Source: Ilumatobacteraceae bacterium (GTDB taxonomy: Bacteria > Actinomycetota > Acidimicrobiia > Acidimicrobiales > Ilumatobacteraceae). Taken from it: DNA of 34,080 nucleotides. Under the pieces are notes generated by a model, which did no database searches, was not told the DNA's origin, and saw only the letters and a list, made by a program, of their open reading frames with translations. The stretch covers positions 1 through 34,080 of the forward strand of contig SHUT01000016.1 of the NCBI GenBank assembly GCA_009691255.1, in the 5' to 3' direction. Every line of letters starts with the position of its first letter. Within the stretch, counting starts at the first letter, position 1. The translations under genes were made by a program, and so were the position numbers. Below, one piece after another: positions 1-34,080 of the stretch.

Positions 1-929
1 GCCATGTTGGCCAACTTGAAGGCGATGGCCTGATTCATAATGATTGGTCGACCGAAGGCGTGGCGCTCTTTGGCATAGTCAAGGGCGTATTCATATGCAG
101 CGCGTGCAACACCAAGTGCCTGAGCACCTACTGCTGGTCGAGTTGACTCAAATGTTGCCATCGCTGGTTGCTTGCCACCTGCATGTCCACCTTCGCGAGC
201 ACGGGCCAACTTGGCGTCAAGTTTTTCTTTTCCGCCAAGCAAGCAAGATCCGGGCACTCGAACATCTACAAGAACAACCTCGGCAGTGTGCGAAGCCTTG
301 ATGCCGTGCTTCTTGTACTTCTGTCCCATTGACAAACCTTTTGTCTTTGGTGGCACGATAAAGGATGCCTGCCCGCGACTTTTTAGTTCGGGATCAACGG
401 CAGCAACAACAACGTGTACGTCAGCGATACCACCATTGGTAATCCATGCTTTAGTCCCGTTTAAAACCCATTCGTCGTGTGCTTCGTCGTATACGGCACG
501 AGTGCGCAAAGAGCTGACATCGCTGCCGGCATCTGGTTCGCTCACGCAAAACGCTCCGAGCGCAATTTTCTCGGGAGTTCCATAACACTGTGGCACCCAC
601 TCGATGACTTGCTCAGGAGTTCCGTTGCCAGCAATTCCGGCAGCGGCAAGACCAGACCCCATGATGGCCATTCCGATTCCGGCATCACCCCAAAACATTT
701 CTTCGATTGCCACTGGCAATGTGAGACCAGTCGGGTCTGCCATGCCGTTCATCAGGAAATCAATTCCGTATAAACCGATCTTGGCTGCTTCTTGCACGAT
801 TGGAAACGGGAATTCTTCGCGCTCGTCCCATTCGTGAGCGGCGGGTCGAATCACATCGACGGCAAATTGGTGTACCCAGTCTTTGATCTGGACTTGGTCA
901 TCGTTGAGGTGGAGTGAAAATTCGGTCAT
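1..929 (-). CDS. Acyl-CoA dehydrogenase (C-terminus cut off by window edge)
   Basis: Translating the minus strand gives about 309 residues beginning MTEFSLHLNDDQ and open to the window edge. The order is that of the acyl-CoA dehydrogenase family: an N-terminal helical domain (WVHQFAVDVIRPAAHEWDE), the FAD/substrate segment GAFCVSEPDAGSDVSS near residue 130, a middle beta domain (WVLNGTKAWITNGG), and the start of the C-terminal helical domain (ERHAFGRPIIMNQAIAFKLANM). Such enzymes oxidise acyl-CoA to enoyl-CoA and pass electrons to ETF. The catalytic base and substrate class cannot be judged because the last part is missing. The start at 929 is preferred over the in-frame ATG at 935 because a TAACTT box lies exactly 6 nt upstream. 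It is divergent from the next gene. Confidence 0.93.
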   Translation of the reverse strand, partial: MTEFSLHLNDDQVQIKDWVHQFAVDVIRPAAHEWDEREEFPFPIVQEAAKIGLYGIDFLMNGMADPTGLTLPVAIEEMFWGDAGIGMAIMGSGLAAAGIAGNGTPEQVIEWVPQCYGTPEKIALGAFCVSEPDAGSDVSSLRTRAVYDEAHDEWVLNGTKAWITNGGIADVHVVVAAVDPELKSRGQASFIVPPKTKGLSMGQKYKKHGIKASHTAEVVLVDVRVPGSCLLGGKEKLDAKLARAREGGHAGGKQPAMATFESTRPAVGAQALGVARAAYEYALDYAKERHAFGRPIIMNQAIAFKLANM

Positions 930-935
930 ACCCAT

Positions 936-941
936 AAGTTA
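936..941 (-). promoter_or_regulatory. -10 box of the acyl-CoA dehydrogenase gene, leaderless start
   Basis: TAACTT on the minus strand is followed by 6 nt and then the ATG at 929. No Shine-Dalgarno is present. The same TANNNT-N6-start spacing recurs at many genes in this window. Confidence 0.55.
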
Positions 942-1020
942 CCAGCGGGTAGGTTCCACTCCAAGGCAAGATCCGCACACCTTATGGTCTGACAACAAGA
1001 AATTCTCAGAAAGGTGTACG

Positions 1021-1431
1021 GTGACAATTACTCAAGATAATCGCCATGATATGCATAGCGTTCTGATCGAAAAACTCGGAAGGGAGACGGCAACCACACT
1101 TATGGAACTTCTTCCCCCAGTTGGCTGGGCTGATGTGGCCCGACGAAGCGATATAGATGGGGCGCGTCTCGCCACCGCGCAAGATTTACAGATTATGACT
1201 GCAAGCACTTCGGTGCAATTCGGCCTTGTCTGTGCAGAGTTCGCTGCGGTTCGTGCGGAGATGAGTGCAGAGTTCGCTGCGGTTCGTGCGGAGATGCATG
1301 ACGGATTCGCTGAAATACGAATTGAAATGTACAAGTCATTTCATCGTAATACGTTTCAGTTAATTAGTGCGATGGCCGCTATCAACGCAATCATTGTTGG
1401 TGTTGCTGGTGTGTTGATAAAGACTCTGTAG
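1021..1431 (+). CDS. Small coiled-coil protein with C-terminal membrane anchor, hypothetical
   Basis: A GTG start at 1021, preceded by AGAAAGG, gives 136 residues; the frame is open further upstream but without a better start. Residues about 70-102 form three consecutive 11-residue units (CAEFAAVRAEM, SAEFAAVRAEM, HDGFAEIRIEM), an alanine/glutamate-rich hendecad pattern expected to form a coiled coil. A hydrophobic segment follows (ISAMAAINAIIVGVAGVLI) that reads as one C-terminal transmembrane helix. The architecture recalls short CCDC90/DUF1640-like membrane-anchored coiled-coil proteins, but I see no motif that assigns a function. Its 3' end overlaps the convergent MFS gene by 41 bp. Confidence 0.7.
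   Translation: MTITQDNRHDMHSVLIEKLGRETATTLMELLPPVGWADVARRSDIDGARLATAQDLQIMTASTSVQFGLVCAEFAAVRAEMSAEFAAVRAEMHDGFAEIRIEMYKSFHRNTFQLISAMAAINAIIVGVAGVLIKTL
1234..1296 (+). repeat. Tandem 33-bp coding repeat
   Basis: The 30-nt block starting GCAGAGTTCGCTGCGG is present identically at 1234-1263 and 1267-1296, separated by one AGT codon. It encodes the duplicated AEFAAVRAEM unit. A third, diverged copy follows at the protein level only, so the duplication at the first two positions looks recent. Confidence 0.9.
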
Positions 1432-2584
1432 AAATCGCACGAATAAGCACACAGGCGATAGCACTTAGCCCTGCCCCGGCTATGTATGGTGCGGCCACAC
1501 CTACATGATCAAACATTGCGCCGGCCATGATCGGACCCACAACGCGAGCAAAGGCACCAACGCTTTGCTGATAACCCAACGCCTCTCCCCTGCGATCGAG
1601 TGGCGACGCATCTGCCACAAGAGCCGTGATTGATGGCGAGGCAACGCCTTGTCCAAAGGCCAGCAGTGCCAACGAAACAATTAACGTCGGCCATACGGTA
1701 GATGCACCTAGGGCAAGCAGTCCCACAGATACGACACCGAGTCCGACCCATAACAAAGTGCGTGATCCCCATCGACGAGTGAGTGTGCCGATTGCCCCGC
1801 CTTGCACTGCCACGAGCATAAGTCCGACCAGTAAAAAAACTCCAGCGGTAGAACCTTCAGTTAGTCCAAAGCGTCGCTCACCAAATAGAGAGAAAGTTGT
1901 TTCGAAGCCAGCAAATGCAGTGACTGAAACAAATCCTGCAATTGCATAACGCGTTAGCAAGGGCGACCGTAGGTATTGGGGCGTGTTGAGTTTGTCTGGC
2001 GCCTGCAAGGCATGTGGTTTTCTGGTCTCTGGTAGACGAATCATTGCAGCAATCGCATTTATTGCTGCAACAACTCCGGCAACGTAAAAAGGAACATGTG
2101 GACCACCAAGCGCAGCCAAACCTCCAACAGCAGGTCCAAGCACAAAGCCCACGCCAAAAGCTGCACCAAGCATGCCGAGCAATTGTGCGCGGCGCTCGGG
2201 TGGTGCGATGTCTGTGATTGCACCCTGAGCAACTGCGACACTTGCACCTGATGCACCGTCAATAATGCGACCTAAAAACAACACCCAAAGTGCACCAGCC
2301 GCACCAGTGATAAAACTTCCAACAGCAGTTCCAAGTAAAGAGATAATGATGACTGGTTTGCGGCCAATTCGATCAGACAATCGACCAAGAATCGGAGCAA
2401 AAACCATTTGAGCAATCGAAAACGATGCGAACATTAGCCCCACATCTAGACCAGATGCTCCGAAGCGTTCTGCATACCGCCCCAGAATGGGGGCAACAAT
2501 TCCGAAGCCCACAAGATCAAGAGCAACTGTTGTCCAAATTATCCAAAACCCCGGTGGCATCGGAGTGCGTTGTTTTTTAGCCAC
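1391..2584 (-). CDS. MFS transporter, TetA/DHA1-like
   Basis: This 397-residue protein has about twelve hydrophobic segments. It carries MFS motif A (GRLSDRIGRKPVII, about residues 63-76) after helix 2 and the antiporter motif C-like stretch GAAFGVGFVLGPAVGG in helix 5. These place it with proton-coupled drug/metabolite efflux proteins of the TetA/DHA1 type; the substrate cannot be read from sequence. The GTG start at 2584 overlaps the cysS stop by 8 nt, so it is translationally coupled to cysS. Its C-terminal tail (STHQQHQQ) overlaps the convergent small coiled-coil gene by 41 bp. Confidence 0.88.
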   Translation of the reverse strand: MAKKQRTPMPPGFWIIWTTVALDLVGFGIVAPILGRYAERFGASGLDVGLMFASFSIAQMVFAPILGRLSDRIGRKPVIIISLLGTAVGSFITGAAGALWVLFLGRIIDGASGASVAVAQGAITDIAPPERRAQLLGMLGAAFGVGFVLGPAVGGLAALGGPHVPFYVAGVVAAINAIAAMIRLPETRKPHALQAPDKLNTPQYLRSPLLTRYAIAGFVSVTAFAGFETTFSLFGERRFGLTEGSTAGVFLLVGLMLVAVQGGAIGTLTRRWGSRTLLWVGLGVVSVGLLALGASTVWPTLIVSLALLAFGQGVASPSITALVADASPLDRRGEALGYQQSVGAFARVVGPIMAGAMFDHVGVAAPYIAGAGLSAIACVLIRAISTESLSTHQQHQQ

Positions 2585-3938
2585 GACGGACGCGGGTTCC
2601 TTCCTTCGTGGTTTCCACTACGTATCCAAGTGATTGCAATTCATCTCGCAATGCATCTGCAGTTGCAAAGTCTTTTGCAGTTCGCGCCGCATCAAGTGCA
2701 GCGGCCTTGGCGCTGATGTCGGCGTCAACATCATGCGCTTCATTGAGAAACAAGCCAAGCGCCGATGTCATCTCTAAAATGGCCGCACGCAGGGCTATCA
2801 CTGAGTCTGTATTGTTGTCATTAATTGCAACATTGGCCTGACGCACACTGTCAAAAATAAGTGCAGTAGCCGCTGGCGTGTCTAGGTCATTATCCATTGC
2901 AGCTCGAAACTTGTTCAAAACTTGTGCGTCTGCTACACCACCACTGTTGGCCGCGGAGCGCGCAACAAACCCATTGAGTCCAGACAATGCACTCACAGAT
3001 GCCTCAAGATTTTCTGTGCCAACACGCACGGGAGACCGGTAATGGGTCTGCAGAAGAAGCAATCGATATGAGCGGGCATCGTATTGCTCAAGTAAGTCCA
3101 GAAGATTGTTGACATTGCCAAGACTCTTCGACATTTTTTCACCCTCAATGTCAACAACAAATCCGTTGTGCATCCAGTGATTAGCAAATTTCTTCCCTAG
3201 AGCAACTGCCTGCGCACGTTCGTTTTCGTGATGCGGAAAACGCAAATCAGCGCCGCCACAATGCAAATCAAATCCTTCACCAAGAAGATCAAGGCTCATC
3301 ACAACACATTCGCTGTGCCATCCTGGACGACCTTGTCCCCACGGAGACGACCATGCGGGCTCTGCTGGTTTTGAGAACTTCCACAACACGAAATCAGCAG
3401 GGTGTCGTTTTTGATCTGCGCCAAAGACGACCCGATCTCCGCCACCAGCCAACATGTCATCAATATTTTGATGCGCCAACAGTCCGTAATCTGGAACTTT
3501 TTGAATGCTTAGATACACCCCATCATCGGTGATATAGGCACTGTCTGTAGCAATCAACTCGCCGATCATGTCAACCATCGAGTCAACATACTCAGTTGCA
3601 TGCGGAACATCGTTTGGGCGTTGCACGCCGAGTTTGCCCATCGCATCAAACCAGACGTTCTCACACTTAGTTGCGATTTCTTCCCATGGCCGACTTTCTC
3701 GATTGGCGCGTTCGATGATTCTGTCGTCAATGTCCGTGATATTTGAGACCAGTCGTACGGCTAGTCCGGTCCACTCCAAGTACCGACACAAAATGTCGTA
3801 CACAAGCGTGGCGCGACCATGCCCGATATGAGGTGGCCCATAAACGGTCGGCCCGCACAAATAAATACTGACTGCACCTGGGTCACGCATTGCCAACGGG
3901 CGTACTTCTTGCGTGGCGGTGTCGTAGAGATGAAGCAC
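2577..3938 (-). CDS. cysS: Cysteinyl-tRNA synthetase
   Basis: This 453-residue class I aminoacyl-tRNA synthetase charges tRNA-Cys. The HIGH-type signature is YLCGPTVYGPPHIGHGRA at residues 26-43, and C28 is the usual N-terminal zinc ligand. The zinc/cysteine site continues with HCGGADLRFPHHENE, and KMSKSLGN is the KMSKS loop. The C-terminal region ends in the family helix bundle with AKDFATADALRDELQSLGY. The first motif reads CGPTVY rather than the CGITPY-type of the mycothiol ligase MshC, so I call CysS. The GTG start has no Shine-Dalgarno but is preceded by TAGGCT at 7 nt, indicating a leaderless message. MFS follows in the same operon. Confidence 0.95.
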   Translation of the reverse strand: MLHLYDTATQEVRPLAMRDPGAVSIYLCGPTVYGPPHIGHGRATLVYDILCRYLEWTGLAVRLVSNITDIDDRIIERANRESRPWEEIATKCENVWFDAMGKLGVQRPNDVPHATEYVDSMVDMIGELIATDSAYITDDGVYLSIQKVPDYGLLAHQNIDDMLAGGGDRVVFGADQKRHPADFVLWKFSKPAEPAWSSPWGQGRPGWHSECVVMSLDLLGEGFDLHCGGADLRFPHHENERAQAVALGKKFANHWMHNGFVVDIEGEKMSKSLGNVNNLLDLLEQYDARSYRLLLLQTHYRSPVRVGTENLEASVSALSGLNGFVARSAANSGGVADAQVLNKFRAAMDNDLDTPAATALIFDSVRQANVAINDNNTDSVIALRAAILEMTSALGLFLNEAHDVDADISAKAAALDAARTAKDFATADALRDELQSLGYVVETTKEGTRVRRG

Positions 3939-3945
3939 GCTCGCA

Positions 3946-3951
3946 AGCCTA
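3946..3951 (-). promoter_or_regulatory. -10 box of cysS, leaderless start
   Basis: TAGGCT on the minus strand is followed by 7 nt and then the GTG at 3938. No ribosome-binding site is visible. Confidence 0.45.
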
Positions 3952-3979
3952 CGGTGGCACGCACCGCTACGCCTGTTTG

Positions 3980-4303
3980 CTAGGCCGCAACTTGAGTCAT
4001 TGAGGCAACCCTTGGGACCTCAGCAACCCCAGAAGGTCGTCGAGTTCGACGCCTCACCACGATGGCTCCCGCAGTTGCCCATCCAGCGAAGGCAACCGTG
4101 ACATATATGGATTTGTACGGCAGGGACAGATACGCCCCCATGACACCAGCGCAAGGGGTGGCGAGAAAGCGTATTACTGCGGAAAATTTCGTAAAAATAC
4201 TGTTGTTATGCACACCCATATAGTGACGCATGCCCCTAAATTTCAGACGACTGCTAGCGAAACACTTCTTGTTATTGAAGTGAAGTATTCGTGAACTCAA
4301 CAT
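3980..4303 (-). CDS. Possible small membrane protein upstream of cysS (doubtful)
   Basis: An open frame of up to 107 residues ends 41 bp before cysS on the same strand. Its second half looks protein-like: a hydrophobic helix (SIYVTVAFAGWATAGAIVV) followed by an arginine-rich stretch (RRRTRRPSG), as in a one-helix membrane protein with positive residues inside. The first half is cysteine/basic-rich and unconvincing. If the gene is real, the start is probably one of the internal ATGs (4231, 4219 or 4141). None has a clear ribosome-binding site, and I recognise no family. The 5' part overlaps the upstream region of valS. Confidence 0.3.
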   Translation of the reverse strand: MLSSRILHFNNKKCFASSRLKFRGMRHYMGVHNNSIFTKFSAVIRFLATPCAGVMGAYLSLPYKSIYVTVAFAGWATAGAIVVRRRTRRPSGVAEVPRVASMTQVAA

Positions 4304-4363
4304 CGCGTGACGCTTATTTGGGCAGGTCGCACCTTGGCGATGGCGCCTACGATGGGGAGTGCT

Positions 4364-6934
4364 ATGTACGCCGTCCCAGAAAAGCCAACTCTCGAGAATC
4401 TTGAGACCATCTGGCAGGATATTTGGCAGAGCAACAGCACATATGCCTTTGATCGCAGTGCGGTCCGCTCTGATGTTTTCTCAATCGATACGCCCCCTCC
4501 CACGGTGAGCGGTTCACTGCACATGGGGCACATTTTTTCGTACACACATACTGATGCCATTGCCCGATTCTGGCGGATGCGCGGCAAGGCAGTCTTTTAT
4601 CCAATGGGCTGGGATGACAATGGGCTCCCGACAGAAAGACGTGTTCAAAACTTCTTTGGCGTCACATGTGATCCGTCGGTCCAGTATCAACCCAACTTGC
4701 AACCACCGTTTCGAGGCGAACCACCCAAAGACCACAAACCAGTGCCAGTATCGCGGCCAAACTTCATTGAGTTGTGTGAAGAACTCACCGCCCAGGATGA
4801 AAAAGTTTTTGAAGATGTATTTCGTCGACTTGGTTTGTCAATTGATTGGTCATTGCTCTACACCACTATCGAAGACAGATCCCGACGAACCAGCCAGCGG
4901 GCCTTTTTGCGAAACCTCGCACGCGGTGAGGCCTACACACAAGAAGCACCTACCTTGTGGGACATTGATTTTAAAACCGCAGTTGCTCAAGCAGAACTAG
5001 AGGATCGAGACCGACCTGGTGCATATCACGCGATTGTCTTTCATCGCAGTGATGGTGACGGTGACATCGTCGTTGATACCACTCGACCAGAACTACTTGC
5101 CGCTTGTGTTGCACTTGTTGCACACCCAGATGATGAACGTTACAAGTCACTATTTGGCAGCACGGTGCGTACTCCACTCTTTGATGTTGAAGTACCTGTG
5201 CTTGCTCATTCACTCGCCCAAATTGACAAAGGCACTGGAATCGCCATGATTTGCACATTCGGCGACCTAACAGATGTCGTCTGGTGGCGCGAATTGCAAC
5301 TCCCAATGCGTGCAATCATTGGCCGAGATGGTCGCATTTTGGGCGAACCGCCGACAGCAATTTCATCTGCATCTGCGATCGATGTCTATGCCCAACTTGC
5401 CGGCAAAAATACGAAGCAAGCCCAAACTCGGATTGTGGAACTATTGCGTGCATCTGCAGAATTGCGTGGCGAACCGCGTGCAATCATACACCCTGTAAAA
5501 TTTTTTGAAAGAGGAGACCGTCCGCTCGAGATAGTAACGAGTCGCCAGTGGTATATCCGCAATGGCGGACGCGATACAGATTTGCGTGAAGCACTTTTAA
5601 CTCGCGGTGATGATCTCATGTGGCATCCCGATCACATGCGTCACCGATATAGCAATTGGGTAGAAGGTCTTAATGGTGATTGGTTGATAAGTAGACAACG
5701 CTGGTTTGGAGTTCCGGTCCCCGTGTGGTACGCCCTTGATGCTGAAGGCAATGTATTGCACGAATCACCGCTAGTGCCAGATGAATCACTGCTGCCGATT
5801 GATCCAAGCACAGACATGCCTAGTGGATATACGTCTCAACAACGTGGTCAGCCCAATGGATTTGTCGGCGACCCTGATGTCATGGATACATGGGCAACAT
5901 CGTCAATGACGCCGCAGATTGCCGGTAGGTGGGAAGACGATAGTGAGTTCTTTAGCCATATTTTTCCGATGGATCTGCGACCACAAGGCCATGACATCAT
6001 TCGAACTTGGCTGTTCTCGACAACGGTTCGTTCACATTTTGAGTTCGGGATGTTGCCGTGGAAAAACGTTTCACTCTCGGGCTGGATCCTTGACCCAGAT
6101 CGCAAAAAGATGTCCAAATCAAAAGGCAACGTTGTGACGCCAATTGATTTGTTCGATACATACGGAAGTGATGCTGTGCGCTATTGGGCTGCCAGTGCTC
6201 GCCCCGGCGTCGACGCCGCGTTCAGCGAAGATCAAATGAAAGTCGGACGTAAACTCGCAACCAAATTGCTGAACGCCACAAAATTTGTTTTGAGTTTTGG
6301 TGATGTGGACAAGACTGCGACACCTACTGCCGACATAGATGTTGCGATGCTTGCTCGTTTATCTGGCGTCGTTGCAGAGACAACAATCGCATTTGAACAA
6401 TTTGATTATGCTCGTGCACTCGAGCGCACCGAAGATTTTTTCTGGTGGTTTTGTGATGACTATGTAGAACTTGTCAAGATGCGGGCATACGGAAACCGCG
6501 GCGACGATCAAGCAACTAGTGCTAGAGTTGCACTGCAGCGTGCTCTTTCAACACTACAACGACTATTTGCCCCGTTTATTCCCTTTGCCACAGAAGAAGT
6601 CTGGAACTGGTGGAACGACTCGTCCATTCATCTTGCGCCATGGCCAACCCCTCAAGACCTAAATGCTGGCATTGGGCATAGCGTTGAGGATTCAGTGCTC
6701 ACCGCAGTGTGCAGCACAATTGCATTAGTTCGTCGCACAAAAACTGAGGCAAAAGTTAGCCAACGGGCTGAAGTTCAGAACCTCACTATCTCGGGCGACA
6801 TCAATGTGTTGCAAGCGATCAAGGCTGGACTAAGCGATATTGAAGATGCTGGATCTGTTAAATCGTGTGCATTTATAGAGATTTCTGGGGCAGAACTTAC
6901 CGTAAATGTCCACCTGGTTGTGCCCAGTGACTGA
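4364..6934 (+). CDS. valS: Valyl-tRNA synthetase
   Basis: This 856-residue class I synthetase charges tRNA-Val. In order: an N-terminal segment VPEKPTLENLETIWQDIW; the HIGH-type motif SGSLHMGHIFSYTHTDAIARF; the sequence MGWDDNGLPTERRVQ; a large inserted editing (CP1) domain; a second active-site half with VMDTWATSS and GHDIIRTW; KKMSKSKGN; and a helical anticodon-binding domain (about the last 230 residues). I chose the ATG at 4364 because GGGGAG sits 4-5 nt upstream and VPEKPTL begins right after, as in homologues. In-frame GTG 4307 and ATGs 4340 and 4352 would only add unconserved residues. DDNGLPTER is the form I associate with the archaeal/rickettsial-like ValRS branch. Confidence 0.95.
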   Translation: MYAVPEKPTLENLETIWQDIWQSNSTYAFDRSAVRSDVFSIDTPPPTVSGSLHMGHIFSYTHTDAIARFWRMRGKAVFYPMGWDDNGLPTERRVQNFFGVTCDPSVQYQPNLQPPFRGEPPKDHKPVPVSRPNFIELCEELTAQDEKVFEDVFRRLGLSIDWSLLYTTIEDRSRRTSQRAFLRNLARGEAYTQEAPTLWDIDFKTAVAQAELEDRDRPGAYHAIVFHRSDGDGDIVVDTTRPELLAACVALVAHPDDERYKSLFGSTVRTPLFDVEVPVLAHSLAQIDKGTGIAMICTFGDLTDVVWWRELQLPMRAIIGRDGRILGEPPTAISSASAIDVYAQLAGKNTKQAQTRIVELLRASAELRGEPRAIIHPVKFFERGDRPLEIVTSRQWYIRNGGRDTDLREALLTRGDDLMWHPDHMRHRYSNWVEGLNGDWLISRQRWFGVPVPVWYALDAEGNVLHESPLVPDESLLPIDPSTDMPSGYTSQQRGQPNGFVGDPDVMDTWATSSMTPQIAGRWEDDSEFFSHIFPMDLRPQGHDIIRTWLFSTTVRSHFEFGMLPWKNVSLSGWILDPDRKKMSKSKGNVVTPIDLFDTYGSDAVRYWAASARPGVDAAFSEDQMKVGRKLATKLLNATKFVLSFGDVDKTATPTADIDVAMLARLSGVVAETTIAFEQFDYARALERTEDFFWWFCDDYVELVKMRAYGNRGDDQATSARVALQRALSTLQRLFAPFIPFATEEVWNWWNDSSIHLAPWPTPQDLNAGIGHSVEDSVLTAVCSTIALVRRTKTEAKVSQRAEVQNLTISGDINVLQAIKAGLSDIEDAGSVKSCAFIEISGAELTVNVHLVVPSD

Positions 6935-6963
6935 TCTGACACCGATAGCAACTGATCTGCTAC

Positions 6964-6969
6964 TACCGT
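6964..6969 (+). promoter_or_regulatory. Candidate -10 box of the LCP gene
   Basis: TACCGT lies 8 nt before the ATG at 6978, which has no clear ribosome-binding site. The spacing is longer than at the other leaderless candidates, so this one is weaker. Confidence 0.3.
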
Positions 6970-6977
6970 AGTAACAC

Positions 6978-8285
6978 ATGTCTCAAGACAAGCCACACCG
7001 CACGAAGCGACAGAAGTTTCTTCTGATTTTCAATACCATGATTGCAAGCAGCTGTATTATTGGCGGCTCCGGGTTGCTGTACGCCAATTATCGACTTGGT
7101 AATCGACAAGTTGTCACCATTGACTCAATAAATGGTGAGGACGAGACTGGTCGCCCGGGCAACGGTGACACCGGAGCTCTTACAAACGAGTGGAACCTGC
7201 CCCCTGGCGATCTATCAGCACGTAATTACCTCATCACCGGAACTGACAGCCGTGGGTGTATCGACCCAAAGTCACCTTTTGCCGGAGGCTTCGGTGATCG
7301 CGCTAACTTTGGCGAACGAAGCGACACCATCATGGTGATTCGCGTAAATCCCCTAGACAATCAAGCGTTGATTCTTTCTTTCCCTCGTGACATGTGGGTA
7401 AAAATTTCAGGGTCAACCCACGAGAGCCGCATCAACTCGGCGTTTCAACGCAAAGACCCAAACAAACTGATCCGAACAATCAAAGAAAACTTTGACATCA
7501 ATATTGATCATTATGTGAATATTGATTTCTGCACATTTAAAGACATTGTTGATGCCGTTGGAGGTGTCAAGGTTCCATTTCTATATCGCACACGAGACAA
7601 GAGCACTGGTCTGAACGTTCCAGAACCAGGATGTTTTACATTTACTGGTGATCATGCTCTTGCCTATGTGCGATCGCGCCACTACAGCTACTACGACACC
7701 GTGAAGAAAAAATGGCGCTTCGACGGGCTCAGCGATTGGGGTCGTATCAGTCGACAACAGGATTTCACTCAACGCATGGTGCAAAGAGCCCTCGGAAAGA
7801 GTCGTACAAATCCCAAGATTGCAACTCAGATGCTAAACACTGCTCTCAAAAATGTCATCACCGATGACAAGCTCACCCCAATGAAACTCTTGCAACTGGC
7901 CCAAGCAATGAAAAACTACGATCCACAGACAATGGGCACATACACAATGCAGGCAATCGGTACCAGAATCGGCAAAGAAAATGTACTGCTTCCTGACCTT
8001 GAGAGTTCCAATATGAAAGATATCCTTTCGATTTTTCGTGGTCAGGCAAGCCTCAAGAAGGCCCCACCTTCAAATGAGGCTACATTAACTACCGATAGCA
8101 CCGCGATGGAAACCTCATTTGTTGTTCAAACGTTGAGTGTGATGTCGGTGTCATACAAGGTGCCAACAGTAGTTACAGCGGCCCCTTCATCAACCACGCC
8201 AACAACCACAACTACGATTCCAGAAGTAGATCCAACTTCCAACAAGCGCGGAATAACGCCACCAGATGATCCGAGTTGTCACTAA
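6978..8285 (+). CDS. LytR-CpsA-Psr (LCP) family cell-wall ligase
   Basis: This 435-residue protein has a short basic cytoplasmic N-terminus, one membrane helix (about residues 15-35, LLIFNTMIASSCIIGGSGLLYANY) and an extracytoplasmic LCP domain. Family landmarks are ITGTDSRG, ERSDTIMVIRVNP, ALILSFPRDMWV, SRINSAF, IDHYVNIDFCTFKDIVDAVGGV and ALAYVRSRHY, including the conserved Asp/Arg residues that bind the polyprenyl-pyrophosphate donor. LCP enzymes transfer glycopolymers from lipid carriers to peptidoglycan. The C-terminal 60 residues are a low-complexity Thr/Pro/Ser linker ending in SCH. It lies 43 bp after valS and is convergent with the VWA gene (16-bp gap). Confidence 0.9.
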   Translation: MSQDKPHRTKRQKFLLIFNTMIASSCIIGGSGLLYANYRLGNRQVVTIDSINGEDETGRPGNGDTGALTNEWNLPPGDLSARNYLITGTDSRGCIDPKSPFAGGFGDRANFGERSDTIMVIRVNPLDNQALILSFPRDMWVKISGSTHESRINSAFQRKDPNKLIRTIKENFDINIDHYVNIDFCTFKDIVDAVGGVKVPFLYRTRDKSTGLNVPEPGCFTFTGDHALAYVRSRHYSYYDTVKKKWRFDGLSDWGRISRQQDFTQRMVQRALGKSRTNPKIATQMLNTALKNVITDDKLTPMKLLQLAQAMKNYDPQTMGTYTMQAIGTRIGKENVLLPDLESSNMKDILSIFRGQASLKKAPPSNEATLTTDSTAMETSFVVQTLSVMSVSYKVPTVVTAAPSSTTPTTTTTIPEVDPTSNKRGITPPDDPSCH

Positions 8286-8301
8286 CCACTGTCAAGTTCA
8301 C

Positions 8302-9303
8302 TTACTCCAACACTCGAGCCAAGGCTTCTGGTATCTCTGATGGTCCACCTATTAAAGTCAATCGTGCACCAACTGAACTAGACAAGAGGCGTGCTTCATC
8401 AGCATCTTGTTCTGGAGCAATGATGACAAGTTCTTCTAGGCTTCGTGCTGCTGCTTCGACATCGCCTTCGACTGTGGCTCGACAATCACTTAACAGCACA
8501 GCCACGCGTCGTCCGGCGCGCGAGCGCGATAACTGCTGATTCGCCACGATCAATGCGCCCGCAAGGTCAGTTGTGCCAAAACCCCGAAGCGTAAGAACAT
8601 CGTTCACTACTGCATCACTCGATTTTTCAATATCCTGGGATTTTGCAATCACAATATCTTTTCCAAAAGCGAGCACACTGTAATCACTCGGCGCTCTGCA
8701 CGCTACGGCAGCGGCGGCAATGGCGGCAGTTGCAAGTGGTTTTCCGCCCATTGATCCGCTTCGATCAACTATCAAACACAGCGCAACACCAGGCTTTGAC
8801 CATCCGCGTACGCGCAAACGATCTGGGTCTGGAGCTACGCCGTGTCGCAACTCATTCAGCGCATCAAGACTGGCATCAATATCAAGATCACCAGCATCTG
8901 GTTGATATGGCTGCTCGGTCATGCGACCAACTCCACGCGGCTTCGTGGGGCCACTTCGACCAAGATCAAGCATGAGTCGACCAGCTAATCGCCGCGCGAG
9001 CTCTCTCAACTTTGGATCAGTCGCAGCAGTCAGATCAGCAATCATGCCAAGCGTCTCATCTGGGTTACTTTGCATCGCTTCGTCGACTGCAAGTTCATCG
9101 AGTTGACCAACTTCTGGCGACACCTGAGCAAAGTTTTGATGTCGTGCAAGTTCACGACGAGATGTCGTCTGTCGGCCTGCTTGGGCAACCGCCTCATCGG
9201 CGGCTTGACCTTCTTTGCTTAGTGGGAGTTGGTGGCCCCGCTCGGGGCTCCAACTTTTCCCGCGGTGTTTTCTCCGTCCGCACGACCAAACACGTCTTGC
9301 CAA
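8302..9303 (-). CDS. VWA-domain protein, partner of MoxR
   Basis: The C-terminal half is a von Willebrand factor A domain with an intact MIDAS: LIVDRSGSMGG (DxSxS), a threonine/aspartate loop (GFGTTDLAGAL) and LLSDCRATVEGD. The N-terminal half is helical and charged, with LTAATDPKLRELARRLAGRLMLDLGR and GDLDIDASLDALNELR. This is the usual form of the VWA partner encoded next to MoxR ATPases, thought to recruit or release substrates for metal-dependent assembly. The longest frame uses a TTG at 9303 inside moxR, an 85-bp overlap. The true start may be nearer 9220, but no ATG or GTG is found there, so the N-terminus is uncertain. Last gene of the ADH-ADH-MoxR-VWA operon. Confidence 0.82.
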   Translation of the reverse strand: MARRVWSCGRRKHRGKSWSPERGHQLPLSKEGQAADEAVAQAGRQTTSRRELARHQNFAQVSPEVGQLDELAVDEAMQSNPDETLGMIADLTAATDPKLRELARRLAGRLMLDLGRSGPTKPRGVGRMTEQPYQPDAGDLDIDASLDALNELRHGVAPDPDRLRVRGWSKPGVALCLIVDRSGSMGGKPLATAAIAAAAVACRAPSDYSVLAFGKDIVIAKSQDIEKSSDAVVNDVLTLRGFGTTDLAGALIVANQQLSRSRAGRRVAVLLSDCRATVEGDVEAAARSLEELVIIAPEQDADEARLLSSSVGARLTLIGGPSEIPEALARVLE

Positions 9304-10142
9304 ATCTCGGTCACGATTTCTTCAGATGTTCGATTACAACCTTCTCGCACGCGAACACGCCCACTCAATGCCACGAGCGCGGCATCAAGCGAAACGCTCG
9401 GTTGAGAGGCTTCTTGATCGCGAAGTTCTGCCAACGATTGCGCCACGAGCACAGTATCGACTGCTCCACGCACAGATGAACCGACCCGTAGATCTGGATG
9501 TACTCGTGTACGCCGAACAACTTCGACAACACCATCGATCCAAGTTGTGTTTAAGTTTCCGCGGGTTATTTTGCGTTCAACGATTTCTTTTTCTTCTTCT
9601 GATATTTGGTATCCCATTGACACGCGACACACGCGGTCATACACCGCTGCAGAAATTCGAGCAGTTCCGACAGCATCAAATGGATTCATTGCCGCAACTA
9701 ATCGAAAACCACTTGTTGCCACTACGGGAGCCAAGCGAGGTACATGGATTTCGCCTTCACTCATAACAGTAATTAAAACATTGAGAGTTTCTTCTGGGAT
9801 GCGATTGATTTCTTCGACATAGAGCAACGATCCATCACGCAATGCCGTCACGAGTGGGCCATCAACAAACACCTCAGGGTCATACCCTTGAGTCATCACT
9901 CGAGCCGGGTCAAAGTGCCCAACTAATCGCGCGGGAGTAAGTTCGGCATTACCCTCCACAAATTCAAATCCAATACCTAGTCCACTTGCGACTGCACGCA
10001 ACACCGTGGACTTACCTGTTCCGGGAGGACCCTCTAGCAATACATGTCGATCCGCAGCGAGTGCGGCCAATACAAGCTCGAGTTCGCGTCTCCGACCGAC
10101 GACTTGCGTGCAGAGTTGGTCAAGTAGTTGTCTACTAGCCAT
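9219..10142 (-). CDS. MoxR-family AAA+ ATPase
   Basis: This 307-residue AAA+ protein has Walker A GPPGTGKST (residues 38-46), Walker B LLYVEEINR, a sensor-1 region FRLVAAMNPFD and arginine-finger/sensor-2 features (RVCRVSMGY, HPDLRVGSSVRGAVD). MoxR ATPases act with VWA proteins as chaperones inserting metals or cofactors or assembling enzyme complexes; the founding member was linked to methanol dehydrogenase maturation. The ATG overlaps the end of the upstream alcohol dehydrogenase by 8 nt, indicating translational coupling. The position directly after two alcohol dehydrogenases suggests it serves one or both; that is inference. Confidence 0.9.
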   Translation of the reverse strand: MASRQLLDQLCTQVVGRRRELELVLAALAADRHVLLEGPPGTGKSTVLRAVASGLGIGFEFVEGNAELTPARLVGHFDPARVMTQGYDPEVFVDGPLVTALRDGSLLYVEEINRIPEETLNVLITVMSEGEIHVPRLAPVVATSGFRLVAAMNPFDAVGTARISAAVYDRVCRVSMGYQISEEEKEIVERKITRGNLNTTWIDGVVEVVRRTRVHPDLRVGSSVRGAVDTVLVAQSLAELRDQEASQPSVSLDAALVALSGRVRVREGCNRTSEEIVTEIWQDVFGRADGENTAGKVGAPSGATNSH

Positions 10143-11286
10143 ACACGATCACGCCACGAAGATTCTCGCCGTCGCGCATCGCTCGATATCCCTCGTTAAT
10201 TTGTTCAATACTGTATGTCTTTGTAATGAGCTCATCTAATTTGAGCTGACCAGCACGGTACATATCAAGAAGTGCTGGAATATCAGCCCGTGGGTTAAGG
10301 CTGCCAAAGATGGTTCCTTTGATTTCTTTGTTCCACATCGCAAGCTGGAAAAGATTGATACTTGCAGTGCTGTCCATCATTGGAGAAATGGCAGTGACCA
10401 CAACGGTGCCGCCCTTGCCCGCAAGGGTCATGCCCGACTCCATCATCTCTCCACGCAAAACACCCGGAGTCATGATGACTCTGTCTGCCATTTGACCCCA
10501 TGTCATTTCCATCACTGCAGGAATCGCTTCTTCCATCGAAGAAAACGTGTGTGTTGCCCCAAACTCCATTGCCTTCTCGCGTTTGAATTCGACGGGATCA
10601 ATCGCAATAATTCGAGTCGCACCTGCCATGCGTGCGCCTTGAACAGCGTTCATGCCGATGCCACCGATTCCGACAACGACGACTGTGTCTCCGGCTTGAG
10701 TTCCGGCGCGACTTGTTGCTGAGCCCCATCCCGTCGCCACGCCACAAGACACCAGAGCGACACATTCAAACGGAATATCTTGTTCAACTTTGATCACAGA
10801 GTCTTCAGCAACACATGAGTATTCGCTAAATGTTCCCAACTTGGCCATCAACGTCACAGGCTTGTCTCCGCGTGCAAAGTGACGGTGTGTTCCGTCTGTA
10901 ATCATTCCGCCAATAAATGTTTGGGCACCAGCATCGCACAGGTTTTGACGACCAGTGCTGCAATAACGACAGCGACCACAACTCGGTACAAAACTCGCAG
11001 ATACATGGTCTCCGACTTTGACGCTCGTAACACCTAGACCAACCTCTATAACAACGCCGGCACCCTCATGACCCCCGATGATGGGAAAGAAGTCTTCGAT
11101 ACCCATAAACGCCCATGCCTCTTTGGGTGGAACCAAGTCACCTGTCACTAGATGCTCATCACTGTGACACAAACCTGCGGCTCTCCATTGCACCAAGACT
11201 TCTTTGGCCTTCGGAGCATGAACATCGATCTCTTCAACGCTCCACTCTTGATTGAGTCCCCACAACACTGCTGCTTTTGATTTCAT
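10135..11286 (-). CDS. Zinc alcohol dehydrogenase, NDMA-dependent/mycofactocin-associated type (paralogue 1)
   Basis: This 383-residue zinc-dependent medium-chain dehydrogenase has a catalytic zinc site at C40 and H73-E74 (GGHEGAG), structural zinc cysteines at 103, 106, 109 and 117, and a Rossmann fold VVVVGIGGIGMNAVQGARMAGA. The beginning (MKSKAAVLWGLNQEWSVEEI) and ending (YRAMRDGENLRGVIVYG) fit the NDMA-dependent alcohol dehydrogenase group, whose members hold NAD(H) tightly and need mycofactocin to recycle it. Compared with its neighbour it carries about 12 extra residues (52-67, VPPKEAWAFMGIEDFF) just before the zinc-binding GGHEG. A strong ribosome-binding site (AGGAAAAGGA) precedes the ATG. 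The preceding ADH stop lies 54 bp upstream. Confidence 0.9.
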   Translation of the reverse strand: MKSKAAVLWGLNQEWSVEEIDVHAPKAKEVLVQWRAAGLCHSDEHLVTGDLVPPKEAWAFMGIEDFFPIIGGHEGAGVVIEVGLGVTSVKVGDHVSASFVPSCGRCRYCSTGRQNLCDAGAQTFIGGMITDGTHRHFARGDKPVTLMAKLGTFSEYSCVAEDSVIKVEQDIPFECVALVSCGVATGWGSATSRAGTQAGDTVVVVGIGGIGMNAVQGARMAGATRIIAIDPVEFKREKAMEFGATHTFSSMEEAIPAVMEMTWGQMADRVIMTPGVLRGEMMESGMTLAGKGGTVVVTAISPMMDSTASINLFQLAMWNKEIKGTIFGSLNPRADIPALLDMYRAGQLKLDELITKTYSIEQINEGYRAMRDGENLRGVIVYG

Positions 11287-11340
11287 ATCTTTCGTCCTTT
11301 TCCTCGATGATTATTCTTTGTAGTTAATTCGTTGTGACTG

Positions 11341-12453
11341 TCAGTCCAAAACTAAAACGCCACGAATGTTTTTGCCGTCGCGCATTGCCTGGTAACCCTC
11401 GTTGACTTCTTCAAGTGGATACCGTTTAGTAATCAGGCCATCTAGATCAAGTTGACCGGCACGGTACAAACCAATCAGTTTGGGAATATCAGAGCGCGGA
11501 TTGCCAGAACCAAACAACGAGCCCACGACCTGCTTCTCCATCAGTGTGAGATCTAACAAGTTCATTGTTGCGCTCATCTCAAATGCGGGGTGAATATTGG
11601 TAACGACGACGCGTCCACGCTTTGCAGTCAGTGCCATCGCTTCTGCCATGAGTGCACCATTACCCACGCCCATTGTCATGATGACTTTGTTGGCCATGGT
11701 TCCCCATGTGATGTCTTGCAACAATGGCAATGCTTCTGTCATCGAAGCGGCAGTGTGTGTCGCACCAAGTTCCATCGCTTTTTCACGCTTGAATTCGACA
11801 GGATCAATTGCCACGATGCGCTTTGCACCCGCAAGTTTTGCTCCTTGAATTGCATTCGCGCCAATACCACCAATACCAACAACTGCCACGGTGTCGCCAG
11901 GTCGCGTTTCGGCGGCATACACGGCGCTTCCCCAACCCGTTACAACACCACATCCGAGCAGACATGCGCGGTCGAGCGGAATATCGTTGTCGATCTTGAT
12001 GCACGATGCTTCGTTCACCACAGTGTGGTTGGCAAATGTTCCTAGCAAACACATTGTGCCTAGATCTTGGCCTTTGGCATGATGGCGCGACCCACCATCA
12101 GTAATCTGTCGACCTGTTCCCATGAGGGCTCCCAGGTCACACAGGTTTTGGTGTCCACGTGAACAACTCGCACATTTTCCGCACGATGGAATAAATCCAA
12201 AGACCACATGATCCCCGATGGCAAGCCAACTCACGCCGGCTCCTACTTCTTGCACTACGCCCGCACCCTCATGACCCCCGATGATGGGTAGACCAAAGGG
12301 CAAGTCACCGGTCACGAGGTGTTCGTCACTGTGGCACATGCCCGATGCGGCAATTTTAACCAGCACTTCGCCAGGGCCTGGCGGGTCAAGTTCGATCTCT
12401 TCGACGCTCCATGGCGTATTTAGTTCCCACAGGATTGCTGCCTTGGTCTTCAT
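11341..12453 (-). CDS. Zinc alcohol dehydrogenase, NDMA-dependent/mycofactocin-associated type (paralogue 2)
   Basis: This 370-residue paralogue of the next gene shares its layout throughout: MKTKAAILWELNTPWSVEEI at the start, catalytic zinc residues C40, H61 and E62, structural cysteines at 91, 94, 97 and 105, and the Rossmann segment VAVVGIGGIGANAIQGAKLAGA. It lacks the insertion seen in paralogue 1. This type oxidises primary alcohols with non-exchangeable NAD(H), which mycofactocin is thought to reoxidise. First gene of the operon, preceded by GGGGGAA 3 nt before the ATG, and divergent from mftA across 156 bp. That arrangement is strong context for being a mycofactocin client; substrate unknown. 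Confidence 0.9.
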   Translation of the reverse strand: MKTKAAILWELNTPWSVEEIELDPPGPGEVLVKIAASGMCHSDEHLVTGDLPFGLPIIGGHEGAGVVQEVGAGVSWLAIGDHVVFGFIPSCGKCASCSRGHQNLCDLGALMGTGRQITDGGSRHHAKGQDLGTMCLLGTFANHTVVNEASCIKIDNDIPLDRACLLGCGVVTGWGSAVYAAETRPGDTVAVVGIGGIGANAIQGAKLAGAKRIVAIDPVEFKREKAMELGATHTAASMTEALPLLQDITWGTMANKVIMTMGVGNGALMAEAMALTAKRGRVVVTNIHPAFEMSATMNLLDLTLMEKQVVGSLFGSGNPRSDIPKLIGLYRAGQLDLDGLITKRYPLEEVNEGYQAMRDGKNIRGVLVLD

Positions 12454-12609
12454 TGATTCCCCCGATGCTTGTTAACACTTATTATTTACGCTGAGCCCTG
12501 CGCTCTTATCCCTCACCCTGACATTACCTAAAAATCTGCCCGACCTTCTATTGGTGCCATGTCACGGGACAGACTTTCCAGCATGGTGCTCATTGAGTAC
12601 GCTCAAGGT
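12454..12609. promoter_or_regulatory. Divergent promoter region between the ADH operon and the mycofactocin operon
   Basis: On the plus strand TTTCCA (12575-12580), a 17-nt spacer and TACGCT (12598-12603) form a plausible -35/-10 pair, with the mftA ATG 6 nt after the -10. On the minus strand an AT-rich stretch around 12472-12492 lies upstream of the GGGGGAA ribosome-binding site of the first ADH. I see no strong inverted repeat that would be an obvious regulator site, and no TetR-type mftR gene adjoins. Confidence 0.5.
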
Positions 12610-12759
12610 ATGCAAACTCCCCCCACTCCAGAAACCGACTCCTCTCCAGAAATCTCCCCCCATGGCTCTGCACACCCAGAATCAGCCGTCATCGTAGCCC
12701 TTGAAGAAGAGCTCCTGATTGAGGAAATCTCGATCGACGGCATGTGTGGCGTCTACTAA
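12610..12759 (+). CDS. mftA: Mycofactocin precursor peptide MftA
   Basis: This 49-residue peptide ends exactly in IDGMCGVY, the invariant C-terminus of mycofactocin precursors. The final Val-Tyr dipeptide is decarboxylated and cross-linked by MftC and later released to become the redox core. The remainder is acidic (ALEEELLIEEIS, a typical leader helix bound by MftB) after a Pro/Ser/Thr/Glu-rich N-terminus. In-frame ATGs exist at 12559 and 12583, but only the ATG at 12610 has a -10 box (TACGCT) at the 6-nt distance seen for leaderless starts in this window, giving the usual precursor size. mftB starts 21 bp downstream. Confidence 0.93.
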   Translation: MQTPPTPETDSSPEISPHGSAHPESAVIVALEEELLIEEISIDGMCGVY

Positions 12760-12780
12760 AGATCGTTTGCACTCCCTAAC

Positions 12781-13047
12781 ATGACAATCACCATCGACTC
12801 TGCGTGCGAGCTTGACCCCCGTGTCTCGCTACGACCAGAACCATTTGGTGCACTTGCATACCACTACGGAAACAGAAGGCTTGTTTTTTTGCGCCATCCT
12901 GATGTTGTGTCAGTGGTCAAGGCATTAGGCGAGCATGCATCAGTGCGCGAAGCACTTGTAGCCAACTCTGTTCTGGAAGCCAGGTGGCCTGCGTTTGTAT
13001 CGGCAATTGATTCACTCTTGACATCGGAGATCGTCCGTGTCCGTTAG
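12781..13047 (+). CDS. mftB: Mycofactocin precursor-binding chaperone MftB
   Basis: This 88-residue protein contains the conserved MftB block LDPRVSLRPEPFGALAYHYGNRRLVFLRHPDVVSVV (given here only to name its position, residues 12-47). It is a PqqD-like peptide-recognition fold that binds the MftA leader and presents the C-terminus to MftC. The order directly after mftA and the 11-nt overlap with mftC are those of known clusters. No Shine-Dalgarno precedes the ATG, so translation probably depends on coupling to mftA. Confidence 0.92.
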   Translation: MTITIDSACELDPRVSLRPEPFGALAYHYGNRRLVFLRHPDVVSVVKALGEHASVREALVANSVLEARWPAFVSAIDSLLTSEIVRVR

Positions 13048-14167
13048 TCCACTCATCGCCGAACTCAAGCAAGGTCTTGACGCCCCCATCTGTTTGACAT
13101 GGGAGCTTACATACGCCTGCAACTTGTCATGCATTCACTGCCTTAGCAGTAGCGGACAACGTGACCCCAATGAGTTGACAACAGCGCAGGCAAAAGCGGT
13201 GCTTGACGAGTTGCGTGATCTTCAGGTGTTCTACATCAACATTGGTGGTGGCGAGCCAATGATCCGTCGCGATTTTTTTGAAATTCTTGAACACTCAAGT
13301 AAAAATGGAATAGGTGTCAAGTTTTCCACGAACGGTGCTTTCATTGATGCCGAAAAAGCACGCCGTCTTGCGGCGATGGATTACCTCGATATTCAAATCA
13401 GCCTCGATGGTGTTGATGCCAATACAAATGATGCAGTACGCGGAATAGGTTCGTACAACATTGCGCGACGGGCAATGGACAATCTTGCAGCAGCAAATTT
13501 TGGTCCGTTTAAGATCTCTGTTGTCATGACTCGGCACAACGTGTCACAACTTGATCAATTTAAAGCTCTCGCTGACTCATACGGAGCGCAACTGCGCATC
13601 ACGCGGCTGCGCCCCGCCGGTCGCGGTGCCGACACATGGAACGACTTGCATCCGACCAACGAACAACAGAGAGAAATCTACAACTGGCTGATGTCGCATG
13701 GCGACAATGTCCTTACGGGTGATTCGTTCTTTCATCTCAATGCACTTGGTCCAGCGTTGCCTGGACTCAATATGTGTGGCGCCGGTCGAGTTGTATGCCT
13801 CATCGATCCAGTCGGTGATGTTTACGCATGCCCCTTTGTTATTCATGAAGAATTCAAAGCGGGAAGCGCCCTTGATGCTGGTGGTTTTACCAAGGTGTGG
13901 CGCGAATCCGCATTGTTTACAGAACTTCGAGAGCCCCAAAGTGCCGGAGCATGTGCATCGTGTGGTTCATACGATGCATGTCAAGGTGGTTGTATGGCGG
14001 CAAAGTTTTTTACAGGCCTGCCACTTGATGGGCCTGATCCCGAATGCGTCAAAGGACACGGAGAAAACTCGCTCTTGGCGGTGCCGATTTTGCTCATGCC
14101 CCGACCCACGCCTGACCACAGTAAACCGACATTGATCAAGTTGCACCAACCGGCCGTGAAAGTCTGA
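13037..14167 (+). CDS. mftC: Mycofactocin radical SAM maturase MftC
   Basis: This 376-residue radical SAM/SPASM protein has the SAM cluster motif C28-N-L-S-C32-I-H-C35, followed by a glycine-rich SAM-binding strand (INIGGGEPMIRRDF) and a C-terminal SPASM region with cysteines in MCGAGRVVC, VYACPF and CASCGSYDACQGGC for auxiliary iron-sulfur clusters. In the known pathway MftC oxidatively decarboxylates the C-terminal Tyr of MftA and then forms a carbon-carbon bond with Val. The GTG start at 13037 overlaps mftB, and plsY starts 1 nt after the stop. All the residues I expect for activity are present. Confidence 0.95.
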   Translation: MSVSPLIAELKQGLDAPICLTWELTYACNLSCIHCLSSSGQRDPNELTTAQAKAVLDELRDLQVFYINIGGGEPMIRRDFFEILEHSSKNGIGVKFSTNGAFIDAEKARRLAAMDYLDIQISLDGVDANTNDAVRGIGSYNIARRAMDNLAAANFGPFKISVVMTRHNVSQLDQFKALADSYGAQLRITRLRPAGRGADTWNDLHPTNEQQREIYNWLMSHGDNVLTGDSFFHLNALGPALPGLNMCGAGRVVCLIDPVGDVYACPFVIHEEFKAGSALDAGGFTKVWRESALFTELREPQSAGACASCGSYDACQGGCMAAKFFTGLPLDGPDPECVKGHGENSLLAVPILLMPRPTPDHSKPTLIKLHQPAVKV

Positions 14168-14168
14168 G

Positions 14169-14771
14169 ATGTTTGCCACCACGATCGCAGTCGTCGTGAT
14201 GTTTTTGTTCTCGTACTTTCTTGGCACATTCCCGAGCGCAATTATGGTGGCCAAGAGCAAGGGCCTTGACATTATGCAAATCGGCTCGGGCAACCCTGGC
14301 GCCAGCAACATTGCGCGCGCCATGGGCTGGAAATATGGCGCAGCCGTTTTTATTATGGATGCGGGCAAGGGATCAATTGCCACGCTGATCGGAATCTCCG
14401 TATCAGATCGTCGGCTTGGTTATGTCTGCGGAGCGGCTGCAATTCTCGGACACATGTTTCCGGTGCAACGCAAATTCAAAGGCGGCAAAGGTGTTGCAAC
14501 TGGAGCAGGAATTATTTTTGTGATGTATTTCTTCGTGATGCTATTGCTTGCAGTGATGTGGGTGGTGTCGCTCAAACTGACAAAAAAGGCGTCTATCGGC
14601 TCAATAGTGCTCTTGCCGTTGCTTCCGATTCTCTTCGCCGTGGCAGGCGCGCCAGCATGGGAGATATGGACAACTATCGGGCTCGGAGTCATCATCGAGA
14701 TTCGCCACACTACCAACATCAAGCGACTGCTCTCTGGAAGTGAGCCACCTCTTGGTGGAGCATCTTCGTAA
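14169..14771 (+). CDS. plsY: PlsY-like glycerol-3-phosphate acyltransferase inside the mycofactocin operon
   Basis: This 200-residue polytopic membrane protein carries the PlsY motifs: FLGTFPSAIMVAKSKGLDIMQIGSG begins the first (residues 14 onward), then SGNPGASNIARAMG, DAGKGSIATLIG, and later GHMFPVQRKFKGGKGVATGAG. PlsY uses acyl-phosphate to acylate glycerol-3-phosphate at the inner membrane. The gene begins 1 nt after mftC stops and is followed 9 bp later by dedA, so it is certainly co-transcribed with the mycofactocin genes. Whether it is the housekeeping PlsY that merely rides in this operon or a variant acting on a mycofactocin intermediate cannot be told from sequence. Confidence 0.9.
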   Translation: MFATTIAVVVMFLFSYFLGTFPSAIMVAKSKGLDIMQIGSGNPGASNIARAMGWKYGAAVFIMDAGKGSIATLIGISVSDRRLGYVCGAAAILGHMFPVQRKFKGGKGVATGAGIIFVMYFFVMLLLAVMWVVSLKLTKKASIGSIVLLPLLPILFAVAGAPAWEIWTTIGLGVIIEIRHTTNIKRLLSGSEPPLGGASS

Positions 14772-14780
14772 CCAAACAAC

Positions 14781-15407
14781 ATGTTTTCTATTCTTGATAC
14801 TTTTTTCAATTGGCTTGAAGAATTTTCTTCATCTCCATCTTTTTACTTAGTGATATTTGGTATTGCAATTACAGACTCCATAATCCCAATTGTGCCCAGC
14901 GAAACAATGGTCATCATCGCTGGGGTAAGTGCCGGCAGTGGGCAACTCTTCTTGCCCCTAGTCATCATTGCTGCCGCTGGTGGCGCATTTGTCGGAGACA
15001 ACCTGAGCTATCTCATTGGTCGTTCTGCGTCAGCACTAATCACTCGACACTACGAGCGCAAAGAAAAAGGGCGCAAGAGGCTGGAGTGGGCTCACGCTCA
15101 GGTTCGTGAGCGAGGTGGACTACTTTTGGTCACTGCCCGATTTATTCCAGGAGGTCGCACCATCGTCACCATGTCTTGTGGAATCACTAATCAAACTCAT
15201 CGCTGGTTCGCCCAATGGGTTCTGTTGGCTGGCGCTATTTGGGCAACATACGCTTCTTTGCTCGGTTATATAGGTGGTAAGACTTTCGGCGACAATCACA
15301 CCCTTGCATTCTTGGTGGCATTTGGCCTTGCACTCTCAGCCACCATTGTTATTGAGTTTATTCGCGCCGTGCGCAAGAGGCGTTCAAGCAGCCCTAACCT
15401 GCACTGA
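14781..15407 (+). CDS. DedA-family membrane protein inside the mycofactocin operon
   Basis: This 208-residue membrane protein shows the DedA/VTT pattern: an acidic re-entrant-loop motif PIVPSETMVIIAG, GGAFVGDNLSYLIGRSAS, and the second re-entrant motif with the conserved arginines, ARFIPGGRTIVTMSCG, followed by the helical hairpin WVLLAGAIWATYASLLGYIGG. DedA proteins are proton-driven transporters or scramblases linked to lipid-carrier recycling and phospholipid flipping. Its stop overlaps the mftE start (TGATG), tying it into the operon. Its link to mycofactocin is positional only. Confidence 0.88.
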   Translation: MFSILDTFFNWLEEFSSSPSFYLVIFGIAITDSIIPIVPSETMVIIAGVSAGSGQLFLPLVIIAAAGGAFVGDNLSYLIGRSASALITRHYERKEKGRKRLEWAHAQVRERGGLLLVTARFIPGGRTIVTMSCGITNQTHRWFAQWVLLAGAIWATYASLLGYIGGKTFGDNHTLAFLVAFGLALSATIVIEFIRAVRKRRSSSPNLH

Positions 15408-16075
15408 TGACGCTCGAAGCGCACCCAGTGCTCGTTCTTCCGATCGGTGCATACGAACAGCACGGAGCCCACCTGCCCCTCGATACCGATACGCGCATTG
15501 CCACTGCCATCGCCCAACTTGCTCTTCTTCGTTGCCAATCAAGCGATTTTGTTCTTGCACCAGCGCTACCAATTTCCGCCAGTGACGAACATCAAGGATT
15601 CAATGGCACTCTGAGCGCCGGAACACACGCCACCCAAGAGTTTCTCGTGGCTGTGTGTCGATCTGCAACATGGAGTCGCGGTGTCGTACTGGTCAATGGC
15701 CATGGCGGCAATGCAGATGCACTTCAATCTGTGCACTACGCGCTTGACGACGAGCGCATCACTCATGCAATCTGGTCTGTGACCGGGGCAGCAATCACCG
15801 ATACACATGCTGGTCATTTTGAGACATCAATCATGTTGCATCTTTTCCCTGAGTTGGTGCAACGCGATACCGCAACGATTGGCAACACCACCGCGCTTGA
15901 TCAACTCATGCCCACCATGCGAAAAGATGGTCTCCGTGCTGTATCTCTGACGGGTGTTCTTGGCGACCCAACTACCGCTACAGCAGTAGATGGTGGCGTA
16001 TTTGTCGAACAGAATGTTTTATCGCTTACACAAGTTTTGCGGCATTGCGCATCAACTTGGAATTCGTCTTCATGA
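15407..16075 (+). CDS. mftE: Mycofactocin peptidase MftE (creatininase family)
   Basis: This 222-residue creatininase-fold metallopeptidase has metal-binding landmarks GAYEQHGAHLPLDTDT (E17, H19, H22, D26/D28), LVNGHGGNAD and AGHFETS. In known pathways MftE cleaves MftC-processed MftA near its end, liberating the cyclised Val-Tyr-derived core (AHDP). The start codon ATG shares a base with the dedA stop, and the stop overlaps the mftF start (ATGA), so it is tightly coupled on both sides. The family usually has about 230-250 residues, so the length is normal to slightly short. Confidence 0.92.
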   Translation: MTLEAHPVLVLPIGAYEQHGAHLPLDTDTRIATAIAQLALLRCQSSDFVLAPALPISASDEHQGFNGTLSAGTHATQEFLVAVCRSATWSRGVVLVNGHGGNADALQSVHYALDDERITHAIWSVTGAAITDTHAGHFETSIMLHLFPELVQRDTATIGNTTALDQLMPTMRKDGLRAVSLTGVLGDPTTATAVDGGVFVEQNVLSLTQVLRHCASTWNSSS

Positions 16076-17463
16076 AGAGTGCCTGGCACATTGATTCTTC
16101 GTGGTACCGCAACACAGACGGACACGTAGTTTTTGCCGGCTCACCATTGCGCGCATTTAAACTCTCTGATGCCGGTGCCACCATTGCGCAAGCGCTCGAA
16201 CAAGGTGATCCACTTCTGCCCGGCCACGAACAACTCACAAACAGGCTGATTCAAGCAGGCGCACTACATCCGAGTCTCGCCGATGCAGTATCTCCACATG
16301 AAATAACAATCGTTATTCCTGCGTACACGTGTAGCTCAGCCGACTTGAGTACCTTGCAGACGCTCATCGCACAATTTACAAATCATCTTGTGATTGTTGT
16401 AGATGATGCATCTCCGATACAGGTTGTTGCTGAGGGCATCACCGTCGTGCGGCACTCCACCAATCAAGGTCCTGGCGCTGCCCGCAACACAGCACTTCAA
16501 ATCGTGTCTAGTCCGTACGTTGCATTCGTTGACATCGATGCATCAATAACTAGCAAGAATCTCTGTGTTCTTGCTTCGCACTTTCAAGATGAGGCGGTTG
16601 GCATTGTGGCTCCACGTGTGGTTTCGGGTGGTTCCACCTTGTTTGTTGGGCGATTTATTGGGCGATTTATTGGGCGCTACGAAGTCACTCGATCACCACT
16701 CGATATGGGCCCCGAACCAGCCCTTGTGAAACCGCTAACCAGAGTCTCTTTTGTTCCATCCACAATCCTTCTTGCTCGCACCGACGCAGTTCGTCAGTGC
16801 AACGGGTTTGACGAAGGCATGCGTTATGGCGAAGACGTCGACTTAGTGTGGAGGCTCTCTGATGCAGGAGTCATGTGTCGATACGAACCACAAATCACGG
16901 GCAATCACATGCCACGTGCGTCACTACGAAAATTTATTGTGCAGCGCTTTAACTACGGCACTAGTGCAGCTGCTCTTGCGCGTGACCATGGCTCGCGCGT
17001 TGCTCCGTTTGCTGCAAACATCTTCACAATTGGACTTTGGGTTTCTGCGGCTTCGTGGTTGCCTCTGTTTGCTGGATTATTTTTGGTTGTTCAAATTGTC
17101 GCTTCATCGGTCATATTGCTTCGTGCCGGCGACGACCTCGCCCACGCGTGCATAATTGTGGCCAGTGGCATCATGCATTCCGCTCGCATGTTTGCAGATG
17201 CAATAATGCGGGCATGGTTGTGGCCAGTTATCGTTCTTTTATTTTTTTTCCCCCAACTCGTATGGACAATCATCCTGGTATTTGTAGTTCCAGCATTATT
17301 TGAGTGGTCTCGCTCTCGCACCCTGAATCCACTTGCCTTTATTGCACTTCGCACTATTGATAACTCTGCTTATTGCCTTGGCGTTTGGAGCGGCGTGTTG
17401 CAACAGAAATCTCTAGCCGCACTCTTACCCAGAATTACTATCTGGCGACGACGCGCAGGCTGA
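16072..17463 (+). CDS. mftF: Mycofactocin glycosyltransferase MftF
   Basis: This 463-residue protein starts MKSAWHIDSSWYR at the ATG that overlaps the mftE stop (ATGA); the longer frame from 16045 would lie inside mftE. An N-terminal PqqD-like segment is followed by a GT-A family 2 domain: EITIVIPAY, VIVVDDASP, STNQGPGAARNTAL, FVDIDASI (metal/sugar-nucleotide acidic motif), GFDEGMRYGEDVDLVWRL, then three or four C-terminal membrane helices. In mycobacteria MftF adds a beta-glucan chain to premycofactocin. An internal 12-bp duplication at 16648-16671 makes the peptide GRFIGRFIGRY. Its 3' end overlaps the convergent DUF4395 gene by 26 bp. Confidence 0.92.
   Translation: MKSAWHIDSSWYRNTDGHVVFAGSPLRAFKLSDAGATIAQALEQGDPLLPGHEQLTNRLIQAGALHPSLADAVSPHEITIVIPAYTCSSADLSTLQTLIAQFTNHLVIVVDDASPIQVVAEGITVVRHSTNQGPGAARNTALQIVSSPYVAFVDIDASITSKNLCVLASHFQDEAVGIVAPRVVSGGSTLFVGRFIGRFIGRYEVTRSPLDMGPEPALVKPLTRVSFVPSTILLARTDAVRQCNGFDEGMRYGEDVDLVWRLSDAGVMCRYEPQITGNHMPRASLRKFIVQRFNYGTSAAALARDHGSRVAPFAANIFTIGLWVSAASWLPLFAGLFLVVQIVASSVILLRAGDDLAHACIIVASGIMHSARMFADAIMRAWLWPVIVLLFFFPQLVWTIILVFVVPALFEWSRSRTLNPLAFIALRTIDNSAYCLGVWSGVLQQKSLAALLPRITIWRRRAG
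16648..16676 (+). repeat. 12-bp tandem duplication within mftF
   Basis: GGGCGATTTATT occurs twice head-to-tail (16648-16659, 16660-16671), followed by a partial third copy GGGCG. It adds four residues (GRFI) in frame and looks like replication slippage. Confidence 0.85.
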
Positions 17464-17938
17464 CGTCATTGCACTCAGCACACACTGATGCTGGAATAAT
17501 TTTCCAGCGCATGAGTTGAGCAAAAACAAGACACCCTAAGCACACCCCAGCAAAAGACTCAAGCGATGCGGCCACCGCGAGCAAGGTGATCGTCACTGTT
17601 GCTGCAAAATGTAAATTTTGAAGCCATAGTGCACTTGCAGTGAGCGAAAATAGTACACCGATGGCTTGTGCAAAACGTTTTGGTGGCCCCGGAACAAGGC
17701 GCTCAGACAACGAAAGTCGAGGAGTGATGAGTTGAGTTGTAATGCGGCCAAGAGGGCTCAATCGTGGCCCAGTCAGCACCCGCGCAATGAATCCGTAGCT
17801 AAGAGGCAATAGAGCCCATCCGCTTTGGGTCACCACAAACACAACGCTCATCAACACCACGCCACCTGCCACTATGCGAGCAGCCACCTCATTGACAGGG
17901 TTTGGAAATGAAAAGAATTCAAAAGTTCTGCGAGCCAT
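17438..17938 (-). CDS. DUF4395 family membrane protein
   Basis: This 166-residue protein has about four membrane helices. The DUF4395 pattern is clear: it begins with FPNPVNEVAARIVAG, has SPLGRITTQLITPRL in the middle, and ends with ESFAGVCLGCLVFAQLM, containing the CLGC cysteine pair typical of the family. The function is unknown. In other actinobacteria such genes often sit near thioredoxin/sulfurtransferase-type genes, but none adjoins it here. A TATCGT box precedes the ATG by 6 nt. The 3' end overlaps mftF. Confidence 0.85.
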   Translation of the reverse strand: MARRTFEFFSFPNPVNEVAARIVAGGVVLMSVVFVVTQSGWALLPLSYGFIARVLTGPRLSPLGRITTQLITPRLSLSERLVPGPPKRFAQAIGVLFSLTASALWLQNLHFAATVTITLLAVAASLESFAGVCLGCLVFAQLMRWKIIPASVCAECNDVSLRVVAR

Positions 17939-17944
17939 ACAGTC

Positions 17945-17950
17945 ACGATA
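17945..17950 (-). promoter_or_regulatory. -10 box of the DUF4395 gene, leaderless start
   Basis: TATCGT on the minus strand is followed by 6 nt and then the ATG at 17938. No ribosome-binding site is visible. Confidence 0.5.
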
Positions 17951-17985
17951 GAGCCTTATTCCCGACTAAACAATTGATTGACCGC

Positions 17986-17991
17986 TACCGT
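17986..17991 (+). promoter_or_regulatory. -10 box of the racemase-like gene, leaderless start
   Basis: TACCGT is followed by 7 nt and then the ATG at 17999. This supports that start over the in-frame TTG at 17978. Confidence 0.45.
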
Positions 17992-17998
17992 TTGGGTT

Positions 17999-18955
17999 AT
18001 GACTTTACGGCTTACCGTGCATCAGGCTCGCTGGAAAGAGCATGTACAGGCCACGGCGCTTCAGTTTGCCGGTCTGGTCCCAGTCATCAAAGGCAATGGA
18101 TACGGCTTGAGACGCTGGAACCTGATGCCACTGGCGAGCGAACTTTCGTCAGAGATTGCTGTTGGCACTGTGTATGAAGTGCGAGATATTCCCCCAGGAG
18201 TCACGCCAATGGTGCTTACTCCCATCATGTCTGCGCCACCCAACACGATGCCAGTCTCTACCGTGCTCACGATTGGTCGCCTTGAGCACATCATGGCGCT
18301 ATCACATTTTCAGTGGACCGGAAATGTAGTAGTAAAACTTCAGTCATCAATGTTGAGGTATGGGACGACGAAGGAAAAACTTGCTGATCTATTAGCAGAA
18401 GCCAGAAGTGCACATCTCAACGTTGTTGGGTTCTCTATTCACCCACCCCTTGATGGTGAAATGCAAATGCATGTCAAAGACATCGAAAATTGGCTTGAGC
18501 ACATCGATTCTGCTCTTCCGATTTACATCAGCCATGTCAATGCTTCTGCAGTACGTCAACTTCGCAAATATCATCCACAATATGAATTCAAGATAAGACT
18601 CGGAACAGAGTTATGGCTTGGTGACAAATCAATGATGCAACTTAGCGCCGACGTATTAGACCGTCATTCCGTCGAATCATCTCAAACTGTTGGTTATCGG
18701 CAACAAAAAGTTTCAGGAATGGGTGAAATCGTTCTCGTCGGAGCCGGCAGTGCACATGGAGTTGCCCCTCTCGACGACGGCCGTAGTCCATTTCACTTTC
18801 AGAAGCAACGAATCAACCTTCACGAAGCACCGCATATGCACACCTCAATGCTCTTTATCGCACGTGGTAGACTAGTGCCATCAATTGGCGAATGGATCGA
18901 TGTACAGCGCCCACTTACACAAGTACAAGTCGATGTTTTACAGTGGGCAAAATAA
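17999..18955 (+). CDS. Alanine-racemase-like PLP enzyme
   Basis: This 318-residue protein has a fold-type III barrel: LVPVIKGNGYGL with the PLP lysine K31 (compare VVKANAYGH in Alr), a strand/helix series with VVVKLQSSMLRYGT, VVGFSIHPPL and ISHVNASAVRQL, a RPGIALYG-like element (KIRLGTELWLGD), and a shorter C-terminal beta domain with TVGYRQ supplying a candidate catalytic tyrosine. It is shorter and clearly diverged from housekeeping alanine racemases (about 360-390 residues), so it may make D-alanine or act on another amino acid. It is followed after 24 bp by a membrane acyltransferase and sits across from DUF4395. Confidence 0.75.
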   Translation: MTLRLTVHQARWKEHVQATALQFAGLVPVIKGNGYGLRRWNLMPLASELSSEIAVGTVYEVRDIPPGVTPMVLTPIMSAPPNTMPVSTVLTIGRLEHIMALSHFQWTGNVVVKLQSSMLRYGTTKEKLADLLAEARSAHLNVVGFSIHPPLDGEMQMHVKDIENWLEHIDSALPIYISHVNASAVRQLRKYHPQYEFKIRLGTELWLGDKSMMQLSADVLDRHSVESSQTVGYRQQKVSGMGEIVLVGAGSAHGVAPLDDGRSPFHFQKQRINLHEAPHMHTSMLFIARGRLVPSIGEWIDVQRPLTQVQVDVLQWAK

Positions 18956-18979
18956 ACTGCAGCAACAGTTCTAATTCCA

Positions 18980-20074
18980 ATGACTAGCACCACTCGTATT
19001 GCAGCGCCTGATATTGCGCGAGCGCTCGGACTCACTGGAGTTGTCATTATGAATTACCATGTATACCTCAACCGCTCCGAAGCCATCAGGCCACTTCACC
19101 CGTCATTTTGGCAAGACATTTTTAATCCAGTTACTGGTTTTCTAACAACCCGATTTGCGACACTCTTTGTTCTTGTTGCAGGTATGTCGTTGTCGTTGCT
19201 GACTGCAAGCACTTCACATCACCCACGCCACGTCCAGATGACCATTTTACGGCGTGGGTTTTTCCTACTCGTCCTCGGGTATTGCCTCGAGTGGATCTGG
19301 CACGGAACAATTATATTTTACTACGGGGCTTATTTTCTTCTCGCAGCATTCTTTGTCTTCCGCACAACGCGCACACTTCTAATCACGGCTTTGTTCGCCA
19401 TTTTCTGTGGTGCAGCACTCCAAGCATGGCGGGCGAGTCAAGCCTTCAACAAAAACGCCACGACTTGGCTCGCCCCATCCTCGATGTCAACACCCCGCAA
19501 CTTTTTGATTCGAGTATTTGTCTCTTATACCCATCCAGTTTTGCCCTGGTTCGCCTTTGTTTGTATAGGAATTATCCTGGGAAGGCATCTTGGCAGTATC
19601 GCCCTATGGCGCAAGCGAATAGCCGCTCTTTCACTGCTCATCGTCGGGTCTGCGTATCTCTTATCACACCTAGTGCATCGATTTGTTGACCCCACAACGC
19701 AAACAGGTGTGGCGATTCGAACGCTCGCATCCACCAACCCGTTCTCTCGTGGAATTTTGTTCAGCATCACGACATGTGGAGTTGCAGTTTTTATTTTTCT
19801 TCTAGTGTCAGCGTGGTCTGAAAAACAATCACTTGTTCGAGTCCGTGCTGTTTTGCAACTAATCGGACAAACAACTTTGACGCTCTACGTTGCGCACGCA
19901 CTTTTTTATAATGGAATTGTGAATCGCGCCCACTGGGTAAAGCCAACTGGTCTAGATACCGCACTAGTTTTGGCAGTGGTCTTTCTTGCTATGGCCTCAA
20001 TATTTTCACTGCTATACACGCATTTTATCGGGCAAGGCCCGATTGAGCGACTGTATCGTTTAATTGGCGGTTGA
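18980..20074 (+). CDS. Polytopic membrane acyltransferase-like protein (DUF1624/DUF418 type)
   Basis: This 364-residue protein has about ten hydrophobic helices. It opens with APDIARALGLTGVVIMNYHVYL, the D-x-A-R-x-L pattern shared by DUF1624 (heparan-alpha-glucosaminide acetyltransferase-like) and DUF418 proteins, and continues with RFATLFVLVAGMSLSLL, ILRRGFFLLVLGYCLEW and, near the end, LQLIGQTTLTLYVAHAL, the helix typical of the acyltransferase superfamily. It probably acylates a cell-envelope glycan, but the acceptor is unknown. It is probably in an operon with the upstream racemase (24-bp gap). Its 3' end overlaps the convergent ROK gene by 50 bp. Confidence 0.75.
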   Translation: MTSTTRIAAPDIARALGLTGVVIMNYHVYLNRSEAIRPLHPSFWQDIFNPVTGFLTTRFATLFVLVAGMSLSLLTASTSHHPRHVQMTILRRGFFLLVLGYCLEWIWHGTIIFYYGAYFLLAAFFVFRTTRTLLITALFAIFCGAALQAWRASQAFNKNATTWLAPSSMSTPRNFLIRVFVSYTHPVLPWFAFVCIGIILGRHLGSIALWRKRIAALSLLIVGSAYLLSHLVHRFVDPTTQTGVAIRTLASTNPFSRGILFSITTCGVAVFIFLLVSAWSEKQSLVRVRAVLQLIGQTTLTLYVAHALFYNGIVNRAHWVKPTGLDTALVLAVVFLAMASIFSLLYTHFIGQGPIERLYRLIGG

Positions 20075-20945
20075 TACCACGCCAACCAACTGCTGCTGCA
20101 CCTATGAGGCCACCTTCGCTTCCTAGTTGCACCGGAATAATTCGCGCCTTACGAGAAAAATCTAAGCGACATAACTCATCCATTTTCTGTTGTGCTGATA
20201 AAAAAAACGTTGCTCCAAAACCTACTGCTACTCCGCCGCCCACAACTACTAAGTCAAGATCTAAAAAATTACACACCGATGCTGCTGCCTGACCAACCAA
20301 GCGACCAGTGCGTTGCATCGTCTCATACGTTGACTGTGTTGGGGATCGTCCCGTAATCGCTTCAATCGCAATGCCTGATGCTTCTGCTTCAAGACAACCT
20401 CGCCCACCGCATGCACATCGTCGACCATTTGGTTCGACAACGATGTGTCCGACATGACCTGCGTTGCCCGTAACCCCAGAGAGCAGTTCTCCGTTGAGCA
20501 CGATTCCGGCACCAACGCCGGTACTTACCACCATCACCATAAAATTGTCACAGCCATTTGCGGCGCCCAACCAACCTTCAGCAAGCGCAAGTGCCTTGGC
20601 GTCACCATCGCCAAACACTGGCAACTCACTGACTTCGATCAACTTCTGGCGCAAAGGAAAATCAATCCAAGCCCCAATATTGAGAGGTGATACGCAGACA
20701 ACATCATGCTCAATTGGTCCAGCACTACCCACCCCCACCACCACGGGACTGCACTTGTGATGGTCGCGTGCACGCGCAATCTGACGCTGCACGACCGCTC
20801 CAAGATCAGCAAACAGCTCTTCGGCTTTGAGCGAGTGATTCACGGCAATAGTCTCGCGATCTAGCAACTCACCTTGGCGACTCACGACGCCAACTGAAAA
20901 TTTTGTTCCACCAATATCTATCCCGATTGCGACGTCCATAGCCAT
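20025..20945 (-). CDS. ROK-family sugar kinase (glucokinase-like)
   Basis: This 306-residue ROK protein has the N-terminal phosphate-binding motif GIDIGGTKFSVGVV, the sugar-binding/catalytic region GDGDAKALALAEGWLGAA, VVSTGVGAGIVLNG, GHVGHIVVEPNGRRCACGGRGCLEAEASG with the ROK zinc ligands CxCGGxGC, and DLVVVGGGVAVG near the adenosine pocket. There is no N-terminal helix-turn-helix, so this is a kinase rather than a ROK repressor. Glucose is the likely substrate but not proven. In-frame ATGs at 20945 and 20939 are both possible starts. A TATGAT -10 box lies at 20958-20963, shared in the divergent region with ung. Confidence 0.88.
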   Translation of the reverse strand: MAMDVAIGIDIGGTKFSVGVVSRQGELLDRETIAVNHSLKAEELFADLGAVVQRQIARARDHHKCSPVVVGVGSAGPIEHDVVCVSPLNIGAWIDFPLRQKLIEVSELPVFGDGDAKALALAEGWLGAANGCDNFMVMVVSTGVGAGIVLNGELLSGVTGNAGHVGHIVVEPNGRRCACGGRGCLEAEASGIAIEAITGRSPTQSTYETMQRTGRLVGQAAASVCNFLDLDLVVVGGGVAVGFGATFFLSAQQKMDELCRLDFSRKARIIPVQLGSEGGLIGAAAVGWRGINRQLNDTVAQSGLAR

Positions 20946-20992
20946 ACTTATTATCGCATCATATTGTGCAATAAAAACCAGCGTCGTGGCTC

Positions 20993-20998
20993 TACATT
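20993..20998 (+). promoter_or_regulatory. -10 box of ung, leaderless start
   Basis: TACATT is followed by 6 nt and then the GTG at 21005. No ribosome-binding site is visible. It faces the ROK promoter. Confidence 0.5.
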
Positions 20999-21004
20999 GA
21001 ATAC

Positions 21005-21670
21005 GTGGACTTTGCCTGGAAAGAAATCTTGACTAAAGAGCGTCAGAAGCCCTATTTCAGACAACTTGAAGAATTTATTGCATCTGAGCGCCAACACCAC
21101 GATGTCTATCCAGCCCCACAAGATGTCTTTGCCGCATTCGAAGCGACTCCCCTGCACGCCGTCAGAGTTGTCATTCTTGGGCAAGACCCGTATCACGAAG
21201 CACATCAAGCGCATGGTCTGTGCTTCTCGGTTCCGATGAACATTAAAATCCCACCCTCATTGCGCAATATTTTTGCTGAGTTGCACGCTGATCTCGGCGT
21301 CACCCCGTCACGTCACGGTTGTCTCACGCATTGGGCGCACCAAGGAGTCCTCATGCTCAACACCACACTCACTGTGCGAGGCGGTCAAGCCAAATCACAT
21401 GTCGGTCGCGGATGGGAAACCTTCACGGACAACATTATTTCGCTTCTCTCTGCGCACAGCGAACCAGTGATATTTGTGCTTTGGGGGTCGCACGCCCAAA
21501 CAAAACGCATCCTCATTACCGCATCGCACCATGCGGTCATTACGTCGGCACATCCATCTCCATTATCGGCATATCGTGGCTTCTTTGGTAGTGGTCCATT
21601 TAGTCAGATCAACTCTGCACTCCAATCAAATGGCACGTCCGTAATTGACTGGAAACTCCCAGCCGGTTAG
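21005..21670 (+). CDS. ung: Uracil-DNA glycosylase, family 1
   Basis: This 221-residue enzyme excises uracil from DNA to start base excision repair. The water-activating motif GQDPYH includes D61, the uracil-stacking/recognition region includes GLCFSV and LMLNTTLTVR, and the DNA-intercalating leucine loop is HPSPLSAYRGFFGS with H183. The length and order match family-1 UDG fully. The GTG start is supported by the TACATT box 6 nt upstream. The following SRPBCC gene has its own promoter. Confidence 0.96.
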   Translation: MDFAWKEILTKERQKPYFRQLEEFIASERQHHDVYPAPQDVFAAFEATPLHAVRVVILGQDPYHEAHQAHGLCFSVPMNIKIPPSLRNIFAELHADLGVTPSRHGCLTHWAHQGVLMLNTTLTVRGGQAKSHVGRGWETFTDNIISLLSAHSEPVIFVLWGSHAQTKRILITASHHAVITSAHPSPLSAYRGFFGSGPFSQINSALQSNGTSVIDWKLPAG

Positions 21671-21704
21671 TCGTCACCACTCGTGTTGGCTATTGTTTCG
21701 CAAG

Positions 21705-21710
21705 TACAAT
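21705..21710 (+). promoter_or_regulatory. -10 box of the SRPBCC gene, leaderless start
   Basis: TACAAT is followed by 6 nt and then the ATG at 21717. A near-consensus -10 with this spacing fixes the start well inside the longer open frame that begins at 21645. Confidence 0.55.
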
Positions 21711-21716
21711 CCTTCT

Positions 21717-22109
21717 ATGGGTTCAGTTCGTCGCAGTCAACACATTAAGTGCTCGCCAGATAAAGCGTGGCAAATTATTGGCGACCCATCTCGTCTTCAT
21801 GAATGGTTTCCGATTGTCAGTTGCCGCGTTGAAGGAAACAAGCGCTGGATAAGTTTGGCCAATGGTCTTGTGTTTGAAGAAGACATCGTGCTTGTCGATA
21901 ATTACTTGCGACGATTTCAATACACAATCGTTAATAATCCAATCGTCACACAACACCTCGGCACGGTCGATGTCATTGATGATGGACACGGTGAATGCAT
22001 CGCCATCTACAGCACTGATATGAAGCCAAATGTTTTAGCCCTCGGTATCGGCGCAGCAGCGCACAATGGTCTGCTAAAAGTAAAAAAAATCCTTGAAGGG
22101 ACAATCTAA
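21717..22109 (+). CDS. SRPBCC (START-like/polyketide cyclase) family protein
   Basis: This protein of about 130 residues has the SRPBCC beginning of a beta strand plus helix (VRRSQHIKCSPDKAWQIIGDPSRLHEWFP), then strands typical of the helix-grip fold (FEEDIVLVDNYLRRFQYTIV; TVDVIDDGHGECIAIYSTDM) and a long C-terminal helix (ALGIGAAAHNGLLKVKKILE). Such proteins bind hydrophobic ligands in an internal cavity; no ligand can be proposed from sequence. It runs directly into the sulfatase start (TAA then ATG with no gap), so the two are co-translated and may share a pathway. Confidence 0.78.
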   Translation: MGSVRRSQHIKCSPDKAWQIIGDPSRLHEWFPIVSCRVEGNKRWISLANGLVFEEDIVLVDNYLRRFQYTIVNNPIVTQHLGTVDVIDDGHGECIAIYSTDMKPNVLALGIGAAAHNGLLKVKKILEGTI

Positions 22110-23678
22110 ATGGGTCGCCGCATTCTGTTTATTACGACTGACCAGCAAAGATTTGATTCCCTAGGCTGCAACGGCGGCACTATCGCACGCACCCCCAACA
22201 TTGATGCACTCGCCAAAAATGGAATAAATTACACCAGAGCACATCCTCAAAATGTGGTGTGCATGCCCTCACGAAGCACGATGATTACTGGCCAACATCC
22301 GTCTACGCACGGAGTCTGGATGAACGGCGTCGCGCTTCCGTTTGATGCACCAAGTATTGCTGCAACCCTACGAAATGCCGGCTATAAAACAGCACTGCTC
22401 GGTAAAGCTCATTTTGAGCCACTGCTCGACCCGTTTCAACTTTTTGCTGAGACGCGAATGGCTACGCAAAAAGTATTTACCGAAATGCAGACTTTTGCTG
22501 ACGGAACAGTTGCTCCTCATCGCGGTTTTGATCACATGGAATTCGCCACGCACGGTGCACAAGGAAGTGTGCACTATGCGCAGTGGATGCGCGAAAACCA
22601 CCCCGAGTCACTCGGTCAGTTCTTTACGGTTCTCGACCACGAACTCGAGGTCAGCGCGGTTGGTGGTGGCGATACAAATGCGCCTCAGGTGAAATTCAAT
22701 GAAATCCAACGTGAGTGGTATCACACTGATTGGGTTGCAGATCGAACAATAGCGTGGCTTGACTCGCTCGATGCTGATGACGATTGGTTCTGCTGGATGT
22801 CGTTTCCTGATCCACATCACCCGTGGGATCCTCCCAAGTCCGAACTAGGTCGGGTGAATTGGCGCGATCTTGACCTGCCACATGGCTACCCCACCGATGC
22901 CACAACTCGCAAGAATATTCTGGCTCAAAAACCATTGCACTGGAGCAAGTGGTACGACGGATCATTCGTCTCCAACTACGAGGCACCATTGCATTGGATC
23001 CCTGCCACTCTTACTGCAGATCAGGTGCGCGAAGTAAATGCCATGACGCACATCGAGAACGAACTAATTGACGAGGCAATCGGTCGTGTCTTAAAGATGA
23101 TCGAGACAAAAGGCTGGACGTCAGATGTTGACATTATTTTCACAACAGACCACGGCGAGTTTCAAGGTGATTTTGGACTCCTTTTCAAGGGTCCGTACCA
23201 TGTTGATTCACTCATGCGTCTGCCAATGATCTGGAAACCGGCGCCATCGGCCAACGTCACTCCGGCAGTTGTCACTGCTCCTGTTGGTTTGGTATCACTA
23301 GCAGCCACTTTCGCGTCAATCGCTGGCCTGCCAACTCCAGAATATGTCGAAGCACCCGCACTTCCATTCAACGATGCTGATGCCGCCAGCAGGGGTTTTG
23401 AGAGTGTGTTCACGGAATGGGACAGCGTTTTGTTCGGAAAAATCATTGGCAGCAGAACGATCCACCGCGATGGTTGGACATGTACCCGTATGTTGCCTGG
23501 CACATTGCACGATGGCACCGAGGGTGAGCTATACAACCATGCCAACGATCCGATGCAACATGTCAATCTCTGGAACGACTTGCAACACAAGGCAATTCGC
23601 GATGACTTACTTGCTGACATGCGCAGCACAATGCCCGAACAGGTTTTGCCGTTGCGACCTGTTGATGCACCGGTCTAA
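22110..23678 (+). CDS. Type I sulfatase (arylsulfatase family)
   Basis: This 522-residue sulfatase starts GRRILFITTDQQRFDSLGC with the metal-binding Asp pair region, and contains the formylglycine motif C51-M-P-S-R55 (the C-x-P-S-R form that is converted by formylglycine-generating enzyme). It continues with GKAHFEP, MSFPDPHHPWDPP and IIFTTDHGEFQGDFGLLFKGPYH as metal and substrate residues. Some members of this fold with C-x-P-S-R act as phosphonate or choline-sulfate hydrolases, so the substrate is open. No signal peptide is seen, implying a cytoplasmic enzyme. The stop is immediately adjacent to the convergent aguA stop. Confidence 0.9.
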   Translation: MGRRILFITTDQQRFDSLGCNGGTIARTPNIDALAKNGINYTRAHPQNVVCMPSRSTMITGQHPSTHGVWMNGVALPFDAPSIAATLRNAGYKTALLGKAHFEPLLDPFQLFAETRMATQKVFTEMQTFADGTVAPHRGFDHMEFATHGAQGSVHYAQWMRENHPESLGQFFTVLDHELEVSAVGGGDTNAPQVKFNEIQREWYHTDWVADRTIAWLDSLDADDDWFCWMSFPDPHHPWDPPKSELGRVNWRDLDLPHGYPTDATTRKNILAQKPLHWSKWYDGSFVSNYEAPLHWIPATLTADQVREVNAMTHIENELIDEAIGRVLKMIETKGWTSDVDIIFTTDHGEFQGDFGLLFKGPYHVDSLMRLPMIWKPAPSANVTPAVVTAPVGLVSLAATFASIAGLPTPEYVEAPALPFNDADAASRGFESVFTEWDSVLFGKIIGSRTIHRDGWTCTRMLPGTLHDGTEGELYNHANDPMQHVNLWNDLQHKAIRDDLLADMRSTMPEQVLPLRPVDAPV

Positions 23679-24695
23679 TTACAGGCGCACAGGCACTTGT
23701 TGCGTGATGCAATGAATACCACCACCGCCCAATGCCAAAATTGTGCCTACATCTAGACCCACAATCTTTCGACCCGAAAATTGCTCACCAATCAATTGCA
23801 GCATGTCAGCGTCAGCGTCATTTCCAGATGTCGGAACAAGAACAAATCCATTTCCGACATAAAAATTTAAATACGGCACAACAAGACGTTGGCCATCAAC
23901 CTCCACAAATGGCAAGACCGGAATATCTACAACCTGCAATGTGTCACCTGCAGAGTTGCGAGAACTCATTGCCACCTTGCGATTGATTGCCAAACGAGAC
24001 CAATCTTGCTCTGCTTCGTCATTGCAACTCTGCAATATCAATTGCCCAGACACCGCAAATGCTGCAACATTGTCGACGTGTCCATCAGTGTCATGGTCTA
24101 GCACCAGACCATGTGGCAACCACACCACAGACTCTGCGCCAAGTTCGTCATGTAAATGCTGGGTGATCTGTGCTTGTGACAAATCTGGATTGCGATTTGG
24201 ATGCAACAAACACTGCATTGTGGTGACCAAGGTTCCCTTGCCATCTGAGTTAATTGATCCACCTTCGAGCACCATTGATACTTGCCGCACGGGGTCACTG
24301 TTATGTTCTGCCCACGCCGCAGCAACACGAGCATCATTGTCATAGGGCGTAAACTTGTTGCCCCAACCATTAAAGGCAAAGTTCACAGCGACACGTGTGT
24401 CATCAGCCGCGTATACATATGTCGGTCCACTATCTCTAAACCATGAGTCATCAATAGGCAACTCCAGCAGCGTAATATTTGCACCTTCGACCGCCGCTGC
24501 ACGCTCAACATGTCGATGATCAACAATTATCGTGACTGGTTCAAATACAGAAATGGCTTGCGCAACTGCGGTGTGCGCTGCCTCTGCTTCTGCTTGTCGA
24601 TTCCCATATAGGCCATCACGGGCCGGCCAACACAGCACTGTTCTTTCGTGCGCAGCAAACTCTGCAGGCATTAAACCTGTGGGTGATGATGTCAC
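23679..24695 (-). CDS. aguA: Agmatine deiminase
   Basis: This 338-residue guanidino-group hydrolase (pentein fold) converts agmatine to N-carbamoylputrescine and ammonia. Family motifs are MPAEFAAHERTVLCWPAR, DDSWFRDSGPTYV, FNGWGNKFTPYDND, LEGGSINSDGKGTLVTT, WLPHGLVLDHDTDGHVDN and the C-terminal nucleophile GGGGIHCITQQ (C329). Its ATG overlaps the stop of aguB by 4 nt, so aguB-aguA form an operon that completes agmatine to putrescine conversion. Some heterocyst-type bacterial genomes arrange these genes the same way. Confidence 0.95.
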   Translation of the reverse strand: MTSSPTGLMPAEFAAHERTVLCWPARDGLYGNRQAEAEAAHTAVAQAISVFEPVTIIVDHRHVERAAAVEGANITLLELPIDDSWFRDSGPTYVYAADDTRVAVNFAFNGWGNKFTPYDNDARVAAAWAEHNSDPVRQVSMVLEGGSINSDGKGTLVTTMQCLLHPNRNPDLSQAQITQHLHDELGAESVVWLPHGLVLDHDTDGHVDNVAAFAVSGQLILQSCNDEAEQDWSRLAINRKVAMSSRNSAGDTLQVVDIPVLPFVEVDGQRLVVPYLNFYVGNGFVLVPTSGNDADADMLQLIGEQFSGRKIVGLDVGTILALGGGGIHCITQQVPVRL

Positions 24696-25564
24696 GATGT
24701 CGCTGTTCCGTCAAGGGACGTCACACTGTCATATAAATTCGGACGACGATCTCGAAAGAGTCCCCATGAAGCACGCAATGACTGCATCTCTTGGCGATCA
24801 AAAGACGCCACTAAAACTGCATCTTCTTCACGGCCAGCCTCAGCCACTATCTGGCCCGTATTGTCGGCAATAAAAGACGATCCGTAGAACGTGATGTCAC
24901 ATGATTGACCCACTTCGTGTCCGTATCGATTAGCCGCAACTACTGGCATTAAGTTTGCCGCCGCATGACCTTGCATAACGCGTTGCCAATGACCACTCGA
25001 GTCCCATGCAGGATTTTGTGGCTCGGTTCCAATCGCAGTTGGATACACCAAGACTTCGGCGCCCTGAAGCGCCATCACTCGCGCGGCCTCGGGAAACCAC
25101 TGGTCCCAGCAAATACCCACACCGACTCGGCCGTGAACTGTATTCCAGACTTTAAAACCGGTGTCGCCGGGACTGAAATAGAACTTCTCAGAATATCCGG
25201 GGCCATCGGGAATATGGCTCTTTCGATAGATGCCCAAGGCTTCTCCAGTCGCATCGACCATGACAACGGTATTGAAAAATACATTATTTTGTTGCTCAAA
25301 GATGCTGATGGGTAACACCACTTGAAGTTCAGCAGCCAATTTCTGAAAATGCTCAACAGTAGGATGCGCCGCAATCTCTCGAGCACGACTGAAATGTTGG
25401 GGCAGCCGGTCTTTGCAAAAATACAAGCCTTCAAATAATTCTGGAATCACAACAATCTGAGCACCACGATGCGCTGCTTGGCGCACTAAGCGTTCAGCAA
25501 TGGCAATGTTGTCGTCGATGACATCAGTCATCGACATCTGAATAGCAGCAACAGTGAGTGTCAC
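24692..25564 (-). CDS. aguB: N-carbamoylputrescine amidohydrolase
   Basis: This 290-residue nitrilase-superfamily enzyme hydrolyses N-carbamoylputrescine to putrescine. The catalytic triad is complete: E42 (VIPELFEGLYFC), K115 (YRKSHIPDGPGY) and C152 (GICWDQWFPEAAR). IPDGPGYSEKFYFSPGDTGF and ASWGLFRDRRPNLY are typical of the AguB branch. The GTG start has TAGAGT 6 nt upstream and no ribosome-binding site. It is transcribed ahead of aguA, with a 22-bp gap from the upstream gpx stop that contains an inverted repeat. Confidence 0.94.
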   Translation of the reverse strand: MTLTVAAIQMSMTDVIDDNIAIAERLVRQAAHRGAQIVVIPELFEGLYFCKDRLPQHFSRAREIAAHPTVEHFQKLAAELQVVLPISIFEQQNNVFFNTVVMVDATGEALGIYRKSHIPDGPGYSEKFYFSPGDTGFKVWNTVHGRVGVGICWDQWFPEAARVMALQGAEVLVYPTAIGTEPQNPAWDSSGHWQRVMQGHAAANLMPVVAANRYGHEVGQSCDITFYGSSFIADNTGQIVAEAGREEDAVLVASFDRQEMQSLRASWGLFRDRRPNLYDSVTSLDGTATS

Positions 25565-25570
25565 GCCATA

Positions 25571-25576
25571 ACTCTA
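25571..25576 (-). promoter_or_regulatory. -10 box of aguB, leaderless start
   Basis: TAGAGT on the minus strand is followed by 6 nt and then the GTG at 25564. Confidence 0.5.
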
Positions 25577-25589
25577 GAGAATATCTCTA
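25575..25589. promoter_or_regulatory. Inverted repeat overlapping the aguB promoter
   Basis: TAGAGA-ATA-TCTCTA is a perfect 6-bp-arm inverted repeat. It overlaps the gpx stop codon and abuts the aguB -10 box, where a repressor site or a small hairpin could act. Confidence 0.4.
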
Positions 25590-26072
25590 CGCGAGTGCAG
25601 ATTCGATTGCTGATACGACTTCTGGGGCGTCTGGCAACACCCTTGGACCAAATCGTGCCAGGACATCACCCTTGCGTCCGACAAGAAATTTTTCGAAATT
25701 CCAGCGAATATCGCCATCGATGCCTTCGGCATCTGCCTTTTGCGTGAGCTCTGAATATAACGCATGTCGGGCATCGCCATTGACATCAACTTTTTCTGAC
25801 AACGGGAACGTCACGCCGTATGTTGCCGAGCAAAACTCAGCGATTTCTTCGGCAGTACCTGGCTCTTGACCCATGAACTGATTACACGGCACACCAAGCA
25901 CCGAAAAACCGCGTCCGGCATACTGTTCGTGAATCTGCTCAAGGGCGGTGTATTGCGGAGTCAAGCCACACTTACTCGCCACATTGACTACAAGGATTAC
26001 TTTGCCTTCCATAAAATTAAGAAGGGCTGGGGTGCCTTGAAGTGAACCGATTGAAGTCTCGTAAATGCTCAT
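25587..26072 (-). CDS. Glutathione peroxidase-family (thioredoxin-dependent) peroxidase
   Basis: This 161-residue non-selenium GPx-like enzyme has peroxidatic C35 (NVASKCGLTPQY), Q65 (VPCNQF), and W124/N125 (RWNFEKFLV), completing the catalytic tetrad. C81 in AEFCSATYGVTFP sits at the position of the resolving cysteine, so the enzyme is expected to form an internal disulfide and be reduced by thioredoxin rather than glutathione. It detoxifies hydrogen and lipid peroxides in the cytosol. The ATG at 26072 has TACAAT 6 nt upstream; the frame is open further upstream but without support. Divergent from the amidase. Confidence 0.93.
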   Translation of the reverse strand: MSIYETSIGSLQGTPALLNFMEGKVILVVNVASKCGLTPQYTALEQIHEQYAGRGFSVLGVPCNQFMGQEPGTAEEIAEFCSATYGVTFPLSEKVDVNGDARHALYSELTQKADAEGIDGDIRWNFEKFLVGRKGDVLARFGPRVLPDAPEVVSAIESALA

Positions 26073-26078
26073 AGTTTT

Positions 26079-26084
26079 ATTGTA
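26079..26084 (-). promoter_or_regulatory. -10 box of the gpx gene, leaderless start
   Basis: TACAAT on the minus strand is followed by 6 nt and then the ATG at 26072. This is the same hexamer and spacing as at the SRPBCC gene. Confidence 0.55.
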
Positions 26085-26110
26085 AGCATTTTTTTGAGAT
26101 TTGACGAGGC

Positions 26111-26136
26111 CAGAGCACATGGAATCTGGGGCTCTG
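26111..26136. promoter_or_regulatory. Inverted repeat between divergent gpx and amidase promoters
   Basis: CAGAGC (26111-26116) and GCTCTG (26131-26136) form a perfect inverted repeat with a 14-nt spacer, centred between the two -10 boxes. It is a candidate shared operator. Confidence 0.3.
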
Positions 26137-26145
26137 CCAGCATGT

Positions 26146-26151
26146 TAGGAT
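26146..26151 (+). promoter_or_regulatory. -10 box of the amidase gene, leaderless start
   Basis: TAGGAT is followed by 6 nt and then the ATG at 26158. AGGA within it could also serve as a weak ribosome-binding site, so this case is less clear-cut. Confidence 0.4.
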
Positions 26152-26157
26152 TTTGGT

Positions 26158-27513
26158 ATGCGCCATTCACTTGCACAAGCAGTTCGCACCGGAGAAATAG
26201 ACCCTGTTTCTCTTGTCCAAGAATCCCTCCGGCGTATCGCCGCGGCCACCGAACTCAACGCAGTCATCGATCTCTACGCTGAAGACGCCCTGTCTGAAGC
26301 GGCCTCCCACTCACGAAAAGGTGCGCTTGCTGGCTTGCCAGTTCTTGTCAAAGACATGGCCCGCGTCGCTGGGCGTCGAACCACGCTTGGATCGACACTG
26401 TTTGCACACGCTGCACCTGATGATGTCGATGATGTTGTTGTGGCGCGCCTAAAGGCTGCTGGAGCAATTGTGATTGGCCGAACGAACAGCCCTGAGTTTG
26501 GCGCTGCCGCATTCACAACCAACTCCTTGCATGGCAGCACTCGAAATCCATGGAACCCTGCTTTTTCTCCTGGCGGATCTTCGGGTGGTTCTACTGCAGC
26601 ACTGGCAGCTGGACTTGCGCCACTTGCAACCACCTCAGATGGCGGAGGCAGCACTCGAATTCCAGCGGCGTTTTGCGGACTCGTCGGATACAAACCAACC
26701 ATGGGAGCAATTGGCCGCAACGTTCTTCCGCGCTGGATCGGATTTTCAACCCAAGGAAACTGTGGTGCAACTGTTGCCGATGTATTGCTCGAAGCATCAG
26801 TCACATTGGGCGAGGCACCCGGCGACTTCTTGTCTATACCGCGTGCAGCAATCGAACTAGAACCACGACGTCCCACAAAAGTTCTAGTCTGTCGCTCATT
26901 TCGTGATGATGTGGATGACGATATCGAAGATGCATTTGAGCGCACTGTTTCGGTCATTCAAAAAAGCGGTATTGCTGTTGAACGGGTTGATGCCCCAAGT
27001 GACAAATCAACAGGCTTTCAATGGTATACTATTTCTGCTGCAGAACTCGCGCAAAGTCTTCTTCATCTCGAAGACCGTTGGGGTGAGTGCGAGGATTACG
27101 TGCAGATGTCCCTAGCATTTGGAAAAAATGTGACGGCGGCACAATATATTGCTGCCCAACGCGAACGCCATGCACTCTGTGCGCGCTTTGATGCTCTGCT
27201 TTGGGGCGACACCGTAATGGTGACGCCAATATGTAACTCGCGATCATGGCCCGCCGAAGGACCAATGGCCAGTAGCGCTGGCAAAGTTTCAGGAGACAGC
27301 GGAATCGCGACGAACACATCTGACCTTAACTTCACGGGTCATCCCGCAGTGAGCGTGCCAATGGGACTTGATCAAAATGGTGTTCCGTGCGGAATACAAA
27401 TCATTGCGCCACGTTTTCGTGATGGCCTTGCGCTCGGACTCGCCCAAGTACTCGAGACAGAACAACCATGGCCGGCAGTTGCTCCGCGATACACGCCCTT
27501 TGGTCTCTCCTAA
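26158..27513 (+). CDS. Amidase signature-family hydrolase
   Basis: This 451-residue protein is an amidase-signature enzyme with the full catalytic Ser-cisSer-Lys triad: K65 in LPVLVKDM, the cis-serine near S142 in SPGGSSGGSTAALAAGLAPL, and nucleophile S165 in TSDGGGSTRIPAAFCGLVGYKPT. The spacings (about 77 and 23 residues) are those of the family. It lacks the neighbours expected for the tRNA amidotransferase GatA (no gatB/gatC), so it is more likely a free amide hydrolase, with substrate undetermined. It is divergent from gpx. The next gene begins 47 bp downstream. Confidence 0.9.
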   Translation: MRHSLAQAVRTGEIDPVSLVQESLRRIAAATELNAVIDLYAEDALSEAASHSRKGALAGLPVLVKDMARVAGRRTTLGSTLFAHAAPDDVDDVVVARLKAAGAIVIGRTNSPEFGAAAFTTNSLHGSTRNPWNPAFSPGGSSGGSTAALAAGLAPLATTSDGGGSTRIPAAFCGLVGYKPTMGAIGRNVLPRWIGFSTQGNCGATVADVLLEASVTLGEAPGDFLSIPRAAIELEPRRPTKVLVCRSFRDDVDDDIEDAFERTVSVIQKSGIAVERVDAPSDKSTGFQWYTISAAELAQSLLHLEDRWGECEDYVQMSLAFGKNVTAAQYIAAQRERHALCARFDALLWGDTVMVTPICNSRSWPAEGPMASSAGKVSGDSGIATNTSDLNFTGHPAVSVPMGLDQNGVPCGIQIIAPRFRDGLALGLAQVLETEQPWPAVAPRYTPFGLS

Positions 27514-27560
27514 GACGACGTTTTCGGTAGCCTGATAGAGCGACATTGTCTGTCGCAATC

Positions 27561-29540
27561 ATGAAACTTCGATTCTCACTTTTTGCCCTACTGCTTTGTT
27601 TATTCATCGTTGGTGCACGTTCTGTTCGGGCCGCCGACGTCGTACAACCGGGTGCTATTTCTGTAATCTCGGCTGGCGACGCTCATACGTGTCTTGTTAC
27701 AGACAACAAAGCATTATGCACTGGGCTCAACAGTCAGGGACAATTCGGGGACAACACCGTCGTTGAGTCGGGTACTTTTCGACCAAGTGCGTTGGGTTCT
27801 GTCGCATCAATCTCGGCGCGAGCAAACAAAACATGTGCTATACGCACAGACGCCACGCTCTGGTGTATTGGCGACACAACTACCTTGACCCAAGTGCCAC
27901 TAGTTGGTGTGATCAAAGTTGCTGTCGGACGAAATCATTCTTGTGCCCTACTCGTCACCCTCACGGTGTGGTGTTGGGGCGCTAATACGATGGGCCAATT
28001 TGGCGACGGGACCCGCATTCACTCTGTTGTTCCAGTAAAGGCACTCACTGCCTACATCGCAGACATCGCAGTCGGAGACAACCACACCTGTGCCGTCTCG
28101 CTAAACAATTCACTGTGGTGTTGGGGCGCTAATGGGAACGGACAACTCGGGGTAAAAAAAAATACACCGCGACTTTTGCCAACGCAAGTTACTGATGTCA
28201 AGGCAAGACAGGTTTCTGCGGGAGCCGCGTTTACTTGCGCACTCAGGCCTAATCGAAAAGTGCAGTGCTGGGGGCGCAATCGTCACGCCCAATTGGGTGT
28301 GGTCGCTGGTCGTGCAACATCAGTGCCACAATATGTCAACATTAGCTCAGTCGCACTTCTTTCATCGGGGGATGAATTTACCTGTGCAGTCAAAAATGAT
28401 TCAACTGCCTGGTGTTGGGGGCGCGACCAATCAGGCCAACTCGGCGACAACGATTACATTGCACGGTACATACCAGTGCAAGTTCTCGTCCCGGATGATC
28501 TTGGGACAATCTCAGCGCTTGCCACTGGAGCAACGCACGCATGTGTGGGCATGACAACAAAAGGCGCACTTCGGTGTTGGGGTGCCAATGACAGCGGACA
28601 ACTCGGTGACGCCAGCAAAACCAACCGAACATCTGGCATCACGATATGGCTTAATGGCGTAACTCATCCAGTAATCGGAACCGCAAAATCAGCCCGCATC
28701 ATTGTTGCTGGAGACATCTCATGCTCTGGCGATAAATATGCCACCGTCGAACAAGGTGCTTTTGGTGCACAGTGCGGAGCGGGAGAAACCGCCGCACTTG
28801 TGCAGCGGCGTTCAGAAAATGCGAGCACGATTCCAGACGCAGTTCTTGCACTCGGAGATCTTCAATACGAATCTGGAGACTATGACAGTTTTTTGACTCT
28901 CTACGACCAGTCCTGGGGCTTATTTAAAAATCAGACATACCCAGTGCGTGGAAACCATGAATACATCACCCCTGGTGCAAACGGATACACCCAATATTTT
29001 GAAGAAATGTCGCAGTCGTATTATTCCGCAGACCTAGGTCCATGGAAACTTCTCGTCGTTGACTCATGGTGTCTCGGGCAACTGTATTTTGGATGCAGTG
29101 CTCAGAGTCACCAAACGACTTGGCTCACAGAACAACTAGCACTTGCTAAAGCTTCAGAAAAATGCGTCACGGTAGCCATGCATCACCCGCCATTCTCAAG
29201 CGGGCACTTCGCCACCAGCACGTCACTAGACCTCTGGGCCGCAATCGTGGCAGGTGGTGCCGATGTTGTCGTCACTGGTCACGATCATATTTATGAACGA
29301 TTCTCGCCCCTTGACGCCGTTGGTAATCCATCTGCAACCGGAACTCGACTATTTATCAACGGACTCGGAGGTGCACCAACAACAGGACTCAAGACACCAG
29401 TATCCGGAAGTGAGTTTCGCTACAAGACCACTCATGCAATGTTAGAACTAGAGTTCACCCAAAGCGCCTATTCATGGAAACTCATCAGCACCCTAGATGA
29501 CTCCACCGTTGATGTAGGGACATCATCCTGCACTCCCTGA
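27561..29540 (+). CDS. Secreted RCC1-repeat / metallophosphoesterase fusion protein
   Basis: This 659-residue protein has a classic signal peptide (MKLRFSLFALLLCLFIVG...ARSVRAAD). Residues about 30-375 hold seven RCC1-like repeats, a beta-propeller. Most carry HTCAV and later WCWG, so nearly every blade has a cysteine pair likely to form a disulfide outside the cell. Residues about 385-650 form a calcineurin-like metallophosphoesterase with GDISCSGD, ALGDLQYESGD, VRGNHEY, MHHPPFSSGHF and TGHDHIYERF, supplying the two-metal ligands, as in purple-acid-phosphatase-type enzymes. It probably hydrolyses extracellular phosphoesters, with the propeller as a binding platform. The ATG at 27561 is preferred over the TTG at 27546 because the signal peptide begins there. 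Confidence 0.9.
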   Translation: MKLRFSLFALLLCLFIVGARSVRAADVVQPGAISVISAGDAHTCLVTDNKALCTGLNSQGQFGDNTVVESGTFRPSALGSVASISARANKTCAIRTDATLWCIGDTTTLTQVPLVGVIKVAVGRNHSCALLVTLTVWCWGANTMGQFGDGTRIHSVVPVKALTAYIADIAVGDNHTCAVSLNNSLWCWGANGNGQLGVKKNTPRLLPTQVTDVKARQVSAGAAFTCALRPNRKVQCWGRNRHAQLGVVAGRATSVPQYVNISSVALLSSGDEFTCAVKNDSTAWCWGRDQSGQLGDNDYIARYIPVQVLVPDDLGTISALATGATHACVGMTTKGALRCWGANDSGQLGDASKTNRTSGITIWLNGVTHPVIGTAKSARIIVAGDISCSGDKYATVEQGAFGAQCGAGETAALVQRRSENASTIPDAVLALGDLQYESGDYDSFLTLYDQSWGLFKNQTYPVRGNHEYITPGANGYTQYFEEMSQSYYSADLGPWKLLVVDSWCLGQLYFGCSAQSHQTTWLTEQLALAKASEKCVTVAMHHPPFSSGHFATSTSLDLWAAIVAGGADVVVTGHDHIYERFSPLDAVGNPSATGTRLFINGLGGAPTTGLKTPVSGSEFRYKTTHAMLELEFTQSAYSWKLISTLDDSTVDVGTSSCTP

Positions 29541-29556
29541 TAACGAGGAACCACCT

Positions 29557-30144
29557 ATGCCACGAACTGTCTTTAATGATCTGTACTACCAGCACTTTTA
29601 TGCCGACAACCCTGTTCATACAGCGGAAAAAATTCATCAACTCGCTACAGCGGTAGATGCGCTATGCGCGTGGTGGGATCTGCCGGTGCGCACTGTTCTT
29701 GACATCGGCGCAGGCCCGGGCATATGGCGTGATTGGTATCACGCTCATCGGCCAGATGTAGAGGTGCAATCAATCGACATCAGCGAGCACGCGTGTACTG
29801 CATTTGGCCATGAACAAAAAGATATAACCGCATGGCATCCCAAAAAAAGCGTCGATCTTGTGATTTGTCACAGTGTGCTGCAGTATTTGTCGAATGCCGG
29901 AGCCGCCGCCGCGATCAAAAACATCTCTCTCGCCTGTCATGGTGTTTTATACGTTGAAGCGCCAACTGCTCAAGACCTAGAAAGCGTCGTCGATCCGACT
30001 GCCACTGATCTCAATATCTATCGGCGCACCGGCGCGTGGTATCGCAAACTTTTACTAATTAATTTCCAACAAATAGGAGCCGGATTGTGGCTCAGCCGAA
30101 GCGCTGTGGTTCCGTTATATGAACTCGAGAGCGCAAGTAAATAG
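29557..30144 (+). CDS. Class I SAM-dependent methyltransferase
   Basis: This 195-residue protein has the Rossmann SAM-binding motif I VLDIGAGPGIWRDWY, the acidic ribose contact VQSIDISEHA and motif IV-like SVDLVICHSVLQYLSNAGA. The substrate is unknown. The start has a good ribosome-binding site (GAGGA, about 10 nt upstream). It follows the phosphoesterase by 16 bp and may be co-transcribed. It is convergent with the quinone oxidoreductase with a 3-bp gap. Confidence 0.85.
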   Translation: MPRTVFNDLYYQHFYADNPVHTAEKIHQLATAVDALCAWWDLPVRTVLDIGAGPGIWRDWYHAHRPDVEVQSIDISEHACTAFGHEQKDITAWHPKKSVDLVICHSVLQYLSNAGAAAAIKNISLACHGVLYVEAPTAQDLESVVDPTATDLNIYRRTGAWYRKLLLINFQQIGAGLWLSRSAVVPLYELESASK

Positions 30145-30147
30145 GCT

Positions 30148-31116
30148 CTACGGAATAAGAACTGCTTTGCCTGCGATGCGGCGTTCTTGTAGATCACGCA
30201 TGGCCTGCACTGCGTCATCAAGGGCATAAACAATCGGTTCAACCGGGTTAAGTGTCCCGGCACTAATTGCACTTAATACGTCAACGATGAGTTTTCTGTT
30301 TTGTTCTTGGTGACGCCCCACCCAGGCACCCCAATCAACACCAGTGACTCTACGATTGCGCAACAACACTTGATTCGCTGGCAAACGTGGGATGCCTGCA
30401 ACAAATCCGATCACGATGTAGTTTCCGTCCTCGCCTAGTGCTCGCAGGCAGGTCTCGCCGAGTTCGCCACCAACAGGATCATAGAGATAGTCCACACCAC
30501 CGCCAGATATTTCTTTGGCGCGATCTTTTGTGTTTTCTGTTGACGTATTGATTGTGGCAAAGGCGCCTCGCGCAGATGCCAACGCAAGTTTTTCGGCAGA
30601 TGACGCTGCTGCAATCACCCGCACCCCCATTGAATGAGCAACATCAACTGCAGCGAGTCCGATTCCGCCTCCGGCACCCAACACCAATATCGTGCGACCA
30701 GCCTCTAGAGGAACGCGCACAGTAAAAGCAAACCATGCAGTCATGTAGCTCTGCATAAACGTTGCCGCCTGACCGTCTGACAACGAGTCGGGCAAGACCA
30801 CAGCGCGTTGTGCCTGCGTCACGACCTCAGAGGCAAACCCACCAAGACCAACTGGAACAAAGACTCGATCACCAATCTTTAGATTGGTCACATCTGGCGC
30901 AGTCTCGCTTATAAGACCAACGATTTCGCCACCAGGCGTAAATGGAACAGGAGCCTTGATTTGATAGCGCCCCTCACTCATCAGTGAATCAACGAAGTTC
31001 ACCCCACTCGCCGTCACTTGCACACGCACTTGTCCAGCCGTCAGCGCAACTGATGGAAGTTCTTGAATAGAACCTGTCTCAAGTGGACCAAGTTGCTCGA
31101 ATACGAGAGCTCTCAC
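30148..31116 (-). CDS. Zinc-independent NADPH:quinone oxidoreductase (MDR superfamily)
   Basis: This 322-residue medium-chain dehydrogenase without zinc ligands belongs to the quinone reductase/zeta-crystallin branch. The N-terminal domain has ASGVNFVDSLMSEGRYQ and PFTPGGEIVG, and the Rossmann domain has ILVLGAGGGIGLAAVDVAHSMG followed by VIAAASSAEKLALA, a pattern preferring NADPH. It reduces quinones or enones. The GTG start lies 17 bp after the ferritin-like gene on the same strand, so the two probably form an operon, perhaps for oxidative-stress handling. No clear ribosome-binding site is seen. Confidence 0.9.
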   Translation of the reverse strand: MRALVFEQLGPLETGSIQELPSVALTAGQVRVQVTASGVNFVDSLMSEGRYQIKAPVPFTPGGEIVGLISETAPDVTNLKIGDRVFVPVGLGGFASEVVTQAQRAVVLPDSLSDGQAATFMQSYMTAWFAFTVRVPLEAGRTILVLGAGGGIGLAAVDVAHSMGVRVIAAASSAEKLALASARGAFATINTSTENTKDRAKEISGGGVDYLYDPVGGELGETCLRALGEDGNYIVIGFVAGIPRLPANQVLLRNRRVTGVDWGAWVGRHQEQNRKLIVDVLSAISAGTLNPVEPIVYALDDAVQAMRDLQERRIAGKAVLIP

Positions 31117-31133
31117 AGTGTTCCGGGAGTTTC

Positions 31134-31604
31134 TCAGCGAGCCAAAATATCGGCGACTTGCTGTGCTCGACCAGCATGAATAGTTTCTTCACGACCATTG
31201 AGGCGCAACAGTCGAGCAACTTCTTCGTTGGCTTCTGCGTCTGCCCACATTTGATAGCCGACGTCTCCATTTATTTCTCCCTGCACCACGGCCAAAAACA
31301 TCGTGGCATCTAGAGCATCGGGCAACGGAATATCTAGAATTTTTTCTCGCTCGGCTGTGGGCAACCAGGGATGCCCTAGTTTGATCTCAATCGCTCGCGC
31401 AATACGTCGAGCATGACCCTTTTCTTCGATCGCATTTTTGCGTAACAACGCTGCAGCCTCGGCATTGTCAACTCGATCCGCGAGTAAGTTGTAAAACATC
31501 TCACCACTGCACTCGAGCTGATAAATAATCTCTAGCTCAGCAATTCCGAGCACTTCTTTATCGGCAAGCAAAGACCCTGCTGTATAAAAGTTGATCTCTG
31601 ACAT
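31134..31604 (-). CDS. Ferritin-like di-iron protein (rubrerythrin-type, no rubredoxin domain)
   Basis: This 156-residue protein is predicted to be an all-helical four-helix bundle. Two E-x-x-H-type metal half-sites are visible, LECSGEMFY...AIEEKGHARRI and QGEINGDVGYQMWADAEANEE...NGREETIHAGR. This is the ferritin-like pattern of the rubrerythrin/DUF2202-type families without a rubredoxin domain. It could serve in peroxide reduction or iron handling. The ATG has a strong ribosome-binding site (AAGGGGAA). It is transcribed ahead of the quinone oxidoreductase. Confidence 0.8.
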   Translation of the reverse strand: MSEINFYTAGSLLADKEVLGIAELEIIYQLECSGEMFYNLLADRVDNAEAAALLRKNAIEEKGHARRIARAIEIKLGHPWLPTAEREKILDIPLPDALDATMFLAVVQGEINGDVGYQMWADAEANEEVARLLRLNGREETIHAGRAQQVADILAR

Positions 31605-31632
31605 TGTTTTCCCCTTTTTGTTTCAATACATA

Positions 31633-31646
31633 ATGTTGAACAACAT
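31633..31646. promoter_or_regulatory. Inverted repeat upstream of the ferritin-like gene
   Basis: ATGTTG-AA-CAACAT is a perfect 6-bp-arm inverted repeat 29-42 bp before the start codon, in the region where the promoter should be. It is a candidate operator; no regulator gene is nearby. Confidence 0.4.
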
Positions 31647-31783
31647 AAATGGTAATGCAAATTGGCCACAAGACTATGTTCGACACACGGCGAAAAATAA
31701 CTGCAACGCGTGCGTGTTTGAGCACCTGCTGTATAACTCTGCTTTTTTACACTCGTATTAGTGCTCACTATGGAGCGCTCATA

Positions 31784-31811
31784 CTGACGCGCCTAGGCGC
31801 GCCTCCGTCAG
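31784..31811 (-). terminator. Possible hairpin after cspA
   Basis: CTGACG and CGTCAG pair around a GC-rich inner segment that itself contains the palindromes GCGCCTAGGCGC and AGGCGCGCCT. The stem includes the cspA stop codon. There is no following T-run, so this may be a stability element rather than an intrinsic terminator. Confidence 0.4.
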
Positions 31812-32008
31812 AGAGGACGGACGTTGTTTGCTTCGACGCCCTTGTGGCCTTGACCGAGTTCGAACTCGACCTGCTGGCCAGCAACGAGAGACCGACGACC
31901 GGTGCCCTCAATGTTGGAGAAGTGAACGAAGACATCGTCTCCGCCTTCTTGGGAGATGAATCCAAATCCCTTTTCGTCGTTGAAAAATTTTACGGTACCG
32001 GTTGGCAT
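31808..32008 (-). CDS. cspA: Cold-shock domain protein
   Basis: This 66-residue protein is a single cold-shock OB-fold domain binding single-stranded RNA/DNA. RNP1 is KGFGFI and RNP2 is VFVHFS, starting with [11 protein letters not shown] and ending with [10 protein letters not shown]. It is a full-length member (usual size 65-70 residues). AGGA lies about 11 nt upstream of the ATG, with a promoter at 32043-32072 and a long 5' leader relative to its neighbours, as is common in csp genes that regulate through their mRNA leader. Divergent from folE. Confidence 0.96.
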
Positions 32009-32042
32009 GACTATTTATTTCCTATCGTTTGGTTACGTTTTA

Positions 32043-32072
32043 AGTATAGGGGACTAAAACGAAAAGTGAAAA
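32043..32072 (-). promoter_or_regulatory. cspA promoter
   Basis: On the minus strand TTTTCA (32067-32072) is separated by 18 nt from TATACT (32043-32048), a near-consensus -10. It lies about 35 nt upstream of the cspA ATG, leaving an untranslated leader of about 27 nt that contains AGGA. Confidence 0.55.
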
Positions 32073-32169
32073 CATTCAGATTTCCCCCACCCTGCCCACC
32101 CACTATCTCAATCGCCGTTGGTATGGTGGCATCTCCTTGATTCTGCTGAGAGCCTGTCTGGAGAACACT

Positions 32170-32778
32170 ATGAGCGCGATGAACACCACCCCGAGCACGA
32201 CCCATCCCACAGTTGACCTTCACCTCGCCGAACGAGCCGTGCGGGACTTGCTCCAAGCCTTGGGCCAAGACACTTCCCGAGACGGCATTCTGGATACACC
32301 CGTCCGAGTGGCACGCATGTGGGCAGAGCTGTTGCAGGGCTATCAAGAAAACCCAGACGCCCACCTCACTCGAACTTTTGAGATTGAGCACGACGAGATG
32401 GTCTTGGTGCGGGATATCAATTTCACATCGATGTGTGAACACCATCTTTTGCCCTTCACGGGCGTTGTGCACATCGCCTATCTTCCTGGCACAACTGGTA
32501 AGTTCACGGGTCTCTCAAAGTTGGCACGATTAGTAGAGGGCTACGCCCGACGTCTGCAAGTACAAGAAACTCTCACGAGCCAAATCGCAGACGCAATGAA
32601 CACGATGCTCGAACCTGTTGGTGTACTCGTGGTCGTTGAGGCAGAGCATATGTGCATGTCAATCCGTGGTGTGCGTACGCCTGGTGCCAGAACAATCACC
32701 ACGGCCGTGCGTGGCATCTATCGCACAGACTCAACCGCGCGGGCTGAAGTAATGTCGTTCATTCGCGACCAAAAATAA
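32170..32778 (+). CDS. folE: GTP cyclohydrolase I
   Basis: This 202-residue enzyme converts GTP to dihydroneopterin triphosphate, the first step of folate (and tetrahydrobiopterin/queuosine) synthesis. Motifs include [17 protein letters not shown], the zinc site [16 protein letters not shown] and the second zinc cysteine in [13 protein letters not shown], plus [20 protein letters not shown]. The ATG at 32170 follows GGAG and is chosen over the TTG at 32137, which only adds unconserved residues. Followed after 21 bp by a Nudix hydrolase, which could be the triphosphate pyrophosphohydrolase of the next step. Confidence 0.96.
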
Positions 32779-32799
32779 CAACGGAATTAAACAGTCTGC

Positions 32800-33339
32800 A
32801 TGGGATTCCCGCATCCCACTCCTGATCTGCCCGGAAAATGGCCAGCGCTCCGAGCAGAAGTCGCAGCCGTGCAGATTCCTACACAAGAATCTCAGAATCT
32901 TTTACAACTTCTTGATGCTGACTCACCCAAACTTTTAGAGCCTGCGCACATCTGTGCCACTGCATGGGTGCTGAGTCAAGATAATTCCAAAATACTTCTT
33001 GTACAACACGCCAACTTGGGCTGGAGCACGCCTGGCGGTCATCTCAACCAACACGAAACAAGCAGATCCGGTGCATTGCGTGAATTAATTGAAGAAACTG
33101 GTCTCGATGCGAGAGCGATGGAAATAATCGGCAATGGTCCCGCGATCGTCCACCATCACCGCACCGAAGAAGAAATCCCCCACCAACATTGGAACATTGG
33201 GTGGCTCTACGTTGGCGACTCTGCCGCACCACTCACCTCCGTCCATGGCGCTCAATGGTGGCCACTTGACAGATTGCCCGCTGGACCAGAAGATCGTGGC
33301 ATTATTTTCCCAAAACTGCTTCAACTTTTATCACTGTAA
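32800..33339 (+). CDS. Nudix hydrolase downstream of folE
   Basis: This 179-residue protein has a complete Nudix box: GGHLNQHETSRSGALRELIEETGLDA fits G-x5-E-x7-R-E-x-x-E-E-x-G. An N-terminal helical segment of about 45 residues precedes the Nudix fold. Nudix enzymes cleave nucleoside diphosphate-linked compounds. Because it is co-transcribed with folE (21-bp gap), dihydroneopterin triphosphate is a reasonable substrate guess, though general NTP clean-up is equally possible. Followed by an intrinsic terminator. Confidence 0.88.
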   Translation: MGFPHPTPDLPGKWPALRAEVAAVQIPTQESQNLLQLLDADSPKLLEPAHICATAWVLSQDNSKILLVQHANLGWSTPGGHLNQHETSRSGALRELIEETGLDARAMEIIGNGPAIVHHHRTEEEIPHQHWNIGWLYVGDSAAPLTSVHGAQWWPLDRLPAGPEDRGIIFPKLLQLLSL

Positions 33340-33435
33340 AAGCTTCCACTCACTTCCTTGCGACAAGAGACCCGTCACTGAAGCGCGTACTCGCTTGACG
33401 TTGGGTTTATGAAATATGGCTACATCTCAAAAAAG

Positions 33436-33462
33436 TTTTCTACCTGACGGCAGAAAATTTTT
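33436..33462. terminator. Bidirectional intrinsic terminator
   Basis: TTTTCT-A-CC-TGAC-GG-C-AGAAAA forms a stem-loop with a 4-nt loop and one mismatch. On the plus strand it is followed by TTTTT (33458-33462); on the minus strand the hairpin is followed by CTTTTTT. It can end transcription of both the folE-Nudix operon and the convergent DUF1566 gene. Confidence 0.7.
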
Positions 33463-33464
33463 AA

Positions 33465-33486
33465 ATAGATAGATAGAAAAATAGAT
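33465..33486 (+). repeat. Short ATAG tandem repeat
   Basis: ATAGATAGATAG (33465-33476), then AAAAATAGAT, immediately beside the stop codon of the DUF1566 gene. A simple low-complexity stretch. Confidence 0.7.
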
Positions 33487-34080
33487 CAAAAAGCCCGCAC
33501 TGGACTCACGTAGAACGAGTCCGTCTTATAGGCGTCGGACTGGGCCCCGATGCTGAAGAACTGGAACCACGCGACGAACGCGACGACCTCAGACGAACTC
33601 CAATGGGCGCCAGAGGCTAAACTCCATGAGGTGCTACCGCTTATGCCAGTCACAGGCCTGTTATCTCCTGAACCCATGCAGTTGTATTGGGATTGTTTAC
33701 TTCCTGTGCGTCCCTTGAAGAACTCATTGCACAAAGCGTCTAGTTCTTTGCGTGATGGCAAGAACCAGTCTGTCTTGCCTCCACCGTTATAGGTCTTAGC
33801 AATACTTGCAGCACTCGGTGAGCCGTCAGTGCCTGTGCAGTTTTTATTAGTGATGATCTTGGTGTTGGCTTTACCTGTGCCAATCTCAAGGCTTGCTGTT
33901 CGCTGCACAGGTGTCATCACATCAGTGCCGTAGCAGCCCCACTGTGCCCTGGTGTCTGGCGTCCAGGCAGAAGGAGTAGTTCCTGGAGTAATTGCTGCTT
34001 CGAGATATGTGCATTTTGTCGCAGATGTTGCGTTCAGATCTTCTCCACAGACAAAAGGTGAGGTTGCAACATAGAACACG
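33486..34080 (-). CDS. DUF1566/Lcl-type surface protein, N-terminus beyond window
   Basis: The last 198 residues of a protein that continues past the window. The DUF1566 (Lcl C-terminal) fold is clear: DWFLPSRKELDALCNEFF, GISGSTSWSLASGAHWSSSEV and, at the end, TDSFYVSPVRAF. Six cysteines are spread along the region (in VCGED, KCTYL, WGCYG, NCTG, LCNEF, NCMG), suggesting disulfides in an extracellular protein. Such domains usually end long secreted adhesin-like proteins. Sequence composition (Ser/Thr/Gly-rich, diverse) differs from the enzymes around it. Confidence 0.82.
   Translation of the reverse strand, partial: VFYVATSPFVCGEDLNATSATKCTYLEAAITPGTTPSAWTPDTRAQWGCYGTDVMTPVQRTASLEIGTGKANTKIITNKNCTGTDGSPSAASIAKTYNGGGKTDWFLPSRKELDALCNEFFKGRTGSKQSQYNCMGSGDNRPVTGISGSTSWSLASGAHWSSSEVVAFVAWFQFFSIGAQSDAYKTDSFYVSPVRAF

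Follow-up and report, generated by a model that had tools for sequence, protein, structure and literature searches.

Why does this mycofactocin operon carry two membrane-protein genes in its middle, and where is its mftD? Both questions arise from the window (the whole 34,080-nucleotide stretch of DNA analyzed here, from an Ilumatobacteraceae bacterium). An earlier note had read mftA, mftB, mftC, plsY, dedA, mftE and mftF in that order, and searches with family models agree with it; the features of the locus and its flanks are as follows:

4307–6934, + strand: class I aminoacyl-tRNA synthetase (PF00133, 248 bits)
6978–8285, + strand: LytR-CpsA-Psr family protein, LCP (PF03816, 117.7 bits)
8302–9303, − strand: VWA-domain protein, CoxE-like (PF05762, 32.9 bits; cut-off 26.4)
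9219–10142, − strand: MoxR-like AAA ATPase (PF07728, 92.8 bits; PF20030 bpMoxR, 39.5 bits)
10135–11286, − strand: second NDMA-dependent alcohol dehydrogenase (TIGR03989, 546 bits; cut-off 440)
11341–12453, − strand: NDMA-dependent alcohol dehydrogenase (TIGR03989, 557 bits; cut-off 440)
12610–12759, + strand: mftA, precursor peptide with C-terminus IDGMCGVY (TIGR03969, 47 bits; cut-off 25); the longest ORF starts at 12559
12781–13047, + strand: mftB, peptide chaperone (TIGR03967, 88.9 bits; cut-off 33)
13037–14167, + strand: mftC, radical SAM maturase (TIGR03962, 620 bits; cut-off 265)
14169–14771, + strand: plsY, glycerol-3-phosphate acyltransferase (PF02660, 147.9 bits; cut-off 24.1)
14781–15407, + strand: dedA, VTT-domain membrane protein (PF09335, 71.6 bits; cut-off 33.9)
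15407–16075, + strand: mftE, creatininase-family peptidase (TIGR03964, 229 bits; cut-off 172)
16072–17463, + strand: mftF, glycosyltransferase (TIGR03965, 319 bits; cut-off 280); start at ATG 16072 or TTG 16045
17978–18955, + strand: alanine-racemase-N-domain protein (PF01168, 45.5 bits)

The identities of MftA, MftB, MftC, MftE and MftF come from NCBIfam equivalog models, every one above its cut-off, and the first three of these genes are clustered. The gene at 11341–12453 is divergent from mftA, and the dehydrogenase it encodes is presumed to be a mycofactocin client. The packing is as tight as the earlier note had described, both in the ORF table and in the sequence: mftB and mftC overlap by 11 nt, gaps of 1 nt and 9 nt separate mftC from plsY and plsY from dedA, dedA and mftE overlap by 1 nt, and mftE and mftF overlap by 4 nt with ATG 16072 as the mftF start. 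Between 12300 and 18100 there were 6 promoter-like matches vs. 5.1 in shuffled sequence and 9 terminator-like matches vs. 6.3, both close to the shuffled level. The survey of gene order suggested in the note shows that the arrangement is not due to chance, since plsY lies downstream of mftC, on the same strand and within 400 nt, in 67 of the 99 mftC-positive genomes of the family.

No mftD was found within the mftA–mftF cluster, as the note had observed, and of the two explanations it offered (mftD elsewhere, or another oxidase) the first is correct: a profile search of the window's genome placed MftD on contig C7 (13402–14550; 667 bits, cut-off 471), as a lone gene unlinked to the mft cluster. 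Another oxidase is thus not needed here, but is the likely answer in roughly half of the examined relatives. A second mft locus was not found in this genome (a single mftC match at E 1e-60), nor was there a match to TIGR03996 (mycofactocin-system OYE family oxidoreductase 1) at E 1e-120 or 1e-100; of the two oxidation types considered below, this genus belongs to the MftD one. We are confident that this is a normal mycofactocin locus, probably complete with its unlinked MftD, whose genes flank two housekeeping membrane genes. In such a locus MftB and MftC would cyclize the Val-Tyr end of MftA, MftE would release AHDP, MftD (from C7) would oxidize AHDP to premycofactocin and MftF would glycosylate the latter, with the two upstream NDMA-dependent alcohol dehydrogenases as probable users of mycofactocin; PlsY would supply lysophosphatidate for membrane lipids, DedA would serve as a general membrane transporter-like protein, and both genes would ride in the mft transcript. 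Like the mftABCDEF cluster in the available portion of Haft (2011; PMC3023750), the window has MftA, B, C, E and F with adjoining NDMA-dependent dehydrogenases, but it differs in carrying plsY-dedA between mftC and mftE and in its unlinked mftD; that portion places the MftD family in most, not all, mycofactocin species.

The window's plsY resembles the known PlsY glycerol-3-phosphate acyltransferase in its PF02660 score over cut-off and in the motif stretches GSGNPGASNIAR and GGKGVAT, and differs solely in its gene neighborhood; the protein would be an acyltransferase of membrane-lipid synthesis. Its score on the NCBIfam PlsY model (129.6 bits) was 7.6 bits short of the cut-off of 137.2. A strict PlsY motif pattern failed to pick up one of the two motifs in 31 of 86 rows and is probably too narrow; the motif stretches given above are those of the window alone. 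The dedA product belongs to the DedA/VTT family, and no other protein in the genome exceeds the PF09335 cut-off (a weaker hit on C33 reaches 31.4 bits). On the two NCBIfam UptA (undecaprenyl phosphate transporter) models the dedA product stayed below the cut-offs, scoring 45.4 bits where 300 are required and 36.4 where 250 are. The search for a second plsY that the earlier note had proposed turned up none: this plsY is the sole PF02660 match in a genome that is 84.6% complete, so that a second could be missing from it, and exactly one match was found in each of the nine genomes of the window's genus.

Could the two membrane proteins nevertheless belong to the cofactor pathway, with PlsY acylating a form of mycofactocin or DedA flipping a lipid-linked one, as the note had put forward? 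The tight spacing and an order conserved across most of the family would fit, and such lasting co-linearity could reflect a functional tie, but the single plsY match of the genus would also have to serve lipid synthesis, the order of plsY beside mftC holds within the family with either oxidase type (MftD or TIGR03996), and plsY adjoins mftC in none of the 49 mftC-positive genomes of the order outside the family (by visual comparison of coordinates, with plsY matches taken at E 1e-15). PlsY was likewise not found by tblastn at any of the 47 outside-family mftC loci checked.

The relatives that have no mft genes bear on this as well. Among the 121 family genomes examined (99 mftC-positive, 22 mftC-negative), two mft-less genera account for 18 of the 22 negatives; PF02660 was matched in 16 of these 18, and incompleteness may explain the other two. 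All six mft-less loci read (L099–L104) have the synthetase, LCP, plsY, dedA and racemase-like genes consecutively, with the LCP gene immediately 5′ of plsY and the racemase-like gene immediately 3′ of dedA: in other words, the same flanking genes as in the window, but no mft genes. In a quick PlsY tree, midpoint-rooted and without an outgroup, the six mft-less proteins form one clade (support 91) nested inside the mft-linked rows, with genus g120 as its sister group (98, starred). The simplest account would be that these two genera lost the mft genes and retained plsY-dedA. Since plsY-dedA occupy the same place without mft and this PlsY nests among mft-linked ones, the two appear to be housekeeping genes trapped inside the operon, the “hitch-hiking” that the note had offered as its other option and that is better supported by the sole PF02660 match, its single occurrence in nine of nine genomes of the genus, its persistence without mft and the tree. 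We found nothing in support of acylation or flipping; it was rejected as the lead reading since genomes without mft still have plsY-dedA, and we regard it as highly improbable.

With this, a likely false lead (acylated mycofactocin) gives way to a testable question, namely what enzyme produces premycofactocin when, as in many clusters, mftD is missing. The main new result in fact concerns the relatives: about half are without MftD and carry TIGR03996 near the mft genes as what looks like a substitute. At the thresholds used, the 99 mftC-positive family genomes comprise 44 with MftD, 48 with TIGR03996, none with both and seven with neither (six of these seven have TIGR03996, whole or cut, near mftC), and the 49 outside the family comprise 26, 16, one and six, respectively. 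TIGR03996 exceeded its cut-off of 627.9 in 44 of the 121 family genomes (633–754 bits), and four proteins of relatives that were scanned gave 645–736 bits. Parsimony gives 18 switches between the two oxidases, five of them forced by starred branches; of the tree-based comparison only this number of switches is used, and the Fisher value for the exclusion takes no account of kinship. The MftA core is identical in both types, being found in 66 of 72 MftD-type and 67 of 73 TIGR03996-type genomes, while the remainder gave none in the stretch examined.

It is rather likely, we think, that in relatives without mftD this OYE/FadH flavoprotein near mftC oxidizes AHDP; TIGR03996 would then probably be their premycofactocin synthase, a role suggested by its exclusion with MftD. 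By analogy with histamine dehydrogenase, a hydride would move from the amine carbon to its FMN and electrons would pass via a 4Fe-4S cluster and FAD, so that oxygen need not be used. The fold is matched over its whole length (best chains TM 0.85 to 0.88), and near solved folds include histamine dehydrogenase, trimethylamine dehydrogenase and an amine oxidase; against this, 2-naphthoyl-CoA and 2,4-dienoyl-CoA reductases are equally near, and identity to these dehydrogenases and reductases is 21–25%. Ser stands in 32 of 35 members where 2,4-dienoyl-CoA reductase has a Tyr that we take to be catalytic. The 4Fe-4S cysteines are complete in 30 of 35 members, but five are without one or more, and the place of the histamine dehydrogenase Cys that presumably binds flavin is Val24 in the query and Cys in none of the 35.

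A further difficulty is that TIGR03997 is distributed in the same way, exceeding its cut-off in 44 family genomes of which none is MftD-type, so that the substitute may be TIGR03997 or the two proteins together. The pair might instead be users or recyclers of mycofactocin, with the loss of MftD covered by another, unseen enzyme. Three Rhodococcus loci, in which MftD and TIGR03996 stand in a single row of mft genes, speak for such a role and against substitution. The distance that can separate TIGR03997 from mftC (C22 and C8, respectively, in G102) also speaks for a user or recycler role. Near-perfect exclusion of MftD over 18 inferred switches would, however, be unexpected for a user enzyme, and MftD-model matches among the 16 genomes outside the family that have TIGR03996 alone went no higher than 337 bits (cut-off 471), six of these genomes having none at E 1e-60; we consider a user or recycler role unlikely. 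A divergent MftD hidden in TIGR03996-type genomes was also rejected: matches in the order search at 1e-60 reached about 210–337 bits, a kind also present in MftD-type and mftC-negative genomes, and G004, G041, G049, G060, G063, G072, G082, G091 and G102 had no MftD-model match at that threshold. The gene maps of relatives' loci were made by tblastn. A 646-aa ORF 3′ of plsY in L083, scanned alongside the other proteins, proved to be an unrelated flavin monooxygenase-like protein.

Substitution by TIGR03996 remains our preferred reading, and there is a good chance that mycofactocin has two interchangeable oxidation modules, MftD and TIGR03996 (usually with TIGR03997), which replaced one another many times in the order for the same oxidative deamination. 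MftD has been described as aerobic. The TIGR03996 module (iron-sulfur/FAD/FMN, old-yellow-enzyme superfamily) could possibly act without oxygen and, if TIGR03996 is the oxidase, mycofactocin may be made under scarce oxygen. Rules that require mftD would in that case miss about half (73 of 148) of the mftC-positive genomes examined; the antiSMASH 6.1 mycofactocin rule required the mftD profile, according to the available part of the BGCFlow paper (PMC11162802). The same part already reports mycofactocin-like clusters without mftD in Saccharopolyspora, which have mftC, mftB and an OYE-family gene, as TIGR03996-type relatives do; it cites production of methylated mycofactocin by S. erythraea and, as far as that part goes, names TIGR03997 alone, with no exclusion test. 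With no MftD in the stretch, TIGR03996 stood between MftC and TIGR03997 in all five of the named Saccharopolyspora loci.

The window's mycofactocin row comprises mftA, mftB, mftC, mftE and mftF, all scoring over the cut-offs of their NCBIfam models, with one PlsY gene and one DedA/VTT gene between mftC and mftE. mftC and plsY are 1 nt apart and plsY and dedA 9 nt apart; at mftB/C, dedA/mftE and mftE/F the genes overlap. Sequences resembling promoters or terminators occur at the locus in numbers near those of shuffled sequence. The row and its surroundings include:

8302-10142: MoxR-like ATPase, then VWA protein, beyond the two dehydrogenases
Divergent from mftA: two NDMA-dependent alcohol dehydrogenases (TIGR03989; 557 and 546 bits, cut-off 440)
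12610-12759: mftA, over its NCBIfam cut-off
17438-17938, minus (opposite) strand: DUF4395 gene, between mftF and a racemase-like gene

Because pairs of MoxR-like ATPase and VWA protein assist the assembly of other enzymes, this pair may act in maturation of the neighboring dehydrogenases. Elsewhere in the order, too, such a pair borders these dehydrogenases at many mft loci (e.g., L070, L091, L122, L200, and L208), with both of the oxidase types described below.

The earlier note, finding no mftD in this operon, had listed a location elsewhere in the genome as one of two possibilities, and this is the case: the window's genome (G000; 1.76 Mb, 73 contigs, 84.6% complete) carries an MftD on the minus strand of contig C7 (667 bits vs. 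a cut-off of 471), so no new enzyme would be required there for the oxidation step. The genes on either side of this mftD encode a TPR protein and a solute-binding protein, and nothing else on the 19.5-kb contig was labelled as an mft protein; a second match to the model, on C8, remained under the cut-off at 260 bits. No second mft locus appeared in G000, a single mftC match being found at E 1e-60. Nowhere in the family did mftD adjoin mftC by coordinates, the nearest same-contig pairs found being about 15-21 kb apart (G220, G243, G232, G208). At one locus (L105, in G134), the unlinked mftD has an MftE-like gene nearby, together with the racemase-like gene located after mftF in the window.

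Across the family (121 genomes sampled from a larger group), mftC was called in 99 at a threshold of E 1e-60, and MftD in 44 at E 1e-100 (41 over the cut-off). In genomes without MftD, the reading frames of about 630 aa close to mftC or plsY were identified as TIGR03996, “mycofactocin system FadH/OYE family oxidoreductase 1”; the eight proteins scanned were four TIGR03996 (645-736 bits, cut-off 628), two TIGR03997, one unrelated protein and the MftD. TIGR03996 was found in 50 family genomes at E 1e-120 (44 over the cut-off), including two that are mftC-negative (G192, G195). Among the 99 mftC-positive genomes, 44 had MftD only, 48 TIGR03996 only, none both and seven neither (Fisher 7e-21, kinship ignored). 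Six of the seven hold a whole or cut TIGR03996 near mftC by tblastn (G158, G162, G169, G202, G221, G246); in G216, neither was found by genome search or by tblastn on the locus. Both types occur within one genus in g116 and g5.

The two types share their precursor ending: MftA ends in SIDGMCGVY in 66/72 MftD-type and 67/73 TIGR03996-type genomes, the other 12 having no pattern match in the available stretch, so the same core would have to be oxidised in both. On the MftC tree (145 of 148 rows, three short rows dropped; partial cases labelled by the oxidase found; G069, G077, and G216 unlabelled), the oxidase label needs 18 changes, five of them forced by starred branches, vs. 47.6 for shuffled labels; the 18 is an estimate, because this is a single-gene tree made by a quick method with several long branches. 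We consider it fairly probable that TIGR03996 takes the place of MftD in these relatives. TIGR03997, a second OYE-family oxidoreductase of the mycofactocin system, follows the same pattern (over the cut-off in 44 family genomes, 42 of them TIGR03996-type and none MftD-type), and therefore the substitute could be the TIGR03996-TIGR03997 pair, or TIGR03997.

In the accessible portions of the papers concerned, the MftD step is the deamination of AHDP to premycofactocin (PMC11778925, PMC11162802) and is described as aerobic (PMC8406134). The structure model of TIGR03996 (35 sequences, pLDDT 86.9, pTM 0.84) is nearest to 2-naphthoyl-CoA reductase, histamine dehydrogenase, 2,4-dienoyl-CoA reductase, pseudooxynicotine amine oxidase and trimethylamine dehydrogenase (TM 0.82-0.88, best chains); these include both amine oxidisers and reductases, and amine oxidation, like reduction, thus lies within the superfamily's repertoire. 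Where 2,4-dienoyl-CoA reductase has a catalytic Tyr, 32/35 TIGR03996 sequences have Ser, which argues mildly against an ene-reductase. All four 4Fe-4S cysteines are kept in 30/35; the five that lack one or more come from Amycolatopsis, Prauserella, and Pseudonocardia (L247, L252, L256, L264, L278), so not every member requires the cluster.

Outside the family, the 49 mftC-positive genomes of the order divide, at curated cut-offs, into 26 with MftD only, 16 with TIGR03996 only, one with both and six with neither. Those six comprise one with a cut TIGR03996 (G072), two with a cut MftD (G131, G143), two with TIGR03996-like proteins under the cut-off (G082, G117; 429 and 437 bits) and G077, where neither was found. 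Both occur only in G069, whose two mftC copies belong to separate mft clusters, MftD accompanying that on C27 and neither oxidase that on C54; its TIGR03996-TIGR03997 lie on C1, with no mft genes seen in the 14 kb read. Within the family, G233 also carries two mftC copies (C25, C6). When named genomes were searched with one TIGR03996 protein as query, 80 loci emerged, many from genomes already counted; MftC is present in 66 of them and MftD in three, each from Rhodococcus (L265 marinonascens, L272 sp., L273 jostii), where one row of mft genes reads MftC-MftD-TIGR03996-TIGR03997; the exclusion is therefore not universal.

MftD is present in most, not all, mycofactocin species (Haft 2011, PMC3023750), and BGCFlow describes Saccharopolyspora clusters without mftD and with a TIGR03997 gene, citing mycofactocin production by S. 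erythraea (PMC11162802), as far as the accessible text of both goes. In the accessible passages and listings of a largely open-access set of mycofactocin papers, we found no exclusion test for MftD and TIGR03996 and no plsY-mft linkage; no paper in that set treated mycofactocin together with Acidimicrobiia or plsY, or named TIGR03996.

The inserted plsY is probably the housekeeping enzyme, as the earlier note would have it if no second copy existed: within the limits set by an incomplete assembly, PF02660 matches this gene alone in G000, and it matches exactly one gene in each of 9/9 genomes of the genus. dedA is likewise the only gene whose VTT match clears the cut-off; another match, on C33, scores lower. 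In 67/99 mftC-positive family genomes plsY follows mftC on the same strand at a distance of at most 400 nt, and in 79/99 loci it is downstream on the same strand at any distance within the fetched stretch. It was unseen in the other 20 stretches, several ended by contig edges; four of these have a linked plsY by coordinates: G199, G226, and G257 at distances of 2.0-4.9 kb, and G233, where 128 nt separate plsY from the second mftC copy. In G184 some 35 kb lie between the two genes, and in G157, G166, G185, and G200 the genes are on separate contigs.

Genera g118 and g124 (nine genomes each), in which no mftC was found, retain a PF02660 match in 16/18 genomes. At all six loci inspected (L099-L104, three per genus), a tRNA synthetase, a LytR-CpsA-Psr protein, plsY, dedA and the racemase-like gene are consecutive; the window has the same genes, with plsY preceded by a VWA-MoxR-dehydrogenase-mftABC block and dedA followed by mftEF. 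The PlsY tree (86 sequences) was built by a quick method with SH-aLRT support only and rooted at its midpoint. In it the six mft-less rows group as one clade (support 91) surrounded by mft-linked rows, with g120 as sister (support 98, starred). The simplest account is that these genera lost the mft genes and retained plsY-dedA.

Outside the family, plsY was beside mftC in 0/49 mftC-positive genomes of the order by coordinates and at 0/47 loci by tblastn. In G118:C69, G034:C37, G111:C46, G023:C2, G054:C30, G128:C22, G014:C29, G068:C208, G119:C22, G035:C17, G085:C28, G113:C32, G005:C1, and G044:C6, coordinates place the high-scoring plsY some 1.3-2.5 kb away from another radical SAM gene, which scores 50-61 bits against the MftC model.
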